Source of the DNA: Kaistia soli DSM 19436
Lineage (GTDB): Bacteria > Pseudomonadota > Alphaproteobacteria > Rhizobiales > Kaistiaceae
Direction: 5' to 3'
DNA length: 64,000 nt
NCBI RefSeq assembly: GCF_900129325.1
Contig: NZ_FQUP01000004.1
Span: 1-64,000 of the forward strand
A program made the position numbers and the translations under genes. The notes under the pieces were generated by a model that was not told the origin of the DNA, did not search any database, and worked only from the letters and a program-made list of their open reading frames with translations. Below are positions 1-64,000 of the stretch, piece after piece. Position 1 is the first letter of the stretch. Each line of letters opens with the position of its first letter.

Positions 1-510
1 GTCGTGGAACTGGTAGGAGCCGCCGCCCGTCAGGTTGAACGCGGCGGAAAGCACGATCTCCTTCAGCCGGCTCATCTCGTCCGGGCCGAAGGTCAGCGGC
101 CGCGCCGCGCCCATCTTGACGCCGGTCCAGCCATTCTCGTTATGCGACGCGGTCACCATGGCGACGGCGGGAACGTCGAGCTCGAACTGGGCGAAATAGG
201 CCATCGGCGTCACGGCAAGGCCGATATCATGCACCTTGCAGCCAGCCGCCATCAGGCCCGTGGCGAGCGCCAGCTTGATCGAGGCCGAATAGGACCGGTA
301 GTCATGGCCGGTCACGATCTCGCGCTTGATGCCCATCTCGCCGAGCAGCGTACCAAGGCCCATGCCAAGCGCCTGCACGCCCATCAGGTTGATTTCGTCG
401 TTGAACAGCCAGCGCGCGTCATATTCGCGGAACCCGGTCGGCTTGACCATCGGCTTCGATTCAAACGCGTAGGTGTTGCGCAGGAGCTTGGCGACCGGTT
501 TCGGAAACAC
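1..510 (-). CDS. Phosphomannomutase/phosphoglucomutase, 5' part only
   Basis: This is the amino-terminal 170 residues of an alpha-D-phosphohexomutase, which interconverts hexose 1- and 6-phosphates for polysaccharide and nucleotide-sugar synthesis. The rest lies beyond the left edge. The phosphoserine loop TASHNENGWTG is visible, with the catalytic serine near residue 122, preceded by the family's GFREYDARW opening. A GTG at 508-510 is taken as the start because GGGAG lies about ten bases upstream and homology begins there; an earlier start is not excluded. It is on the same strand as the following protease gene but 135 bp away. Family assignment is secure; which sugar it prefers cannot be told. 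Confidence 0.85.
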   Translation of the reverse strand, partial: MFPKPVAKLLRNTYAFESKPMVKPTGFREYDARWLFNDEINLMGVQALGMGLGTLLGEMGIKREIVTGHDYRSYSASIKLALATGLMAAGCKVHDIGLAVTPMAYFAQFELDVPAVAMVTASHNENGWTGVKMGAARPLTFGPDEMSRLKEIVLSAAFNLTGGGSYQFHD

Positions 511-645
511 GTTGGGGAAACTCCCGTTGTGGATGGCTGGGCTGAGATTTGCGCAGAAGTCTGCTGCAAAGCAACCTTCGACCCGCGCATATCCCAATCT
601 CCGTGTCGAGACAAAGACATGTATCGGCGAAACGGGCACGATGGC

Positions 646-1149
646 TCAGGGGGTGAGCGTCATTTGGCGGCCGCTGACCTTGATGCCGGAAAGGCGCGAG
701 AGGAACGTCATGCCGAGCAGATCGACCGAAAGCGCGCCCTCCGGCATCACGACGGCGTCGACATCCGCAACGCGCAGCCCGCCAATGCGGATCTCCCGAA
801 GGCGGATCGGGGCCACTGCAACGACGCCGTTGGCGGTGCGGCTGGCATTGGTGAACGCCGCGCCTAAGGGCATGATGCCAAGCCGTTTCGCTGTCTCGGC
901 GGAGAGAGCGACAGCTGTCGCGCCCGTATCCACGACAAACCGCACCGGCCTGCCGTCCACCTGGGCATCGACGAAATAGTGTCCGCTCACATCGGCTGTC
1001 AGCGTAACCGGCTGACGCGCTGAGGCTGGCGTCGGCGCTGCGGCCTGTGGCGTCACCATAGAAGCCAGCCGGTCAAGCATCCCACTGCCGGACAGCGCGC
1101 CGACGGCAACAAGGATGACGGCAGCGAAAAGGGCGAAGCGGGCGAGCAT
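646..1149 (-). CDS. Retropepsin-like clan AA aspartic protease (TIGR02281 type)
   Basis: The 167-residue protein has one amino-terminal membrane segment (residues about 4-22), a short Ala/Pro-rich linker, and a single retroviral-type aspartic protease domain. The active-site motif VDTGATAVALS is followed by the typical flap region and a second conserved strand (VDLLGMTFLSRL). Such proteins are expected to be membrane-anchored periplasmic proteases that act as dimers, each chain giving one aspartate. The physiological substrate in alphaproteobacteria is not established. It stands alone, between the mutase and ispA. Confidence 0.8.
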   Translation of the reverse strand: MLARFALFAAVILVAVGALSGSGMLDRLASMVTPQAAAPTPASARQPVTLTADVSGHYFVDAQVDGRPVRFVVDTGATAVALSAETAKRLGIMPLGAAFTNASRTANGVVAVAPIRLREIRIGGLRVADVDAVVMPEGALSVDLLGMTFLSRLSGIKVSGRQMTLTP

Positions 1150-1267
1150 CGATGTCCTCGCGGAGATGCCTTTGCCTGCCCGATCGCCCCTAACGGCGCG
1201 TCAACAGGAGAACCCTCGCTCCCATCATGCTGAAGAGCTGGTAAACGGCTTCCGATCCAAGCAGCCC

Positions 1268-2188
1268 TCAACTCTCGCGCAGCGCCACGAAGCGCGCGGC
1301 TTCGGCGAGCGGGGCGGCGGCCGGCCCAAACGGCGCCAGCAACCCCTCGGCCTCGGCGACGAGATTGGCGAGCCGCGCCCGCGTCTCCTGGATGCCATAG
1401 AGCGCGACGAGTGTCGCCTTGCCGCGCGCCTGGTCCTTGGCGGTCGCCTTGCCCAGCGCCTCGGGCGTCGCGGTGGCGTCAAGCAGGTCATCAGCGAGCT
1501 GGAAGGCGAGACCGATGATTTCGCCATAGCGGCGGATGCGGCGGCACGCCTCGGCATCGGCGCGCCCGAGGATCGCGCCCGCCTCGCAGGAGAAACGGAT
1601 CAGAGCACCGGTCTTCATCGCCTGCATCTCGAGCGTTGCGGCTTCGCCAAGCCTGCTGCTCTCGGCCTCGAGGTCCAGCATCTGGCCGCCCGCCATGCCG
1701 CCGAGACCGGACGCGCGGGCAAGCCCCAGGACAAGTTCGGCACGGACGAGGGCGTCGTCGTCGGTCTCAGGCGCGGCGATGATATCGAAGGCGAGAGTCT
1801 GGAGCGCATCCCCGCACAGGATCGCCGTCGCCTCATCGAAGGCCTTGTGGACCGTCGGCCGGCCGCGGCGAATGTCGTCGTCGTCCATGGAAGGCAGATC
1901 ATCATGCACGAGGCTGTAGCCATGCAGGCACTCGATGGCGGCGGCGACGCGCATCACGCCGGCATCGGCTCGGCCGAACAGCCGCGCAACCTCAAGCGTC
2001 AGCGCAGGTCGAAGCCGCTTGCCGCCGCCGAGCATGGCGTGGCGCATGGCCGCCAGCAGTCGCGCCGGTCGAGCGATCTCACCGGGCTGCGGTTTCTCGG
2101 CGAGGAGGTCGCCGAGCAGCGCCTCGACATCACGGGCAGTTTCGGAAAGACGGTCGGCAAAGTCTTGCAAGCGAAAGCTCCGGGCCAT
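1268..2188 (-). CDS. ispA: Polyprenyl synthetase, probable farnesyl diphosphate synthase
   Basis: This 306-residue trans-prenyltransferase condenses dimethylallyl/geranyl diphosphate with isopentenyl diphosphate. Both aspartate-rich metal-binding motifs are present: DDLPSMDDDDIRRG (first, FARM) and QLADDLLD (second, SARM), and the GGKRLRP substrate-binding segment precedes them. Length fits short-chain bacterial FPP/GGPP synthases. No dxs or xseB neighbour is seen, unlike many IspA loci, so a GGPP product remains possible. The start is the ATG at 2186-2188. Confidence 0.85.
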   Translation of the reverse strand: MARSFRLQDFADRLSETARDVEALLGDLLAEKPQPGEIARPARLLAAMRHAMLGGGKRLRPALTLEVARLFGRADAGVMRVAAAIECLHGYSLVHDDLPSMDDDDIRRGRPTVHKAFDEATAILCGDALQTLAFDIIAAPETDDDALVRAELVLGLARASGLGGMAGGQMLDLEAESSRLGEAATLEMQAMKTGALIRFSCEAGAILGRADAEACRRIRRYGEIIGLAFQLADDLLDATATPEALGKATAKDQARGKATLVALYGIQETRARLANLVAEAEGLLAPFGPAAAPLAEAARFVALRES

Positions 2189-2248
2189 CGCCCGGAGCGC
2201 GTCGATGCGGATCGGGCGATGCCGAATTGGCAGCTTGCCGGGAAGGCG

Positions 2249-2776
2249 TCAAGCGGCCTCGGCGGCCTCGAGTGCGATCGCGGCGGACTGGATGATTGCC
2301 GCAAATCGCACGGCCGTCTGCACGACTTCGGTCGGGACCTCGGCCTTCTTCAGCACAGCCTCATGACTGTCCATGCACATGCCGCAGCCATTGATGGCCG
2401 AAACCGCCAGCGACCACAGCTCGAAGTCGACCTTGTCGACGCCGGGATTGCCGATGACGTTCATGCGCAGCTTCGCGGGCAGCGTGCGATATTCGTCGTT
2501 CGAGACCAGATGCGTGAAGCGGTAATAGACATTGTTCATGCCCATGATCGCAGCGGCCGATTTGGCAGCAGAGAGCGCGGCCGGCGTCAGATGCTGGGCG
2601 GCCTCGGCTTCGAGGGCCGCGCGCACCGCCGGATTGCGACTTGCGATGCCGCAGGCGACCATGAGGCCGTATTTCTGCTGCGGCGTCAGCGTCTCGTCGG
2701 AGCCGAGCGTCGACAGATTCAGACGAACGTCCTTGGCGAAATCAGGGATGCGGGACTTCAGGCTGTCGATCGACAT
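2249..2776 (-). CDS. ahpD: Alkyl hydroperoxidase AhpD (carboxymuconolactone decarboxylase family)
   Basis: The 175-residue protein carries the AhpD redox motif CGMCMDSH (CxxC plus downstream His) in the carboxymuconolactone decarboxylase fold. AhpD reduces oxidised AhpC in species that use the AhpC/AhpD pair rather than AhpF. It lies directly downstream of ahpC on the same strand, about 100 bp away, with a strong stem-loop in the gap that may set the AhpC:AhpD ratio. The divergent oxyR completes a standard peroxide-stress locus. Confidence 0.92.
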
Positions 2777-2834
2777 GGGGCGCTCTTCACACTCGCTTCA
2801 AAAGGACATGCTCCGGAAAGCCGAAGCGTGAGAA

Positions 2835-2871
2835 CTGGCCGGCGCCGGGGTGCTACCCGCGCGCCGGCCAG
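2835..2871 (-). other. Intercistronic stem-loop between ahpC and ahpD
   Basis: A perfect 11-bp inverted repeat (CTGGCCGGCGC at 2835-2845 and its complement at 2861-2871) encloses a 15-base loop that can itself form a four-pair CGGG/CCCG extension. There is no T-run after it, so it reads as a processing or stabilising hairpin, or a partial terminator, in the ahpC-ahpD transcript. Confidence 0.6.
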
Positions 2872-2876
2872 ATCGA

Positions 2877-3428
2877 TCAGGCCGCCAGCGTATTGCCGCC
2901 GACTTCGCGGTTGCAGGCGCAGAGCTCGTCGGTCTGCAACGCGTCGAGCACGCGCAGCGTGTCCTTCGGGTTGCGGCCGACATTGAGATTGGTCGCGTAG
3001 ACGTGCTGGATGGTGCCTTCCGGATCGACGATGAACGTCACGCGATAGGCGACGCCATCGGGCGAGCGCACGCCGAGGCCATCGACCAGCGCACCATTGG
3101 TGTCGGCGAACGACCAGATCGGCAGCCGGTCGAGATCCTTATGGTCGCGGCGCCAGGCCAGCTTGACGAACTCGTTGTCGGTCGAACCGCCGAGGACGAC
3201 GGCGTCGCGATCCTCAAAATCGCCGGCGAGGCGGGCGAACTCGGCGATCTCGGTCGGGCAGACAAAGGTGAAATCCTTCGGATAGAAGAAGATCACCTTC
3301 CACTTGCCGGGAAACGAGGCAGCGGTCAGCGTCTCAAAGGCGCTCTCGCCATTTTCCTCATGCTTGTTGAAGCCGGGCTTGACGCCGGTGATCGAGAATT
3401 CAGGCAGCTTGTCGCCGATGCCGAGCAT
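2877..3428 (-). CDS. ahpC: Peroxiredoxin AhpC
   Basis: This 183-residue two-cysteine peroxiredoxin reduces hydrogen peroxide, organic peroxides and peroxynitrite in the cytoplasm. The peroxidatic cysteine is in FYPKDFTFVCPTE and the resolving cysteines are in a carboxy-terminal CAC near the end (ELCACNREVGG), as in the AhpC that pairs with AhpD. Its upstream gap of about 180 bp is shared with divergent oxyR, the classic arrangement for peroxide-induced expression. Confidence 0.92.
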   Translation of the reverse strand: MLGIGDKLPEFSITGVKPGFNKHEENGESAFETLTAASFPGKWKVIFFYPKDFTFVCPTEIAEFARLAGDFEDRDAVVLGGSTDNEFVKLAWRRDHKDLDRLPIWSFADTNGALVDGLGVRSPDGVAYRVTFIVDPEGTIQHVYATNLNVGRNPKDTLRVLDALQTDELCACNREVGGNTLAA

Positions 3429-3606
3429 GTCTTACTCCTGAGGATGTTGAGGCGAGCGCTTCGGCAGCGCACACAAAAACAGAGAGGCGCTGCTGCATAT
3501 GCGAGAAGGTGCCATGCTGCATCGCATCGGTCAAACCGTTAAAATCGAAAGCGACGATCGGATTTATCGATTGCCGGTGATCGGCCTGACCGGTATTGCA
3601 GGATCG

Positions 3607-4524
3607 ATGCAGCTCCCGACACTCCGCCAGATGCAGTATTTTGTCGCGCTCGCCGAGAGCGGCTCGTTCAGCCGCGCGGCGGCGGCTTGCAATGTCACGC
3701 AATCGACCCTTTCTGATGCCATCCGCCAGCTCGAGGAAACGGTCGGCGTCGTCCTTGTCGACCGTTCCAACCGCATGGTCGCGCTGACCGCAGCGGGCGA
3801 AGCGATCCTCGAACGGATGAAGGCGCTGCTGGTCGATGCGCGGGAAATGGTCGACGCGGCGCGCGCGTCTCATGCGCCGTTGGCCGGACGGATCCGTCTC
3901 GGCGTCATTCCATCGATCGCCCCCTATTTCCTGCCGCGGGCTTTGCCGCAGCTTCGTCGCCTCTATCCCGACCTCCGGCTGCACCTGCGCGAAGACCTGA
4001 CGCGCCCAATGCTGGAGGACCTTCGCGGCGGTCGGCTCGATGTCGTGTTGATCGCCCTGCCGGCCCCGGTTGAAGGCCTGATGGTGGACATCATCGCCGA
4101 GGACAGCCTGTTGCTCGCCGTGAATGGCGATCACAAGCTGGCGGGACGAAGGACCGTGGCCGCATCCGAACTCGACGCCGAAACGCTCCTGTTGCTGGAA
4201 GACGGCCACTGCCTCAGCGACCATATCCGCGCGGCCGCGCCGGAACTCGTCGCCCGCGAGAGTGAGGACATCCAGGCTTCCAGCCTCTCGACTTTGGTGC
4301 AAATGGTCGATAACGGCCTCGGCATCACCTTCCTGCCGCGCATCGCGACCGAGGCCGGCATTCTCTCCGGCACGGACATTGCGCTGATGACCATCGACCA
4401 GCGACCGACGCGGCGAAGCCTGGCCCTCTGCTGGCGCAAGGGCACCAGCCGCGAGCCCGACTTCCGCCTGCTGGCCCGCTGCCTCGGCAGCTTTGCCCTC
4501 GAGCCGGCGCGGACAGCGGCATGA
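3607..4524 (+). CDS. oxyR: LysR-type peroxide regulator OxyR
   Basis: This 305-residue LysR-family regulator has an amino-terminal winged helix-turn-helix (LRQMQYFVALAESGSFSRAA, residues about 5-24) and a periplasmic-binding-like sensor domain. The start at 3607 is chosen because the homology begins at MQLPTLRQ; an in-frame ATG at 3499 would add 36 unconserved residues. The OxyR call rests on the divergent ahpC-ahpD pair and overall sequence; the two redox cysteines are likely those in the NVTQ and GHCLSD regions but their pairing cannot be proven here. Its stop overlaps the next gene's ATG (ATGA). Confidence 0.85.
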   Translation: MQLPTLRQMQYFVALAESGSFSRAAAACNVTQSTLSDAIRQLEETVGVVLVDRSNRMVALTAAGEAILERMKALLVDAREMVDAARASHAPLAGRIRLGVIPSIAPYFLPRALPQLRRLYPDLRLHLREDLTRPMLEDLRGGRLDVVLIALPAPVEGLMVDIIAEDSLLLAVNGDHKLAGRRTVAASELDAETLLLLEDGHCLSDHIRAAAPELVARESEDIQASSLSTLVQMVDNGLGITFLPRIATEAGILSGTDIALMTIDQRPTRRSLALCWRKGTSREPDFRLLARCLGSFALEPARTAA

Positions 4525-5291
4525 CCCTGCCCGCCAGCGACCCCACCACCAGTCCCGATGGCCATGCCGAGTTTTCGGCCAGTTCGGATGTCGCGACAAC
4601 CGCTGAGACGGAGATCGCCATGCCGGCAAGACGTCGCCGCCGCTGGCTCTCCCTTGCCCTCAAGATCGCGATCGTCATCATCGCTCTGCCGCTCGTGCTG
4701 ACGCCGATCTACTGGGTCATCCCACCGGTTTCGACACTGATGCTCTGGTCGGGCCTGACCTTCCAAGGCATGCAGCGCGACTGGGTGTCCTTCGACGCCA
4801 TTGCGCCGGCGATGGTCAATTCGGTCATCATGTCGGAGGATGGCCGCTTCTGCGAGCATGCCGGCGTCGACTGGGACCAGCTCAATCTGGTCATGGGAGC
4901 CAAGGGCGGGCCTTCGCGCGGCGCTAGCACCATCCCCATGCAGACGGTCAAGAACCTCTATCTCTGGCAGTCGCGCAGCTATATCCGCAAAGGCTTGGAA
5001 ATCCCCCTCGCCTATTACGCCGATTTCATCTGGTCGAAGCGCCGCATGATCGAGATCTATCTCAACATCGCGCAATGGGGGCCCGGGCTGTTCGGCATCG
5101 AGGCGGCATCGGAACACTATTTCGGACGTCCGGCCCGTGACCTCACAACCCGGCAGGCGGCACTCCTCGCCGCGGCGCTGCCAAACCCGATCACTCGCAA
5201 TCCCGCCAAGCCTTCCCGCGTCATGCAGGGCACCGCGCGCATCATCGAGCGCAGGGCGAGGCAGGCCGGTCCCTATGTCGACTGCCTCTGA
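4521..5291 (+). CDS. mtgA: Monofunctional biosynthetic peptidoglycan transglycosylase
   Basis: This 256-residue GT51-family enzyme polymerises lipid II into glycan strands at the outer face of the inner membrane. One transmembrane helix (about residues 45-67) precedes the transglycosylase domain, which shows the catalytic glutamate motif EDGRFCEHAGVDW, the GASTIPMQTVKNLYL motif and RKGLEIPLA. No transpeptidase domain follows, as expected for MtgA. The four-base overlap with oxyR suggests translational coupling, although the functions are unrelated. Confidence 0.92.
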   Translation: MTLPASDPTTSPDGHAEFSASSDVATTAETEIAMPARRRRRWLSLALKIAIVIIALPLVLTPIYWVIPPVSTLMLWSGLTFQGMQRDWVSFDAIAPAMVNSVIMSEDGRFCEHAGVDWDQLNLVMGAKGGPSRGASTIPMQTVKNLYLWQSRSYIRKGLEIPLAYYADFIWSKRRMIEIYLNIAQWGPGLFGIEAASEHYFGRPARDLTTRQAALLAAALPNPITRNPAKPSRVMQGTARIIERRARQAGPYVDCL

Positions 5292-5300
5292 GGCCTTGGC

Positions 5301-5978
5301 TCAGCGGCCTTCCATATAGCGGTCGAAGGCTTCCTTGACCGTTCCGATATGGGCCCGCATCTCGCGGGTTGCCTGCTCGCGGTCGCCGCGCAGGATCGAC
5401 TCCACGATGCGGTCGTGCTCGTCGAAGGAATCCGCCAGTCGGCCGACGCGGCGGAACTGCGCCCGGCGAAATGGGGCGAGCCTCGCCCGCGTCGCCAATG
5501 TCAGCTCGGCGAGATAGCCGTTATGAGCCCCGGCATAGATCGCGCCGTGAAAGCGCTCATTGGCCTCGGCATAGCGCAACGGGTCGCCAGACTTCACGAG
5601 TTCGCCAAGAACACTGTGCACGCGCTCCAGTTCTCGACGCTCCAGCAGGCTCATCGCCTCGGCCGCCAGCGCGGCGCAGAGGCTTTCGAGCTCCGCCATG
5701 ACGATGAACATCTCCATCAACCGGCTTTCGGACGGCCGGGTGACGATGGCCCCCCGATGTGCACGAATCTCGACCAGTCCGCTCGCGGCAAGCTGGCGCA
5801 ACGCCTCGCGCACCGGCGTCCGCGACACGCCATAGCGTGCCGCGAGCCCCGCCTCGTCGAGTGGATCGCCGGGCGCAAACACGCCGCGCACGATCTCGTC
5901 CGCAAGCTGCAGCCTCAGATCCTCGGTCCGCGTGCGGCGGACGGGAACATCTCCCGGGTCAGCCGCGCGCGCCCTCAC
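5301..5978 (-). CDS. GntR-family (FCD) regulator of the ring-opening amidohydrolase operon
   Basis: This 225-residue protein has an amino-terminal winged helix (about residues 18-80, with [15 protein letters not shown]) and an all-helical FCD ligand domain carrying the usual metal/ligand histidines. It is the last gene of the 13-gene minus-strand operon and overlaps the AtzH-like gene by four bases, so it is probably co-transcribed and is the natural candidate regulator. The paired ATTGCATACAAT sites at the operon's far promoter have the symmetry expected for this class. The inducer is likely an operon substrate or intermediate; this is inference. Confidence 0.85.
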
Positions 5979-6385
5979 GATCCTGTCCCGCCGCCGTCCG
6001 GATCGGCGATCAGGCTGACATGGGCGGCCGCGACCCGCCAGCCAGCGACCGTGCGTACCCAGGTCTGCGACTGGCGTCCGACCTTGCCGGGCGCGCTGTC
6101 GCGATAGAACAAGGTCGATGCGACGCCGCAGTCACGGCCATAGGTGGTAATCACCGTCCGGGCGAGCCGCCGCGCGAGGCCCGCCGGCGAGCGACCGGAG
6201 CGAAAGGCCGCGATCTCGTTGTAGCCGTAGAGGTTCTCTGTCGCTCCGTAACGGATCGTCGACGGCGAGACGAGGAAGAGCTCGTCCAGAACGGCGACGT
6301 CGTTGGCGACCAGCGCGGCCTCATAGCGGGCAAAAGCCGCTTCGAGTTCCGCCTTGGTCTCCGGATGGTCAATCTCGATTGTCAC
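5975..6385 (-). CDS. atzH: AtzH/HpxZ-like protein (DUF3225, SnoaL-like fold)
   Basis: This 136-residue single-domain protein of the HpxZ/AtzH group has the conserved [18 protein letters not shown] segment and a [14 protein letters not shown] strand pair. In the cyanurate pathway AtzH acts downstream of the AtzE-AtzG carboxybiuret hydrolase, and HpxZ homologues sit in oxalurate/allantoin loci, so this is an enzyme or chaperone of ureide breakdown. Here it lies next to AtzE and AtzG homologues in one operon, which strengthens the assignment. The exact reaction in this organism is inferred. Confidence 0.8.
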
Positions 6386-6395
6386 GATCCCTAGC

Positions 6396-7175
6396 TCAGC
6401 CCCCGCTCTTCTCGATGCGCGCCCTCAGATCGTTGAGGAACGGGATCGAGGCATATTGGTCGGCCTGCACGAAATCCCAGGCGACGCCCGTCGGCCGCGC
6501 CATGGTGGTGGCCGTTTCGATCAGGCCGACATCTGTGGCGATGAAATCGAGCGGCGAGTCGTGCGGCTGCATCGGAAGGAGCGCGTCGTCGACGACCTGC
6601 ACCGAATGCACCGATGTCGCGACGGGCGTTTCGGGCGTCACTTTGCCGAGCTCCCGGAAGATCCCGAGCTCGAGGTCGGCAAAGCCGCCGCCCTTGCCTG
6701 TCCGGCCACCGGCGCGGCTGACCGCAACACAGCCGACGACGACGAAATCGAGCGGCTCCATCTCTTCGAATTCCACCGGCTCGCCATGCTCGACGAAGCC
6801 CTGCGACACGGCGGCGAGTTCGAACTGGACGCCCTTGGCCTCGAGCACCGTCGGATCGAGGCGGACGAAGGGGAAGCCCTTGGTCAGTTCCGGCACCGGC
6901 GCATAGAGGATCTTGCCGTCATAGAGCGCACGCAGCCGGACCGGGATCTGTGGCGGATCGGGATTGCATTTGACGACGCGCGCATTCTTCCAGGCGTCGA
7001 GCCGGGAGAGATGCAGCGCCGCGAGATCGGCGCCAGCAAAGTTCGGGATGCGGCTGTCGACGGGTCCGACATTGACGCCGTCAGTCATGAGCTTTGCCCA
7101 GACACGATCGCGCAGCCGATCCTTGTCGTTGTTGCGTCCGGCCCAGCGGGCGTTGAGTTCGAGTTCCGTGGTCAT
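6396..7175 (-). CDS. 5-formyltetrahydrofolate cyclo-ligase family protein
   Basis: This 259-residue protein carries the ATP-binding [10 protein letters not shown] motif and the R(V/L)[10 protein letters not shown] region of the 5-FTHF cyclo-ligase (methenyltetrahydrofolate synthetase) family. It is longer than housekeeping cyclo-ligases (about 190-200 residues). The ATG at 7175 is chosen; an upstream start at 7268 would place 31 basic, unconserved residues inside the amidase gene. Its stop is 10 bp before the AtzH-like gene, and its start overlaps the amidase stop (ATGA). Being embedded in a heterocycle-degradation operon, it may act on a pathway formyl or amide intermediate rather than folate; nothing in the sequence decides this. 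Confidence 0.75.
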
Positions 7176-8587
7176 GAACCTTGCAATCGTATGGGGGCAA
7201 CCGGCGCCGCGGTGGTGCCGGCCTGATGCAACGCTTCGGCAACCCGCAGCGCGATGTCTTCTCGCCATGCAGGCGCGATCACCTGCACGCCGATCGGCAG
7301 ATGCGTGCCCGCCGGCCAGACCGGGACCGCGACGACCGGCAGGCCGATGAAGCTGATCGGCTGAGCGAAGATACCGATATTGGGCCGGGCCGGAACCCTG
7401 TTGCCGGCAAGTTCCACCTCTTTCGTGCCCGAGAGAAGCGCCGGAAACGGTGTCGAAGGGGCGAGAATGACGTCGACGGTCTCGAAGAGCCGCTCCATTT
7501 CGGCACGGAACCAGGAGCGGAAGCGCTGTGCAGCGACATACCAGGCCGCCGGCACCATGGCGCCGGAGAGAAAGCGGTCCCGGGTGTCAGGGTCGTAGTC
7601 ACGAGCGCGCGACTGCAATCGCGGCAGATGCAGGGCCGAGGATTCACTGGTCGTAATGACATAGGCGGCCGCGCGAGCCCGATGCACTTCCGGCAGGTCC
7701 ACCTCGCGGTCCGCACCGAGCGCCTTCGCCACATGATCGACAGCAGCAAGCGCTTCGTTGCCCGCCTGGCTGCGGAAATAGTCGCCGGCGACTGCAATAC
7801 GAAGTCCGTCGATGCCAGTTCTAAGAACGCGTTCCGCATCGAGCGAGCGCCGCGTCAACTGGTGGCGATCGTCGGGGTCAGGAAACTGCAGCGCGTCGAA
7901 AGCCATGGCGAGATCGCGCGGCGAACGCGCGATAGGCCCGAGATGGTCGAGGCTGGCGACGAACGGAAAAGTTCGGGCGCGCGAAAGGCGGCCGAAGGTC
8001 GGCTTCAGGCCATAGAGGCCGCAGAAGGACGACGGCACGCGGATCGAGCCATTGGTGTCAGACCCGAGCGACAGCGCCACCATGCCAGACGCGACGGCCG
8101 TGCCCGATCCGCCGGACGAGCCGCCCGACATCCGCGCCGGATCATGCGGATTGAGCGAGGCGCCGTCATGGACGTTCTCGCCGGTGAAGTCATAGGCGTA
8201 TTCGCCCATATTGACGCCGCCGATCAGCACCGCGCCCGCCTTCTGCATGCGCGTCACAAGGCTCGCATCGGCCGCGGCAGGTGGGTTCTCGCGGTTGATC
8301 TTCGAACCGGCGCGGGTGACGACCCCCTCGATGTCGAAAAGGTTCTTGACCGCATAGGGAACGCCCGCGAGCGGCGGCGCCGTACCACCGATCACGGCCG
8401 CATCGACGCGGTTCGCTTCCTCGATGGCCCGCTCGGCCGTCACGTCCGTGAAGGCATTGAGCTTGCCATCCAGCGCCTCGATGGCGTCCAGCGCCGCCTC
8501 GGTCACCTCCCGGGCGGAAACCCGGCGCGCGCGAACGTCGGCGGCGATCTCATGCCCTGGCCGGAACAGGATGTCGAAAGCACTCAC
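7172..8587 (-). CDS. atzE: AtzE-family amidase (amidase signature hydrolase)
   Basis: This 471-residue amidase-signature enzyme has the full catalytic triad: Lys in YAVKNLFDIEG, the cis-Ser in GGSSGGSG and the nucleophilic Ser in GSDTNGSIRVP. AtzE removes ammonia from 1-carboxybiuret in cyanurate degradation and needs the small subunit AtzG. The next gene upstream encodes an AtzG-like protein and overlaps by four bases, so the two-subunit arrangement is preserved. Glutamyl-tRNA amidotransferase subunit A is a relative, but the partner genes argue for the AtzE group. Confidence 0.88.
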   Translation of the reverse strand: MSAFDILFRPGHEIAADVRARRVSAREVTEAALDAIEALDGKLNAFTDVTAERAIEEANRVDAAVIGGTAPPLAGVPYAVKNLFDIEGVVTRAGSKINRENPPAAADASLVTRMQKAGAVLIGGVNMGEYAYDFTGENVHDGASLNPHDPARMSGGSSGGSGTAVASGMVALSLGSDTNGSIRVPSSFCGLYGLKPTFGRLSRARTFPFVASLDHLGPIARSPRDLAMAFDALQFPDPDDRHQLTRRSLDAERVLRTGIDGLRIAVAGDYFRSQAGNEALAAVDHVAKALGADREVDLPEVHRARAAAYVITTSESSALHLPRLQSRARDYDPDTRDRFLSGAMVPAAWYVAAQRFRSWFRAEMERLFETVDVILAPSTPFPALLSGTKEVELAGNRVPARPNIGIFAQPISFIGLPVVAVPVWPAGTHLPIGVQVIAPAWREDIALRVAEALHQAGTTAAPVAPIRLQGS

Positions 8588-8769
8588 GGCTCGAATACCG
8601 GCGCCGGCTCGACGTGATCATCGAGTTCGAACGCCATCACAAGCGCTGCCGCGCGCGCAGTGGCCGCCATGTTTGCGACGACGGACGGCAGCCAGGCCTC
8701 GTCGATGGTGAGCGCCATCACCGTCTCCATATGCGCGACATGCGCCGCGGCATCGAAATCACTCATCAC
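8584..8769 (-). CDS. atzG: AtzG-like small subunit (DUF4089)
   Basis: This 61-residue helical protein matches the short AtzG/DUF4089 family, the GatC-like small subunit that stabilises AtzE. Visible features are an amphipathic helix with LPSVVANMAATARAA and a LMAFELDDHVEPAPVF-type tail. It starts 12 bp after the preceding cysteine hydrolase stop and overlaps atzE by four bases. Because such genes are short they are often missed; the pairing with AtzE is the main evidence for its role. Confidence 0.85.
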   Translation of the reverse strand: MMSDFDAAAHVAHMETVMALTIDEAWLPSVVANMAATARAAALVMAFELDDHVEPAPVFEP

Positions 8770-8781
8770 TCAGTCCCTCCT

Positions 8782-9444
8782 TCACGCGGACGCAGCTTCA
8801 AGCGCGGCAAAGGGCGCCACGCACCCGACGATGGCCCCCTGCGCGGCGATCATCGAGACGGTCGCGGCCTTGTACTCGGGAAAATAGCTTTCGGTCGCAT
8901 CTTCGATCAGCAGGCAGTCGAAGCCACGATCATTGGCCTCGCGCATCGTTGTCTGCACGCACACCTCCGTCGTAACGCCGGCAAAGATGAGATGCGTGAT
9001 ACCGATCCGCGCGAGGTCCTCGCCGAGCGGCGTGGCGTAGAAAGCACCCTTGCCCGGCTTGTCGATCACGATCTCGCCGTCAACAGGCTGAAGCTCCGGA
9101 ATGATCGCATTGCCAGGCTCGCCGCGCACCATGATCCGCCCCATCGGCCCGGCATCGCCGATGCGCATCGACGGCGCGCCGCGGCAGATCTTGCTCGGGG
9201 GACAATCGGAAAGATCGGCCGCGTGACCCTCGCGCGTATGGATCACCGGCCAGCCGTTCGTACGGAAAAGGCCGATCAGCGCGGCGACAGTCGGGATGAT
9301 GGCACGCAGCAGCGAGACATCATTGCCGAGCGACTCGCCGAAGCCGCCCGGCTCGACGAAATCGCGCTGCATGTCGATGACGATCAGCGCTGTCTTGTCG
9401 GGAGGGAAGGCATAGGGGAACGGCTTTGCGTCGACGGTGATCAT
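8782..9444 (-). CDS. Isochorismatase-fold cysteine hydrolase (biuret/triuret-hydrolase-like), copy 1
   Basis: This 220-residue hydrolase shows the catalytic Asp ([10 protein letters not shown]), Lys (IDKPGKGAF) and Cys ([11 protein letters not shown]) of the isochorismatase superfamily, close in layout to biuret hydrolase BiuH, triuret hydrolase TrtA and RutB. It converts a ureide amide to the acid plus ammonia. A second homologue lies at 12121-12849; both share the RGEPG, IPELQP and REGH segments, so they probably arose by duplication and act on related intermediates. Start is ATG at 9444, two bases after the ABC ATPase stop. Confidence 0.85.
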
Positions 9445-9446
9445 GC

Positions 9447-10988
9447 TCAGTGCCCTGCCATTGCCTTGCCGATGGAATTGCGGTCGGCCTCGGCGATCGG
9501 CACGACATAATGGATGCCCCCGCCCGACATGACGGCGACACGGTCGGAAAGCTCCAGCACCTCGTCGAGATCCTCAGAGACCAGCAGCACGGCGGCGCCG
9601 CGGTTGCGCTGGTCCATGATCTGCGAGCGGATCTCCGACACCGAGGCGAAGTCGAGCCCGAAGCAGGGATTGGCGACGATCAGGACATCGACCTGTCCGG
9701 AAAGCTCGCGCGCGAGAATCGCGCGCTGGACATTGCCGCCCGAGAGATTCTCGATCGGTTCCTCGGTCGAGGGCGTCTTGATGCGATAGGCGGCGATTAG
9801 TTCGCGAGCCCTTTTGCGCATCGGCTTCGGCGACATGAAGCCGAAGCGCCGGGCGATCGGCGGCTCGTCGAAGGAACGGAACGCGATGTTTTCCGCAACG
9901 GTCATGCGTGGCACCGCCGCATTCTTCAGCGGCTCCTCCGGCAGGCCGAACACTTTGAATTTCGCCATCTGCTGACGCACGGGCTCGAAATTCTCGCCGT
10001 CGATGAAAAGCTGGCCCTCGGTCATGTCGCGCTGGCCGGAGAGCACCTCGATCAGCGTTGACTGGCCGTTGCCGGAAACGCCGGCGACGCCGACGATTTC
10101 GCCGGCATGGACCTTCAGATTGACCGCGTCGACCGCCGGCATGCCGCCGTCGTCCTCGGCGCAGACACCGGCCAGTTCCAGCGTCACCTTCTGGCCGGTG
10201 AACGCCTTGCGCGCCGCGCGCTCGCGGATCTTGGTATCCCCGATCATCATGCGGCTCATCTCGTCGACGCTGAGCGCGCTCACTGCGCCGCCGCCGACCT
10301 TTTGCCCCCGGCGGAGCACCGTGACGTCGTCGGCATAGGCCATGACCTCACGGAACTTGTGGCTGATCATCAGGATGGTCAGGTCGCCGGCCTGTGTCAT
10401 GCCGCGCAGCAGGCCAAGCACCTCGTCCGCCTCGCCCGGCGTCAACACCGATGTCGGCTCGTCGAGGATCAGGAATCGCTGGTCGAGATAAAGCTGCTTC
10501 AGGATCTCAAGCTTCTGCTTTTCGCCGGCCGAAAGGCTCGAGACAGGAACCGTCAGCGGCACCTTGAACGGCATGCGCTCCAGGAACGCCTCGAGCCCGG
10601 CGATCTCCTTCTTCCAATCGATCACCGCCGGGGGATGGGCGCGGCTGATGACGAGGTTTTCTGCCGCCGTCAGCGAGGGCACCAGCGTGAAATGCTGGTA
10701 GACCATGCCGATGCCATGCGCATGCGCATCGCGCGGCGTGGCGATGACCACTTCCTTGCCGCCCACCATCACGCTGCCACGCGTCGGCTGGTAGAAACCC
10801 ATGATGCATTTGACGAGCGTCGATTTACCGGCGCCGTTCTCGCCAAGCAGAGCATGCAGCGTGCCCGGCTTCACATGGATGGAAACATCCTCCAGCGCGA
10901 CCAGCGATCCGAAGATCTTGGTCATGCCGACGGTTTCGAGTTCCACCGCGCGGCGCGTGGTTCCTGTCGGTTCGGCGAACGCGGTCAT
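9447..10988 (-). CDS. ABC transporter ATP-binding protein, BMP/simple-sugar type (two NBDs)
   Basis: This 513-residue protein is built of two fused nucleotide-binding domains. The first has a full Walker A ([10 protein letters not shown]), signature LSAGEKQK and Walker B ([10 protein letters not shown]). The second has a degenerate Walker A ([11 protein letters not shown] for K), signature [11 protein letters not shown] and a weak Walker B. This asymmetry is typical for importers of nucleosides and simple sugars (RbsA/NupA type). It energises the permease pair at 13901-15942 with the binding protein at 16054-17169, although four enzyme genes separate them. Confidence 0.92.
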
Positions 10989-12121
10989 GACGGCGATCCT
11001 TCTGCTGCGACAAGCGATGGGAGGCGGCGGCGATCGGCAATGAGCGCGACGGGCCCGCCGCCATCGGGACCCTGGTGTTCGGCACCGCCCGACACATAGA
11101 TGCCGGCATGGCCGACAAGCGCCCCGAGGCTGCCGGCAACGAAAGCGCGGGCATGGCGCGTCGAGGAGATGTCGGAATCGTCGAGCATCGTGTGGCGGAG
11201 ACCGCGGAGGCGGCCGCTGGTGCCGGCCTCGGCCTTGGCAAGGAGCGCCATCAGCGCGGGACGCTCGCTGGGCGAAAGTTGTCCGTCGGCGTCAAAGCCG
11301 AGGCGACGCAGCGCGGCCCGCACCGGCTCGACATCGATGCCGTCTGCCATCACGGCATGATCGATCGCGAGCGGGCCCGACCAGTCGCGGCTCATGCCGA
11401 GCACGACGATCTCGTGATTGGCGAGCTCGACGCCGGCCGACGCCGAGGCCCTGCCCGACCAGAGCGAGGCATCACGGCCGATTGCTGCTTCATCGAAGCT
11501 TTCGAGCGCAATCTCGCCGAGCGCGACCGCGGCGCCAAGCGAGGAGGCACCGCGCGAAAGGCCCATGGATTTCAGCGTATCCCGCGTCGCGACGCTGCCG
11601 CCGCGCACCTCGACGGACGTGATGCGTTCGGCAGTCAGGAGCGGACATTTGATCTGCACGAAGTGAACGTCGGCGGGGTCATCGATGCCGGCATGCGCCA
11701 TAGCCGCGCGGACGCCCTCGGCGACGAGGCGGACCTGTCCAAGCCGGCCGAGCTCGTCGAAGGGCAGCGCCGGCGTATGCGCGCCGCCGACAGCGAGCGC
11801 CGGGCCAGCTCCGGCATCGGCCGTCTCGCCGCTGCCGAGCACCAGGAAATGCGGCGACATCGCCCCCTCCGTGCCGCCAGACATTACATAGGATACGGTC
11901 TCGACGGCCTCCGGCGAGAGATGTGGCCTGAGCGCATCCTTGAGCGCGCGGACGGCAAAGGCGCGGGTGAAGTCGTTGACATTGCCATTGCCCTCGGTCT
12001 TGCCGAGGATCGCGACAATCCCACGGGGATCGATGGTGCCCGACGCAATCGCGTCCGTCAGCCCCGAGACATCGTCGGGCGCCGCGGCCGCAATGCGATG
12101 GACAAAAGCAGTGCGCGCCAT
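10985..12121 (-). CDS. Ring-opening amidohydrolase (cyanuric acid hydrolase / barbiturase family)
   Basis: This 378-residue enzyme belongs to the small three-fold-symmetric AtzD/TrzD/barbiturase family that hydrolytically opens cyclic imide rings. The sequence shows three Ser-Lys repeats: K41 (ILGKTEGNG) with S81 (MSGGTEGAMSP), the middle repeat with SRGASSLGAAVALGE, and the last with SGGAEHQGPDGGGPVAL. The start is the ATG at 12121, overlapping the previous gene's stop; an upstream in-frame start would add 45 residues lying inside that gene. Neighbouring AtzE/G/H and biuret-hydrolase-like genes favour cyanurate; the nucleoside-type transporter leaves barbiturate or a related cyclic ureide possible. 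Confidence 0.88.
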   Translation of the reverse strand: MARTAFVHRIAAAAPDDVSGLTDAIASGTIDPRGIVAILGKTEGNGNVNDFTRAFAVRALKDALRPHLSPEAVETVSYVMSGGTEGAMSPHFLVLGSGETADAGAGPALAVGGAHTPALPFDELGRLGQVRLVAEGVRAAMAHAGIDDPADVHFVQIKCPLLTAERITSVEVRGGSVATRDTLKSMGLSRGASSLGAAVALGEIALESFDEAAIGRDASLWSGRASASAGVELANHEIVVLGMSRDWSGPLAIDHAVMADGIDVEPVRAALRRLGFDADGQLSPSERPALMALLAKAEAGTSGRLRGLRHTMLDDSDISSTRHARAFVAGSLGALVGHAGIYVSGGAEHQGPDGGGPVALIADRRRLPSLVAAEGSPS

Positions 12122-12849
12122 CAGACGAGCCCCGCGATCAATGCATCCGACGTCGCAACGGCACCGAAGACGCCACCCTGCATCTTGACCATGTCGATCG
12201 CCGCAAGGTGGTTCTCGCGCTTGGTAGCGGCTGTGCAGTCGCTGAGCAGCACGCATTCATAGCCGAGGTCGTTCGCATCCCGCATCGTGGTGTGCACGCA
12301 GACGTCTGTAGTGACGCCAGCCAGCACGATGTTGCGGATGCCCTTCTGCCGCAGCACCAGTTCGAGATCGGTCGCGACGAACGAGCCCTTGCCCGGCTTG
12401 TCGATGATCGTCTCGCCCTCAACCGGCTGCAGCTCGGGGATGATCTCCCAGCCTGGCTCGCCGCGCACGAGGATGCGCCCGCACGGACCCTGGTCGCCGA
12501 TGCCGGCGCCGATCCGCTGCGAGCGCCAGCGCTTGTTGGCCGGCAGGTCGGCGAGATCAGGGCGATGCCCCTCGCGGGTGTGGATGATGTGATAGCCCTT
12601 GGCGCGCATCGCATCGAGGACGCGGCGGATCGGCTCGATCGGCTCGCGCGTCAACGAGATGTCGTAGCCCATTGAGTCGACATAACCGCCCGGAGCGCAG
12701 AAATCGACCTGCATGTCGATGACGATGAGCGCGGTGTTTTCCGGCTTCAGATTGCCGTCGAACGGCCACGGATAGGGATCCGACGCAATCGTGCGCCCGC
12801 CCGGAACGACGGCTGCGGCGACCCGCTCGTCAAGAGTGTCTGTGCTCAT
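12121..12849 (-). CDS. Isochorismatase-fold cysteine hydrolase (biuret/triuret-hydrolase-like), copy 2
   Basis: This 242-residue homologue of the 8782-9444 hydrolase has catalytic Asp ([10 protein letters not shown]), Lys (IDKPGKGSF) and Cys ([11 protein letters not shown]), plus a 30-residue amino-terminal extension. It sits immediately upstream of the ring-opening amidohydrolase with a one-base overlap, the same adjacency seen between biuret hydrolase and cyanuric acid hydrolase genes in rhizobia. Biuret or triuret are the leading substrate guesses; ureidomalonate or ureidoacrylate cannot be excluded. Confidence 0.85.
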
Positions 12850-12858
12850 GTCCCGCCC

Positions 12859-13890
12859 CTATTCCGCCGCCTGCTGCGCGTCCGAGGCAGTTGCGCTCTC
12901 GCCATAGAGCCGTGTCGGGGCAGCAAAGCCGCAGGCCGTGCCGTCCGTATGGACGACATCCGCCTCCCATGGCAGGCGATAGCGGCCAGCGGCGAGGTCG
13001 GTCATGTAGCTGTAGGGGCAGTCCTGCGCGCCGCCTTTGACCGCGACATAGCCGCGATGGCCGAACTGATAGATGTTGTTCTCGACGCCCCAGTTGATGC
13101 GCGCTTCGCGCACGAGATCGGGCCGAACCTCGGCAGTGATAATCTCGTCAGGCCGGCCGCTCGTGCCATGGGCGATGATCTCGCCGTCGAAGTTGACGAT
13201 CATGCCCTCGCCCATGGAATCGAACGTGCCGTCCGAGCCCGACATGCAGACATTGGCGGTGACCATCAGATTGCAGAAGGCGTTGGACTGGTTGGTGAAG
13301 CGCCAGCTCTGGCGGATCGGCGCGGTGTAGCCCGCCGTGCGGATCATGATCTCGGCGCCCTTATAGGCACATTCACGCGCCATCTCGGGGAACATGCCGT
13401 CATGGCAGATGATCAGCGCCAGCTTGCAGCCCTTGGGGCCGTCGATGACGGGAATTCCGATGTCGCCCGGTTCCCATGGCTCGACGGGCACCCAGGGATG
13501 GAGCTTCCGGTAATAAAGCTTCAGCGTGCCCGTATCGTCGATGACGATGCCGGAATTATAGGGATTGCCTCCAGGATTGCGCTCCATGATCGAGAAGCAG
13601 CCCCAGATCCTGTGGCGCGCGCAGGCCTCCTTGAACGCGGCGACCTCCGGCCCGTCGAGATCGCACATGATCTCGGGATTGGTATCCATCGAGAGCCCGT
13701 GCAGCGCATATTCCGGGAACACGACGAGGTCCATGCCGGCATTGTTCCGCCGCGCCTTGCCGACCAGTTCGACGACCCGCGCGGTCTGGCGCGCGAGGTC
13801 GTCCTTCGTCACCGTCACCGGCAATTGCAACTGAACGAGGCCGATGACGACGCCAGCAGGCGCTTTGTTGAGACCGCCCAGACCGTTCAT
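12859..13890 (-). CDS. amiF: Nitrilase-superfamily formamidase (AmiF-like)
   Basis: This 343-residue enzyme has the Glu-Lys-Cys triad of nitrilase-fold amidases: FPEYALHG, YYRKLHPW and LIICHDGMFPEMARE. Similarity to AmiF formamidase extends along the length (FSIMERNP, KLHPWVPVEPWEPGD, ENNIYQFGHRGYVA, SYMTDLAAGRYRLPWE). AmiF hydrolyses formamide to formate and ammonia. In this operon it suggests that a pathway step releases formamide or a small aliphatic amide, a step absent from the textbook cyanurate route. Confidence 0.85.
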   Translation of the reverse strand: MNGLGGLNKAPAGVVIGLVQLQLPVTVTKDDLARQTARVVELVGKARRNNAGMDLVVFPEYALHGLSMDTNPEIMCDLDGPEVAAFKEACARHRIWGCFSIMERNPGGNPYNSGIVIDDTGTLKLYYRKLHPWVPVEPWEPGDIGIPVIDGPKGCKLALIICHDGMFPEMARECAYKGAEIMIRTAGYTAPIRQSWRFTNQSNAFCNLMVTANVCMSGSDGTFDSMGEGMIVNFDGEIIAHGTSGRPDEIITAEVRPDLVREARINWGVENNIYQFGHRGYVAVKGGAQDCPYSYMTDLAAGRYRLPWEADVVHTDGTACGFAAPTRLYGESATASDAQQAAE

Positions 13891-13900
13891 GGCGACACTC

Positions 13901-14827
13901 CTATTTGGTGATCGACAATTCGCCCGGCGCGCCCTTCAGCGAGCGCTTCGGCGAGACGGAGGCGATCATGATGAAAAGGGTCAGCAGGTAGGGCGCCGCA
14001 TTGAAGAAGTAGTAGCCCTGCGTGATGCCGACCGATTGTAGCGCCGGCCCGATGGCACCGGCCGCGCCGAAGAGCAGGGCCGCCGCGAAGCAGAGCAGCG
14101 GGTTCCAGCGCGAGAAGATGACAAGCGCCACCGCCATCAGGCCCTGTCCCGAAGAGAGGCCTTCGCTCCAGGCGCCCGGATAATAGAGCGACAGGAAGGC
14201 ACCGCCGACGCCCGCGAAGAAGCCGCCGACCGTCGTGGCCAGAAAGCGGACGAGATCGACCGAATAGCCCATGGCCAGCGCCGCCGGCGCGCTGTCTCCG
14301 GTCATGCGGATGATGAGGCCCCAGCGCGTATTCTTGAACGCCCACCACATCGCCACGGCGAGGACAATGCCCACCAGGAACAGCGGGTTGATCTCCAGCG
14401 CCGACTGGATCTGCGGATAATCAGACCATCCGCCGAGATTGATCGATGGCAAATGTGGCGCCTGCGGCTGGATGAAGGGCTTGCCGAAGAAGAAGGCGAG
14501 GCCCGTGCCGAACAGCATCATGGCGATGCCGATCGCGATGTCGTTCACCTTGGGAAGCTTGCAGATATAGCCGTGGATGGCGCCGAAGAACATGCCGGAG
14601 ATACCCGCCGCCAGCACGCCGAGCCAGGGCGAGCCGGAAAGATACGAGACCGCGTAGCCCGACATCGCGCCAAAGACGAGCGTGCCCTCGAGGCCAAGAT
14701 TGATGCGGCCCGACTTCTCGGTGAGGCATTCCCCGAGCGAGACGAAAAGGAAGGGCGTCGAGACGCGGATTGCCCCGGCGAACATCGCAAGAGGAACGCC
14801 CCAGAAGCCGATATCGGTCCCGCTCAT
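13901..14827 (-). CDS. ABC transporter permease, BMP/nucleoside type, subunit 2
   Basis: This 308-residue polytopic membrane protein of the branched simple-sugar/nucleoside permease group has roughly eight to nine hydrophobic helices and the family EAA-like segment EKSGRINLGLEGTL. The ATG at 14827 is chosen because it overlaps the preceding permease stop; a longer open frame upstream is only the overlap of the other permease in another frame. It forms the channel together with the 14824-15942 product. Confidence 0.9.
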   Translation of the reverse strand: MSGTDIGFWGVPLAMFAGAIRVSTPFLFVSLGECLTEKSGRINLGLEGTLVFGAMSGYAVSYLSGSPWLGVLAAGISGMFFGAIHGYICKLPKVNDIAIGIAMMLFGTGLAFFFGKPFIQPQAPHLPSINLGGWSDYPQIQSALEINPLFLVGIVLAVAMWWAFKNTRWGLIIRMTGDSAPAALAMGYSVDLVRFLATTVGGFFAGVGGAFLSLYYPGAWSEGLSSGQGLMAVALVIFSRWNPLLCFAAALLFGAAGAIGPALQSVGITQGYYFFNAAPYLLTLFIMIASVSPKRSLKGAPGELSITK

Positions 14828-15942
14828 CGCTTGTCTCCTCTCGCCCGGAAGAATGGCATGCGGCCATAAAGCGTCTCGCTGACCAGCAGCACCACGAACA
14901 TCAGCCCCTGCAACACCTGCACCGTCGCGTCGGGCATGCCCATCCGGCGCTGGATGAGGCCGCCTGCCGCCGCGATGCCGCCGAGGAAGACCGCGACAGG
15001 GACGATGGCGAGCGGGTTCTGGCGGGCGAGGAATGCGACGAGAATGCCTGTGAAGCCGTAGCCGGCGGCGAGCGATGCATTGGCCTTGCCCTGGATTGCC
15101 GCGACTTCGAAGAAGCCGGCGAGCCCCGCGCAGGCGCCGGCGATCGCGCATGAAATGACGATAAGCCGGCCGACCGGCAGTCCCTGGGCCCGCGCCGCAC
15201 GCACATTGCCGCCGGTGACGCGTGCGGCGAAGCCGAAGGTGGTGCGGTTCATCAGCACCCAGAGCAAGATCGCCACAACGATACCGACCGGCAGCCCCCA
15301 ATGGACGCCAAGGCCCGGCACGTCGCCGATCATGTTGGCCTCGCCAATGGCCTGGGTCGACGGCTTGTTCGGATTGGCTGGATCGCGTAGCGCGCCTTCG
15401 ACGAAGAAGTTCATGATCGCGATGGCGATATAGGACATCAGCAGGCTGGCGATCGTCTCGTTGATGCCGCGATAGTGGCGGAGTACGCCGACGAGCCCGA
15501 TCCAGAGCCCTCCAACGGCGATGGCGCAAAGACCCATGACCGGGAGAACGACGAAGCTCGGCGCGCCGGCATTCACCAGCGGAATGGACGCCACGGCGGC
15601 AGCGAATCCGCCGAGCACCAGCGCGCCCTCGCCGCCGACGATGGTGAGACCGAGCCGGGCCGGAACGGCGACGCAGAGCGCGGTGAGAATCAACGGCGCG
15701 GCGCGCACCAGCGTGTTCTCCCACGAGAACCCTGTGCCGAAGCCGCCGCGCCAGAGCAGTGAGAAGAAGGTTGCCGGTGACTGGCCGAGCGCCAGCAGGA
15801 AAATCGAGAAGAGCAGCCCGGCGGCCACGAGCGCGAACAGCGGGATCAAGACATATTCCGACGATCGCCGTAGCCGGTCGAGCAACTCGGCAAGCCCGCC
15901 ATAGACTGCCGGCGTCGCGTCCTGCTGTGCAATATCCGCCAT
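14824..15942 (-). CDS. ABC transporter permease, BMP/nucleoside type, subunit 1
   Basis: This 372-residue permease has a long cytoplasmic amino terminus, about nine membrane helices and the family motif ARLGLTIVGGEGAL. It is the first permease after the binding protein, separated from it by 111 bp that contain GC-rich hairpins, and overlaps the second permease by four bases. The start at 15942 is preferred over an in-frame upstream codon because homology begins near MADIAQQD. Confidence 0.9.
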   Translation of the reverse strand: MADIAQQDATPAVYGGLAELLDRLRRSSEYVLIPLFALVAAGLLFSIFLLALGQSPATFFSLLWRGGFGTGFSWENTLVRAAPLILTALCVAVPARLGLTIVGGEGALVLGGFAAAVASIPLVNAGAPSFVVLPVMGLCAIAVGGLWIGLVGVLRHYRGINETIASLLMSYIAIAIMNFFVEGALRDPANPNKPSTQAIGEANMIGDVPGLGVHWGLPVGIVVAILLWVLMNRTTFGFAARVTGGNVRAARAQGLPVGRLIVISCAIAGACAGLAGFFEVAAIQGKANASLAAGYGFTGILVAFLARQNPLAIVPVAVFLGGIAAAGGLIQRRMGMPDATVQVLQGLMFVVLLVSETLYGRMPFFRARGDKR

Positions 15943-16027
15943 CGAAGCTCTCCCGAGGAGACAAGGGACCGAAGCGGCGGCGCCGCCCGTCATCCGCCCC
16001 GGCCTCGACCGGAGCGGTGCTCTCATG

Positions 16028-16046
16028 CGGCGGGACTTACCCGCCG
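16028..16046 (-). other. Stem-loop after the BMP binding-protein gene
   Basis: A perfect 7-bp stem (CGGCGGG/CCCGCCG) with a five-base loop lies just after the stop codon of the binding protein and before the permeases. Such intercistronic hairpins often protect the binding-protein message so that it outnumbers the membrane subunits. There is no T-run, so full termination is unlikely. Confidence 0.5.
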
Positions 16047-16053
16047 GGGCCTA

Positions 16054-17169
16054 TCAGGTGATGGAGCCGGTGACGCCTTCGACCAGGAAGTTGATCTGGT
16101 CGATCCACGGATCGTAGGGCGCATGCACGGTACCGGCCGGGATGACTTCCTTGCCGGTGTTGTCCTTGAGCGGACCGACATAGACCGGCACCTTAGCCTT
16201 CATCTCGATCTTCGCCGCGTCAGCCGCCTTGATCGCCTCAGGCGTCGCTCCCGCGCCGTAGGGGGTGTTCTGCACGAAATCGAGGTCATAGCCGCCCGAC
16301 AGGAAGTTCGGCAGCTCGCCGCCCTTGGCCAGCGTGTCGGCATACTGCTTGTAGATCGTCTCCCACTTGTATTCGGCGCCGGTGATGAAACCCTTAGGCG
16401 CGAGATCGGCCTGCGAGGCATTATGGCCGCACGACTTGACGCCTTTGGCTTCGGCGTTCTGGATGACGGTCTTCGGGCTATCGACATGGCAGGTGATGAC
16501 GTCGCAGCCGGCATCGATCAGCGCGTTGGTTGCCTCGGCCTCGCGCACCGGCATCGACCAGTCGCCGGTGAAGATCACCTGAACGGTCGCGTTGGGATTG
16601 ACCTTGCGGGCCCCGATCGCGAACGAATTGATGTTGGAGAGCACCGAGGAGATCGGCTTGGCGGCGACAAAGCCGAGCTTGTTCGACTTGGTCGAGAGGC
16701 CGGCGGCGATGCCGTCGATGTAGTGGGCCTGATCGAGATAGCCGAAATAGCTGCCGGCGTTCTTCGGATCCTTGTCGGTCCAGAGGGGCGCCGCATGGCG
16801 GAACTGAACGTCGGGATATTTCTTCGCGGCATCGACCATGAATGGCGAGTAATAGCCGAAGGACGTCGCGAAGATCAGGCCGGCGCCATCGAGTTCGACC
16901 ATCGACTCCATGGTCTTGGCCACAGCAACCGTCTCGGGGACGTTCTCTTCTTCCACAACCTTGACGCCCGGCACGGCAGCCAGCGCCTTGGCCGCCACGG
17001 CATGCGCCTGGTTCCAGCCATAGTCGTCGCGCGAGCCGACATAGATGATGCCGATCGTCAGATCGGCCGCAAACGCCGGGCGGCGTGTCAACAGGCCGGT
17101 CGTCAGGCCGAGAGAGCCGATGGCGGCGCTCTTGAGCAGCGTCCTGCGATTGAGCGAAAATGCGGACAT
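16054..17169 (-). CDS. BMP-family ABC transporter substrate-binding protein
   Basis: This 371-residue periplasmic lipoprotein-type BMP/PnrA protein has a Tat-like signal (NRRTLLKSAAIGSLGL...AFA, cleavage near residue 33). The mature part opens with LTIGIIYVGSRDDYGWNQAH, typical for nucleoside-binding BMP proteins. It is the first gene of the operon and should determine what is imported. The ATG at 17169 is chosen because the signal peptide starts there; a longer frame upstream reads through promoter sequence. Known BMP ligands are purine and pyrimidine nucleosides, so a purine/pyrimidine-like or triazine ring is plausible. Confidence 0.9.
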   Translation of the reverse strand: MSAFSLNRRTLLKSAAIGSLGLTTGLLTRRPAFAADLTIGIIYVGSRDDYGWNQAHAVAAKALAAVPGVKVVEEENVPETVAVAKTMESMVELDGAGLIFATSFGYYSPFMVDAAKKYPDVQFRHAAPLWTDKDPKNAGSYFGYLDQAHYIDGIAAGLSTKSNKLGFVAAKPISSVLSNINSFAIGARKVNPNATVQVIFTGDWSMPVREAEATNALIDAGCDVITCHVDSPKTVIQNAEAKGVKSCGHNASQADLAPKGFITGAEYKWETIYKQYADTLAKGGELPNFLSGGYDLDFVQNTPYGAGATPEAIKAADAAKIEMKAKVPVYVGPLKDNTGKEVIPAGTVHAPYDPWIDQINFLVEGVTGSIT

Positions 17170-17596
17170 GGGCAATACCTTTTGCAACGGACATCGGCGC
17201 AGGCCTCCCGGCGCCGGGGTGTTCCCACTTCCGTCTCTCGCAACAGATGTGCCAAGGCGGCGACAGGTGACGGCGTGCTGCGCACAAGCGCACGCAAACA
17301 TTTGATTGAACGAGCCGATTCCGATTGGGATCGTCGCTGTCCGAAGACCTCACCTGCCATGTTGCGTTCCGCCACCGATGCTCACACGGCTCCATTGCAT
17401 ACAATAGCGCTCGATTGCATACAATTTAGACAGGCGCATGGAACGGCTGATATTGCGGCCCACAAATGCGGCAGCTGCGACGCGGCGATGCGTTGACTTG
17501 GTGCCTGCCGGCGGTTGGCAGGGGCCGCCCCGCATACTAGGTTCGTCCACCGCCGGCCTCGACGCTGGCGCCCCGAAAATGCGAGAGGACCGCTCC
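17170..17596. other. 427-bp divergent promoter region of the ring-opening operon
   Basis: This gap separates the minus-strand binding-protein operon from the plus-strand FAH-family gene. It contains the paired ATTGCATACAAT sites at 17394-17425. An in-frame extension of the plus-strand gene back to 17438 is open but shows no family similarity, so the region is taken as regulatory. Confidence 0.6.
17394..17425. promoter_or_regulatory. Tandem operator candidates, two copies of ATTGCATACAAT
   Basis: The identical 12-mer occurs at 17394-17405 and 17414-17425, start to start 20 bp, i.e. about two helical turns on the same face. Each copy is an inverted repeat ATTG-N4-CAAT, the pattern expected for a dimeric GntR/FCD regulator. 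The placement in the divergent promoter and the GntR gene at the operon end make it the probable binding site; binding itself is inferred. Confidence 0.65.
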
Positions 17597-18772
17597 ATGT
17601 CGTTCGATGTGACACCCGCTTTTGCCCTGCCACAGGATGCCGGCGAGGCGACGCTCGTTGGGCGGGTGTTCAGGCCCGATCTCGACGGTCCCTCCATCAT
17701 TTCGCTGAGGGGCGACGAGGTCTTCGACATCACGGCCGCGGTCGTCACCATGCGCGACCTCTGCGAGACGGAAGATCCGGGCCGCGTTGCCGCCATGGCC
17801 GACGGCGAGACGCTTGGCAGCCTTGCCGATATCCTCGCCAACACGCCGCTCGCGACGCGTGATCGCACCAAGCCGTGGCTGATCTCGCCGATCGACCTCC
17901 AGGCGGTGAAGGCCGCCGGCGTCACCTTCGTCGTCTCGATGCTGGAACGCGTGATCGAAGAGCAGGCGCGCGGCCTGCCCGAACGCGCCAATGCGATCCG
18001 CTCGGAGATCCAGACGACGATCGGCGACGATCTCGCTCGTCTCCGCCCCGGCTCCGAGCAGGCGGCGGCGCTGAAGGCGCTGCTGATCGAAAAGGGCATG
18101 TGGTCGCAATATCTCGAGGTCGGCATCGGCCCGGACGCGGAGATCTTCTCGAAGGCACAGCCGATGTCGAGCGTCGGCCATCTCGCCGAGGTCGGCATTC
18201 ATCCGATCTCGACCTGGAACAATCCCGAGCCGGAAGTGGTGCTCGTCGTCTCTTCGAGCGGCCATATCGTCGGCGCGACGCTCGGCAATGACGTCAACCT
18301 GCGCGATGTCGAGGGCCGCTCGGCGCTGTTGCTGTCGAAGGCCAAGGACAACAATGCCAGCGCCTCGATCGGACCGTTCATCCGCCTGTTCGACGCCTCG
18401 TTCTCGCTCGACGATGTCAGGCAGACCGAGGTCCGGCTGACGGTGACGGGCGAGGACGGCTTCCGCCTGGACGGGTCCAGCGCGATGTCGAAGATCAGCC
18501 GTGACCCCGCGGATCTCGTCAAGCAGACCGTCGGCAAGAACCATCAATATCCCGACGGCTTCGTGCTCTATCTCGGCACGATGTTCGCCCCGGTGCAGGA
18601 CCGCGACGGTCCCGGCCAGGGCTTCACGCACAAGATCGGCGACATCGTGACGATTGCAGCGCCGAAGCTCGGCCAGTTGTCAAACCGCGTGGTTCTATCC
18701 TCGGATGCCGAGCCCTGGACCTTCGGCGCCACCGCGCTGATGCGGAACCTGTCGGGGCGCGGCCTCCTCTAG
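17597..18772 (+). CDS. Fumarylacetoacetate hydrolase family protein
   Basis: This 391-residue protein of the FAH/fumarylpyruvate hydrolase superfamily has the metal site pattern EPEVVL and the GNDVNLRDVEGRSALLL and KAKDNNAS segments. FAH-family enzymes cleave or hydrate 2-oxo/2,4-dioxo acids. The start at 17597 follows a GAGAGGA ribosome site at 17583-17589. It diverges from the ring-opening operon and shares its presumed operators, so it may process the carbon skeleton left after nitrogen removal. It ends before a bidirectional terminator. Confidence 0.85.
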   Translation: MSFDVTPAFALPQDAGEATLVGRVFRPDLDGPSIISLRGDEVFDITAAVVTMRDLCETEDPGRVAAMADGETLGSLADILANTPLATRDRTKPWLISPIDLQAVKAAGVTFVVSMLERVIEEQARGLPERANAIRSEIQTTIGDDLARLRPGSEQAAALKALLIEKGMWSQYLEVGIGPDAEIFSKAQPMSSVGHLAEVGIHPISTWNNPEPEVVLVVSSSGHIVGATLGNDVNLRDVEGRSALLLSKAKDNNASASIGPFIRLFDASFSLDDVRQTEVRLTVTGEDGFRLDGSSAMSKISRDPADLVKQTVGKNHQYPDGFVLYLGTMFAPVQDRDGPGQGFTHKIGDIVTIAAPKLGQLSNRVVLSSDAEPWTFGATALMRNLSGRGLL

Positions 18773-18802
18773 AGGCCGACGTTCGACGCCGCGGCGAAGC
18801 AG

Positions 18803-18826
18803 CGTTGCCGGGTGTGCCCGGCAACG
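18803..18826. terminator. Bidirectional stem-loop between convergent genes
   Basis: A perfect 10-bp stem, CGTTGCCGGG / CCCGGCAACG, encloses a four-base TGTG loop. It sits in the 63-bp gap between the convergent FAH-family gene and the ABC exporter and could end both transcripts. There is no clear T-run on either side. Confidence 0.7.
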
Positions 18827-18835
18827 TCACGCGCC

Positions 18836-20704
18836 TCAGGCGCTCTGGCGCTCCAACGCCGGATCCTCGGCAAACTGGTAGCGGTAGAGCTTCTCATAGA
18901 GGCCCTGCTTGCGCACCAGCTCGGCGTGGGTGCCGCTTTCCAGCACCTTGCCATGCTCGATAACTGCGATCTCGTCGGCAGTCAGGATGGTCGCGAGGCG
19001 GTGGGCGATGACGATCGTCGTTCGGCCCTCGACCAGCTTGTCGAGCGCGGCCTGGATCATGCGCTCGGATTCCGAATCGAGCGCCGATGTCGCCTCGTCG
19101 AGCAGCAGGATCGGCGCGTTCTTGAGGATGGCGCGGGCAATGGCGATACGCTGGCGCTGGCCACCCGAGAGCTGGACGCCGTTCTCACCGACCGTGCTGT
19201 CATAGCCGTTCGGCAGGTTCATGATGAAATCATGCGCAAAGGCATCGCGTGCCGCCTGCTCGACTTCGGCATCGGTCGCGTCGAGACGGCCGATGCGGAT
19301 ATTGTCGCGTGCCGTGCCGGAGAACAGGAACACGTCCTGGCTGACAAAAGCGATATGCTGACGCAACGTATCGATCGAAACCGTGCGGATATCCTGCCCA
19401 TCGACGCGGATCGCGCCCTTCTGGACATCGTAGAACCGCTGGATCAGCGACAGGATTGTCGACTTGCCGCCGCCCGATGGCCCGACCAGCGCGAGGCGCT
19501 TGCCGTGCTCGACCGAGAGCGTGATGCCATGCACCACCGGCTCGCTGGTACGGTAGCCGAAGGTCACGTCATCAAGATCGATGCGGCCGCGCGTCAGCTT
19601 GAGCGCCGGGTTCTCGTCGTTCTCGGTGACGCTGACCGGGTGGTCGAGGATCGAGAACAGCGCGCGAACGCCGACAAGGCTCTCTGCAAGTCCGACCTGG
19701 ACACGGGCAAGGCGTTTGGCCGGCTCGTAGGCAAGCAGCAGCGCGGTGATGAACGACATGAATTCGCCCGGCGTCTTGCCGGCCGAGATCGTGCTCCAGC
19801 CGGCATAGAAGATCACGAGGCCGATCGAGACGCCGCCCAGCGTCTCCATCAGCGGGCTGGTCCGCGCCTGCAGCTGCGAGATCTTGTTGGCGCGCTTCTC
19901 GACGGCGCCCACGGCGTCGGACATGCGCGTACGCATATGGTCGCCGAGGCCGAACGCCTTGACGATCTTGGCGCCGTGCACGGTTTCCTGGATGATCGAT
20001 ATGATCGCGATGCCCGATGTGAACTCGGCCCGCGCGATGCTGCGGATACGCTTCACCAGCCGCGTGATGAACATGATCGCCACCGGCGCGACCACCAGCG
20101 CGAAGACTGCCATGATCGGCGCCTGGTAGACCATCACGAAGACGAGACCGATCAGCGTCACGAAATCGCGGCCGACGCTAAGCACGAGCGTGTCGATCAC
20201 GCTGCGGATGCCGTTGGCGCCGGCGGAGATCGACATGATCATCTCGCCCGAGGCGCGCTCGTTATAGAAATTGAGGCCGAAACGCAGGATCCGGTCGTAG
20301 AAGCGGTTCTGGTTCTCAGCGACGATGCGGTTTCCGATGCGGCTCTGGACGACCATCTGCCCGTAGGTCGCCGCGCCCTTCACGACGAAGATGCCGACGA
20401 CAGCACAGGAGAGGAGAACCAGCATCTCCTTGTCCTGCTTGACGAAAATCTGGTTCACGACGCTGCTCATGATCCAGGCCGACAAAGAGGTCATGCCGGC
20501 CACGATGAACAGGAAGAAGAAGGACAGCGTGTAGCCCTTCCAGTGCGTCTTGTAGTTGCCGCGCAGGATGCGCGCGATCATCGCCACCGTGCCGTCGGGA
20601 TCGGCGAGATCCGCTCGGAACGATTGCCAGCGCCGGACGAGGAAGGAGGGACGGACGACGCTTGCCAGACTGTCCTCGGCGGCTTTGACTTCGGTATGTT
20701 CCAT
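18836..20704 (-). CDS. ABC exporter, fused permease and ATPase (MsbA-like)
   Basis: This 622-residue half-transporter has six membrane helices in the first 370 residues and a carboxy-terminal nucleotide-binding domain with Walker A GPSGGGKSTILSL, signature LSGGQRQRIAIARA, Walker B ILLLDEATSALD and the H-loop IVIAHRLAT. It works as a homodimer that exports lipids or drugs from the inner leaflet. An ATG at 20704 is used; the frame extends to a TTG at 20734. MsbA-like lipid A transport is the best guess, multidrug efflux the alternative. Confidence 0.88.
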   Translation of the reverse strand: MEHTEVKAAEDSLASVVRPSFLVRRWQSFRADLADPDGTVAMIARILRGNYKTHWKGYTLSFFFLFIVAGMTSLSAWIMSSVVNQIFVKQDKEMLVLLSCAVVGIFVVKGAATYGQMVVQSRIGNRIVAENQNRFYDRILRFGLNFYNERASGEMIMSISAGANGIRSVIDTLVLSVGRDFVTLIGLVFVMVYQAPIMAVFALVVAPVAIMFITRLVKRIRSIARAEFTSGIAIISIIQETVHGAKIVKAFGLGDHMRTRMSDAVGAVEKRANKISQLQARTSPLMETLGGVSIGLVIFYAGWSTISAGKTPGEFMSFITALLLAYEPAKRLARVQVGLAESLVGVRALFSILDHPVSVTENDENPALKLTRGRIDLDDVTFGYRTSEPVVHGITLSVEHGKRLALVGPSGGGKSTILSLIQRFYDVQKGAIRVDGQDIRTVSIDTLRQHIAFVSQDVFLFSGTARDNIRIGRLDATDAEVEQAARDAFAHDFIMNLPNGYDSTVGENGVQLSGGQRQRIAIARAILKNAPILLLDEATSALDSESERMIQAALDKLVEGRTTIVIAHRLATILTADEIAVIEHGKVLESGTHAELVRKQGLYEKLYRYQFAEDPALERQSA

Positions 20705-20929
20705 GAGACATGAGCCCGTCGCCTCGAAGTGCAACGCGATCGGACACGGTTCCCGTCGTTGATGATGGCGCCCTTTTACCGCCCCTGCCCTCTTCTGTCC
20801 ATCGACCGCCCTTGCGGCTAATTCAAGCAGGATCGCCCCTCTTGCAAGGCGCCCCCGCGATGACCAGCGGCGACGAGCCCACTTTCAATTCTCCGCGAGA
20901 CGCGGGATCGTTCGCGCAGGCAGATTCAA

Positions 20930-22279
20930 ATGGGGTTGGCGATGGCGGCAAGGGCGATCCGTGGAACGGTGGCTCGGTTTCAGGGCGACCCCTTCGGCCC
21001 TGCAGGACGCGAGGCGCTGGTCTTCGAGGAAGATTGCCTCGTCCTCGTGGAGGACGGCATCATCGCCCGCGTCGGCCCGGCCGAAACCATGCTGGCAAGC
21101 CTGCCGCCCGGCACGCCCGTCGATCACTATCCCGGTGCGATCCTTTCACCTGGATTCATCGACGCTCATGTCCACTATCCGCAGATGCAGATGATCGGGG
21201 CCGCCGGTGAGGAGTTACTCGCCTGGCTCGACGCCTTCACATTTCCCGCCGAGGCTGGGTTTTCCGACCCGGAACATGCCGAGGATGTCGCCGGGCGCTT
21301 CCTGCGCGAATTGCTCCGGGCCGGCACGACCACCGCTGCGGTCTACTGCACGGTGCACGCCCATTCGGTCGATGCGTTCTTCGCCGAGTCCGAGCGCTTC
21401 GGCACGCGCATGATCGCTGGCAAGGTGCTCATGGACCGCAACGCCCCGCCGGACCTCACCGACACGGCGGCCAGCGGCACCGAGGAAAGCGCCACGCTGA
21501 TCGCCCGCTGGCATGGCAAGGGCCGCCAACTCTACGCGATCACACCCCGCTTCGCGCCATCCTGTTCGGAGGAGCAACTCGAAGCCGCCGGCCGCCTCTG
21601 GCGGGAGCATCCCGGCACCTACGTCCAGACCCATCTTTGCGAAAACGTCGCCGAAACGGCTTGGGTCGCTGAGCTCTTTCCCGAACGATCGAGCTATCTC
21701 GATGTCTACGACCATGCCGGTTTGACCGGCCCGCGCGCCATTTTCGGCCATGCCGTGCATATGACGGAAGCGGACTTCGCCTGCTGCCACCGCACGGGTT
21801 CGGTACTGGCACACTGCCCGACCTCAAACCTGTTCCTGGGCAGCGGCCTTTTCCGCCTGTTCGAGGCAAAACGCGCCGATCGGCCGGTCAAGGTCGCGCT
21901 CGGCACGGATCTTGGCGCCGGCACCAGCTTTTCCCAGCTCCAGACCATGAACGAGGCCTACAAGGTGGCAAAGCTCGGCGGCACCACGCTGTCCACAGCC
22001 GAGGCGCTCTGGCTCGCGACGACAGGCGCTGCCGAGGCGCTGCATCTCTCCGATCGCATCGGCGCCATCGAGCCTGGCCGCGAGGCGGATATCATCGTGC
22101 TCGATCCCGCGGCGACACCGCTCCTTCAGTTCCGCACCGCCTATTGCCGCGACCTCACGGAGACGCTTTCCGTCCTAATGACGCTTGGCGATGATCGCGC
22201 CGTCCGCGCAAGCTATGTCGCCGGCGTACCAGTCTATGACCGCGACCGGGCCGGCGATCCGTTCGTCTATCCCACCTGA
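20930..22279 (+). CDS. guaD: Guanine deaminase
   Basis: This 449-residue metal-dependent amidohydrolase has the zinc ligands in FIDAHVHYPQ, the THLCEN and GHAVHMTEAD motifs, CPTSNLFLGSGLF and the LGTDLGAGTSFSQLQT segment that mark guanine deaminases. It converts guanine to xanthine and ammonia. Bacterial guanine deaminases have also been reported to deaminate ammeline, an s-triazine, which is notable 2 kb from a cyanurate-type operon. Its last 13 bp overlap the end of the convergent GH1 gene. A start at 20942 is also possible. Confidence 0.92.
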   Translation: MGLAMAARAIRGTVARFQGDPFGPAGREALVFEEDCLVLVEDGIIARVGPAETMLASLPPGTPVDHYPGAILSPGFIDAHVHYPQMQMIGAAGEELLAWLDAFTFPAEAGFSDPEHAEDVAGRFLRELLRAGTTTAAVYCTVHAHSVDAFFAESERFGTRMIAGKVLMDRNAPPDLTDTAASGTEESATLIARWHGKGRQLYAITPRFAPSCSEEQLEAAGRLWREHPGTYVQTHLCENVAETAWVAELFPERSSYLDVYDHAGLTGPRAIFGHAVHMTEADFACCHRTGSVLAHCPTSNLFLGSGLFRLFEAKRADRPVKVALGTDLGAGTSFSQLQTMNEAYKVAKLGGTTLSTAEALWLATTGAAEALHLSDRIGAIEPGREADIIVLDPAATPLLQFRTAYCRDLTETLSVLMTLGDDRAVRASYVAGVPVYDRDRAGDPFVYPT

Positions 22280-23655
22280 GCCACGCCGCGCGCGATGATC
22301 GCGCGGTATGTTTCGAAGCTCAGCTTCGGCGTCCGCTTCTGCGTCTCGAAATCGACATGGACGATGCCGAAGCGCCTCGCATAGCCGAACAGCCATTCGA
22401 AATTGTCGAAAAGGCTCCAGACCATGTAGCCGCGAAGATCGACGCCGTTCTTCTTCGCCTCCAGCGCCGCGGCAATGTGGCGGGCGACATAATCGGCGCG
22501 CAACGGGTCAACGACCTGACCCCGCTCCATCACCTCGTCGTTCGGTCCGAAGCCGGCGCCATTTTCGGTGATGTAGATGGGCGGATTGCCGTAGTCGTCG
22601 CGAATGCGCTCGAGCAGCGTCCGCAGCGCGTCGGGACGGACAGGACCGTTGAAAGCCCGCGGCGCCGGGTCGGGATTGGTGTCGAACCAGCGATATCCAA
22701 ACGGGGCGGCGGCATCGCTGCGGATATAAGACGGCGCATAGAAGTTGACGCCGAGGAAATCCGGACGGTTCGCCGCCATCAGCGCAAAATCCGCTGGTTC
22801 GACGCGAAAGGCCGGATCGAGGCGCCCGAAGATCTCCATCACCTCATCGGGATAGCGGCCCTTGAACATCGCATCGAGGCACCAGCGATTGATGATCGCA
22901 TCGGCGCGGCCGGCCGACGCCGCGTCCTCGGCACTGCCGCTTTCCGGCAGCATCGGCATCAGCGGCAGCGCCAGGCCGATCTCGCCTTGAAATCCAGCCG
23001 CGCGGAAATCGGCGATCACCGCCGCGCTCGCCACCATCCAGTGATGCAGCGCGATCCCCTGCCGGCCCAGCATCGCCTCGGTAACCGCTCCCCCCTCCTT
23101 GATGGCGGCAATCATCGGCTCCATCAGAAAGAGGTCGATGAAGGGCTCATTAAAGGTGATGTATTTCGAGACGCGGTCGCCGAGCGCCTCGCGCGCTACG
23201 CGGGCGTAATCGCGGAACCAATCGACCGAGCGGCGGTCGTGCCAGCCGCCCTCGGCCTGCAGTGCCTGCGGCAGGTCCCAATGGAACAAGGTGACGATCG
23301 GCTCGATGCCGGCGGCGATAAGGTCGTCGCAGAATCGCTGGTAATGGGCGACGCCGGTTGCATTGATCCGGCCAGCACCGTCCGGCAGCAGTCGCGACCA
23401 GGACAGCGAGAAACGATAGCAATCGAGGCCGAGCCGCTGCATCAGCGCGATATCCTCGAGATATTGCGTGCGGTCATAGGCATTGATCGCAACATTGCCG
23501 GTCTCGAATTTGCCGGACACCGGCTCGGTAACGCGGTCGATATTGGTCCACACATCCCAGTTGCTGAGGCCCTTGCCACCCGCCTGCCAGCCGCCCTCGA
23601 CCTGATAGGCAGCGCTCGCCGCCCCCCAGAGAAAACCGCGCTCGTCTTTGGCCAT
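22267..23655 (-). CDS. GH1 family beta-glucosidase
   Basis: This 462-residue retaining glycosidase has the acid/base TFNEP and nucleophile YITENGAG motifs, plus the amino-terminal FLWGAASAAYQVEGG. It releases glucose from cellobiose-like or aryl beta-glucosides in the cytoplasm. The ATG at 23655 follows GGGAGG at good spacing; an upstream in-frame extension of 75 residues has no similarity. It stands alone, convergent to guaD. Confidence 0.93.
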   Translation of the reverse strand: MAKDERGFLWGAASAAYQVEGGWQAGGKGLSNWDVWTNIDRVTEPVSGKFETGNVAINAYDRTQYLEDIALMQRLGLDCYRFSLSWSRLLPDGAGRINATGVAHYQRFCDDLIAAGIEPIVTLFHWDLPQALQAEGGWHDRRSVDWFRDYARVAREALGDRVSKYITFNEPFIDLFLMEPMIAAIKEGGAVTEAMLGRQGIALHHWMVASAAVIADFRAAGFQGEIGLALPLMPMLPESGSAEDAASAGRADAIINRWCLDAMFKGRYPDEVMEIFGRLDPAFRVEPADFALMAANRPDFLGVNFYAPSYIRSDAAAPFGYRWFDTNPDPAPRAFNGPVRPDALRTLLERIRDDYGNPPIYITENGAGFGPNDEVMERGQVVDPLRADYVARHIAAALEAKKNGVDLRGYMVWSLFDNFEWLFGYARRFGIVHVDFETQKRTPKLSFETYRAIIARGVAQVG

Positions 23656-23818
23656 GATATGCCTCCCCATTCCCGCACCACTGAATCCCGCTTCGTTATC
23701 AATCAAAGCGGATTGTCCACTCCACGTAGACAACCTTGTGCCGGCCGACCGATTGTGTTTGGCCAGATGACAGCCGATCTTTGCGTCAGACAATAACTTC
23801 AAACGGGAGACTGCCGCT

Positions 23819-24769
23819 ATGGACCTCACCCTCGGAGGCTTCCACCATCTGACCGCCATCACGGCCAACGCGCCGGGCAATCTCGATTTCTACACCCGCG
23901 TGCTGGGCCTCCGCCTCGTCAAGAAGACGGTGAACCAGGACGACACGACGGCCTATCACCTCTTCTATGGCGATGGCGACGCGACGCCCGGTTCCGATAT
24001 CACCTTCTTCGACTGGCCAGCCGCGCCTGCCCGCCGTGGCACGCATTCCGTCACCCGCACGGGCTTCCGCGTCGATCCGGCCAGCATCGGCTGGTGGCGC
24101 GACCACCTCGCCGCCGCCGGCGCCAAGATGGCCGAGCCCAACGAGACAACCGGACGCCTGTCCCTTGCCTTCGAGGATCCCGAAGGCCAGCGGCTGGCAC
24201 TCGTCGCTGACGAGCGCATCGCCACGCGTCATCCCTGGGAGAAAAGCACCGTTCCGGCCGAACACCAGATCCTCGGCCTTGGCCCAATCACCATGAGCGT
24301 GCCGGCGCTCGGGCCGACCGAGCAGGTTCTGACCAAGGTGATGAACATGCAGAAGCTGCGCGACTATCCGGTGAGCGCGATCTCGTCGAATAGCGTCCAC
24401 GTCTTCGGCATGGGCGAAGGCGGACCGTCGGCGGAGCTCCATGTTGCGGTCGAGCCCGACCTTCCCGTTGCCCGTGAGGGCGCCGGCGGCGTGCATCATG
24501 TCGCTTTCCGCACGCCGGACCACGACGGACTGACAGCCTGGACCGAGCGGGTGCGCGGTTTCCGCATCCCGTCGTCCGGCGAGGTTGAGCGCTATTATTT
24601 CCGCTCGCTCTATTTCCGCGAGCCGGGCGGCGTCCTCTTCGAGATCGCCACCGACGTCCCCGGCTTCACGGCTGACGAACCGCTGGAGACGCTCGGCGAA
24701 CATCTGTCGCTGCCGCCCTTCCTCGAGCCGCGCCGCGCCTCGATCGAGAGCCGCCTGCAGCCGCTCTAG
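23819..24769 (+). CDS. mhqO: Ring-cleaving dioxygenase, MhqO-like (VOC superfamily)
   Basis: This 316-residue protein has two vicinal-oxygen-chelate modules. The first opens with GGFHHLTAITANAPGNLDFY and the second carries GAGGVHHVAFRT and YFRSLYFREPGG, giving the His/His/Glu iron site. MhqO-type enzymes open hydroquinone or catechol rings in quinone detoxification. It is followed by an MhqD-like hydrolase and a 4-OT tautomerase, consistent with a quinone/aromatic stress operon. GGGAG precedes the ATG by about ten bases. Confidence 0.85.
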   Translation: MDLTLGGFHHLTAITANAPGNLDFYTRVLGLRLVKKTVNQDDTTAYHLFYGDGDATPGSDITFFDWPAAPARRGTHSVTRTGFRVDPASIGWWRDHLAAAGAKMAEPNETTGRLSLAFEDPEGQRLALVADERIATRHPWEKSTVPAEHQILGLGPITMSVPALGPTEQVLTKVMNMQKLRDYPVSAISSNSVHVFGMGEGGPSAELHVAVEPDLPVAREGAGGVHHVAFRTPDHDGLTAWTERVRGFRIPSSGEVERYYFRSLYFREPGGVLFEIATDVPGFTADEPLETLGEHLSLPPFLEPRRASIESRLQPL

Positions 24770-24775
24770 CCTGCC

Positions 24776-24802
24776 ACGCGGCGCCCCCACCGGGCGCCGC
24801 GT
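24776..24802 (+). terminator. GC-rich stem-loop after mhqO
   Basis: A perfect 11-bp stem ACGCGGCGCCC / GGGCGCCGCGT with a five-base CCACC loop lies in the 61-bp gap between mhqO and mhqD. There is no T-tract, so it may attenuate rather than stop transcription into mhqD. Confidence 0.55.
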
Positions 24803-24830
24803 CTCTCCATCCCGACATCGGATCATCATC

Positions 24831-25496
24831 ATGACCCTCTCTCAGACACGCAGCGCGCCGCCCCATGGCGGCCGCCCCATCCTTGCCGCCGGCGCTGCGC
24901 CGGAAGAGGCTCGTGGTGCCGTCGTCATGCTGCATGGGCGCGGCGGCAGCGCCGAGGATATCCTCTCGCTCAGCGCCTATTTCCGTCATGGCGACCTTGC
25001 TTTCCTGGCGCCGGCGGCCGCTGGCAATGTCTGGTATCCGCAGCGTTTCATCGAGCCGCGCGCGGTCAACGCACCGTATCTCGGCTCAGCCCTGGAGACG
25101 GTCGCCAACCTTCTCGATGATCTGAACGCGGCTGGCCTCGCCGATGAGCGGATCGTTATTCTCGGCTTTTCGCAGGGCGCCTGCCTCGCCCTCGAGGCCG
25201 CCGCGCGGCGCCCGGCCCGCTATGGCGGCGTCGTCGCGCTGTCTGGCGGGCTGATCGGCGTCGATGCCGAACTCTGGCAGGGCGACGAGCGGCTCGCTGG
25301 AACGCCGGTGCTGCTTGGTTGTTCTGAGCGGGACGGTCATATCCCGCTCACTCGCGTCGAGGTCTCGGCCGAGCGGTTCGCGGCCAGCGGCGCCAGCGTG
25401 ACGAAGCGGATCTATCCAGGATCGAGCCACGGCGTGAACGACGACGAAGTCGGCCTCATCCGCACGCTGCTGACCGGTCTCGGCCAGCCGGCTTGA
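24831..25496 (+). CDS. mhqD: Alpha/beta hydrolase, MhqD-like phospholipase/carboxylesterase
   Basis: This 221-residue serine hydrolase has the oxyanion segment VVMLHGRGGSAEDIL, nucleophile elbow GFSQGACLALEA and a carboxy-terminal catalytic His in GSSHGVNDDE. MhqD homologues accompany MhqO and are thought to act on ring-cleavage or thioester/ester products. ATG at 24831 is used; the upstream frame lies inside mhqO's end. Confidence 0.82.
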   Translation: MTLSQTRSAPPHGGRPILAAGAAPEEARGAVVMLHGRGGSAEDILSLSAYFRHGDLAFLAPAAAGNVWYPQRFIEPRAVNAPYLGSALETVANLLDDLNAAGLADERIVILGFSQGACLALEAAARRPARYGGVVALSGGLIGVDAELWQGDERLAGTPVLLGCSERDGHIPLTRVEVSAERFAASGASVTKRIYPGSSHGVNDDEVGLIRTLLTGLGQPA

Positions 25497-25552
25497 CGGC
25501 TCGTGTGTGGCGGGCTCCGATTGCCATCCATTGGCCGCAGAGGAGCCTGACC

Positions 25553-25738
25553 ATGCCTGAAGTGATCGTCTATGCCGTCGAAGGTCGCTCGATCGAGCAG
25601 CATCGCGGCCTCGTCAAGGATATCACCGATGCCGTGACGCGGAACTTCGGCGTCACCGCGGAGCAAGTCGTCGTGCAGATCGTCGAATCCGCGCCATCCC
25701 GCAAGGCGCGCGGCGGCATCCTCTTCAGCGACCGCTGA
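25553..25738 (+). CDS. 4-oxalocrotonate tautomerase family enzyme
   Basis: This 61-residue tautomerase begins Met-Pro, giving the catalytic amino-terminal Pro after Met removal, and has the 4-OT helix-strand pattern with R-rich end (APSRKARGG). It interconverts enol and keto forms of unsaturated dicarboxylates. It completes the mhqO-mhqD group, 56 bp downstream, and could isomerise the ring-opened product. Confidence 0.85.
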   Translation: MPEVIVYAVEGRSIEQHRGLVKDITDAVTRNFGVTAEQVVVQIVESAPSRKARGGILFSDR

Positions 25739-25903
25739 AGAGGACAAATGGACCTACGGAGGGAGCGAGCCGGCAGATCTCCGACGCGGCGCGGGCGGCG
25801 CATCCACAGGCCGTCTTGAGGATGGACTGCGAAAGCGCGTACCGGCCCTTGTCATCCCTCCCGCGGCCATGTATCACCCGCTTCGCGCGAACGGCGCCAC
25901 CGC

Positions 25904-25993
25904 GGAGAGGTGGCAGAGTGGTCGATTGCACCGCACTCGAAATGCGGCATACTCGCAAGGGTATCGGGAGTTCGAATCTCCCCCTCTCCGCCA
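25904..25993 (+). tRNA. tRNA-Ser (anticodon CGA), CCA encoded
   Basis: The acceptor stem GGAGAGG pairs with CCTCTCC at 25983-25989, the anticodon loop reads CTCGAAA (anticodon CGA), a long variable arm is present as in class II tRNAs, and GTTCGAATC forms the T arm. The CCA is encoded at 25991-25993. The mosaic accessory zone starts just downstream, but no copy of the tRNA 3' end was seen elsewhere in the window. Confidence 0.95.
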
Positions 25994-26468
25994 ATAAATT
26001 CTTGTTTTCAATGGCTTTTTGACCTTTGAGAGACCGCGGCCGATAACGCCGTCGTTTCCGAGGCTTGCGGGCGGTCGATCTTCACGAGGGTGGAGAGAGA
26101 CGCATATTGCGCCCAGCCACCCGCGCATTTTAAGCCCCCGTCTCCGCGGCGGCTTTCGGCAGTACCCCCTTTTTCCATTTTGGGTACCGGCGGTTCGCTG
26201 ACTGCGCCTCTATCAGTCTCACGGCTTCCTAACGCCTGCGCGAGGCAAGGGCAGCTACCGGCATCTGACCAAAGGGGGCGCACTGGACCCGGCGCCCGCC
26301 GATCAAGCTTTCCGCTACCGGCAGACCGCGTGAGACCGTCCTGGAAACCCCGACACAAGATGCTGACGAAGCCCGAGAAGCAAAGCTGCCGAAGTGGCAT
26401 CGATGGCATACGCCCTTGCTTCCATTTATTGGATCCTAGCGCAGGGCAGGCTGGAAAGCTGCGAGGCG
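25994..26468. other. 475-bp gap between tRNA-Ser and the recombinase; no gene seen
   Basis: No conserved reading frame is recognisable. Short open frames carry many stops or low-complexity translations. The stretch probably contains the left junction of the recombinase module, but no duplicated end could be identified. Confidence 0.4.
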
Positions 26469-28326
<1,858 letters not shown>

Positions 28327-28334
<8 letters not shown>

Positions 28335-28881
28335 CGTTTGATGCCTTCGCCTTCCGGGGCCTCGGTACCGGTGCGGAGGCGAGCTTGCCCTTTCGCTGTA
28401 AGCCACCGGTCTTTCCACTTGCCGCGCCGATACCGAAGAAGCGCGGTCCTGACCAATGCGTGCCGGTGATCTCGCGGGCGATCTCGGTCAGCGATCGGTA
28501 GCTGCGTCCGGCGTAGTCGAAGCCGGCGTCCGTCACGGTGACGCTATGGGTTCGGCCATGCCACTCGCGAACAAGCCGCGCGCCGGGCATCAGCACCACG
28601 CGAGCGGCACCAAGGCGATCATCCCCCGCCGACGACGTTGCTTTGCCGGCGGAGGCCGCCTCCGCCGCATCGGCGAGGGTGCGCAACCTGCGAGCATCGG
28701 CCTTGCCGAGTCCGCCAAACGCGATCTCCTGGTAGCGATAGCCGATCGCCCGCATCAGCAGATCGCGGCTGAGCGAGGGCGGCTGCGAGCGGAACAGGCG
28801 GCGCCACTCGGTCTGTAGCGCCGCCGTGTTCATCGTCTCCAGCTCCGCCAGCCTGCTGGCGAGGGAGGTAGTCACTGGCAT
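28327..28881 (-). CDS. DUF2924 domain protein of the recombinase module
   Basis: This 184-residue basic protein of the DUF2924 family is normally found next to this class of serine recombinase. Recognisable segments are WRRLFRSQPP, RAIGYRYQEIAFGGL and LTEIAREITGTHWSGPRFFG. Its function is unknown; it may be a recombination directionality or DNA-binding partner. It is co-transcribed with the recombinase (eight-base overlap) and starts just after the DUF3489 gene stop. Confidence 0.85.
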
Positions 28882-28886
28882 CGACT

Positions 28887-29527
28887 TCAGACCGCCGCGT
28901 CCGATACTGAAGGCGCGGCCTCAACCGTCGGGCTCAGGAGGATCCGGTAGACCGAACCGGCATCCCCATCCTTCTGCCGGTCAATGCGGTGGCCCTTCTT
29001 GCGCAGGCCGCTCAGCACCGCCCGCACCGTATGCGGCAGCCAGCCGGTCGCCGCTATCAGCACCTCGATCGTGGCACCGTCCTGACGCGACAGCAGAGCG
29101 ATGATCTGGTCCTGCTTCGAGGGCGCCGTTGCGGCTTCTCCATGTCAGCATCGACGGGCGCTGTGGCCGCATCTCCACCATCGCTGATCGGCTCGATCCC
29201 GATCGCGGCGAGGCCGGCTGGTGCCAGGCGAAGCCCGATCCAACTCGAATTCTCATCTCCTCGCCAGCTCTCGACCTCCGTCTTGACGGCAACCTCTTCA
29301 ACGAGCTCTCGCGACAGAAGGCTCGTCAACAACGCCGTGAGCGCGCTGCCGCGCGCCTTCAGTCCATCCGGCACCGGCAGCATCATTCCGTTGTCGCGAT
29401 TGGCGGCGGCGTTCAGCAGCACCAGCGCCGTGTCGGACAGCTTCTTGGCCGGCATATTGCCGGTCGCCCGCGGCTCTGCCGAGACACGGCCCTGATCGCC
29501 GCCGTCGATGGTGAGATTGATGTCCAT
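28887..29527 (-). pseudogene. DUF3489 domain gene interrupted by a frameshift
   Basis: The amino-terminal half reads from 29527 (TDTALVLL-like NAAANRDNGMMLPVPDG) and the carboxy-terminal winged-helix DUF3489 part (IALLSRQDGATIEVLIAATG, ending LLSPTVEAAPSVSDAAV) reads in a different frame to the TGA at 28887-28889. The switch lies between about 29145 and 29120; a TGA just upstream closes the second frame. DUF3489 proteins accompany DUF2924 and serine recombinases. Either a natural mutation or a sequencing error; independent start in the second frame is unlikely. Confidence 0.7.
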
Positions 29528-29865
29528 GATCTTGCTCCATTCGGCACCGACACGTTGCTGGCGCTTGCACGGAGGCGAGCCCGGCGGAGACCACAGGCCG
29601 GACGGAGGCTGCGTCCGGCCGGCTATCGCGCCGTCGACGCAGACACAGCAATGCTTGCCGGCGGTGGGAAGTCCAGTCGGAATGTCGGAGCGCTAGAAAC
29701 GGTGGAGCAGCCGCTGTCGACTCAAAGCGGCCTTCCCTAGACGCCTTTGCGAAGGTCCGCTCTGCGCCCTCATTTCGGTCGTAGCCGGTGCCTTGTGCGC
29801 ATCCCGAAAGCGGACATCTCGGCATCTCGGCGGAATGGTAAACCTGCGCCGATCGTAGATTGGAC
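29528..29865. other. 338-bp gap with direct repeat R1
   Basis: No gene is supported. The stretch contains R1 (29724-29781), whose partner R2 lies at 33966-34023, and the 3' end of the LysR gene starts at 29866. Confidence 0.5.
29724..29781 (+). repeat. Direct repeat R1 (58 bp)
   Basis: This 58-bp segment matches R2 at 33966-34023 in the same orientation, 45 of 58 positions identical by eye without gaps, sharing AAGCGGCCTT, TTGCGAA and TGCGCCCTC blocks. The two copies flank the LysR-GST-hydrolase-peroxiredoxin-SDR cassette. Confidence 0.6.
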
Positions 29866-30741
29866 TTACCCGACGACCCGCTCCACGAAGTCTGCGAATG
29901 CCCGCGCCTTGGCGCCTGCAAGACGCCCCGTGGGGAAGACCGCCCAGAGGTCGATGCTCGTAAGCTCCCAGTCTTCAAGGACGCACGTAACCTCACCGCT
30001 CAGTAGTTCCGGCCAGAACATCCAGTCCGAGGTGACGGCCAGCCCCATGCTAGCCTTAACCGCTGCGCGAATGCCTTCGGCTGCGCTGAACTGAACCCGA
30101 CCGGAGACCACAACAGAGGCTTCGGTTCCCTCCCTGCGGAAGGTCCAGCTCCTGCCGAGCTGGGAATAGACCACCGCCTGATGCGCGGCGAGATCTGCCG
30201 GCACCTGAGGCACGCCGTGCTTTTCAAGATAGGCAGGGGTCGCGACCACGGACCGCCGACCGGTTGCAAGACGTCGCGCAACGGCAGAAGAGTCGGTGAG
30301 TTCGCCCATGCGCAGCGCGATGTCGATGCCCTCGGACACGAGATCGATCACCCGGTCGTCGAGTACCACGTCCACTTCCAGTTCAGGGTGCTCCTCGAGG
30401 AATTCCGGCAGGCGCGGAATGATCATCAACCTCGCGAATGTCGTCGCCGCGCACACGCGAAGGCGCCCGAACAATCCTGCGCCCGCTCCCTTCGCTTCCA
30501 ACTCGGCCTCGTCCGCTTCATGGATCGCTGCCTTTGCCCGCTCATAGAAGCGAACGCCGGCGTCGGTCGGCGACAAACCGTGGGTCGACCGGATGAGCAG
30601 GCGGACCTGAAGGCGGTCCTCCAGCTGTGCGATCGTCTTCGAGATCGCCGGCTGACCGACACCTATCTGTCGGGCCGCCTGCGAGAATGACCCCGCTTCC
30701 ACCACCCGCACGAATGTGGTCATCGCCTGCAATCGATCCAT
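29866..30741 (-). CDS. LysR-family regulator of the divergent GST cassette
   Basis: This 291-residue LysR protein has an amino-terminal HTH (GSFSQAARQIGVGQPAIS, about residues 17-34) and a carboxy-terminal sensor domain of the CrgA/AaeR-like subgroup. It diverges from the GST gene across 107 bp. A perfect 11-bp inverted repeat at 30740-30768 overlaps its start codon and is the probable autoregulatory site. Homologues often sense electrophiles or carbonyl compounds; the inducer here is unknown. Confidence 0.88.
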   Translation of the reverse strand: MDRLQAMTTFVRVVEAGSFSQAARQIGVGQPAISKTIAQLEDRLQVRLLIRSTHGLSPTDAGVRFYERAKAAIHEADEAELEAKGAGAGLFGRLRVCAATTFARLMIIPRLPEFLEEHPELEVDVVLDDRVIDLVSEGIDIALRMGELTDSSAVARRLATGRRSVVATPAYLEKHGVPQVPADLAAHQAVVYSQLGRSWTFRREGTEASVVVSGRVQFSAAEGIRAAVKASMGLAVTSDWMFWPELLSGEVTCVLEDWELTSIDLWAVFPTGRLAGAKARAFADFVERVVG

Positions 30742-30768
30742 TGCTTATTCTCCCTGGGAATAAGCAAT
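30740..30768. promoter_or_regulatory. LysR operator candidate, 11-bp perfect inverted repeat
   Basis: ATTGCTTATTC (30740-30750) and GAATAAGCAAT (30758-30768) are separated by seven bases. The inner ATTC-N7-GAAT fits the T-N11-A LysR box. It overlaps the first bases of the LysR start codon and lies about 80 bp upstream of the GST gene. Confidence 0.7.
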
Positions 30769-30848
30769 ATGGCCTTCAGCTGTCTGCCTCAAGCCCCTTG
30801 GAATGGTCATAACTCTCTCCAACGAACACGATCCGATGGAGACGAGCG

Positions 30849-31481
30849 ATGATCGAAGTCTATGCCTTTTCCACCCCCAACAGCGTCAAGGTGCCGATCG
30901 CGCTGGAGGAACTCGGTCTTGCCTATGACCTGAAGGCCGTGAACGTCCGCAAGGGCGAGCAGAAGGCGGCGGCGTTCGTGGCGCTCAATCCGAACGGCAA
31001 GGTGCCCGTCCTGCTGGACGACGGCTTCATCCTGACGGAAAGCGCCGCGATCCTCATCTACCTGGCTGAGAAGACCGGCAAGCTTTTGCCGAGCGACGGC
31101 GAGGGCCGCGCCCGAGTCTTCGAACAGCTGTTCTTTCACGCTTCGGGCCTAAGCCCCGCCTTCGGCAATGCCGGCTTCTTCAAGCGCTCCTCGCCCGAGC
31201 CGCAGCCGATCGCCGAAGCCCGCTTCACCACCGAAGCCGAGCGCATTCTCGGCCTCCTCGATACGAAGCTTGCCGATCAGGCCTTCATGGCTGGTGAGGC
31301 CTTCACCATCGCCGACATCGCCCATTTCGGCTGGCTGTGGCGCCGGCAATTCCCCGGCCTGACGCTCGACGACCGCGCGAACCTTTCCCGTTGGTACGAA
31401 ACCGTGGCCGCCCGCCCCGCCGTCCAGCGCGCCATCGCTCGCGTCGAGGCGCTGGTCGAAGCTCCTACCTCTGCGGCCTGA
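30849..31481 (+). CDS. Glutathione S-transferase
   Basis: This 210-residue two-domain GST has the thioredoxin-like part (STPNSVKVPIALEELGL, then the cis-Pro motif NPNGKVPVL and glutathione-binding TESAAILIYL) followed by the helical domain with FTIADIAHFGWLWR. It conjugates or reduces electrophiles with glutathione in the cytoplasm. It is the first gene of a four-gene run controlled from the divergent LysR promoter. Confidence 0.92.
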   Translation: MIEVYAFSTPNSVKVPIALEELGLAYDLKAVNVRKGEQKAAAFVALNPNGKVPVLLDDGFILTESAAILIYLAEKTGKLLPSDGEGRARVFEQLFFHASGLSPAFGNAGFFKRSSPEPQPIAEARFTTEAERILGLLDTKLADQAFMAGEAFTIADIAHFGWLWRRQFPGLTLDDRANLSRWYETVAARPAVQRAIARVEALVEAPTSAA

Positions 31482-31550
31482 CCCAAGGCGCTTCCTGTCC
31501 CGCTTCCTCTTCAACCCGACCACAGAACCCGGACATACAGGAGTACCCCC

Positions 31551-32321
31551 ATGTCTCGCTTCGATACCTACAAGAACAACTTCCCGAATGCCCGTCTGAC
31601 CCGTTCGCCGAGCGGCGTCCTCGAAGTCGCGCTCCATACCGATAGCGCCAAGCTTCTGTTCAACGGCCACACCCATGAGCAGTTCGTCGAACTCTTCCAC
31701 CAGATCGGTTCGGATGCCGACAACCGAGTCGTCATCCTCACCGGCTCGGGCGATGCCTTCATGGATGCGATCAGCCCCGAGGGCTTCGATTTCTTCTCGC
31801 CGCTCGGCTACGACAAGATCCTGCGCGAGGGCAAGAAGGTGCTCATGAACATCCTCGACATCGAGGTCCCGATGATCACCGCGCTGAACGGTCCGGTCCT
31901 CCTGCATTCGGAATATGCGCTGCTGACCGACATCATCCTCGCAACCCCGGAAACGGTCTTCCAGGACAAGCCGCATTTCGACTTCGGCATCGTGCCGGGC
32001 GATGGCGTCAACCTGCTCTGGCCGGAAGTGATCGGCAGCGTGCGCGGCCGTTACTTCATCCTGACCCGGCAGGTCCTGGATGCGAAGACCGCCCAGGATT
32101 GGGGCGTCGTCAACGAGATCGTGCCAGCCGACAAGCTGCTCCCCCGTGCCCGTGAAATCGCCGAAGGCATCGCAGCGCTTCCGCCGCTCACCAGCCGCTA
32201 CACCCGCATTGCCCTGACGCAGAAGCTGCGCCGGATCATCGACGAAGGTGCCGGCTATGGTCTGGCCCTCGAAGGCATCAGCGCCGCCGAAGTGGCGCGG
32301 TCGATGGCCGCCAAAGGCTGA
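31551..32321 (+). CDS. Crotonase-superfamily hydrolase, 6-oxocamphor-hydrolase-like
   Basis: This 256-residue crotonase-fold protein resembles 6-oxocamphor hydrolase, a beta-diketone C-C hydrolase, more than CoA-dependent hydratases: NGPVLLHSEYALLTDI, FQDKPHFDFGIVPGDGVN and GRYFILTRQVLDAKTA are characteristic, and a His and Asp fall where that enzyme has its catalytic pair. It may cleave cyclic or linear diketones. A ribosome site (AGGAG) precedes the ATG. Enoyl-CoA hydratase activity is the alternative. Confidence 0.78.
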   Translation: MSRFDTYKNNFPNARLTRSPSGVLEVALHTDSAKLLFNGHTHEQFVELFHQIGSDADNRVVILTGSGDAFMDAISPEGFDFFSPLGYDKILREGKKVLMNILDIEVPMITALNGPVLLHSEYALLTDIILATPETVFQDKPHFDFGIVPGDGVNLLWPEVIGSVRGRYFILTRQVLDAKTAQDWGVVNEIVPADKLLPRAREIAEGIAALPPLTSRYTRIALTQKLRRIIDEGAGYGLALEGISAAEVARSMAAKG

Positions 32322-32400
32322 TCATTCCCATCCATCGCCGGGCTTCAGCGCAAAGCCTGGAGTCCGGCACGTCCCACGTTCAGAATAGAGGGGCAGATCC

Positions 32401-33078
32401 ATGACCCTGCAATCCAAGATCGATGCCTTCAAGGCCGATTTCCAAGCCGGCAAACCGCCTTACAGCGTACCCTATTCGGTCATCGAGACCATGCAGCGCG
32501 CAACCGCCGAGCTGATTGCCTCGGGCGCGGCCCAGAAGGCACTGAAGGCTGGCGATCGCCTACCGGAATTCATGCTGTCCGATCCCGACGGCAAGACGGT
32601 TTCGTCCGCTGATCTTCTGGCGCATGGCCCGCTGGCGATCAGTTTTTATCGCGGTGTCTGGTGCCCCTACTGCAACATGGAACTGCAGGCGCTCCAGAAA
32701 ACGCTGCCGCAGTTCGAGGCGCTCGGCGCGCAGCTTGTCGCCATCTCGCCGCAGAACCCGGTCAACAGCCGCAAGTCGATGCGCCAGAACAACCTGACCT
32801 TCCCGATCCTGTCGGACCCGCACAACGACGTGGCCGCCGCCTTCGGCCTGCGCTTCCACATGCAGGATTACCTGATCGAGCTCTACAAGTCGCTGAAGAA
32901 CGACCTTCCGGCCTTCAACGGCGACGACAGCTGGACCCTACCGATGCCGGCCCGCTACGTGGTCGGTCAGGACGGCGTGCTCCTCTATGCGGAGGTCAAT
33001 CCGGACTATACTCGCCGTCCGGAACCGGAAGACATGCTGCCGGCGCTTCGCCTTGCGGCCAGCCGCGCCGCTGCCTGA
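32401..33078 (+). CDS. AhpC/TSA-family peroxiredoxin
   Basis: This 225-residue peroxiredoxin-like protein has the reactive cysteine pair in YRGVWCPYCNMELQAL. It differs from AhpC at 2877-3428 and belongs to the thioredoxin-like alkyl hydroperoxidase group found in LysR/GST stress clusters. It probably removes organic peroxides. GGGGCAGATCC precedes the ATG. It lies 79 bp after the hydrolase on the same strand. Confidence 0.85.
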   Translation: MTLQSKIDAFKADFQAGKPPYSVPYSVIETMQRATAELIASGAAQKALKAGDRLPEFMLSDPDGKTVSSADLLAHGPLAISFYRGVWCPYCNMELQALQKTLPQFEALGAQLVAISPQNPVNSRKSMRQNNLTFPILSDPHNDVAAAFGLRFHMQDYLIELYKSLKNDLPAFNGDDSWTLPMPARYVVGQDGVLLYAEVNPDYTRRPEPEDMLPALRLAASRAAA

Positions 33079-33135
33079 TCCATTCAATCCGTATCGGCGC
33101 TGCTGATCTTGAGGTAGGGCCTGAGGTTTCTTCCC

Positions 33136-33849
33136 ATGCAGAGAACGTTCCTGATCACTGGCGCCAGCAAGGGCATCGGTCTCGCCCTGGCCCACCGCCT
33201 CGCCGAACGCGGGCACACCGTCATCGGCATTGCCCGGAACCCGAGCGCCGATTTCCCCGGACCGCTCCACACGCTCGACCTGTCCGAACGCGCAGCCAAT
33301 GACGACCTGGCCGCAATCGTCAGGGGCAGCGACGTCGATGGCGTGATCAACAATGTGGGTCTGGTCCAAGCCGAGCCGCTCGGCGACATCGCCGTCGAAA
33401 CGCTCGAGGAGGTGATGCGCGTCAACCTGCATCCCGCCCTCGTGGCTGTGCAGGCGGCCTTGCCCGGCATGCGCACGCGCAGCTGGGGCCGTGTCGTCAA
33501 TATCTCCAGCCTCACCGTTCTAGGGAGCGTGCAGCGGACGAGCTATGCCGCTGCCAAGGCCGCACTCGTCAGCTTCACACGAAGCTGGGCTCTGGAACTC
33601 GCACCGACCGGGATCACCGTGAATGCTGTCTCGCCCGGGCCAACCGAAACGGAACTGTTTCGGGCGAACAATCCGATCGGCAGCGCAGGTGAGGCGCGCT
33701 ACCTCTCCGGCGTTCCCATGGGCCGGTTCGGCCGACCGGGCGAGGTGGCCGCTGCGATTGAATTTTTGCTGTCGGACGACGCCGCGTTCATCACCGGCCA
33801 GACGCTGCACGTCGACGGTGGAGCCTCGATCGGGAAGTCTTTGCTGTAG
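33136..33849 (+). CDS. SDR-family oxidoreductase
   Basis: This 237-residue short-chain dehydrogenase has the cofactor motif TGASKGIG (residues 8-15), the NNVG motif, Ser of SSLTVLG and the catalytic YAAAK. It is NAD(P)-dependent and cytoplasmic; the substrate may be a carbonyl compound from the cassette's other enzymes. It ends the four-gene run, before repeat R2. Confidence 0.9.
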   Translation: MQRTFLITGASKGIGLALAHRLAERGHTVIGIARNPSADFPGPLHTLDLSERAANDDLAAIVRGSDVDGVINNVGLVQAEPLGDIAVETLEEVMRVNLHPALVAVQAALPGMRTRSWGRVVNISSLTVLGSVQRTSYAAAKAALVSFTRSWALELAPTGITVNAVSPGPTETELFRANNPIGSAGEARYLSGVPMGRFGRPGEVAAAIEFLLSDDAAFITGQTLHVDGGASIGKSLL

Positions 33850-33965
33850 GATGACTGCAATCGGTCCAATGCCTGCTCTGGATCGGTCTCGGGAGCAGCG
33901 CACCGAAGTTCCATGACTGTTCTCATCCTCTAAACTCCAGAAGTTGACAGTCTGCCAGCGGCCCC

Positions 33966-34023
33966 GAAGCGGCCTTTCCGGCACGCCATTGCGAATGGCC
34001 GCTTTGCGCCCTCGCTCCGGCCG
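33966..34023 (+). repeat. Direct repeat R2 (58 bp)
   Basis: This is the partner of R1 at 29724-29781 in the same orientation. It lies 117 bp after the SDR stop, so the two copies bracket the LysR cassette. About 78 percent identity by eye. Confidence 0.6.
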
Positions 34024-34085
34024 GACAGGCCGGTGGAGTCACTCCCCAAAAGTAGACGTTCTCCGCAAAGCCAGTTTCCCGACCC

Positions 34086-34589
34086 CTACTCGCCTGTGCG
34101 GGAAAGCAATTCGTCGAGCTGCTCCAGCTGCTCCGGCAATCCGGCCGCCGAGCCCTGTAGTGCTTCCTCAAGCGCCTCTTTGGACGGATAGATTTCGTGG
34201 AAAGTCAGTAATGTCTTCCCGCCCTGGTCCTCGAAGGTAACGGTCGTAATCGCGCCCTCTTCGCCCTCGTCGTTGGTCCAGATGATGCGCTCGTCCGGCA
34301 CCACCTCGAGATACTTGCCGTAGAAGGCCATGGTGTCCGAACCGCCGGCGCCGAACTCCAGCCGATATCTTCCTCCGGTACGGACGTCCGTCTCACACGA
34401 TACGAGCGAAACGCCGGATAGTGATTTGGGCACCCACCAGCGCTGGAACAGCTCGGGCTGGCTCCACGCCCTGAAAACAATGCTCGGCGGCGCATCGAAT
34501 ATCCGCATAACGACGAGTTCGCGATCCCCTCTGCGCTCGACTGACGTTGGGTTCTGCGCACCACCTGCACGGCCAACTTGCTGACTCAT
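34086..34589 (-). CDS. SRPBCC/AHSA1-type ligand-binding domain protein
   Basis: This 167-residue START-like protein has the AHSA1 features FDAPPSIVFRAWSQPELFQRWW and ITTVTFEDQGGKTLLTF. Members bind hydrophobic ligands or act as co-chaperones. It overlaps the ArsR-type regulator gene by four bases, a very common ArsR-SRPBCC pairing, and is therefore likely controlled by it. Biological role is not known. Confidence 0.88.
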   Translation of the reverse strand: MSQQVGRAGGAQNPTSVERRGDRELVVMRIFDAPPSIVFRAWSQPELFQRWWVPKSLSGVSLVSCETDVRTGGRYRLEFGAGGSDTMAFYGKYLEVVPDERIIWTNDEGEEGAITTVTFEDQGGKTLLTFHEIYPSKEALEEALQGSAAGLPEQLEQLDELLSRTGE

Positions 34590-34930
34590 TCGCTTTCCTC
34601 CGGTTTCATTTCCCCGATGATTTCGTCCAAGGCGTCAAAGCGGGCCTCGAAGAGCTTGCGGTGCGCCTCGATCCACTCCGCCTCTACCTTGAGGCCACTC
34701 CTTCCAAGCTTGCAGGTTCGAACCCGTCCTACCTTTTGCGTGACGACGAGCCCCGCCCGCTCCAGGACATGGACGTGCTTCTTCATGCCGGTCAGCGTCA
34801 TCTGGAACGTATCGGCGAGACTGGTGATCGACGCGTCCGCTCGGCCAAGCCGATCGATGATCCCGCGGCGGGTCGGATCAGATAGCGCCGCAAAAGAGCG
34901 ATCGAGGAGACGACTTGAATACTGAACCAT
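34586..34930 (-). CDS. ArsR-family transcriptional regulator
   Basis: This 114-residue winged-helix protein of the ArsR/SmtB fold (FAALSDPTRRGIIDRLGR, recognition helix TLTGMKKHVHVLERAGL) lacks the usual metal cysteines, like most ArsR proteins paired with SRPBCC genes. Its start codon lies in the spacer of a 26-bp palindrome (34918-34943), which suggests autorepression and a very short or absent leader. Confidence 0.88.
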   Translation of the reverse strand: MVQYSSRLLDRSFAALSDPTRRGIIDRLGRADASITSLADTFQMTLTGMKKHVHVLERAGLVVTQKVGRVRTCKLGRSGLKVEAEWIEAHRKLFEARFDALDEIIGEMKPEESE

Positions 34931-34943
34931 ATAGTTCAGTATT
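34918..34943. promoter_or_regulatory. ArsR operator candidate, 10-bp perfect inverted repeat
   Basis: AATACTGAAC (34918-34927) and GTTCAGTATT (34934-34943) flank the six bases CATATA, which include the ArsR start codon (complement of 34928-34930). A dimeric repressor bound here would block its own gene and the SRPBCC gene. Confidence 0.72.
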
Positions 34944-35343
34944 TAACCTGTTCCCGTATGAAGCGCAAGCGTCCGGAACTTTCCTTGCCGTAGCCGGCGC
35001 AGGGGCCAGCCAGCCAAGCGACTAGATCGGCGATCTCGTCGGCCTTGCCAATTCGCCCGAGCGGCAGCTTCGGCACGATGTAATCCATCAGGCTCGCCGT
35101 CATTTCCGTCTCGATCAGGCCGGGCTGCATGTTGTTGACCGTGATCTGACGCGGGGCAAAGTCGAGAGCGGCACCCCTCACAAGCTGCGCCACAGCTGCC
35201 TAGGTCATTGCCTAGACGCTGGAGCCGGCCAAGCTGATCTGATGCGCCGTATTGCTGCCGATCGTGACGATACGGCTCCGATCGTGCAGATGCGGCGACG
35301 CATAATGGATTGCAGCGAACACGCCGCGGATATTGACGGCGAC
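34936..35343 (-). pseudogene. SDR pseudogene; catalytic Tyr and Lys codons are both TAG
   Basis: One frame shows SDR sequence from VNIRGVFAAIHYASPHL through VTIGSNTAHQISLAGSSV, then TAG, Ala-Met-Thr, TAG, then AAVAQLVRGAALDFAPRQIT and IADLVAWLAGP. The expected catalytic motif at this place is YAMTK; TAG at 35212-35214 stands for Tyr and TAG at 35200-35202 for Lys. The cofactor-binding amino terminus is missing and the carboxy terminus diverges after AGPCAGY. It is an inactive remnant; its end lies next to the ArsR operator. Confidence 0.8.
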
Positions 35344-35447
35344 CGGAAAAGGAGATCGTGCTGCCGGACAGCCGTTCCGTGAGTGCAGCTTTATCTCGGA
35401 TAGTCCGTTAATCGAGTTGGGATAGCCCCAGTCAGGAGACCGACCCA

Positions 35448-35939
35448 TTGAGCGTGGCGTTCGTCAAAGAAGAAAGCGCCGAGGCCGCATCAGAGACCAT
35501 TTTGCCAGCTCGTCCGATCTCCGATCGGATCAACCTCGTCACGGAAGCTGGCCTGCGTACCCTGCAAGACGACTTGGCCAAGGCGAGAGCGGCTTTCGAG
35601 GCCGCTGACGCGCTGGATGACATCAACGAGAGGCGGCGGCAGTCGGCGCTTCCTGTTCGGGATATGCGCTACTACGCCGAACGCGTCCGCACGGCCCAGG
35701 TGTCGCCGCCGCCCCTATCGAATGACATGGTAGCCTTCGGTCACACCGTCACCTTCGTGCGTGACGATGGTCGCAAGCAGACCTTCCGCATCGTCGGCGA
35801 GGACGAGGCCGACCCGTCTCAGGGTTCGATATCGCATGGCTCTCCGGTGGCCATCGCCCTGCTTGGAAAAAGCGTCGGCGATGTTGTCCAGCTGGGGAAT
35901 TGCGAACTCGAGATTCTCTCAATTGCTTGCCGCACATGA
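35448..35939 (+). CDS. GreA/GreB-family transcription factor
   Basis: This 163-residue protein has an amino-terminal coiled-coil part (LVTEAGLRTLQDDLAKARAA) and a carboxy-terminal FKBP-like Gre domain (VAFGHTVTFVRDDG, then SHGSPVAIALLGKSVGD). Gre proteins rescue arrested RNA polymerase; accessory copies like this may affect nucleic-acid repair or stress. A TTG start at 35448 follows AGGAG at 35433-35437; a GTG at 35454 is the alternative. A decayed relative lies at 40606-40671. Confidence 0.8.
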   Translation: MSVAFVKEESAEAASETILPARPISDRINLVTEAGLRTLQDDLAKARAAFEAADALDDINERRRQSALPVRDMRYYAERVRTAQVSPPPLSNDMVAFGHTVTFVRDDGRKQTFRIVGEDEADPSQGSISHGSPVAIALLGKSVGDVVQLGNCELEILSIACRT

Positions 35940-36058
35940 CCTGTTTTCGGTCGCGCGGTTTCAACGATTGAGGCGCGTTCGGATGTCGGCCCGCCCTGTT
36001 CGGACATCCTTGGCTCGGTGAGATATGAGAATGCGAGCCGGCTGCGTCACGCGACCAA

Positions 36059-36259
36059 TTGGCCGAACAGGAGCACGTCTTGACCGAGCGAGTTGAACGG
36101 CACCGGCAACCCTGGACACACGAGGAGCTCGAGAAGCTCAGATTGCTCGCCAAGAAGGGCATGGCACTGAAGGCGATATCGAAAGCGATGACGCGCAGCC
36201 AGGAATCCATCCAGGACCGCGCCAAACTCGATGGCATCGGGATCGCCAAGCTTCGCTAG
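36059..36259 (+). CDS. Small SANT/Myb-like helix-turn-helix protein
   Basis: This 66-residue protein has the pattern RQPWTHEELEKLRLLAKKG followed by a second helix pair (ISKAMTRSQESIQDRA), similar to SANT/GcrA-like DNA-binding modules common in Hyphomicrobiales. No function is known. The start is a TTG and is uncertain; one at 36080 is also possible. It stands alone downstream of the GreA-like gene. Confidence 0.55.
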   Translation: MAEQEHVLTERVERHRQPWTHEELEKLRLLAKKGMALKAISKAMTRSQESIQDRAKLDGIGIAKLR

Positions 36260-36344
36260 ATCGCGCTCGTGGACCCGACGTCGGACAGGCAAGGCCGGCT
36301 TCCGGTGTTGGGAGCACATGTCCGCTTGGCGCGAAGACGATGAC

Positions 36345-37346
36345 CTACCAGACGAGTCCATCGAGATGGTTATGGCCGGACAGCAGGCGGGCGATGCGGC
36401 CGCGCGCCGCCTCGCGCATTTCTGGCTGGGGGTGGTGTGCGTGAAGTGCGAGTTCCCCATACATGTCATAGAGATTCAGGCGCTCACGCAGATGCGCGCG
36501 CTCGAACAGCTCCGGATACGCGCCGTGCAGCCATCCGGGAACTTCTTTCAGCGTAGTCTCGTCGAGCCCTTGTTCGTCGGGGCGGGGCGGGAAATCTCGT
36601 GCTTTCGCGCACCAGCGCAGAATGGTATCGAGCTCGACATCCGCCGGCTGAGCCACCGCCTCCGCGAAGTCGACAAGACCGGTGACGCGTCCTTGGTCGA
36701 CGATCACGTTGGAGCCATGCAGATCGCCGTGGACGAGGACGGGTTCGTCGTCGGCGAACAGTGTCAGCCGCTCCTTGATCCAATCGGCGGCGTCCGCGAG
36801 CAGGCGCGCGTCGTGACCGGAAAGTCGCCGGGCGGCCTTGACCTGCGGGAGCGTCGCACTCACGACCGGTGGGTGGTAGGCCGGCCACGGTCCGCCGGAG
36901 AGCGCGTCGGCCAGCCAGGGCGGCAGCAGGCCCGCCGGGACAGGAACGCGGTGCAGCGCACGCAAGGCAGCGCCAAGGCTCTCGATGATTGCTTGGCGCG
37001 TGGGTGAGTCCGCCGCTGGCCATGCGTCGCTGAGGCTCCGGCCGGGCAGGCGTTCCGAGATATACCAGGGCCCGTCCGGGCCCTCCCCATGGGCGATATG
37101 CCGGGCATGCGGAACCTCGCTGCCGGCGAGCAGACTGACGACCGCGGCCTCGTGACGATAGGCGCCACTAAACCTTGTGTCGGTGTTCAATCGAACAACG
37201 TATTCGTTGCCGACCCACACGCGGCTGACCCAACCGGACGTTTGAACATAGCGTCCGGTTGCAGGCAAACCAGCGGCCGCCAGCGTTCTTCGCAGCGGCG
37301 GATCGGTAGCTGGCTCGGCGGCGAACGGTGCTGATCGGGCGCTCAC
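36345..37346 (-). CDS. Aminoglycoside phosphotransferase (APH) family protein
   Basis: This 333-residue APH-fold kinase has the catalytic loop VLVHGDLHGSNVIVD and metal-binding VDFAEA in place of the usual DxD. The amino-terminal lobe is shown by YVVRLNTDT. Members phosphorylate aminoglycosides, macrolides, homoserine or choline-like compounds; a resistance role cannot be claimed. GTG at 37346 is the start because no in-frame ATG is close. Confidence 0.8.
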   Translation of the reverse strand: MSARSAPFAAEPATDPPLRRTLAAAGLPATGRYVQTSGWVSRVWVGNEYVVRLNTDTRFSGAYRHEAAVVSLLAGSEVPHARHIAHGEGPDGPWYISERLPGRSLSDAWPAADSPTRQAIIESLGAALRALHRVPVPAGLLPPWLADALSGGPWPAYHPPVVSATLPQVKAARRLSGHDARLLADAADWIKERLTLFADDEPVLVHGDLHGSNVIVDQGRVTGLVDFAEAVAQPADVELDTILRWCAKARDFPPRPDEQGLDETTLKEVPGWLHGAYPELFERAHLRERLNLYDMYGELALHAHHPQPEMREAARGRIARLLSGHNHLDGLVW

Positions 37347-38222
37347 GTTTCATGCCTCACAGATATTAGTTCACTGTCTTGAGACACGTCGACTGTCAGA
37401 TCAATTAGGTTTGAGGCCGCACGCGGCCTGGCTGTTGGCCTATAGTCGAAGATATCCCAGATTTCGCAAGCTCATCGCTGCCGGGGAAAAGTCAGGAAAA
37501 TAACTGTCGCGAAAGGTCAGCCGCAAAGCTCGGCATTCCGCTGATGACATTTGCGTCACCAAGGTCATCGTCGGTGTTACCTTGCAGCTGGAAACAAGCA
37601 CTGCCTCGAGAGTTGAGTGCATCATGCCCGCTGCCGGGTAACCAGACTCGCTTCCTTCGCTGCCACTCTTTGCGGCTCCGGTCCTTCGGCCGCGGTACGC
37701 GCGGTGCGTGAACGCTGGGTCATGTCATGTGGTGGTGACTCCGCGTGAGGCCGCGGGAATGGTCCTGCGGCTGATCTGAAGGGTGCGAACCATCCCGATA
37801 CCAGCAGACGTCGCCTTGGGCGCGAACCCCGACTGTCCGATCAAGTGGCAGAGTTCCCAATACCGCTCCGGATACAATTTCCGCTCGTGGTGCAACGCCG
37901 ACCAAGTTCGTTCCCACCTCAACACAGGCTGGAACCCGGCGCGTCCGACCTATCTAGAACTTATACGTTAAAGGAGACAATCACACGGATAGGCACTTGG
38001 AACGGGCTTGGGCCCTGCCGACGTCAACAGTACTCTGAAATATTATATCGCGTATTCTGAAACTAATCTCGATATTTTGTCAAGTTACAACTATTACTAT
38101 TGCTTTTAACATAAGGTACAACTTTTCTTCACTATAGACTGTGCGCGACGAACTGTGGTCCGTACTTAGTTATACATCCTGGTTTCGGTCCGCCGGTATA
38201 GCGGCGGCGGACCTTGGTTCGA
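37347..38222. other. 876-bp non-coding stretch with an AT-rich patch
   Basis: No gene is recognisable. Several short frames (37720-37971) have no known similarity. From about 38030 to 38130 base composition falls sharply to AT-rich (for example TATTATATCG and TTACTATTGC), unlike the surrounding high-GC DNA, which suggests foreign DNA or an intergenic insertion remnant. Confidence 0.5.
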
Positions 38223-38981
38223 TTACCAGGGATAGGTTTCGTCGATCGACCCGGTAAATGTGCCGGTCGGGCCGTCGCTGGCGAGTAGCGCGACGCGGAC
38301 GGCCTCGGCGGCGCCCTGCTGGACGGTTTCGGTGCCTTCGTAGTTGTTGAGCGCAGTGCTGGTGAAGCCGGGCGTCACGGCGTTGACCTTGATGCCCTCT
38401 GCCTCGAGATCGATGGCAAACGCCAGCGTAATGGCGTTGAGCGCGGTCTTTGAAGCGCCATAGCCGGGGTTGAAAGCCGCGCGATAGGGATGAGGCGCGG
38501 CGTTGATCGTAAGCGACCCGAGGCCGCTCGAGACGTTGACAATGCGTGCGCCCTTCGACTTGCGCAGCAGGGGTACGAAGGCCTGAGTCACGGCGAGGAC
38601 GCCAAAGACATTCGTCTCCCAGATGGTCCTTACTTCGTCGACCGAGATCAGCGTCGCCCGCGAGCGCTGAACATAGTCCTGCATTGTCTCGACTTCCTGG
38701 CCATTTGCCCGGGAAATGGCGGCATTGTTGACGAGGATGTCGAGGCGGCCAAATTGCTGTTCGACCTCAGCGACGGCGGCTCGGATCGAGGCGTTGTCGG
38801 TGACGTCGAGCTGAATGGGATAAACGTCTCCGTCAATGGTCTGGGCCGCCGATTTGCCGCGATCGAGGTTACGGGAGGCGAGCAGCACCGTGAGTCCATT
38901 GGCAGCGAGATCGGTGGCGATCTGAAGCCCGATGCCCTGATTGGCGCCGGTAACGAGGGCGATGTGTGAGTTTTCAGCCAT
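38223..38981 (-). CDS. SDR-family oxidoreductase (carbonyl-reductase-like)
   Basis: This 252-residue SDR has the cofactor motif TGANQGIG (residues 10-17), NNAA, Ser of NVSSGLGSL and a long YxxxK region ending in YGASKTALN. Similarity is closest to carbonyl-reductase-like SDRs. The ATG at 38981 is chosen; the frame upstream overlaps the AraC promoter. It diverges from an AraC regulator, which probably controls it. Confidence 0.88.
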   Translation of the reverse strand: MAENSHIALVTGANQGIGLQIATDLAANGLTVLLASRNLDRGKSAAQTIDGDVYPIQLDVTDNASIRAAVAEVEQQFGRLDILVNNAAISRANGQEVETMQDYVQRSRATLISVDEVRTIWETNVFGVLAVTQAFVPLLRKSKGARIVNVSSGLGSLTINAAPHPYRAAFNPGYGASKTALNAITLAFAIDLEAEGIKVNAVTPGFTSTALNNYEGTETVQQGAAEAVRVALLASDGPTGTFTGSIDETYPW

Positions 38982-39030
38982 GGCGTGATCCTGTTCTGGG
39001 TTGGCGAACAGGAGATGGTCATCGACAGTC

Positions 39031-39053
39031 GGACGTTCTATATCTAAACGTCC
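39031..39053. promoter_or_regulatory. Operator candidate between SDR and AraC genes
   Basis: GGACGTT (39031-39037) and AACGTCC (39047-39053) form a perfect 7-bp inverted repeat with nine AT-rich bases between, in the 96-bp divergent gap. It is the likely site for the AraC regulator. Confidence 0.55.
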
Positions 39054-39077
39054 AATATTCATTCGAATGAGTCCAGA

Positions 39078-40025
39078 ATGGCTGATCCCCTCACTCAGAT
39101 TGTCGGCCTGCTGCAGCCGGGCGCGCCGTTCTCCAAATGCGTCACGGGATCGGGACCATGGCGTGTGAGACGGACGCAATCGCCTAATCCCTATTACGTC
39201 GCGGTGCTCAAGGGGAGCCTACGCTACCTGGATCACCAAAGCGGCGAGGTCATCATCGGTGCAGGCGACTTCATCCTGATCCCCTTCGCTCATGACTTTA
39301 TGATGTGGAGTGACGTGGCAAGCGATGACAATGACATGGTCATCGATCCTGTCATATTGCCGGGAGGCGGGTATCGCGTCGGCAGCGTTGATGGCCCGAT
39401 CGATATGCGCGCGCTGGTGGGCTACTGCGTATTCAACTCCGACGATGCGACCTTGCTGTCGTCGCTGCTGCCGGGACTAGTGGTGGTGCGAGGCGAGCAT
39501 CGCCTGGCTATGTTGATGCAGTTGCTGGGCGACGAGGCCGTTGGCAGCAAGCCGGGACGAGAAGTGGTCCTGCAGCATCTCCTGGAAGTGCTGCTGATCG
39601 AGGCGTTTCGGTCGGCGGCCGAGCTGGGCGACGCCCCTGGATTGCTACGCGGCCTTGCGGACGATCGACTGGCCGTGGCGATAAGGGGCATGCATACAAG
39701 GCCAGAGCGCGGATGGACCGTGGCCGAACTGGCGCGAGAAGTAGCTTTGTCTCGGTCGGGTTTTTATCAGCGGTTTCAGAGCGCGGTCGGCATGGCGCCG
39801 ATGGAATATCTGAAGGCCTGGCGGCTGGCTTTGGCCAAGGACCTTTTGCGCAAGCGGGAGGCCAGCGTCGGGGAAATCGCCCGACGGGTTGGATACAGCT
39901 CCGCGAGCGCCTTCAGCGTGGCTTTCACGCGTGATGTGGGCATGTCGCCGGCACGCTACGCGCGCGACACATTTGCGAGCTTGCCCGGTATGGCGTCAGA
40001 GGAGTTTGAAGGCGCCATCGCCTAA
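39078..40025 (+). CDS. AraC-family regulator with cupin_6 sensor domain
   Basis: This 315-residue regulator has an amino-terminal cupin_6 domain (VAVLKGSLRYL, GAGDFILIPFAHDF) and two carboxy-terminal HTH units (WTVAELAREVALSRSGFYQRF and VGEIARRVGYSSASAFSVAF). Such proteins commonly control a divergent SDR gene and respond to aldehydes. ATG at 39078. Confidence 0.9.
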   Translation: MADPLTQIVGLLQPGAPFSKCVTGSGPWRVRRTQSPNPYYVAVLKGSLRYLDHQSGEVIIGAGDFILIPFAHDFMMWSDVASDDNDMVIDPVILPGGGYRVGSVDGPIDMRALVGYCVFNSDDATLLSSLLPGLVVVRGEHRLAMLMQLLGDEAVGSKPGREVVLQHLLEVLLIEAFRSAAELGDAPGLLRGLADDRLAVAIRGMHTRPERGWTVAELAREVALSRSGFYQRFQSAVGMAPMEYLKAWRLALAKDLLRKREASVGEIARRVGYSSASAFSVAFTRDVGMSPARYARDTFASLPGMASEEFEGAIA

Positions 40026-40504
40026 CCTTGCTCGCCTGGCTTATCGCTTGAGGAAGGGACGAGCCAATCCGCGCGAGCATCGGATCCGCCCTCCCCTGAC
40101 GCGAGGCGGCTAGCCGAGCGCGAGCGTGCTCGACCACAGGTTGGGCGTCGGCACCCGGCATGTGGAACGTCGCGGCGCCGAGGCGGAGGATGGTGACGCC
40201 CCGAGATGTGACGGTTTCCATGATCTTGCCATCTGAGCCCGCGGAGCCGAGGCTCATGTGGCAGCGTTGCCGCGACTGGCCTTCACCAGCTCGGCGATGA
40301 CGCTCGAGGGTGATGGCCGCCTTCCGCGCCGCACGGCCCTCTTGGGCAAAGTCGATCCAACCTTCGTTGCCGGCGACTGATCGGTCGCGAGGCTGTATGC
40401 AGATTGCAACAGCCGCGGCAGGCGTCACCGTCGGGACCTGTTTGCCGGCATTGATTCGAAGCAGCCTCAAATAGCAGACTCATTGATGGAATGGGCATCG
40501 GCCG
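40026..40504. other. 479-bp stretch with degraded coding sequence
   Basis: No intact gene. A minus-strand frame carries a segment reading GVTILRLGAATFHMPGADAQ, which looks like the tail of a once-coding gene but could not be assigned. It precedes a TetR scrap. Confidence 0.35.
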
Positions 40505-40597
40505 CCGAGCCTCTACGGCGCATTCGGCGACAAGAGCGGCCTGCTTCTTGAGGCGCTGCGTCGCTATTCGGACAATTCCCTGGCTGAGATCAACCTT
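40505..40597 (+). pseudogene. TetR regulator fragment
   Basis: The reading PSLYGAFGDKSGLLLEALRRY matches the end of the TetR DNA-binding domain (the SLYxxFGDKxxLxxEAL pattern). There is no helix-turn-helix start and the frame closes soon, so only an inner fragment remains. Confidence 0.6.
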
Positions 40598-40605
40598 GCC
40601 CCCTC

Positions 40606-40671
40606 GTGTCTCCGCTGCCCATATCGAATGACATAATCGCTTCGGCCACTGTCACCGTCGAGCGCGACATC
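40606..40671 (+). pseudogene. GreA-like fragment related to the 35448 gene
   Basis: The segment reads VSPLPISNDIIAS...ATVTVERDI and corresponds to VSPPPLSNDMVAFGHTVTFV in the intact GreA-like gene (about 35701-35760), with a short deletion. It is fused directly behind the TetR scrap and ends at a TGA, suggesting that a second copy decayed. Confidence 0.6.
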
Positions 40672-40951
40672 AACCCTTGATTTTCAGGCGTAGGCCGTTG
40701 GTAAGTTCGATCATCCCGCCGGCGAGATCCTCGTGGCTTTGGTCCAAGCGGCAATTCGTGACTCGCGTGTCATACCAGGGCGAGAAGATCACCAGACTGC
40801 TGGATGCACCGCGTTTACGAGGTTCCGCCTCGCCAAAGCATCTGCGGGCCTCGCGCTCGCAGTCGGCCCTGACCCAGCCGCCCGTGGCGATCGCGGTTCC
40901 TTGCCATGCCGGCGCTACGCGGTCAACGATATCCAGCTTGTAGACGGGCAT
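40670..40951 (-). CDS. Hypothetical protein, 93 residues
   Basis: The start ATG at 40951 has GGGAG seven bases upstream, better than the GTG at 40984. The sequence opens MPVYKLDIVDRVAPAWQGTA and contains SSLVIFSPWYDTRVTN, with no recognised domain, signal or membrane segment. Conserved-looking small proteins of this kind occur singly in rhizobial genomes. Its role is unknown. Confidence 0.5.
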   Translation of the reverse strand: MPVYKLDIVDRVAPAWQGTAIATGGWVRADCEREARRCFGEAEPRKRGASSSLVIFSPWYDTRVTNCRLDQSHEDLAGGMIELTNGLRLKIKG

Positions 40952-41119
40952 TCGCTTCTCCCGGGATGCAACGCTGACGCTCACGCGATGGCAACGTCGG
41001 CCCCTCGGCGACGTTCCCGGTTACACCTCCACCCCGTCAACGGAACCGCCCTCAATTCGGCACGTTTGCTCCGGTGAATCGGCCGCTTGTCGCGGCCCCC
41101 AAAGAACCGGGAGTGAACG

Positions 41120-43213
41120 ATGGCCGATCGCAATAAGACGGGGACAAGCGAGCCGACATCCCGCGGAGCCGGGGGCGAACTACACCAGACTGCGTCGCAG
41201 CGTGACCAGCGCACCACGACCAATCATGGCGTCCCGATCAGCGATAACCAGAATTCGCTGAAGGGCGGCAAGCGCGGTCCGACTCTGCTCGAAGATTTCG
41301 TCCTCCGCGAGAAAATCCAGCATTTCGATCATGAGCGCATCCCGGAGCGCATCGTTCATGCCCGCGGTTCCGCGGCGCATGGCTATTTCGAGCTGACGGA
41401 ATCGCTCGCCGACGTAACGCGCGCAAAAGTCCTGACGGAGGTCGGCGCGAGAACCGAAGTCTTTGTCCGCTTTTCGACGGTGGCTGGCGGCGCCGGCTCG
41501 GTCGATACGCCGCGCGATGTCCGGGGCTTCGCAGTCAAATTCTACACGAATGAAGGTAATTGGGACCTAGTCGGCAACGACATCCCGGTGTTCTTCATTC
41601 AGGATGCGATCAAGTTCCCCGATCTGATCCATGCGGTCAAGATGGAGGCCGACCGCGGCTATCCGCAAGCCGCAAGTGCTCATGACACCTTCTGGGACTT
41701 TATCGGCCTCATGCCGGAGTCCACCCACATGATAATGTGGGCGATGTCCGATCGCGGCCTCCCGCGTTCTTACCGGATGATCGAAGGCTTCGGCGTCAAC
41801 ACCTTCCGCCTGCTCGATGAGAATGATGACGCGGTGTTCGTCAAGTTCCATTGGCGGCCGAAGCTAGGTCTGCAGTCGACCTGCTGGGACGAGGCGGTCA
41901 AGATCGCAGGCGCCGATCCAGATTACCATCGCCGCGATCTGCACGAAGCGATCGCGGCGGGCGACTTCCCCGAATGGGACTTCGGTGTTCAGGTCCTGAC
42001 GCAGGCTGAAGCAGACGCACTGCCATTTGATATCCTCGACGCGACCAAGCTGATTCCGGAGGAGATGGTTCCGATCCGTTTCGTCGGGCGCATGGTGCTG
42101 GACCGCAACCCGGACAATTTCTTCGCCGAAACGGAGCAGGTAGCCTTCCTGCCAACCAATATGCCGCCCGGCATCGATGTATCGGACGATCCGCTGCTTC
42201 AGGGACGACTGTTCTCCTACCAGGACACGCAGCTCTCACGCCTCGGCACGGTCAACTTCAACCAGCTGCCGGTCAATCAGGCTAAGGGGTGCCCCTACCA
42301 AAATTTCCAGCGTGATGGCCAGATGCAGACCAAGGTATTCACCGGCCGCGCCAATTATGAGCCAAACAGCCTGGCCGAGTATGGCGAGATCGGCGGCCCG
42401 CGCGAAGATCCCAAGGGTGGATTCCGCAGCTTTGCCGCGCCTACCGAAGGTAGCAAGGTGCGGCTTCGCGCCGAAACTTTTGCGGATCATTATACCCAAG
42501 CTCGGCTGTTCTTCCGCTCGCAGACGCCGATTGAGCAGGCACATCTTGCCAGTGCTATCGTCTTCGAGCTGTCCAAAGTGGTGCTTGAGCCGGTGCGGCT
42601 GCGCGTGATCAGCAACCTGCGCAATGTCGACGAGGACCTCGCTAAGCGCGTCGCGGACGGCCTGAACATGGATTTGCCCGCGGCGTCGAAGGCTGACGTT
42701 GAACCCCAGGCGATGGACCTGTCGCCGGCGCTGCGCATCATCGGCAAGTATCCCCCGTCGTTGAAAGGGCGCACGGTCGCGATCCTGGTGACGGACGGTG
42801 CTGATCGAACGATCATCGACGCACTGCGCGCAGCGGCCGAAGGCGACGGTGCAGCGGTCAAGATCGTGGCGCCCAAGATCGGCGGCGTGGTGCTGAAGAA
42901 CGGCGAGAAGGTGAAGGCAGATGGGCAGCTCGCCGGCTCACCGTCGGTACTGTTCGACGCGGTCGCCCTGGCGCTTTCCGATGCGGGATGCGCGCAGCTC
43001 CTGAACGAAGCCGCAGCCGTCAATTTCGTCAGTGATGCATTCAGCCACCTGAAGGCGATCGGCTACAGCCAGGAAGCGAAGCCGCTGCTTGACAAGGCCG
43101 GTGTCTTTGCCGATCCGGGCATCGTGTTGCTCGATGCGAAGCAGGGTGGTTTTGCCGAACACGCTGCAACCCGCCAATGGGATCGTGAGCCGAAGCTGCG
43201 CATGTTGGCATAG
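41120..43213 (+). CDS. katE: Large-subunit catalase HPII (KatE type)
   Basis: This 697-residue catalase has the clade II catalase core followed by a flavodoxin-like carboxy-terminal domain ([19 protein letters not shown], about residues 550-690). Core motifs include [15 protein letters not shown] with the distal His, [20 protein letters not shown] and [20 protein letters not shown]. It dismutates peroxide in the cytoplasm, often in stationary phase. It is a second peroxide defence next to ahpC. ATG follows GGGAG. Confidence 0.95.
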
Positions 43214-43245
43214 GCAGACTCCCCCCCTCCGCATCGTCGAGGAGG

Positions 43246-43683
43246 TTGGCAGTATCGGGGGCTTTGGACGGCACCGCCTCGCCCGACGCTGGTCTGGCGG
43301 TCGAGGATCGCGAGATGACTTGCCATGCGCGCGTCGTTCTCGACGCCTATGACGAGCGCTGTGCCATCAGCGGCCTGAGGCTGATCAATGGCGGCGGCCG
43401 AGCCGAGAGTCCCAGCAGCGCATATCGTCCGGTCGAAGCCATTGGGCGGGATATCATTAGCAACGGCATTGCGCTTTCCGGAACGGCCCATTGGATGTTC
43501 GACCGCGGATTGATCGGTCTATCGGATGAGCTCAAGATCTTGATCTCCCGCCACGTGAATGACGCGGACAGCGTACGATCCTTCGTCAATCGCAGCGGAC
43601 GGGTGCTGGCGCCCGAAAGAGCTTTTCAGCGACCGCATCCGCACTTCCTGCAATAGCATCGGCAGCACTGCTTCAAACAGTAA
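43246..43683 (+). pseudogene. HNH endonuclease remnant with compensated frameshift and nonsense codon
   Basis: The frame shows YDERCAISGLRLINGGGRAE, DIISNGIALSGTAHWMFDRG and ILISRHVNDADSVRSF, typical for an HNH nuclease. The usual AAHIRPVE segment is replaced by SSAYRPVE because an extra base near 43408 and a missing base near 43426 shift the frame locally; the His codon (CAT 43421-43423) is still there out of frame. Near the end TAG (43654-43656) replaces the family Trp and HRQHCFKQ follows before TAA at 43681. The amino terminus is missing. Confidence 0.75.
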
Positions 43684-44183
43684 GTCAGCAGTTTCGGCTC
43701 CGCCAGTCGGCTCGTCCTCGGCTCCCGGCAAGCAAAAACCCAACCGGTACAGAAGGTCGACGACCGCGCGGATCTGCGGCCATGGCTCATCCTCGTAATC
43801 CAGCCGGTTCCATCACGCCGAGCAGGGCACCGAGCTTGGCCATCACGCCAAGGATGCTGGAAGCCGGGGTGGCGAAGAGATTGGCAGCGAGCGCGTCCTC
43901 GCGAACGCCGGCGCGCTCGTCCTGACGATCTACGTCGGCCGCTCGGCAATATGCCGCCAGCATCGTCCGCGGCTGTCTCGCTGCTGCTACTCGCCCCTGC
44001 GCCGCTCACGAGCCCGACGCGCCTCGTGCCAGTCTCGTCACGCGAGCGCCGGATCGATCTCCGTCGGGGTTTCGCGGCTTTTGACGGCGTTTGCCCTCAA
44101 TCAGTGTCATTCCGGCTTGACTACCCCTCGCTCCGCAAGCGCACGTTGCGGTCATCATCACTCATCGTCGACAGGAGCAGCGG
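43684..44183. other. 500-bp stretch holding a decayed gene
   Basis: Only the minus-strand remnant at about 43730-43950 is recognisable; the rest holds no supported gene. Confidence 0.4.
43730..43950 (-). pseudogene. Remnant of a small conserved rhizobial protein, frameshifted
   Basis: One frame reads ANLFATPASSILGVMAKLGA and a second, after a shift near 43812, reads DYEDEPWPQIRAVVDLLYRL. Joined, they resemble a small conserved hypothetical protein common in rhizobial accessory regions (pattern LLATPAxxLxGVxAKLDA...PWPxIRxxLxDL). No function is known. Confidence 0.4.
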
Positions 44184-45124
44184 GTGAAGATCGAAGCGTT
44201 CAAGCCCGGCAAGGTTCGCTATATCAAGCTCGGCAAAGGCGGCGCCTGGGCCCGGACGGCCATTGATGACGGCATCATCCCGCTCGGGTTTCGGAACGTC
44301 GAGCACGAGATTTGCGCCGCGGGGGAATGGGACGAGTTACGGCGGCGGCTGACAGCGGCAGATCGCCCGGCATCAGGGGCAACGCAGGATGTTCGTGAGC
44401 TGAGGGACTTCTACGAACTTCCCGACGACACGCTGTTTGTGACGATCGCCGACGGCCATCTCTATTGGGCCTTTCCAGACGGGCCGGCCATGGCGGTCGA
44501 GCCTGCCCTCCCCGATGGCCCCAGCCGCTATCGCCGCGCGGCAGCCCCAGGCTGGCGCCGCACAAGCCTTGCCGGCGAGCCGCTCTCGGTCGCCGGCCTT
44601 AGCTCAGCATTGACGCGCACGGCGGGCTATCGTCGGACTATCTGCGCCATCGATCGCGAGGACTATCTGCTGCGCCGCATTCGCGGCGATAGCGATCCTC
44701 TGCATGCTGAGGCAGCGACCCTTCAGGCGTCGATGCAGACCTTGGCTGTTGCGATGATAAGGCAGCTCGACTGGCGGGAGTTCGAGACGCTGGTCGATCT
44801 CGTCTTCACGCGTGGCGGCTGGCGGCGGATCAGCTTGCTCGGCGAGGACATGCCTGACATCGACCTCGCCCTCGACCAGCCGCTCACTGGCGAGCGCGCC
44901 TGGGTGCAGATCAAGACCGAGACAAACAGGCTGAGCTCGACGACTATCTCGAACGCTTCATGAGCGACGGCAGCTATGACCGCTTCTTCTTCGCCTGCCA
45001 CAAGCCGGCAGGCTCGCTTGTGATCGCGGCAGAGCCGCGTCTGCATCTGTGGACAGGCGAGGCGCTCGCTGCCATCGCCATCGAGGTCGGCCTGTTCGGC
45101 TGGCTGATGGACCGAACGCGATAA
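44184..45124 (+). pseudogene. Mrr-type restriction endonuclease gene with a frameshift
   Basis: The first frame (from ATG 44184) covers MKIEAFKPGKVRYIKLGKGG through WREFETLVDLVFTRGGWRR and WVQIKTET. After about 44921 the homology continues in another frame: DKQAELDDYLERFMSDGSYD, then RFFFACHK and EALAAIAIEVGLFGWLMD to a TAA at 45122-45124. The fold is an Mrr_cat nuclease with a possible role in restriction; the frameshift breaks the catalytic core's end. A sequencing error would restore a 313-residue protein. Confidence 0.75.
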
Positions 45125-45228
45125 CGAGCCGGGGCAGCGGCGGCCGCCGCGGACGCTAAGCCTAGCGGAGGCTGAGAGCGCGGCGCCTGCGCCGCCGCCC
45201 TAAGCAGCCCCGGCACACCCTTTTGACG

Positions 45229-45645
45229 CTAGAAGCGCGGCGTCAGCGCTTCTCCGCCATATCCATAGGGCACATCGTCCTTAGGCGAGTAGAGCTCCAT
45301 CCATTCCTCGATCGTCAGCGCCTCGGGAAACACAGCGTATTTTGGCGTGTCGGTCGGTTCCGGTGCGAAGCGGATGCGATATTTGTCGAGCAGCTTGTTG
45401 GCCTTGACGCTGCCCTGCAGCGACCGATGCTTGAGGATCTGGACCAACAGCTCGACCGTGTTCATCGTGCGCGGCCGGCCCTCGATAGTGACCCGATGCC
45501 GCTCGGTGGCGATCGCCTGGACGATGGTATTTGTGTTGAGCGCGCCCTTCCGTCGGCCCTTCGGATTGCCAGACTGGCCGTGTTGGAACTGATGTTCGGC
45601 CGGCGGCTTGCCGTAGCCCGTCGGCGCCCTGTCATCGCTGTTCAA
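45229..45645 (-). CDS. DUF5681 protein (phage-linked), copy 2
   Basis: This 138-residue protein has the DUF5681 signature FQHGQSGNPKGRRKGALNTN. Such proteins occur beside ParB-methylase fusions and terminase genes in prophages and are thought to bind DNA. It overlaps the next DUF5681 gene by 14 bp, suggesting an operon with the methylase. Its role is unknown. Confidence 0.85.
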   Translation of the reverse strand: MNSDDRAPTGYGKPPAEHQFQHGQSGNPKGRRKGALNTNTIVQAIATERHRVTIEGRPRTMNTVELLVQILKHRSLQGSVKANKLLDKYRIRFAPEPTDTPKYAVFPEALTIEEWMELYSPKDDVPYGYGGEALTPRF

Positions 45646-46171
45646 GATCGGGATATCCTCTTCTCAAGTCATCATTGCGCTCATCATCGCTCACGCTCGC
45701 CAGATAGCGCTCGCGAGCAATCGCTATCTGGTCGGCTGACCATATCGGCACCCCGGTCGCGGTTTTCTCTTTGGGCCGCCCGAAAAACTGAACCAAGAGC
45801 GTCCCCATGCCGATGGGCATCGTCTTTGGAATATGGATGACGCCGCCCTGCTCGAGCTCCGGCATTGCGATCGCGCCGTGCGCGTCGAACTGCTGCAGGC
45901 AATAGGCAACCGCCTCGAGATCGCCGGTCATCGCCTTCTTCAGCATCGCCCGGAGCTGCGCTTCCTTCATCGCCACCGTCTTAGCTCGGCCACCCTGCCG
46001 CAGCTTGACCGGCGCGTCGAGCAATGCAGCCATGTCGGTGACCGCCGGTCCCTTCTTCCGCGGCCGCCCGCCGGGATTCCCCGACTGGCCCTTTTTGAAC
46101 CGCGTTCTGGGCGGGGGCCGGCGATAGCCGACGTCTGAGGGAGGACTCTTGTTGTCGGAGGCGTCGCTCAT
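45632..46171 (-). CDS. DUF5681 protein (phage-linked), copy 1
   Basis: This 179-residue DUF5681 member has the signature FKKGQSGNPGGRPRKKGPAV. It is a longer homologue of the 138-residue neighbour and overlaps the ParB-methylase gene by four bases. The tandem pair is probably a phage module. Confidence 0.85.
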   Translation of the reverse strand: MSDASDNKSPPSDVGYRRPPPRTRFKKGQSGNPGGRPRKKGPAVTDMAALLDAPVKLRQGGRAKTVAMKEAQLRAMLKKAMTGDLEAVAYCLQQFDAHGAIAMPELEQGGVIHIPKTMPIGMGTLLVQFFGRPKEKTATGVPIWSADQIAIARERYLASVSDDERNDDLRRGYPDLEQR

Positions 46172-47541
46172 TCAGCAGCCTCCCGAGTCGCTTCAACGAC
46201 ATCGTCACGCGTCGTGTCATCAGCCGCGTTGGCCTCGGCGCGCCGTTCCGCCTCGACCTCGGCGAAGCTCTGCCCAGTCGCAAGGAGCGTCGCATCGAGC
46301 CGGCAAACCTTCTTCGTCCGCCGCAGGATGACATCGCAATAGAGCGGATCGATCTCGATGCCGTAGCCGCACCGACCGGTCCGCTCCGCGGCGATCAGCG
46401 TGGTGCCGGAGCCGGCGAACGCATCGAGCACGATGCCCTTGCGCCTCGAGCAGTCGAGGACCGCATCGGTCACCAGCGCGACCGGCTTCACCGTCGGATG
46501 CAGGCTGAGATCGTCGCGGTTGCCGCCGAAGGCGTTGATGCCCGGATAACTCCAGAGATTGGTTCGGTTTCGGCCGTGCTTGCCGAGCTCGACATTGTTG
46601 ATATGCGGCGCCGTCCCGGACTTGAACACGAAGACGAGTTCATGCTGCGATCGATAGAGCGATCCCATGCCGCCGTTCGACTTCGCCCAGACACAAAGGT
46701 TCTTCAGTTCGCTATAGGCCGCTTGGCCTGCGGCGAGCACCTCCTGCATGTGCCGCCAATCCATGCACTGATAGTGAATGGCGCCGTCGATCGAGACCGC
46801 GGCGAGATGCCGGAACACCGTGGTGAGGAAGTCCGTGAATGCCTCCGGCGACATCTCGCCGGAGGCCATCGCGAACTCGCGATGCTGGACCTTGCCGAGG
46901 CCCGAGACATGGCCTGAGATCGGCACGTTATAGGGCGGATCGGTGAACACCATCTGCGCCCGGTCATCACCAAGCAGCGCCGCATAGGTCTCGGTTTTCG
47001 TTGAATCGCCGCAGATCAATCGGTGACGGCCGATCGACCAGAGGTCGCCCGCGCGCGTGATGGCGGGGCCGACGATGGCCGGCACTTCATCCCCCGGGTC
47101 GGGCTTGCTGTCCTTACCGTCCAGCGACAGCTCGCCGATCAGCACATCGATCTCAGGCAGCTCGAAGCCGGTAATCGAGAGGTCGAAGTCGATGTCGAGG
47201 CTGGCGAGATACTGAAACTCGATGCCGAGCAGTTCGCGGTCCCAGCCGGCCTTTTCCGCCAGCCTGTTATCCGCAATCACATAGGCGCGAATTTCTGCCT
47301 CGCTCATGCCGGAGAGCTTGATCGTCGGTACCGTCACCCGGCCCAGGATCTTCGCGGCCGCGACCCGGCCATGTCCGGCGATAATGCCATTCGCATCATC
47401 GATCAGGATCGGACTGGTGAAGCCGAACCGCTTGATCGACGCGGCGATCTGCTCGACCTGCTTCGGGGAATGCGTGCGAGGATTGCCCGGTCGCGGCTTT
47501 AACGCCGCAACGGGTTGATCAACGATTGAACGCTTTGACAT
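46168..47541 (-). CDS. ParB-like nuclease domain fused to DNA methyltransferase
   Basis: This 457-residue fusion has an amino-terminal ParB domain (ALKPRPGNPRTHSPKQVEQI, IIAGHGRVAAA) and a carboxy-terminal beta-class methyltransferase with the catalytic TDPPYNVPIS and SAM-binding LDAFAGSGTTLIAAE. Such proteins are found in prophages and conjugative elements and modify adenine or cytosine N4. It is the first gene of a three-gene set with the DUF5681 proteins. It appears intact. Confidence 0.9.
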   Translation of the reverse strand: MSKRSIVDQPVAALKPRPGNPRTHSPKQVEQIAASIKRFGFTSPILIDDANGIIAGHGRVAAAKILGRVTVPTIKLSGMSEAEIRAYVIADNRLAEKAGWDRELLGIEFQYLASLDIDFDLSITGFELPEIDVLIGELSLDGKDSKPDPGDEVPAIVGPAITRAGDLWSIGRHRLICGDSTKTETYAALLGDDRAQMVFTDPPYNVPISGHVSGLGKVQHREFAMASGEMSPEAFTDFLTTVFRHLAAVSIDGAIHYQCMDWRHMQEVLAAGQAAYSELKNLCVWAKSNGGMGSLYRSQHELVFVFKSGTAPHINNVELGKHGRNRTNLWSYPGINAFGGNRDDLSLHPTVKPVALVTDAVLDCSRRKGIVLDAFAGSGTTLIAAERTGRCGYGIEIDPLYCDVILRRTKKVCRLDATLLATGQSFAEVEAERRAEANAADDTTRDDVVEATREAAE

Positions 47542-47823
47542 GCGAGAACTCCATCACGACGAATGATCGGAGCTCTTCGCTGAGTGAAGCGGCCCCGGCT
47601 TAAATCCGGAACCACCTGGCAAGAACCCAGGAGACGCCGAACGGCGCTCACGCCGGGTTCTGGCGTGAAACCTAATGGTCGCTCGTCGCGATCCACATCG
47701 CGCCGCCCACAGCCAATCGGTTGTTAACTTATAGTTAAGAATACGGCTGTCGGCCTGCAACGGTCGCGGTGACGTTTTTACGACCGATCCCGCCGCCGAC
47801 ACGGAGCGCGGAATCCTCGCCGG

Positions 47824-48394
47824 ATGACAAAAATGGGGACTGCGGCCCAGTCGGTTCGCGAACCGAAACACAGCGTGAAGCGCGGCAAGACACCGGTGTT
47901 GGCGCCGGACGAGGCACGGCAACTGCACGATGCCATCGACGTGTCGACGCCGATCGGCCTCCGCGACCGCACCTTGGATCAGCCTGATGGCCTATTCCTT
48001 CGCCCGCATTGGCGCCGTGCTCAGCATGAAAGTCGAGGATGTCTTCATCCAGAATCGACGGCTCTGGGTTCGGCTGCATGATAAAGGCGGCAAGCAACAC
48101 GAGATGCCCCGCCACCATGATCTCGATGCCTATCTGCAGGCCTATATCGATAGCTGTGGCCTCGCCGACGCCCCGAAGGGCCCGCTGTTTCGCACGATCG
48201 GCCGGGGAAACGACCAGCTGACGACCACGCCCCTCACCCAGCCCAACGCCTATGCCATGGTGCGGCGGCGGGCCGCTGCAGCGCTCATCCCTAGAAGTCG
48301 CAACGCGATGGCGAGCGCGGCCAAACAAGCGCAAACGGCATTCACGACCAAGTCTGGCGGCGAGATCGTTTCCGAAATCGACGTCGCTTCATAG
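47824..48394 (+). pseudogene. Tyrosine-type integrase, frameshifted and truncated
   Basis: The first frame reads VLAPDEARQLHDAIDVSTPI then GLRDRTL and shifts at a one-base insertion near 47976; the second frame continues SLMAYSFARIGAVLSMKVED, RLWVRLHDKGGKQHEMPRHH and PKGPLFRTIGRG. The first catalytic Arg region is present but the later HxR and Tyr boxes are gone because the frame ends in unrelated sequence after AAAALI. It is a dead integrase. Confidence 0.78.
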
Positions 48395-48521
48395 TAATGA
48401 ATGACGACTGCCGATGGCACCGTACTGAACGACTCCGCTACAGGCGCGAGAGCCGCATATCATCGCGTCTTCACCCAGGCTCTTACCCCTTTCCGTAAGT
48501 CTTGACTTTTACGATTCAATT

Positions 48522-48543
48522 TTTATCGATAAACACGTTTATC
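48522..48543. promoter_or_regulatory. Overlapping palindromes upstream of the GntR gene
   Basis: TTTATCGATAAA (48522-48533) is a perfect 12-bp palindrome and GATAAAC/GTTTATC (48528-48534, 48537-48543) a second one that overlaps it. The core TTATCGATAA recurs at 54735-54744, before the ABC binding-protein gene. They lie about 90 bp upstream of the GntR start. Confidence 0.6.
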
Positions 48544-48631
48544 AGTCACTCTTCCCGTCCAGTCTCCCAAGTGGTATCGCAGCGATCATCCCCGCGGTGC
48601 GGGACGTCCTTCGGCATTCTTACCGGTTGGC

Positions 48632-49549
48632 ATGGCGCGATCACGCTCGGTCTTCAAAAACAGCTACAATCGCTTGCTGGACATCCTTGCGGAAAAGGCC
48701 GTCGGCGATCCGCTTCGTTCGCTGACTGAACTCGGATCGGACCTCCACGTCAGTGGCTCGACCATTGCTCAGCTAGTCCGCCAGTTGGAGAAGTGCGGCC
48801 TCGTCGCAGGACAACGGCGTTGGCGCGTTATCGTGCGCTTGCCCAACGCCTCAGACTACTACCCGATGGGCGAGACGCGTTCCGCCACGCAACACCTCGA
48901 AGAGCAATTCCTGCGCTCGATCATAGGCGGTGACGCCAAAGAGGGCGACGTGATCAATGAGCTGCAGATAGCCCGGCGTTTCAACACGAGCACTTCAAGC
49001 GTGCGCGAGTTCCTCATCCGGTTTTCCCGTTTCGGCCTCATTGAAAAACGGCCCAATCGCAGTTGGATATTGCGCGGCATCACTACGGAATTCATAGACG
49101 AAGTTCTGACGCTCCGAGAGGCCTTTGCTGGCATCGCCGTCCGCAGATTGCTGCTGCTGCCGACCGCGGATTCTGTTTGGGCGCATCTTGCGGAGTTGCG
49201 CATCCGGCTGCTGGCATTCATCGACAAGGTGGAGGTTGGCGACCGAGAGTTCCAGGATCTCGAGAACGAGACCTACGGCCTCATGGCCCGGGCCTCGACA
49301 AATCGATTCATTGTAGAGTTCACAGAACTGTCCCTCAGCATCGTTTATTACAATTATCGCGTGGATCGTGCTTGGGAGATTTCTGAGAACAAAGCTGGCG
49401 CACGAATTCTGGTCGAGATGATCGAAGCGATCGTCTTGAAAGACATGCAGAAATCTCAAGAATTGATTAAGCAATGGATTGAGAGGGCACGCTATTCGTA
49501 TCGCTATACATTGTCGTCGCGGGCTCATACAACCCATGGCGACAGATGA
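48632..49549 (+). CDS. GntR/FCD-type transcriptional regulator with an extra amino-terminal HTH
   Basis: This 305-residue protein has two winged-helix-like parts: residues about 20-60 (SLTELGSDLHVSGSTIAQLV) and about 105-150 (IARRFNTSTSSVREFLIRFS), then an FCD-like helical sensor domain. This is longer than typical FCD regulators (about 230). It probably controls the PhyH/ABC operon at 50821-54700, whose promoter shares the TTATCGATAA element; that link is inferred. Confidence 0.75.
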   Translation: MARSRSVFKNSYNRLLDILAEKAVGDPLRSLTELGSDLHVSGSTIAQLVRQLEKCGLVAGQRRWRVIVRLPNASDYYPMGETRSATQHLEEQFLRSIIGGDAKEGDVINELQIARRFNTSTSSVREFLIRFSRFGLIEKRPNRSWILRGITTEFIDEVLTLREAFAGIAVRRLLLLPTADSVWAHLAELRIRLLAFIDKVEVGDREFQDLENETYGLMARASTNRFIVEFTELSLSIVYYNYRVDRAWEISENKAGARILVEMIEAIVLKDMQKSQELIKQWIERARYSYRYTLSSRAHTTHGDR

Positions 49550-50009
49550 CATCGCACTGCTTGCAAGTCGCGTGATCGCGCTAGTCGGCCGTTTGGCCAC
49601 GATCGCCGCCATTTTGGACCGCTCCGGCGTTTGCCGAAGGCTGAAGTTTTGAGCCGTCACGATTGAGTGCTCGCGTCGATGGCGATAGTTCGCAGAAGCT
49701 CAATCTGTAATCAGCGATACCGACGTCGCCACGACCGACGATTATAGTTGTGCGGAATTAGGCGGTGCAAACCGTGCCGTCGTGGCATGCGGGGCTGATG
49801 GTTAGAGATGCCGAACTGACATAGGCGCCCGCTTGCCATGAGATCATAGAGGCCGGAGCCACTACGCAGCACGTCAGATCCTGCGTTTGGCAATCGCTTT
49901 CGCCGCGGGAGCGAGCTCCTCTACCCCGAGGCCTCGCTCTCGTCCGAAGCTCAAGCAAGGGGTTGGATGACACTATGACGTTAGCGCTCTAGGCCGGATC
50001 GACGTTCAG
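49550..50009. other. 460-bp gap without a recognisable gene
   Basis: Between the GntR gene and the IS5 remnant there are only short frames with no known similarity. It may contain one end of the insertion sequence, but inverted repeats could not be found by eye. Confidence 0.4.
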
Positions 50010-50759
50010 ATTATCCGAATGGTGCGGCCGCGAGCAAGACGAGTCCACGGAAGTCGATGGTTCGTCGTTCTCAGTGTGTCGCGAAGCGTCGGAAGTGCTT
50101 GAGGCGGTCGACTCATCGCTCGATCGGTTTTGACGTCTGTAGATGTCGGCGGCGTGATGAATAGCGATCTTGCGGCATCCCTTCGATGGGATGACGGCGT
50201 CGGGCGCCCGTGGCGGCGCTGCTGGCACCCAAGACATTGGCGTCACAGGCCTTGTCGGCAAGGACTGCGCCGCCAACCTGGCCTACGAGCAAAGCCTCAG
50301 CCTCGAAGACGTCGCGACGCTAACCCGCCTTGAGGATGATGCGCAGCGGGCGGCCGAGCGCATCGTCGATGCGTGTGGATCTTGGTGGTCAGTCCGTCTC
50401 TTGAAGGCCCCAACAGCTGATCCTTGGCGCCGCTTTCCGCTGACCGCCTGCTGGTGCGCCTGCACGACGCTTGAATCAATCACCAGATATTGATTATCGC
50501 GGCCGGCGGTGAACGCCTCGAACACCCGCTCGCAGCCGCTGGCATGGCCAGCGGCTGAGAGCGGCGGCGGAGGGTATTCCCGTTGCCTTAGCGCTCGGGC
50601 AACCCGCATCAGTGCGCGCGGAAGCGCAGCAGCCAAAGGTATCCGCTCGCAAAGATACGATTGTCGGAGGTGGTCCGCGCTGTATAGCCAGCCAGGAAGC
50701 AGACCGGCGATCCGATGCCACTGCAGGTCATTCAGATCGTAACGCTTCACGCCCATCAA
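50010..50759 (-). pseudogene. IS5-family transposase remnant
   Basis: Fragments in several frames reconstruct an IS5 transposase: KRYDLNDLQWHRIAGLLPGW at the start, VFEAFTAGRDNQYLVIDSSV in the middle, then RDGLTTKIHTH, and near the end a frame reading DRLKHFRRFATH, a TGA, then ERRTIDFRGLVLLAAAPFG. At least two frameshifts and one stop make it inactive. It is placed directly before the PhyH gene's 3' end. Confidence 0.75.
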
Positions 50760-50820
50760 ACCGCCGCGAGCATCGCAGCTGACGGCGGTTCACTTCTGAA
50801 ACGGGAGGCGGCCAGAATGG

Positions 50821-51642
50821 TCAGGCAGCGGCGTCGATTGGATGGGTGTCCAGGAGATAGTGCAGCGCCGGCGTCAGGCGCTTTTCAAAACTCGGCGTCA
50901 GATAGTCCTGCTGGACAAGCTGCTGCGGCAATTCGCGGCGCGTGAAGCTCAGATGCAGCATGCGCCGGTTGCGACCGCTTTCATTGCGCGTGCCTCCGTG
51001 CCACAGCGCCCCGTTGATGACCACCACGTCACCGGCTCGCAGCTCGACCTCGATCTGCCGGGGGTGACGCGCTACTCGATCTTCGGGCAGCAGGCTCTGC
51101 TCGGCCTCGGTCAGTTCCATGGTCACCACTGCGTCCGGTCCGGTCAGTGCCGGCAGGAGGTGTGAGCCCGGCACCACGCGAGTCGCGCCGTTGGTCCGGT
51201 CCATATCGTCGAAGGGAATCAGCGCGTTGGCGACCCGCCAGTCCTTCTGTGAAGCTTTCGGAGCATCCGAATGCAGATTCTGATGACCCTGGCCCTTCAG
51301 CGGATTGCGCATGTTGGCACCGTGAAGCTTCATGTCGCCGAGCAGATGGTGGGCGGCGTGCAGGATGGAACCAGAGCGAAGGCAGACATCGAAGACATCG
51401 GTCTTGTTGAACACGTTCGAGACGCGCGGCGCGCCGGCTTCCGTGTGCACCTCCTTGCCGCCCTCGGCGCCCTCGATCGCCGAGAGACGGTCAAACTCTT
51501 CTGCGAACACACGGCATTGTTCAGGTGAAAACACGTTGGGCAGGATGACGTAGCCCTGTTCGTCGAAATGCCGCTTTTGCTCCTCGCTCAGGGCGCCGTC
51601 GGGTCCACAAATCTGGTCGAGTGCGGAAAACACGTCCATCAT
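50821..51642 (-). CDS. Phytanoyl-CoA dioxygenase (PhyH) family protein
   Basis: This 273-residue Fe(II)/2-oxoglutarate oxygenase has the HxD iron ligands in NLHSDAPKA, the distal His and Arg in LWHGGTRNESGRNRR and a double-stranded beta-helix core. Members hydroxylate diverse small substrates. It is the last gene of a four-gene unit with a sugar-type ABC importer, so it may oxidise the imported compound. Start ATG at 51642 or 51639. Confidence 0.85.
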   Translation of the reverse strand: MMDVFSALDQICGPDGALSEEQKRHFDEQGYVILPNVFSPEQCRVFAEEFDRLSAIEGAEGGKEVHTEAGAPRVSNVFNKTDVFDVCLRSGSILHAAHHLLGDMKLHGANMRNPLKGQGHQNLHSDAPKASQKDWRVANALIPFDDMDRTNGATRVVPGSHLLPALTGPDAVVTMELTEAEQSLLPEDRVARHPRQIEVELRAGDVVVINGALWHGGTRNESGRNRRMLHLSFTRRELPQQLVQQDYLTPSFEKRLTPALHYLLDTHPIDAAA

Positions 51643-51673
51643 ATCCTCCTTAGTATTGTTGGTGATTACCTGC

Positions 51674-52504
51674 TCAGCCTTTGACGGCGCCTACGGTCAG
51701 TCCGGCGGTGACATAGCGCTGAGCAAGGATGAGAAGCAGTGCCGCCGGGATCGAGGCGAGCACGGATGCCGCCATGATCAGGTTCCACTGCACGGAATAC
51801 GTCCCGATATACTTGTAGATGCCAATCGTGAGCGGAACGATCTTTCCGGTCGGCGTCAGAGTCAGCGCATAGACGAAGTCGGCCCAGGAAAACAAGAAGA
51901 TGAAAAGGCCCGCCGTTATGATCGCCGGCCGAGAAATCGGAATAATGATCCGCCAGAGCACGGAGAACTCGGACGCCCCGTCGATGAGCGCCGCCTCTCT
52001 GAGTTCCTTCGGCACCTTTTCAAGGAAGGCCCGCAGTAGCACGACAGCGAAGGGTATGCCGCTCGTCGAGGTGGCCACCACCAAGCCAAGATAAGTGTCG
52101 GTGAGGCCCGCGCGGTTGAACATCAGATAAAGCGGAGTAGCCAGCATGATGCTTGGGATCATCTGCGTGATCAGCAACGCGAGCATCAAGACGCCAGTGA
52201 TCCAGAGCCTGAATAGAGCGAGGCCATAGGCCGCAGGAATCGCGATGGCGAGCGAGAAGGCCACCGTCAGGGCACCGATAATCGCGGACGTGATGATGGG
52301 CTTCAGTTGATCGGAGAAGGCCACCGCATAGGAAGACAGATCGAGTTGCGGCGGCAGGAGATAGGGCGGTAGGCGATACAGCTGCGGCTGCGTGAGGATT
52401 GAGGTCATCACCATGGAATAGAGTGGAAACAGCATGACGACCGTCGCGAACCCGGCGACGAGAAAGTAAAAGAACGTGGCAGCGCCTTGATCGCGGCGTA
52501 TCAT
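51674..52504 (-). CDS. Carbohydrate ABC transporter permease (MalG type)
   Basis: This 276-residue permease has six hydrophobic helices and the EAA loop EAALIDGASEFSVLWRIIIP. It pairs with the 52501-53457 permease (four-base overlap). Carbohydrate-type importers also move polyols and other polar compounds; with PhyH, the substrate may not be a sugar. No ATPase gene accompanies it, so a shared ATPase is likely. Confidence 0.9.
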   Translation of the reverse strand: MIRRDQGAATFFYFLVAGFATVVMLFPLYSMVMTSILTQPQLYRLPPYLLPPQLDLSSYAVAFSDQLKPIITSAIIGALTVAFSLAIAIPAAYGLALFRLWITGVLMLALLITQMIPSIMLATPLYLMFNRAGLTDTYLGLVVATSTSGIPFAVVLLRAFLEKVPKELREAALIDGASEFSVLWRIIIPISRPAIITAGLFIFLFSWADFVYALTLTPTGKIVPLTIGIYKYIGTYSVQWNLIMAASVLASIPAALLLILAQRYVTAGLTVGAVKG

Positions 52505-53457
52505 TGGCGCGGCTCCCTGCGCGTGAAGAAGGCGTACCAGATAGCGGCGGTGAGCGAGATGAGCAGCATGATGTTGCCGACAGCAGCGCCCTGGCCAAAG
52601 CGCATGTCTCGAAATGAGAGACCGTACGACCAGGTGGAGAGCACCTGCGTGGCGTTGCCGGGACCGCCCTTAGTCAGGATGTAGATGATGTCGAACTGCT
52701 TCAGCGTATAGATCAGACCGAGTAGCAACAGCACGGCGTTGACCGGCCTCAGGAGCGGCAGAGTCACGAAGCGGAAGCGTTGAAAGGCGCGTGCGCCGTC
52801 GATTTCAGCGGCCTCATAGAGCTCCTTTGGAATGGCCTGGATGCCGCTGTAGAGGATCACCAGGTTGAATGGGATTCCGACCCAGACATTGACAATGATG
52901 ATTGCCGCCAGCGCCGAAGCTGGACTATTCAGCCAACTCACCGGCATTGCGATTACGTGCAACTGCATCAGGAAATAGTTGATGAGCCCGTTGGTGCCGT
53001 CGAACAGCCAAAGCCACACTGTGACCGTCGCAACCGATGGCAGCAGCCATGGCAGCAGCATGATTCCGCGCATGAAGCCCTTGAGCGGGAAGGCGCGCGT
53101 GAACAACAGCGCCAGGGCGAGGCCGATCACATATTGGAGGAGAAGCGATGATGCCGCGAAGATGGCGGTGTTCCTTAGCGCCAGCCAGGTCACGGGGTTG
53201 CTCAGGACCGCGCGAAAATTGTCGAGGCCTACGAAGTCCGCGGTTCCGGTGACGACAGAGCGGATCGTGAAGTTCTGAAAGCTGATCAGGGCGTTATAGA
53301 ACAGGGGATAGGCGAAGACCGCCGGCAGATAAACAACGAGCGGTGCGATGAACAGATAAGGTGTCCATTCGCGACGCCAGCGGAGGCTCGAAACCCGAAG
53401 CGACGCTGCGCTTCGGGCATCGAGAGATCGGGGCGACAATCCTTCCGACCTCGACAT
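52501..53457 (-). CDS. Sugar ABC transporter permease (MalF type)
   Basis: This 318-residue six-helix permease has the EAA loop EAAEIDGARAFQRFRFVTLP. It is located after the binding protein (16-bp gap) and overlaps its partner by four bases. Confidence 0.9.
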   Translation of the reverse strand: MSRSEGLSPRSLDARSAASLRVSSLRWRREWTPYLFIAPLVVYLPAVFAYPLFYNALISFQNFTIRSVVTGTADFVGLDNFRAVLSNPVTWLALRNTAIFAASSLLLQYVIGLALALLFTRAFPLKGFMRGIMLLPWLLPSVATVTVWLWLFDGTNGLINYFLMQLHVIAMPVSWLNSPASALAAIIIVNVWVGIPFNLVILYSGIQAIPKELYEAAEIDGARAFQRFRFVTLPLLRPVNAVLLLLGLIYTLKQFDIIYILTKGGPGNATQVLSTWSYGLSFRDMRFGQGAAVGNIMLLISLTAAIWYAFFTRREPRQ

Positions 53458-53473
53458 GTTCGGCTCCTGTGGC

Positions 53474-54700
53474 CTAGATTGCGCCGAGTGCCGTCTTGGC
53501 GTCGGCAGCGCCGGTCATGACCTGCTGGATCGCCGTTGTGATCTTGCCGCTGACCTCATAGTAGGATGCCCCCAGCAGTTCGGTTCGCGAGCGTGCCGTT
53601 GGCAGCATCTGCGAAACAGCCTTGAACAATCCGTTCGCCGGATTGCTCTCGAACAGAACCGTCGCAGGCTTGCTCGCCGGGACGTAGGCCGACTGTTCGA
53701 CAAAAGGCACGATAACCTTGGGCGTCTGGACCCACTTGATGAATTGCCAGGCGGCCGCCGCCTTGGCCGGGTCGAGGCTACCGACGGCCATTACTTCGCC
53801 GCCGAAGGGTGCGATCGGCTTCTCGCCCGGCTTCATCGCCGCAGGGAGAATGGCGATCCCGTAGTCGAGGCCGACCTGCTTCGCATTGGCATCGAGCGAA
53901 CGCAGCTGCCAGCTGCCGAGCATCGCCATCGCGAGTTGGCCGTTGACGAAACGCGGCTCGATCTCGGCGGTCTGCCAGCTCAGCTGTGCCGCTGGCGCGA
54001 TACCATCCCTGACCAACCCACCCCAGAATTCAAGCGCATCGACGGCGGCCTGCGAATGCAGGTCGTCCAGATTGCCGCCCCGACTCCAGAAATAGGGCAG
54101 CCAATTCCAGGTGCATTCCTCGCCGCCATAGGCCGAGGCTGCGAAGCCGTAGACCCCGTTGCCAGCCAGCTTCTTGCCTGTCTCGCGGAGTTCGTCTTGG
54201 GTCGCGGGGACGGTCAAACCCTTATCAGCCAGCATCTTCTTGTTATAGACGAGCACCTCGGCATTGTTGCCGGCCGGCAGGCCATAGAGCTTGCCCTTCC
54301 ACCGGGCCGTAGAGAGAGGAGCTGGATAGAAGGTCGCGTCGAGATCGAGGTCGACATAGGCATCGATCGGCGCGAGAACGCCGGCTTCGGCGAGGCCTGG
54401 CGTCATGGGCCCGTCGATATCCAGGATATCCGCCGGCTGTCCGGCCGCGGCGCGCTGAAGCAGCGTGTTCTGATACTGGTTCTGCGGCACCGTCTGCCGT
54501 GTGATCCGGATTGCCGGATTTTCGGCCGTGAAGTCGCTTGCGAGCCTGCTCAGAGTTTCCCCTGCGGGACCCGTCGAATAGTCGAGCATCGTCAGCTCGA
54601 CGGGAGACTGTGCGCGCCCAATAGCTGGTGCCGCCAGAATCGAGGCGATCCCCGCTCCTGACCAGAGCGCCTGTCTCCGGGTCATCCCATGTCGTTGCAT
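53474..54700 (-). CDS. Extracellular solute-binding protein (family 1)
   Basis: This 408-residue periplasmic protein has a Tat-type signal (TRRQALWSGAGIASILAAPA) and the MalE-like fold (MLDYSTGPAGETLSRLASDF, FAENPAIRITRQ). The start at 54700 follows GGGAGG at seven bases; an upstream frame reaches 54766 but covers the palindrome. It is the operon's first gene and determines specificity with the PhyH enzyme. Confidence 0.9.
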   Translation of the reverse strand: MQRHGMTRRQALWSGAGIASILAAPAIGRAQSPVELTMLDYSTGPAGETLSRLASDFTAENPAIRITRQTVPQNQYQNTLLQRAAAGQPADILDIDGPMTPGLAEAGVLAPIDAYVDLDLDATFYPAPLSTARWKGKLYGLPAGNNAEVLVYNKKMLADKGLTVPATQDELRETGKKLAGNGVYGFAASAYGGEECTWNWLPYFWSRGGNLDDLHSQAAVDALEFWGGLVRDGIAPAAQLSWQTAEIEPRFVNGQLAMAMLGSWQLRSLDANAKQVGLDYGIAILPAAMKPGEKPIAPFGGEVMAVGSLDPAKAAAAWQFIKWVQTPKVIVPFVEQSAYVPASKPATVLFESNPANGLFKAVSQMLPTARSRTELLGASYYEVSGKITTAIQQVMTGAADAKTALGAI

Positions 54701-54734
54701 CGTCGTCCTCCCAAACGTCGTTCTCTTATAATGT

Positions 54735-54744
54735 TTATCGATAA
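54735..54744. promoter_or_regulatory. TTATCGATAA palindrome before the binding-protein gene
   Basis: This perfect 10-bp palindrome, inside GTTTATCGATAAT, lies 35 bp upstream of the start at 54700. The identical core occurs at 48523-48532 upstream of the GntR regulator, linking the two promoters. Confidence 0.62.
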
Positions 54745-54876
54745 TAATGTTTTTGATGTAGGTCAATTCCCTCTCGAGGCCGCGGCGACGATGCGCGGGG
54801 GATTCGGGTTATGGCCGGGCAATTACCGCCCAGAGGTTAGCAATGCATGCAGCCAACCGTCGGGGATCCGTCGAAC

Positions 54877-55545
54877 TCAGCCCGAACTGTCGTCGGTCGG
54901 CCGGCTGATTCGGATGGTGGGGTGCTCGTCGGGCGCTTCCATCCGTGCGAAGAGCATGTCGACCGAGGCGGCTGCCAATTCGGCGATGTCGGGGTTGATA
55001 CCGAAGATGACTGTGTCGAAGCGCAGCAAGGCATTGCGGGCCTGAACGAACACGGCCGGCATCGCGGCGTCCTCGAGCAACAGCGCGGCCGGACTCTTCT
55101 GTCCCTTCACGGGCTTCACGATCACGCCGGCGACACGCCAGTCCAGCATTCGCACCGCGATGTCAGTTTCGCGTGCCTCGGATCCTTGGCTGCAACCCAC
55201 GAACAGCACATGACCACGCCGCTCCACCTCAAGCTCCAGCCGAACGAGAAGGCGGGCAATGAGCGGCTCCTCAAAGGTCGGCACGATCACACCGACGAGA
55301 TTGCGACGGCCGCGCCGCAGCTCCGCACCGAGCGGATTGATGCGGTAGCCGAGCGCCTCAATGGCATTCTGCACCTTGGTGACATTCTCCGGGAGGACAG
55401 TGGGCGCGCCCTGCATCACCTTGGAGACGGTGGCTATCGAAACCCCGGCATATGCCGCGACATTACGCATCGAAACACGGGTTTCGACTCCCTTCCTGCG
55501 ACCAGCCAAATCACCGCCCTCGAATGCTTCTGCCACTGGATACAT
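54877..55545 (-). CDS. LacI-family regulator with internal deletion of the sensor domain
   Basis: This 222-residue protein has the LacI HTH (MRNVAAYAGVSIATVSKVMQ), hinge and first sensor strand (LVGVIVPTFEEPLIARLLVR), then jumps from AAMPAVFVQA to LRFDTVIFGINPDIAELAAA, a carboxy-terminal segment. About 100-120 residues of the usual 330-350 are missing. The frame remains open, so a short DNA-binding protein may be made. The ATG at 55545 overlaps the palindrome at 55544; a later start near 55470 is possible. Confidence 0.72.
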   Translation of the reverse strand: MYPVAEAFEGGDLAGRRKGVETRVSMRNVAAYAGVSIATVSKVMQGAPTVLPENVTKVQNAIEALGYRINPLGAELRRGRRNLVGVIVPTFEEPLIARLLVRLELEVERRGHVLFVGCSQGSEARETDIAVRMLDWRVAGVIVKPVKGQKSPAALLLEDAAMPAVFVQARNALLRFDTVIFGINPDIAELAAASVDMLFARMEAPDEHPTIRISRPTDDSSG

Positions 55546-55586
55546 CGATTAATCGTTTACAGCCATCGAAAAAACGATTAATCGAT
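55544..55586. promoter_or_regulatory. Paired inverted 14-mers in the LacI/Gfo-Idh divergent promoter
   Basis: ATCGATTAATCGTT (55544-55557) and its exact reverse complement AACGATTAATCGAT (55573-55586) face each other with 15 bases between. Each contains CGATTAATCG. A related half-site TTAATCGTTT recurs at 56795-56804 before the binding-protein gene. They are candidate LacI-type operators. Confidence 0.68.
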
Positions 55587-55620
55587 GCCACTGACAAGAG
55601 CAATACAAGGAGGAAGGCCG

Positions 55621-56760
55621 ATGTCTGAGGCAAAGCGCAAGCTAAGGATTGCGCTCGTCGGAGTCGGATTCGGGGCAGAGTTCGCTCCGATCTACAATGC
55701 TCACCCCGATGTCGAGTGGGTGGCACTCAGCGACAGCAACGCAGAAAAATTGGCAGCGGCCGGCGCCCGGTTTGGTATCGAGCGGAGCTATCCGGGGCTC
55801 GACGCCGTCCTGGCGGATCCGGACGTCGACGCCGTCCATCTGGTGACGCCGATCCCCCTTCATGCTGAACAGGCCATCCGCGTCCTTGAAGCCGGAAAAC
55901 ACTGCGCCTGTACCGTCCCGATGGCCACGAGCTTCGCCGATATCCGGCGGATCATCTCGGCGCAGCGCAAATCCGGTAAAAACTACATGATGATGGAGAC
56001 GGCCGCCTATACCCGCGAATTTCTGATGGTCGAAGACCACTATCTGCGCGGCGATTTTGGCACCATCTCCTTTGCGCGTGGCTCGCACATGCAGGACATG
56101 GAGGGGTGGCCGGACTATTGGATGGGTTTGCCGCCACATCACTACATGACGCATGCCATCGCGCCGGTTCTCAAGCTGCTTGGCGAACGAGTGACCAAGG
56201 TGCATTGCTTCGGATCCGGCCGCCTGCCCGAGGAGCGCCAGAAGCGCTACGGCAATCCTTTCCCCGTCGAAACGGCTATCTTCCGCCTCGCGAACAGTCC
56301 CGTCGCCGTCGAGGTCACGCGATCGCTGTTCCAGACCGTCCGCCCCTATAGCGAGGCTTTCTCGATCTATGGCGACAAGTTGGGCTTTGAGTGGCAGCAG
56401 ATCGAGGAAGAAGATCCGCTGATCTTCTCGATGCCCCACGCTGCCTTCAGCCGCGGGCGCAAGATCCACCATGAAATCGTTACGCCGCCGGACCGGCAGG
56501 ATCTGCTGCCGTCCGAGATCGCTCCGTTCACCAAGCGGTCGGTCTTTTCCGATGGCAAGCATCTGTCATTCGTTCAGGGCGGGGGCCACTCCGGATCCCA
56601 TCCCCATCTTGTCCATGAGTTTGTGCGCTCGACGGTCGAAGGCCGTAGTCCGGCGATCGATGTCGTCACGGCCGCGAACTGGACCGCACCCGGCATCGCC
56701 GCGCACGAATCGGCCATGCAGGACGGCGCCGCAGTCGAGATTCCGGATTTCAGCATCTGA
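55621..56760 (+). CDS. Gfo/Idh/MocA-family oxidoreductase
   Basis: This 379-residue NAD(P)-dependent dehydrogenase has the Rossmann motif ALVGVGFGAEFAPIY and the C-terminal alpha/beta domain. The usual EKP catalytic Lys motif is replaced by ACTVPMATSF, so the Lys is missing and the reaction may be unusual. It starts after AAGGAGGAAGG at 55621, diverges from the LacI-type gene and precedes an ABC importer operon, so it may oxidise the imported sugar or polyol. Confidence 0.85.
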   Translation: MSEAKRKLRIALVGVGFGAEFAPIYNAHPDVEWVALSDSNAEKLAAAGARFGIERSYPGLDAVLADPDVDAVHLVTPIPLHAEQAIRVLEAGKHCACTVPMATSFADIRRIISAQRKSGKNYMMMETAAYTREFLMVEDHYLRGDFGTISFARGSHMQDMEGWPDYWMGLPPHHYMTHAIAPVLKLLGERVTKVHCFGSGRLPEERQKRYGNPFPVETAIFRLANSPVAVEVTRSLFQTVRPYSEAFSIYGDKLGFEWQQIEEEDPLIFSMPHAAFSRGRKIHHEIVTPPDRQDLLPSEIAPFTKRSVFSDGKHLSFVQGGGHSGSHPHLVHEFVRSTVEGRSPAIDVVTAANWTAPGIAAHESAMQDGAAVEIPDFSI

Positions 56761-56794
56761 ACGGAACCATTGGCGACGCCAACCGCCTGAAGAG

Positions 56795-56804
56795 TTAATC
56801 GTTT
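56795..56804 (+). promoter_or_regulatory. TTAATCGTTT half-site before the binding-protein gene
   Basis: The decamer is identical to 55549-55558 in the LacI/Gfo-Idh promoter and lies 35 bp before the start of the binding-protein gene at 56839. Candidate third binding site. Confidence 0.45.
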
Positions 56805-56838
56805 TTTTCGCCGACAAGAGACCATAAGGGAGGAGACC

Positions 56839-58092
56839 ATGCCTATTTCACACATGAGCCGCAGAAGCTTTATGAAGTCGACGGCCCTGGCCGGAGCGGC
56901 CGTGACTCTCAGTGCGCCGTATGTGCGCGCCCAAGGCGCCAGTGAGATCAACATGATCGGGTGGAACGCTCCCGCTCTCATGGACATCTTTGCCAGGGCC
57001 GAGAAGGAGGTCGGCGTCAAGATCAACTATGACGTCCTGCCGGCTGCATGGTCGGATGTGATGGCCAAGATCACGCTGTGGGGCCAGACCGGCTATGACG
57101 GCATCGACGTGCTGTTCGCCGATGATCTGATCGGCGGTCTCTGGGGGATGAATGGTTGGGCCGAGGATCTGAGTGGCACCGACGCCTGGACGAAGAATTC
57201 CGGCGATATCGTCGAGAACATCACAGTCCTCAACAACGCTGTCGGCGGCGTCTACCGCATCTTCTTCACGATGGGGCTGGAGCCGTTCTTCTATAATAAA
57301 TCGCTCGTTCCGAACGCCCCCAAGACTTGGGACGAGCTGGTTTCGGTCGGCCAGTCGGTGACCAAAGCCGATGATGGCATCTGGGGCTGGCGCCCGCTCG
57401 GCGGCCAGGGCCACGCCTTCAACACCGTCCTGCTGATGCTCAATCAGGCGGGCGCCGATCTGAAGACCCTTCAGGACCCGGCGACGCTGCAGGCGCTGCA
57501 GTTCATGTATGACTGGGTTCAGACGAGCAAGATCACCCCGCCCTCGGCGATCAGCGAGGACAATCCGGCAGTTGAGGCGCTCGCCGCCGCTGGCAAGGCC
57601 GCGATGTGGTGGACCTATGATGGTGGCCTCGCCAACATCCTCAGGGCCGACCAGACCAAGGTCACGCTGGAGAATATCGGCATGTCGCGCTGGCCGAAGG
57701 GTCCCGCTTCGGATATCGGCCTGGTGCATGGCTGGGGCTGGCTGCTCTCGAAGTTCAGCCAGAAAAAGGATGCTTCGAAGGAGGTCCTCGCCTGGCTGTC
57801 TTCGCCCGCCATCATCAAGCAGGTTTCGCTGGCCCAGAGCGCTGCGCCACCCTATCGCTCGATGTTCACTGACCCCGATATCGTCGCCAAGCTGCCGCAG
57901 CTGACGATCGGTTCCGGTTGGGAAGATCAGATCCGCGGTGCAAGGTTCCGCGAGCCGATCGTATCGAGCCCCCAGGTTACCCAGCTGTGGAACATGTTCG
58001 ACAAGATCGGCAGCTATATCCTTTCGGGCGAGAAGGATCCCGCTGCAACGCAGGCCTGGGCGATCGAAGAATACCAGGCGATCCGCGGCTGA
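56839..58092 (+). CDS. Extracellular solute-binding protein (family 1)
   Basis: This 417-residue periplasmic protein has a twin-arginine-like signal (SRRSFMKSTALAGAAVTL, then APYVRAQG) and the family's NMIGWNAPALMDIFARAEKE and KDASKEVLAWLSSPAIIKQV segments. It begins the ABC unit with two permeases (58181-59973). GGGAGGAG precedes the ATG. Expected substrate is a carbohydrate or polyol. Confidence 0.9.
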   Translation: MPISHMSRRSFMKSTALAGAAVTLSAPYVRAQGASEINMIGWNAPALMDIFARAEKEVGVKINYDVLPAAWSDVMAKITLWGQTGYDGIDVLFADDLIGGLWGMNGWAEDLSGTDAWTKNSGDIVENITVLNNAVGGVYRIFFTMGLEPFFYNKSLVPNAPKTWDELVSVGQSVTKADDGIWGWRPLGGQGHAFNTVLLMLNQAGADLKTLQDPATLQALQFMYDWVQTSKITPPSAISEDNPAVEALAAAGKAAMWWTYDGGLANILRADQTKVTLENIGMSRWPKGPASDIGLVHGWGWLLSKFSQKKDASKEVLAWLSSPAIIKQVSLAQSAAPPYRSMFTDPDIVAKLPQLTIGSGWEDQIRGARFREPIVSSPQVTQLWNMFDKIGSYILSGEKDPAATQAWAIEEYQAIRG

Positions 58093-58180
58093 GGGATTGG
58101 CGGCCGACACGGCAACGCCTTCACGATCCCGGCGGCCGTCGCTGCCGGGATATCCATCTCTGAGAGATAGAAGCAGCCCG

Positions 58181-59113
58181 ATGAGTTCCCAAATCGTGGA
58201 TCGCGCGCGATCTCGCTCGGCAGCCGAACGCCTTGGCGACGCGCTCACCGGCGTCAACGCCGTTGCCTATTGCCTTGTCTTGCCGGCTATCCTTCTGCGC
58301 CTCGCCTTTACGCTGGTGCCAGCGCTTCAGACTTTCTGGCTGAGCTTCACCGACAAGTCGTTAATGGCGCCGGGACGTTTCATAGGGCTCGCCAACTACG
58401 CGGCGATGCTGTCGGACAAGACCCTTATCGGCTCGTTCGGCTTCACGCTGTTTTATACCGTGACGAGCGTCGCGCTCGAGACCGCTCTCGGACTGGCGAT
58501 CGCCATGCTGTTGATGCGCCAGCTGCGCGCCAGGTGGATCAGCAATTTCATCATGCTGCTGCCCTGGGTGATGGCGCCGCTCTTGGCCGCTACCGTCTGG
58601 AAGATCATGTTCTATGAGGATGGCGGCATTCTCAACCAGATCCTCCGCGACCTCGGCGTGATCAGCAGCCCGATCCGCTGGCTTTCCAGCGCCAATACGG
58701 CGCGCGGCTCGGTCGTTCTCGTCACCGTCTGGAAGAACGTCTCATGGGTCGCCCTCATCTTCATGGCTGCGCTCGCCGCGCTCCCGAAGGATGTCTATGA
58801 GGCCGCTGAGGTGGACGGCGCCAATGCATGGCAGCGGTTCAGAGCCATCACGGTGCCGATGCTGCGGCCGACGATCTTCCTCGTGCTGATGTTCCGCGGC
58901 ATGGGCGAGGTCCAGACCTTCGAGCAGATCGGCGGCTTGACGCGCGGCGGGCCAGGCACCGCGACGCAGAACCTCGCCTATTACGCCTATCAGCGTTTCT
59001 TCCAGGAGCTGCGCTACGGCTACGGCTCGGCAATCAATGTGCTGCTGCTGCTGTTGACGGCCCTCATCGGGGGCTTCTTCGCCTGGCGCATGTATAAGGC
59101 ATCATCCCGGTAA
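58181..59113 (+). CDS. Sugar ABC transporter permease (MalF type)
   Basis: This 310-residue permease has six helices and the EAA loop EAAEVDGANAWQRFRAITVP. The ATG at 58181 is chosen; the frame continues upstream into the binding protein's end. It is followed by its partner five bases later. Confidence 0.9.
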   Translation: MSSQIVDRARSRSAAERLGDALTGVNAVAYCLVLPAILLRLAFTLVPALQTFWLSFTDKSLMAPGRFIGLANYAAMLSDKTLIGSFGFTLFYTVTSVALETALGLAIAMLLMRQLRARWISNFIMLLPWVMAPLLAATVWKIMFYEDGGILNQILRDLGVISSPIRWLSSANTARGSVVLVTVWKNVSWVALIFMAALAALPKDVYEAAEVDGANAWQRFRAITVPMLRPTIFLVLMFRGMGEVQTFEQIGGLTRGGPGTATQNLAYYAYQRFFQELRYGYGSAINVLLLLLTALIGGFFAWRMYKASSR

Positions 59114-59118
59114 CAATC

Positions 59119-59973
59119 ATGGCCGCACGCACCCTTCCACTACTGCACCCGCAGCGCATCCTCCTCATGGCGCTCCTGGTCCTGGTCCTCCTTTTCCTGG
59201 CGTTTCCAGTTTATTTCATGCTGGTGACCTCGCTCAAATCATCTGGCGAGGCCTATCGGCTTCCGGCCACGCTCTGGCCGCATAATCCGACGCTGCAGGC
59301 CTATCCGTTCGTGATCAAGGCCTGGAGCTACTGGCGGACGCTCGGCAATACGGTCCTCGTGGCTGGTCTCGCGGCGTTCGGCGCCACCATGCTGGGCGGC
59401 ATCGCCGCCTACGGCTTTTCGCGCATGGCTTTCACGGGCAAGTCGCTGCTGTATGCGACGGTCGTCGGCTCGATGGCGATCCCGGCGATGGTCACGCTCG
59501 GCCCCATCTTCCTCGCCTACAAGGATCTGCGGCTGCTTGACACGCATCTCGGCCTGATCCTCGTCTTCATGGCCGAAGGTATCCCGGTCGCTTTCCTGAC
59601 CTTGTTTTCCTATTTCAAGGCAATCCCCAAGGAACTCGACGAGGCGGCGGCGATCGACGGCGGCTCGCTGCTCGACATCTTCTTCCGCATCATCGTGCCG
59701 ATCGCGCTGCCGGGCGTCGCCGTGACGTTCCTGCTGTTGTTCATCGCCGGCTGGAACGAGTTCCTGTTCGCCTTCACGCTGACGATCACGCCGAGTACCC
59801 GCCTCCTCACGGTTCGGCTGTTCGAAATTCCGATCCGTGCCGATGCGAACACCATTCCCTATGACCTCATCGCCGCAGGGGGCATGCTGATCTTGCTGCC
59901 GCTGGTGCCGATTCTGCTGCGGGTCCAGAAGCAGTTGGTCGAGGGGATCCTGGCCGGTGCCGTGAAGGAATAG
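59119..59973 (+). CDS. Carbohydrate ABC transporter permease (MalG type)
   Basis: This 284-residue permease has six helices and the EAA loop EAAAIDGGSLLDIFFRIIVP. It is the last gene of the unit; no ATPase gene follows, so it likely uses an ATPase shared with other systems. Confidence 0.9.
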   Translation: MAARTLPLLHPQRILLMALLVLVLLFLAFPVYFMLVTSLKSSGEAYRLPATLWPHNPTLQAYPFVIKAWSYWRTLGNTVLVAGLAAFGATMLGGIAAYGFSRMAFTGKSLLYATVVGSMAIPAMVTLGPIFLAYKDLRLLDTHLGLILVFMAEGIPVAFLTLFSYFKAIPKELDEAAAIDGGSLLDIFFRIIVPIALPGVAVTFLLLFIAGWNEFLFAFTLTITPSTRLLTVRLFEIPIRADANTIPYDLIAAGGMLILLPLVPILLRVQKQLVEGILAGAVKE

Positions 59974-59974
59974 T

Positions 59975-59994
59975 TTCACCGCTTAAGCGGTGAA
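59975..59994 (+). terminator. Hairpin after the ABC permease
   Basis: A perfect 20-base palindrome with 8-bp arms TTCACCGC / GCGGTGAA and a TTAA loop lies one base after the permease stop. It has no T-run but may terminate or stabilise the transcript; it also lies before the convergent dehydrogenase end. Confidence 0.6.
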
Positions 59995-60041
59995 GCTCGT
60001 GTCGCCGCCTTCAACCTGGTAATTCGCAAAGCTATTTTCGC

Positions 60042-61064
60042 CTAGAAGACGAAGACCGCCTTCTCTGTCTTGCGCTCGTCGAACAGGCGGAAAGCCGTCT
60101 CTGCCTCGTCGATCGCGAAGCGGTGGGTCGCCAGGCGCTCGAGGTCGATCTTGTGGGTCTCGATCGTCCGGATGATCTCCTCATATTCGCTGATGCCGAA
60201 ATACCAGGAGCCGATCAGCGAGATTTGCTTGCGGATCAGTTGCTCGCTTGGGCGAATTGTTGTTTCCCGACTCTCGCCCACAAAAGCGGCCCGGCCGAGC
60301 GGGGCGAGGCTGTCGAGGGCCATATTCTGCGCCGCACCGTTGCCCGAGCAATCGATCGCCGCCGACAGCCCTTCCCCGCCGGAGAAGGCGGCGATCGCCG
60401 CGGCCGCACCAGTATCCGTCGGATCCAGCGTCAGGTCTGCGCCGAGCTCGTCCGCGAAATGCCGCCGTTCGGCGATCGGGTCCAGCGCCACCACCCGCGC
60501 GCCGAGAGCCTTGGCGGCGAGGATGCCCGCCGACCCCATCGGACCGAGGCCCCAGATGCCGACGCTGGTCGCGCCGGAAAGGCCGAGCTTGCGGCAGGCG
60601 CTGTAGAGCGTGCCGAAGGCGTCGGTCGAGATCGCCGCCGCCACGTAGGACATCGAGGCCGGGATTCGCAGAAGGTTGCGCTCGGGCACGGCGAGATATT
60701 CGGCGTTGCCGCCGTCCTTGGTGAAGCCGAGGCACTTCCAGGTCGGGCAGAGATGAAAATTGCCTTGCCGGCAGCGTGCGCAGACGCCGCAGCCAACCGC
60801 GAGATAGACCGCGACCCGATCGCCCGGCTTGAAGTTCTTCACCGCCACGCCCGTCTCGACGACGACGCCGGCGGGTTCGTGGCCGGTGATGCAGCCGCCT
60901 GCCGCGTCGCCGCCGACGACGGCATTGCCATAATAGAGGCTGAGATCGCTTCGGCAGATGCAGGATGCCTTGACCTCGAGCAGCACCTCGTCGGGACCGG
61001 GCACTGGGATCGCGACCGAGCGGATCTCGACCTTGCGGTTACCCGGAAGATAGACGGCTTTCAT
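60042..61064 (-). CDS. Zinc-dependent alcohol dehydrogenase (MDR superfamily)
   Basis: This 340-residue medium-chain dehydrogenase has the catalytic zinc ligands (Cys in CICRSDLSLYYG and GHEPAG), the structural zinc cluster GCGVCARCRQGNFHLC and the cofactor motif GIWGLGPMGSAG. It is probably an alditol or threonine-like dehydrogenase. It is the last gene of the third ABC unit (26-bp gap from the permease) and may oxidise the imported polyol. Confidence 0.9.
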   Translation of the reverse strand: MKAVYLPGNRKVEIRSVAIPVPGPDEVLLEVKASCICRSDLSLYYGNAVVGGDAAGGCITGHEPAGVVVETGVAVKNFKPGDRVAVYLAVGCGVCARCRQGNFHLCPTWKCLGFTKDGGNAEYLAVPERNLLRIPASMSYVAAAISTDAFGTLYSACRKLGLSGATSVGIWGLGPMGSAGILAAKALGARVVALDPIAERRHFADELGADLTLDPTDTGAAAAIAAFSGGEGLSAAIDCSGNGAAQNMALDSLAPLGRAAFVGESRETTIRPSEQLIRKQISLIGSWYFGISEYEEIIRTIETHKIDLERLATHRFAIDEAETAFRLFDERKTEKAVFVF

Positions 61065-61089
61065 GAGCTGGACCTTTCTTGTGAGACGC

Positions 61090-61974
61090 TCACTTCACCG
61101 CACCGGCCGTCAGGCCACGAACGAAGGAGCGCTGCATGACGAGGAAAAGGACGACGAGCGGGCCGAAGGCGATCGTGCCGGCGGCGGCAATGCCGCCATA
61201 GTCGACGCCGTAGCGGCCCTGCAGCGTGGCGGCGCCGACCGTCAGCGGCTTGAGATCGTCGGTCTGGATGACGACGAGCGGCAGCAGGTATTCCTGCCAG
61301 GAGAAGAGGAAGGCGATGAGAGCCAGCGACATCAGCCCGGGCCTAACCACGGGCAGCACGACGCGGAAATAGGTGGCGAGCGGCGAAGCCCCGTCGACCA
61401 CGGCCGCCTCGATCAGCTCCTTCGGCACGTCCTGCATGACAGTCCGCATCATGAACACGGAGAAGGGCAGCAGCAGCGCCGCCTGGGGCAGGATCACGCC
61501 GAGCCGCGTATCGAGCAGACCGAGCTTCTGCAGATTGCCATAGAGCGCGACGATGACGGACGGGGCCGGAACGACGAGACCGGCGAGAAACAGGCCGAAC
61601 AGCAATTCCTTGCGCGGCAGATCGAGCTTGGCGAAGGCATAGCCGGCGAGCGGCGCGGTCAGAAGCACAAGAATTGTCGAGCCGGTGCTGATGATCAGGC
61701 TGTTCAGGAAGTAATGGGCGAAACCGCTCTCGTTCCAGGTCCGTGCATAGTTCGAGAAGTCGATCGGCCACGGAAGGCTGAGCGGACCGGAGAACAGATC
61801 CGCCTCGCTGCGCACCGAGGCGAGCAGCACCAGATAGACAGGCGCGAGCGCGTAGAGCGCGAACAGTACTAGGATGAGATGGCGCGCGAGGCGCCCGGCG
61901 GGATAGGCGCCGATAACACTGCGCCGGCCGGCGGTTTGCGAAGCGGACGGGGCCGCAAGCAGGGTGGCGTTCAT
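61090..61974 (-). CDS. Carbohydrate ABC transporter permease (MalG type)
   Basis: This 294-residue permease has six helices and the EAA loop EAAVVDGASPLATYFRVVLP. It overlaps the preceding permease by four bases and lies before the dehydrogenase. Confidence 0.9.
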   Translation of the reverse strand: MNATLLAAPSASQTAGRRSVIGAYPAGRLARHLILVLFALYALAPVYLVLLASVRSEADLFSGPLSLPWPIDFSNYARTWNESGFAHYFLNSLIISTGSTILVLLTAPLAGYAFAKLDLPRKELLFGLFLAGLVVPAPSVIVALYGNLQKLGLLDTRLGVILPQAALLLPFSVFMMRTVMQDVPKELIEAAVVDGASPLATYFRVVLPVVRPGLMSLALIAFLFSWQEYLLPLVVIQTDDLKPLTVGAATLQGRYGVDYGGIAAAGTIAFGPLVVLFLVMQRSFVRGLTAGAVK

Positions 61975-62831
61975 GCGGACCTCAGGAGGCGATAGGAGAC
62001 GCCGCTGACCGTGAGCACGATCGCGAGCAGGACGACGGAGAGCGTTGCGGCATAGCCGAAGTCGCCGACCAGGAAGAATGTCTTGTAGATATGTGTGGTC
62101 AGCACCTCGGTGTCGTAGCCGGGCCCGCCTTGGGTGGTAACCCAGACCAGATCGAAAAAGCGCATCGCCTCAATCGCGGCATAGAGACCAAGGAAGAGCG
62201 TCGTCGGCTTCAACAGGGGCACCGTCACGAAGCGGAAGCGCTTGATCCACGAGGCGCCATCGAGCTGGGCGGCCTCGTAAAGCGAAGGATCGATCGCCTG
62301 GATCGCGGCGAGATAGATCAGCACGCAGAAGCCGAAGAAGGTCCATGCGCCGACCACGTTGAGCGCATAGAGCGCCGTGGACGGCTCGGCGAGCCAGGCG
62401 CCGCCGAGGACGCCGAGACCGACGAGGTCGAGCGCCCAGTTGGCGAGCCCGAACATCGGATTGTAGATCCAGCCCCAGATGATGCCGGCCACCACCAGCG
62501 GAATTGTCCGCGGCAGGAAATAGATCGCGCCGAGCACGCGGATGGTGCGCGGCGAGCATTCGGCGAGGATCGAGGCGAGGAGCAGGCCGATCATGAGCGG
62601 GAAGGCCAGCGTCAGCACGACCCAGATGCCGTTATGGCCGAGTGCCGTCCAGAACACCTGGTCATCGATCAGCCTCGCAAAGTTGGCAAGGCCGGCAAAG
62701 CCGGTGACGGTGCCGTTGTCCCAGGTGAACAGGCTGTAGGCCGCGACCTGCAGGATCGGAAGGCCGACAAAGGCCAGATAAAGCACGAGTGCCGGCAACA
62801 CGAACAGGATCGCCGTCCGTTGGCTTGTCAT
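61971..62831 (-). CDS. Sugar ABC transporter permease (MalF type)
   Basis: This 286-residue six-helix permease has the EAA loop EAAQLDGASWIKRFRFVTVP. It follows the binding protein, from which it is separated by a 78-bp gap with an 11-bp stem-loop. Confidence 0.9.
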   Translation of the reverse strand: MTSQRTAILFVLPALVLYLAFVGLPILQVAAYSLFTWDNGTVTGFAGLANFARLIDDQVFWTALGHNGIWVVLTLAFPLMIGLLLASILAECSPRTIRVLGAIYFLPRTIPLVVAGIIWGWIYNPMFGLANWALDLVGLGVLGGAWLAEPSTALYALNVVGAWTFFGFCVLIYLAAIQAIDPSLYEAAQLDGASWIKRFRFVTVPLLKPTTLFLGLYAAIEAMRFFDLVWVTTQGGPGYDTEVLTTHIYKTFFLVGDFGYAATLSVVLLAIVLTVSGVSYRLLRSA

Positions 62832-62857
62832 CGATCAATCCCTTTGGATGGTGGAGG

Positions 62858-62895
62858 CGCGACGCCGGCAGCTAAACCGCCTCTCCGGCGTCGCG
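62858..62895 (-). other. Stem-loop between binding-protein and permease genes
   Basis: CGCGACGCCGG (62858-62868) and its exact complement CCGGCGTCGCG (62885-62895) form an 11-bp stem with a 16-base loop, just after the binding-protein stop. As with malE-malF, such hairpins can leave the binding-protein message more abundant than that of the permeases. Confidence 0.62.
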
Positions 62896-62909
62896 TCGTT
62901 CGGCGCGCC

Positions 62910-64000
62910 CTAGGGCTGCCAACGCTCGCCGTTGGCGACGGCCTTGCTCCACGACTGCTGCATCGCGGTCAGGAATTCGTCGGGCGTCGCATTGCCGCCG
63001 ATGAGCCGTTGCAGTTCGGGATAGAGCACCTGTGTGACGCTTTCCGGCAGCGTGGTGTGCAGGTCGTAGAAGTTCGTGTCGGGCGTCTTGAGACCTTCGG
63101 CGTAGAACTCCTTCACGGCTGGCAGCGTGTTCCAGCCAGAGAGATCCTCGGCCTTGGTCCCGATCGGCACCAGGAAGCCCTTCTCGACCCAGACCTGCCG
63201 ATGCTCCGGCGAAATCAGGCAGTCGACATAGGCGGCTGCGGCGTCCTTCGTCGCATCCGGCGCGCTTGCAGCGATCTGCCACTGCGAGCCCTCGCCCCAC
63301 ATCGTGCCGGCAGGAATCCCATCAGCGATCGGCGGCAGCATGAACACGCCAAGATCGAACTTGGCGCCGCGGGCCATATCCTGCAGCACCCAGGATCCGG
63401 TTACGGTCATGGCCGCCCGGCCGCCGAGGAACAGTGCATTGGCTTCATCATAGCCGATGCCGTTGAAACCACGGGGGAAATAGCCATCCTTCGCCCAACT
63501 GGCCAGCGTTTCGGCCGCCTGTTTGAAGGCGGGTTGGTTCCAGCTCGCATCGCCGAACAGCACCTTCTCCTCGCCGTCACGGCCGGCGGTGAGACCGAGG
63601 ATGAGGCTCAGCGTGTTGGTCGCCGGCCAGCGGTCGCGATTGCCGAAGGCGATCGGCACATAGCCGGCTTCCTTGACCTTGGAGGCCACGGCCTGGAACT
63701 CGGCATAGGTCTTGGGAACTTCAAGCCCGAGCTTCTTGAAGAGATCGCGGTTATAGTAGACGCCCATCAGGTCCTGCTCCATGGGAACGCCATAGAGCTT
63801 GCCCTTGTAGGAGTTGCGGCCGCGATAGAAGTCGTTGATGCCGTCCCACTTGTACTTCGCGTAGTAGGCGTCGAGCGGCGCCACCTTGCCGGTCCGGGCA
63901 TAGCCAGCGAGCACCGAAGCCGCCGGCCAGGTATAGGCAAGGTCCGGTGTCTTGTCGGCGGAGACCGCGAGGCGGTAGCTCTCGCGGATTCCGATCGACG
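62910..64000 (-). CDS. Extracellular solute-binding protein (family 1), amino terminus off the window
   Basis: The last 363 codons of a MalE-type periplasmic protein are present; the open frame reaches the right edge, so the signal peptide lies outside. Segments GKLYGVPMEQDLMGVYYNRD, GRAAMTVTGSWVLQDMARG and EGSQWQIAASAPDATKDAAA identify the family. It is the first gene of the third ABC unit with the two permeases and the alcohol dehydrogenase. Confidence 0.88.
   Translation of the reverse strand, partial: SIGIRESYRLAVSADKTPDLAYTWPAASVLAGYARTGKVAPLDAYYAKYKWDGINDFYRGRNSYKGKLYGVPMEQDLMGVYYNRDLFKKLGLEVPKTYAEFQAVASKVKEAGYVPIAFGNRDRWPATNTLSLILGLTAGRDGEEKVLFGDASWNQPAFKQAAETLASWAKDGYFPRGFNGIGYDEANALFLGGRAAMTVTGSWVLQDMARGAKFDLGVFMLPPIADGIPAGTMWGEGSQWQIAASAPDATKDAAAAYVDCLISPEHRQVWVEKGFLVPIGTKAEDLSGWNTLPAVKEFYAEGLKTPDTNFYDLHTTLPESVTQVLYPELQRLIGGNATPDEFLTAMQQSWSKAVANGERWQP

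Follow-up and report, generated by a model that had tools for sequence, protein, structure and literature searches.

The operon described here from Kaistia soli very likely serves to scavenge nitrogen from triuret, biuret and cyanuric acid, as judged from the families and diagnostic residues of its predicted enzymes. It consists of thirteen close-packed genes on the minus strand at positions 5301-17169 of the window, i.e., the whole 64-kb stretch of DNA that was analyzed, and all features given below lie on this strand unless stated otherwise. Eleven of the twelve intergenic gaps measure -4 to 18 bases, while 111 bases separate the second permease gene from the gene of the BMP-type binding protein, all of these values depending on the chosen start codons. 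An earlier note on this DNA had described thirteen tightly spaced minus-strand genes and a divergent FAH-family gene, a layout confirmed by reading frames and family matches. Its proposal that import, ring opening and stepwise ammonia release are united in one operon is supported, and the comparison of gene order that it had suggested revealed the order to be conserved in relatives: a core of BMP importer, BiuH, ATPase and TrtA in order is common to 61 distinct loci (the window and sixty others, with three duplicate loci dropped), which are not a random sample but were gathered via AtzD, 5-FCL-like protein and TrtA queries. Of the 80 loci from the AtzD search, 26 are among the 61; in the remaining 54, TrtA, BiuH or the ATPase is missing from the part in view.

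Hydrolases and the decarboxylase

The note had listed a ring-opening amidohydrolase, two biuret/triuret-hydrolase-like enzymes, homologs of AtzE, AtzG and AtzH and an AmiF-type formamidase, and all of them were recovered by family models or diagnostic residues. The ring-opening enzyme (10985..12121) passes the equivalog cut-off for AtzD (NF052395, 548 vs. 360), is nearer to cyanuric acid hydrolases (4nq3, 457 bits) than to barbiturase (244 bits), and is most likely the cyanuric acid hydrolase AtzD. Its start overlaps the stop of the predicted biuret hydrolase gene, BiuH (12121..12849; NF050097, 414 vs. 370; 6azo, 407 bits), whereas the predicted triuret hydrolase TrtA (8782..9444) finds its best solved match in 6xix (312 bits; next kind 215). 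Diagnostic residues for both hydrolases were taken from excerpts of PMC7948467, and they separate the pair into one enzyme of the TrtA and one of the BiuH type. The TrtA triad D24, K129 and C162 as well as the residues E72, K132, Q202, F35, N41, E160 and I205 are kept in 61 of 61 operons, window included, and BiuH carries Tyr, Tyr, Asp and Val at its four contrast positions in all 61.

Beyond TrtA follow genes for an AtzG-like small subunit (8584..8766; PF13318, 61.3 bits vs. 24), an AtzE-family amidase, the putative 1-carboxybiuret hydrolase subunit (7172..8587; NF006631, 673 vs. 461), and an AtzH/HpxZ-like decarboxylase (5975..6385; PF11533, 184 bits). Oxalurate is also served by the HpxZ and AtzE families, which counts against a scheme for triuret, biuret and cyanurate. 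Oxalurate or a different purine ureide might be the substrate of the three proteins, similar to the Hpx pathway, in which case they would only share an operon with the hydrolases: the AtzH protein passes the HpxZ equivalog (NF033625, 191.7 vs. 135), and clusters of atzG-atzE-atzH mostly come without atzD and atzF according to excerpts of PMC6219798. However, the best solved match of AtzE is 6c62 (495 bits; next kind 219), that of AtzH is AtzH itself (6bjt, 152 bits), and AtzGE come directly after TrtA, the predicted product of which is the AtzEG substrate. Furthermore, although the HpxXYZ oxalurate genes represent the same AtzG, AtzE and AtzH families, family matches gave no HpxW-like gene among the 13 genes of the operon. 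We consider a role in oxalurate turnover distinctly unlikely.

Tyr22 and Arg46 of the Pseudomonas ADP AtzH are both kept in the aligned window protein, the numbering being derived by hand from a primer in the excerpted PMC6219798. The Arg46 equivalent is present in 39 of 39 operon AtzH proteins; the Tyr pattern matched 20 of the 39 and is too narrow to judge the other 19. Scanning of alignment columns led to position 52, which is Leu in all 25 AtzH proteins with AtzE in the operon and Gln in 12 of the 14 without, while among independent pairs 3.6 of 5 show the same direction and none the opposite (p 0.125). A further 60 AtzH loci, the best scoring ones, among them that of the window (L266) and some from genomes already sampled, have Leu in 36 and Gln in none of 41 cases with AtzE nearby, and Leu also in 18 of 19 without it. 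The solved protein Bxe_B1374 carries the Gln form. As a marker of AtzE, position 52 was rejected, since Gln never occurs with AtzE but cannot be predicted from a lack of AtzE; it stays a lead.

Importer and regulation

The importer is encoded by genes for a BMP-type binding protein (16054..17169; PF02608, 122 bits), two permeases of the BPD_transp_2 family (PF02653; permease 1 at 13901..14827, found in the longer frame 13901-15964, and permease 2 at 14824..15942) and an ATPase with two PF00005 stretches (9447..10988). The designation as a nucleoside-type importer in the earlier note holds at the level of the family, but the nearest solved relative of the binding protein, AtzT (6pi5, 159 bits), binds guanine and 2-hydroxyatrazine (excerpts of PMC6834077). 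Among the AtzT contacts, Ser97, Phe98 and Trp194 are kept in the window protein, while Tyr45 is replaced by Trp, and Glu165, Asn218 and Asn220 by Ser, His and Asp.

Ahead of the importer lies a sigma-54-type promoter, TGGCAC-N5-TTGC (17239..17254), conserved in all 6 aligned rows. The class TGGCAY-N5-TTGC was found in 43 of 53 upstream regions, compared to 0.085 on average and 1 at most in a Markov control, and thus points to nitrogen control of the operon. Against this speak opposite-strand matches in six of the 53 regions and the lack of enrichment of a loose pattern, with 16 matches in the window vs. 25 expected. Further upstream, two TTGTATGCAA sites, 20 bases apart (17395..17424), form a candidate operator for the GntR-FCD regulator (5301..5978; PF07729 and PF00392). 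They are the only exact copies in the 64-kb window, and all 6 aligned rows retain the pair, neither site being altered at more than one position. Transcription would start from the sigma-54 promoter, with GntR probably acting at the paired sites.

Distribution among relatives

AtzD is present in 33 of the 61 operons and absent from 28, which would fit an operon mainly for triuret and biuret, with AtzD as an add-on and without import of cyanurate. The pocket positions of the BMP protein are identical in operons with and without AtzD, the distances of AtzD follow those of the ATPase only weakly (0.35), and in two loci (L026 and L029) AtzD accompanies a different ABC transporter. However, 31 of the 33 AtzD-bearing operons have the gene placed between BiuH and the ATPase, its start overlaps the BiuH stop in the window, and the choice of queries has biased the set of loci; we regard the restriction to triuret and biuret as rather unlikely. 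The fixed place of AtzD with importer, TrtA and BiuH across Hyphomicrobiales fits, but does not prove, a use of cyanurate that predates herbicide chemistry.

Formamidase and AtzD each hold one position, yet come and go across the tree. A cupin is found in 16 and AtzH in 39 of the 61 operons, both in none and neither in six. A repeated exchange of the two was rejected, as 2-3 changes suffice on the tree and all cupin loci fall into a single clade. The swap is one event, and the Fisher p values were set aside.

Comparison with known systems

A simpler form of the operon is known from root-nodule bacteria; that of Kaistia soli additionally has a second branch and two accessory genes. The cluster of Rhizobium leguminosarum bv. 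viciae 248, located on a plasmid with a GntR gene nearby, shares the order BMP, two permeases, formamidase, isochorismatase, atzD, ATPase and isochorismatase. In R. leguminosarum, TrtA is followed by a cupin and a divergent GntR gene is located at the opposite end, while in Kaistia soli AtzG, AtzE, the 5-FCL-like gene, AtzH and GntR come after TrtA, and no cupin was found there in the window. In R. leguminosarum 3841, AtzF is not close to BiuH (PMC5806882), whereas excerpts of PMC7948467 describe an operon with TrtA, BiuH and AtzF.

With atzDGEHF/atzRSTUVW of Pseudomonas sp. ADP, the operon shares AtzD, AtzG, AtzE, AtzH, a BMP-type importer and sigma-54 control (excerpts of PMC6834077 and PMC6219798). 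It differs by the presence of BiuH and TrtA, a GntR regulator, the importer in the same operon, and AtzF outside, encoded only on contig C12. The triuret clusters of Herbaspirillum and ammonia-oxidizing bacteria (trtA, trtB, biuH, atzF, bmpA-nupABC; excerpts of PMC7948467 and PMC12625717) have the importer and the triuret and biuret hydrolases in common with Kaistia soli, but no atzD was found in the ammonia oxidizers (excerpts of PMC12625717). The terms formamidase and cyclo-ligase are absent from the excerpted text on nitrifier triuret clusters.

Proposed pathway

For the scavenging of nitrogen from triuret, biuret and cyanuric acid, the BMP-type ABC importer would take up at least one of these planar ureides. 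TrtA would convert triuret and AtzD cyanuric acid to 1-carboxybiuret, reactions that were shown in print for homologs. In a first branch, carboxybiuret would lose CO2 and the resulting biuret would be turned into allophanate by BiuH; in a second, AtzEG would deaminate carboxybiuret to 1,3-dicarboxyurea, which AtzH would decarboxylate to allophanate. AtzG-AtzE, the 5-FCL-like protein and AtzH replace the Rhizobium cupin, so that two routes from carboxybiuret to allophanate would be available. Both known cyanurate routes, via biuret and via dicarboxyurea, would be combined in one operon, and the dead end at biuret described for Pseudomonas ADP would thereby be bypassed. On paper, AtzEG next to BiuH is redundant, which counts against this scheme.

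An operon without AtzF counts against it as well. The earlier note saw no AtzF, which is correct for the 13 genes; the genome search that it had suggested located AtzF on contig C12 (G000:C12:81025-82698, 814 bits vs. 511), and a true lack of AtzF in the organism is thus ruled out. The gene follows that of a urea carboxylase (1844 vs. 1304), and AtzF would finish allophanate in trans, while leaked urea could be used by urea carboxylase or by either of the two ureases above cut-off in the genome. A second AtzF candidate (G000:C4:1644440-1645738) scores 486 and falls below the cut-off of 511, while its 541-aa frame scores above the cut-off of a broader model for allophanate hydrolase (513 vs. 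487). Among the 61 loci, 27 have AtzF at most 9 kb from TrtA.

Formamidase and FAH-family gene

The formamidase AmiF (12859..13890; NF009803, 567 vs. 406; 5g3o, 361 bits) has no place in the scheme, which counts against it. Its motifs FPEY, PxEPW and CHDG are present in all 33 operon formamidases and the Lys pattern in 25 of the 33, window among them; we take the Glu, Lys, Glu and Cys of these motifs to be the functional residues. Formamidase is absent from 28 of the 61 operons, but it is no stray, because its distances follow those of the ATPase (Spearman 0.65) and all 33 operons that carry it have it between permease 1 and BiuH. The 5-formyltetrahydrofolate-cyclo-ligase-like (5-FCL-like) protein (6396..7175; PF01812, 74 bits vs. 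27), the gene of which was missing from the list in the note, fails the cyclo-ligase equivalog TIGR02727 (28 vs. 84.9). The divergent FAH-family gene (17597..18772, plus strand, start about 17597; PF01557, 38.4 vs. 23.9) can be seen next to the operon in only 6 of the 61 loci and is a lineage-specific neighbor.

From formamidase, FAH and the lack of AtzF in view, the note had argued for a substrate outside the cyanurate, biuret and triuret route, namely a ureide with a formyl group or ring carbon, for instance a modified barbiturate or an azapyrimidine. In this reading, opening of the ring would give a formylated ureide to be finished by formamidase and the FAH enzyme. The presence of formamidase and the 5-FCL-like protein and the fixed place of the former speak in favor of such a ring. 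However, AtzD, TrtA, BiuH, AtzE, AtzG and AtzH match enzymes of the cyanurate, biuret and triuret route and AtzF is in the genome; AtzD is far closer to cyanuric acid hydrolase than to barbiturase, and the TrtA and BiuH diagnostics persist in all 61 operons, many of them without formamidase and most without FAH in view. Formamidase also occupies the same position in the atzD cluster of R. leguminosarum bv. viciae and is therefore alone no argument for another substrate. We judge a formyl- or carbon-bearing ring as the natural substrate highly improbable.

The proposed scheme leaves formamidase and the 5-FCL-like protein outside as accessory components, and formamidase may act on a formyl-bearing side substrate. 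A general salvage of non-enzymatic nucleobase oxidation products, in which formylurea joins triuret, cyanuric acid and biuret and formamidase and 5-FCL-like steps take part, appears quite unlikely. In such a branch, formylurea would be cleaved by TrtA or BiuH, and the N-carboxyformamide formed would lose CO2 to give formamide; formamidase, as an old member of the operon, would free ammonia from the latter, and the 5-FCL-like protein, alongside AtzH, might process an intermediate with a formyl or carboxy group. TrtA of Herbaspirillum acts on formylurea at 0.3% of the triuret rate (Table 2 in the excerpted PMC7948467).

Discussion

The operon of K. soli is a tightly packed set of 13 minus-strand genes (5301-17169), in which neighbouring genes are -4 to 18 bases apart except at a single gap of 111, next to a divergent FAH-family gene, and in this observation the earlier note was sound. 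From the promoter end it comprises BMP, two permeases, formamidase, BiuH, AtzD, ATPase, TrtA, AtzG, AtzE, the 5-formyltetrahydrofolate-cyclo-ligase-like (5-FCL-like) protein, AtzH and GntR. Of 14 genomes from the same genus, 10 have TrtA. A guanine deaminase gene lies near the operon (20930-22279; TIGR02967, 559 against a cut-off of 375) and is likewise seen in the nearest relative (L075).

In Rhizobium leguminosarum bv. viciae 248, a cluster comprises BMP, two permeases, formamidase, isochorismatase, atzD, ATPase, cysteine hydrolase and cupin, plus GntR in divergent orientation, whereas the window carries AtzG-AtzE-5-FCL-like-AtzH-GntR after TrtA. One study dealt with AtzD and BiuH from strain 3841 (PMC5806882, in excerpt), and TrtA was reported from the same strain in another (PMC7948467, in excerpt). 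The operon in the window is therefore a variant of a system already described, and what is new is the combination of parts. Other forms are found in Ideonella (BMP, two permeases, isochorismatase, ATPase, isochorismatase, atzF, hpxZ, GntR) and in Mesorhizobium B1-1-8, whose cupin form includes atzF but lacks formamidase and atzD.

AtzD exceeds the cyanuric acid hydrolase equivalog cut-off (548 against 360) and, among solved proteins, matches cyanuric acid hydrolases (457 bits) better than barbiturase (244). An exotic formyl- or carbon-bearing ureide, proposed earlier as a possible substrate, is not upheld. The top solved match of AtzE is 6c62 (495 bits; entry name biuret hydrolase), which we take to be AtzE of Pseudomonas ADP, and that of AtzH is AtzH itself (152 bits). 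The isochorismatase at 12121-12849 is closest to R. leguminosarum BiuH entries (407 bits), the one at 8782-9444 to 6xix (312 bits; next kind 215), an entry named as TrtA in the available part of PMC7948467. Residues that distinguish TrtA from BiuH, taken from the same source, assign the two isochorismatases without ambiguity in 61 of 61 operons.

The half-life of carboxybiuret, which decays to biuret, is about 20 minutes (PMC7948467, in excerpt). Biuret is unusable by Pseudomonas ADP, and the presumed benefit of AtzH is that dead ends are avoided (both PMC6219798, in excerpt). Because the window carries BiuH and also AtzG, AtzE and AtzH, both fates of carboxybiuret would, judged by gene content, end at allophanate. 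The earlier note saw no AtzF, which holds for the operon; however, the genome (5.23 Mb, 15 contigs) carries AtzF directly after urea carboxylase. It also encodes two ureases over cut-off. A second allophanate-hydrolase-like gene on contig C4 (L185:8459-11518; 513 bits) is over the NF006043 and under the TIGR02713 cut-off, and adjoins a third isochorismatase of the BiuH/TrtA-like kind (277 bits against a cut-off of 370). On contig C9, a second AtzH/HpxZ-like gene (306732-307094; 132.5 bits, slightly below the cut-off of 135) adjoins an amidase-like stretch (307214-307678).

To follow variation we used 80 AtzD loci of named genomes plus regions retrieved with the 5-FCL-like protein and TrtA as queries; 64 loci had TrtA, BiuH and the ATPase, 61 of them distinct. 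Within 9 kb of TrtA, these 61 carry AtzH in 39 cases, AtzD and formamidase in 33 each, the 5-FCL-like gene in 32, AtzE in 30, AtzF in 27, AtzG in 23 and cupin in 16. On a quick ATPase+TrtA+BiuH tree, AtzD and nearby AtzF need 13 changes each, formamidase 12, AtzE 7, 5-FCL-like 5, and the state cupin, AtzH or none 2-3. According to the locus listing, 31 of 33 AtzD-bearing operons have AtzD between BiuH and ATPase, and all 33 operons with formamidase have it between permease 1 and BiuH. We read AtzD and formamidase as old operon members that were lost repeatedly, because it seems improbable that a gene was gained again and again at a single site; the tree counts themselves are blind to gain versus loss. 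Distances of formamidase, AtzH, AtzE, 5-FCL-like, BiuH, TrtA and BMP track those of the ATPase (Spearman 0.52-0.76; 0 of 500 permutations as high), those of AtzD less so (0.35). In an 87-row tree of AtzD, operon versus other contexts requires 3 changes without 10 short-contig rows and 6 with them, where other contexts cover incomplete operons in which TrtA is out of view (e.g., L034). In L026:4291-11083 and L029:4146-11080, the neighbours of AtzD are a gene resembling allantoinase/dihydroorotase, a TRZ/ATZ-type amidohydrolase and an ABC transporter of another kind. This setting may represent a distinct route for s-triazines or purines.

The closest solved relative of the BMP protein (16054-17169, minus strand) is AtzT (159 bits), with a nearly equal score for 3s99, a BMP protein from Brucella. 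AtzT binds guanine (about 110 nM) and 2-hydroxyatrazine (2.2 uM) (PMC6834077, in excerpt). Mapped on AtzT, the window protein keeps two aromatic walls (Trp52, Trp204), Ser103 and Phe104, while Ser175, His228 and Asp230 replace Glu165, Asn218 and Asn220. Across 57 BMP proteins, with or without AtzD, positions 53, 54, 103-106, 179, 204 and 228-230 are invariant, position 52 is Trp or Tyr, and 149 and 175 vary. This conservation would agree better with a ligand shared by all these operons, for example triuret or biuret, than with cyanurate alone.

About 70-85 bases 5' of the BMP start, the sigma-54-type site TGGCAC-N5-TTGC is kept in all six aligned rows, window included. Of 53 loci, 43 carry TGGCAY-N5-TTGC in the upstream region (opposite strand: 6); 200 Markov resamplings gave an average of 0.085 and a maximum of 1. 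A loose sigma-54 pattern showed no enrichment in the window (16 matches, 25 expected). For Bradyrhizobium sp. DOA9, the available part of PMC13207237 lists a sigma-54 site at -73 of the BMP gene v1_51377 and reports the isochorismatase v1_51380, three numbers further, as down in rpoN mutants; from these gene numbers we infer one operon of the window's kind. The operons of Pseudomonas ADP depend on sigma-54 (PMC6834077, in excerpt). Two TTGTATGCAA sites (17395-17424) are candidate GntR operators, and a looser TTGTATGCAA form lies upstream in 30 of 53 loci, a count without chance control.

Formamidase and the 5-FCL-like protein are the operon's accessory parts. In a search that covered few subscription papers, none of 19 papers naming at least two of formamidase, cyanuric acid, biuret hydrolase and triuret mentions formamidase, so that a record may well exist in print. 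The 5-FCL-like protein (6396-7175, minus strand) is over the Pfam PF01812 and under the 5-FCL equivalog cut-off. For its closer relatives (54-76% identity) we fetched 27 surrounding regions: 23 are operons of the window's kind, including two duplicates of named loci, two are cut pieces with other operon genes (L155, L175), and in two (L160, L168) other operon genes were not found. Distant relatives (30-37%) occur in other settings, some paired around an ABC gene. K. soli itself has a second 5-FCL-like protein on contig C7 (L179:9582-10337; 36% identical), and ORFs near its gene show weak similarity to AtzE (165 bits) and AmiF (51 bits).
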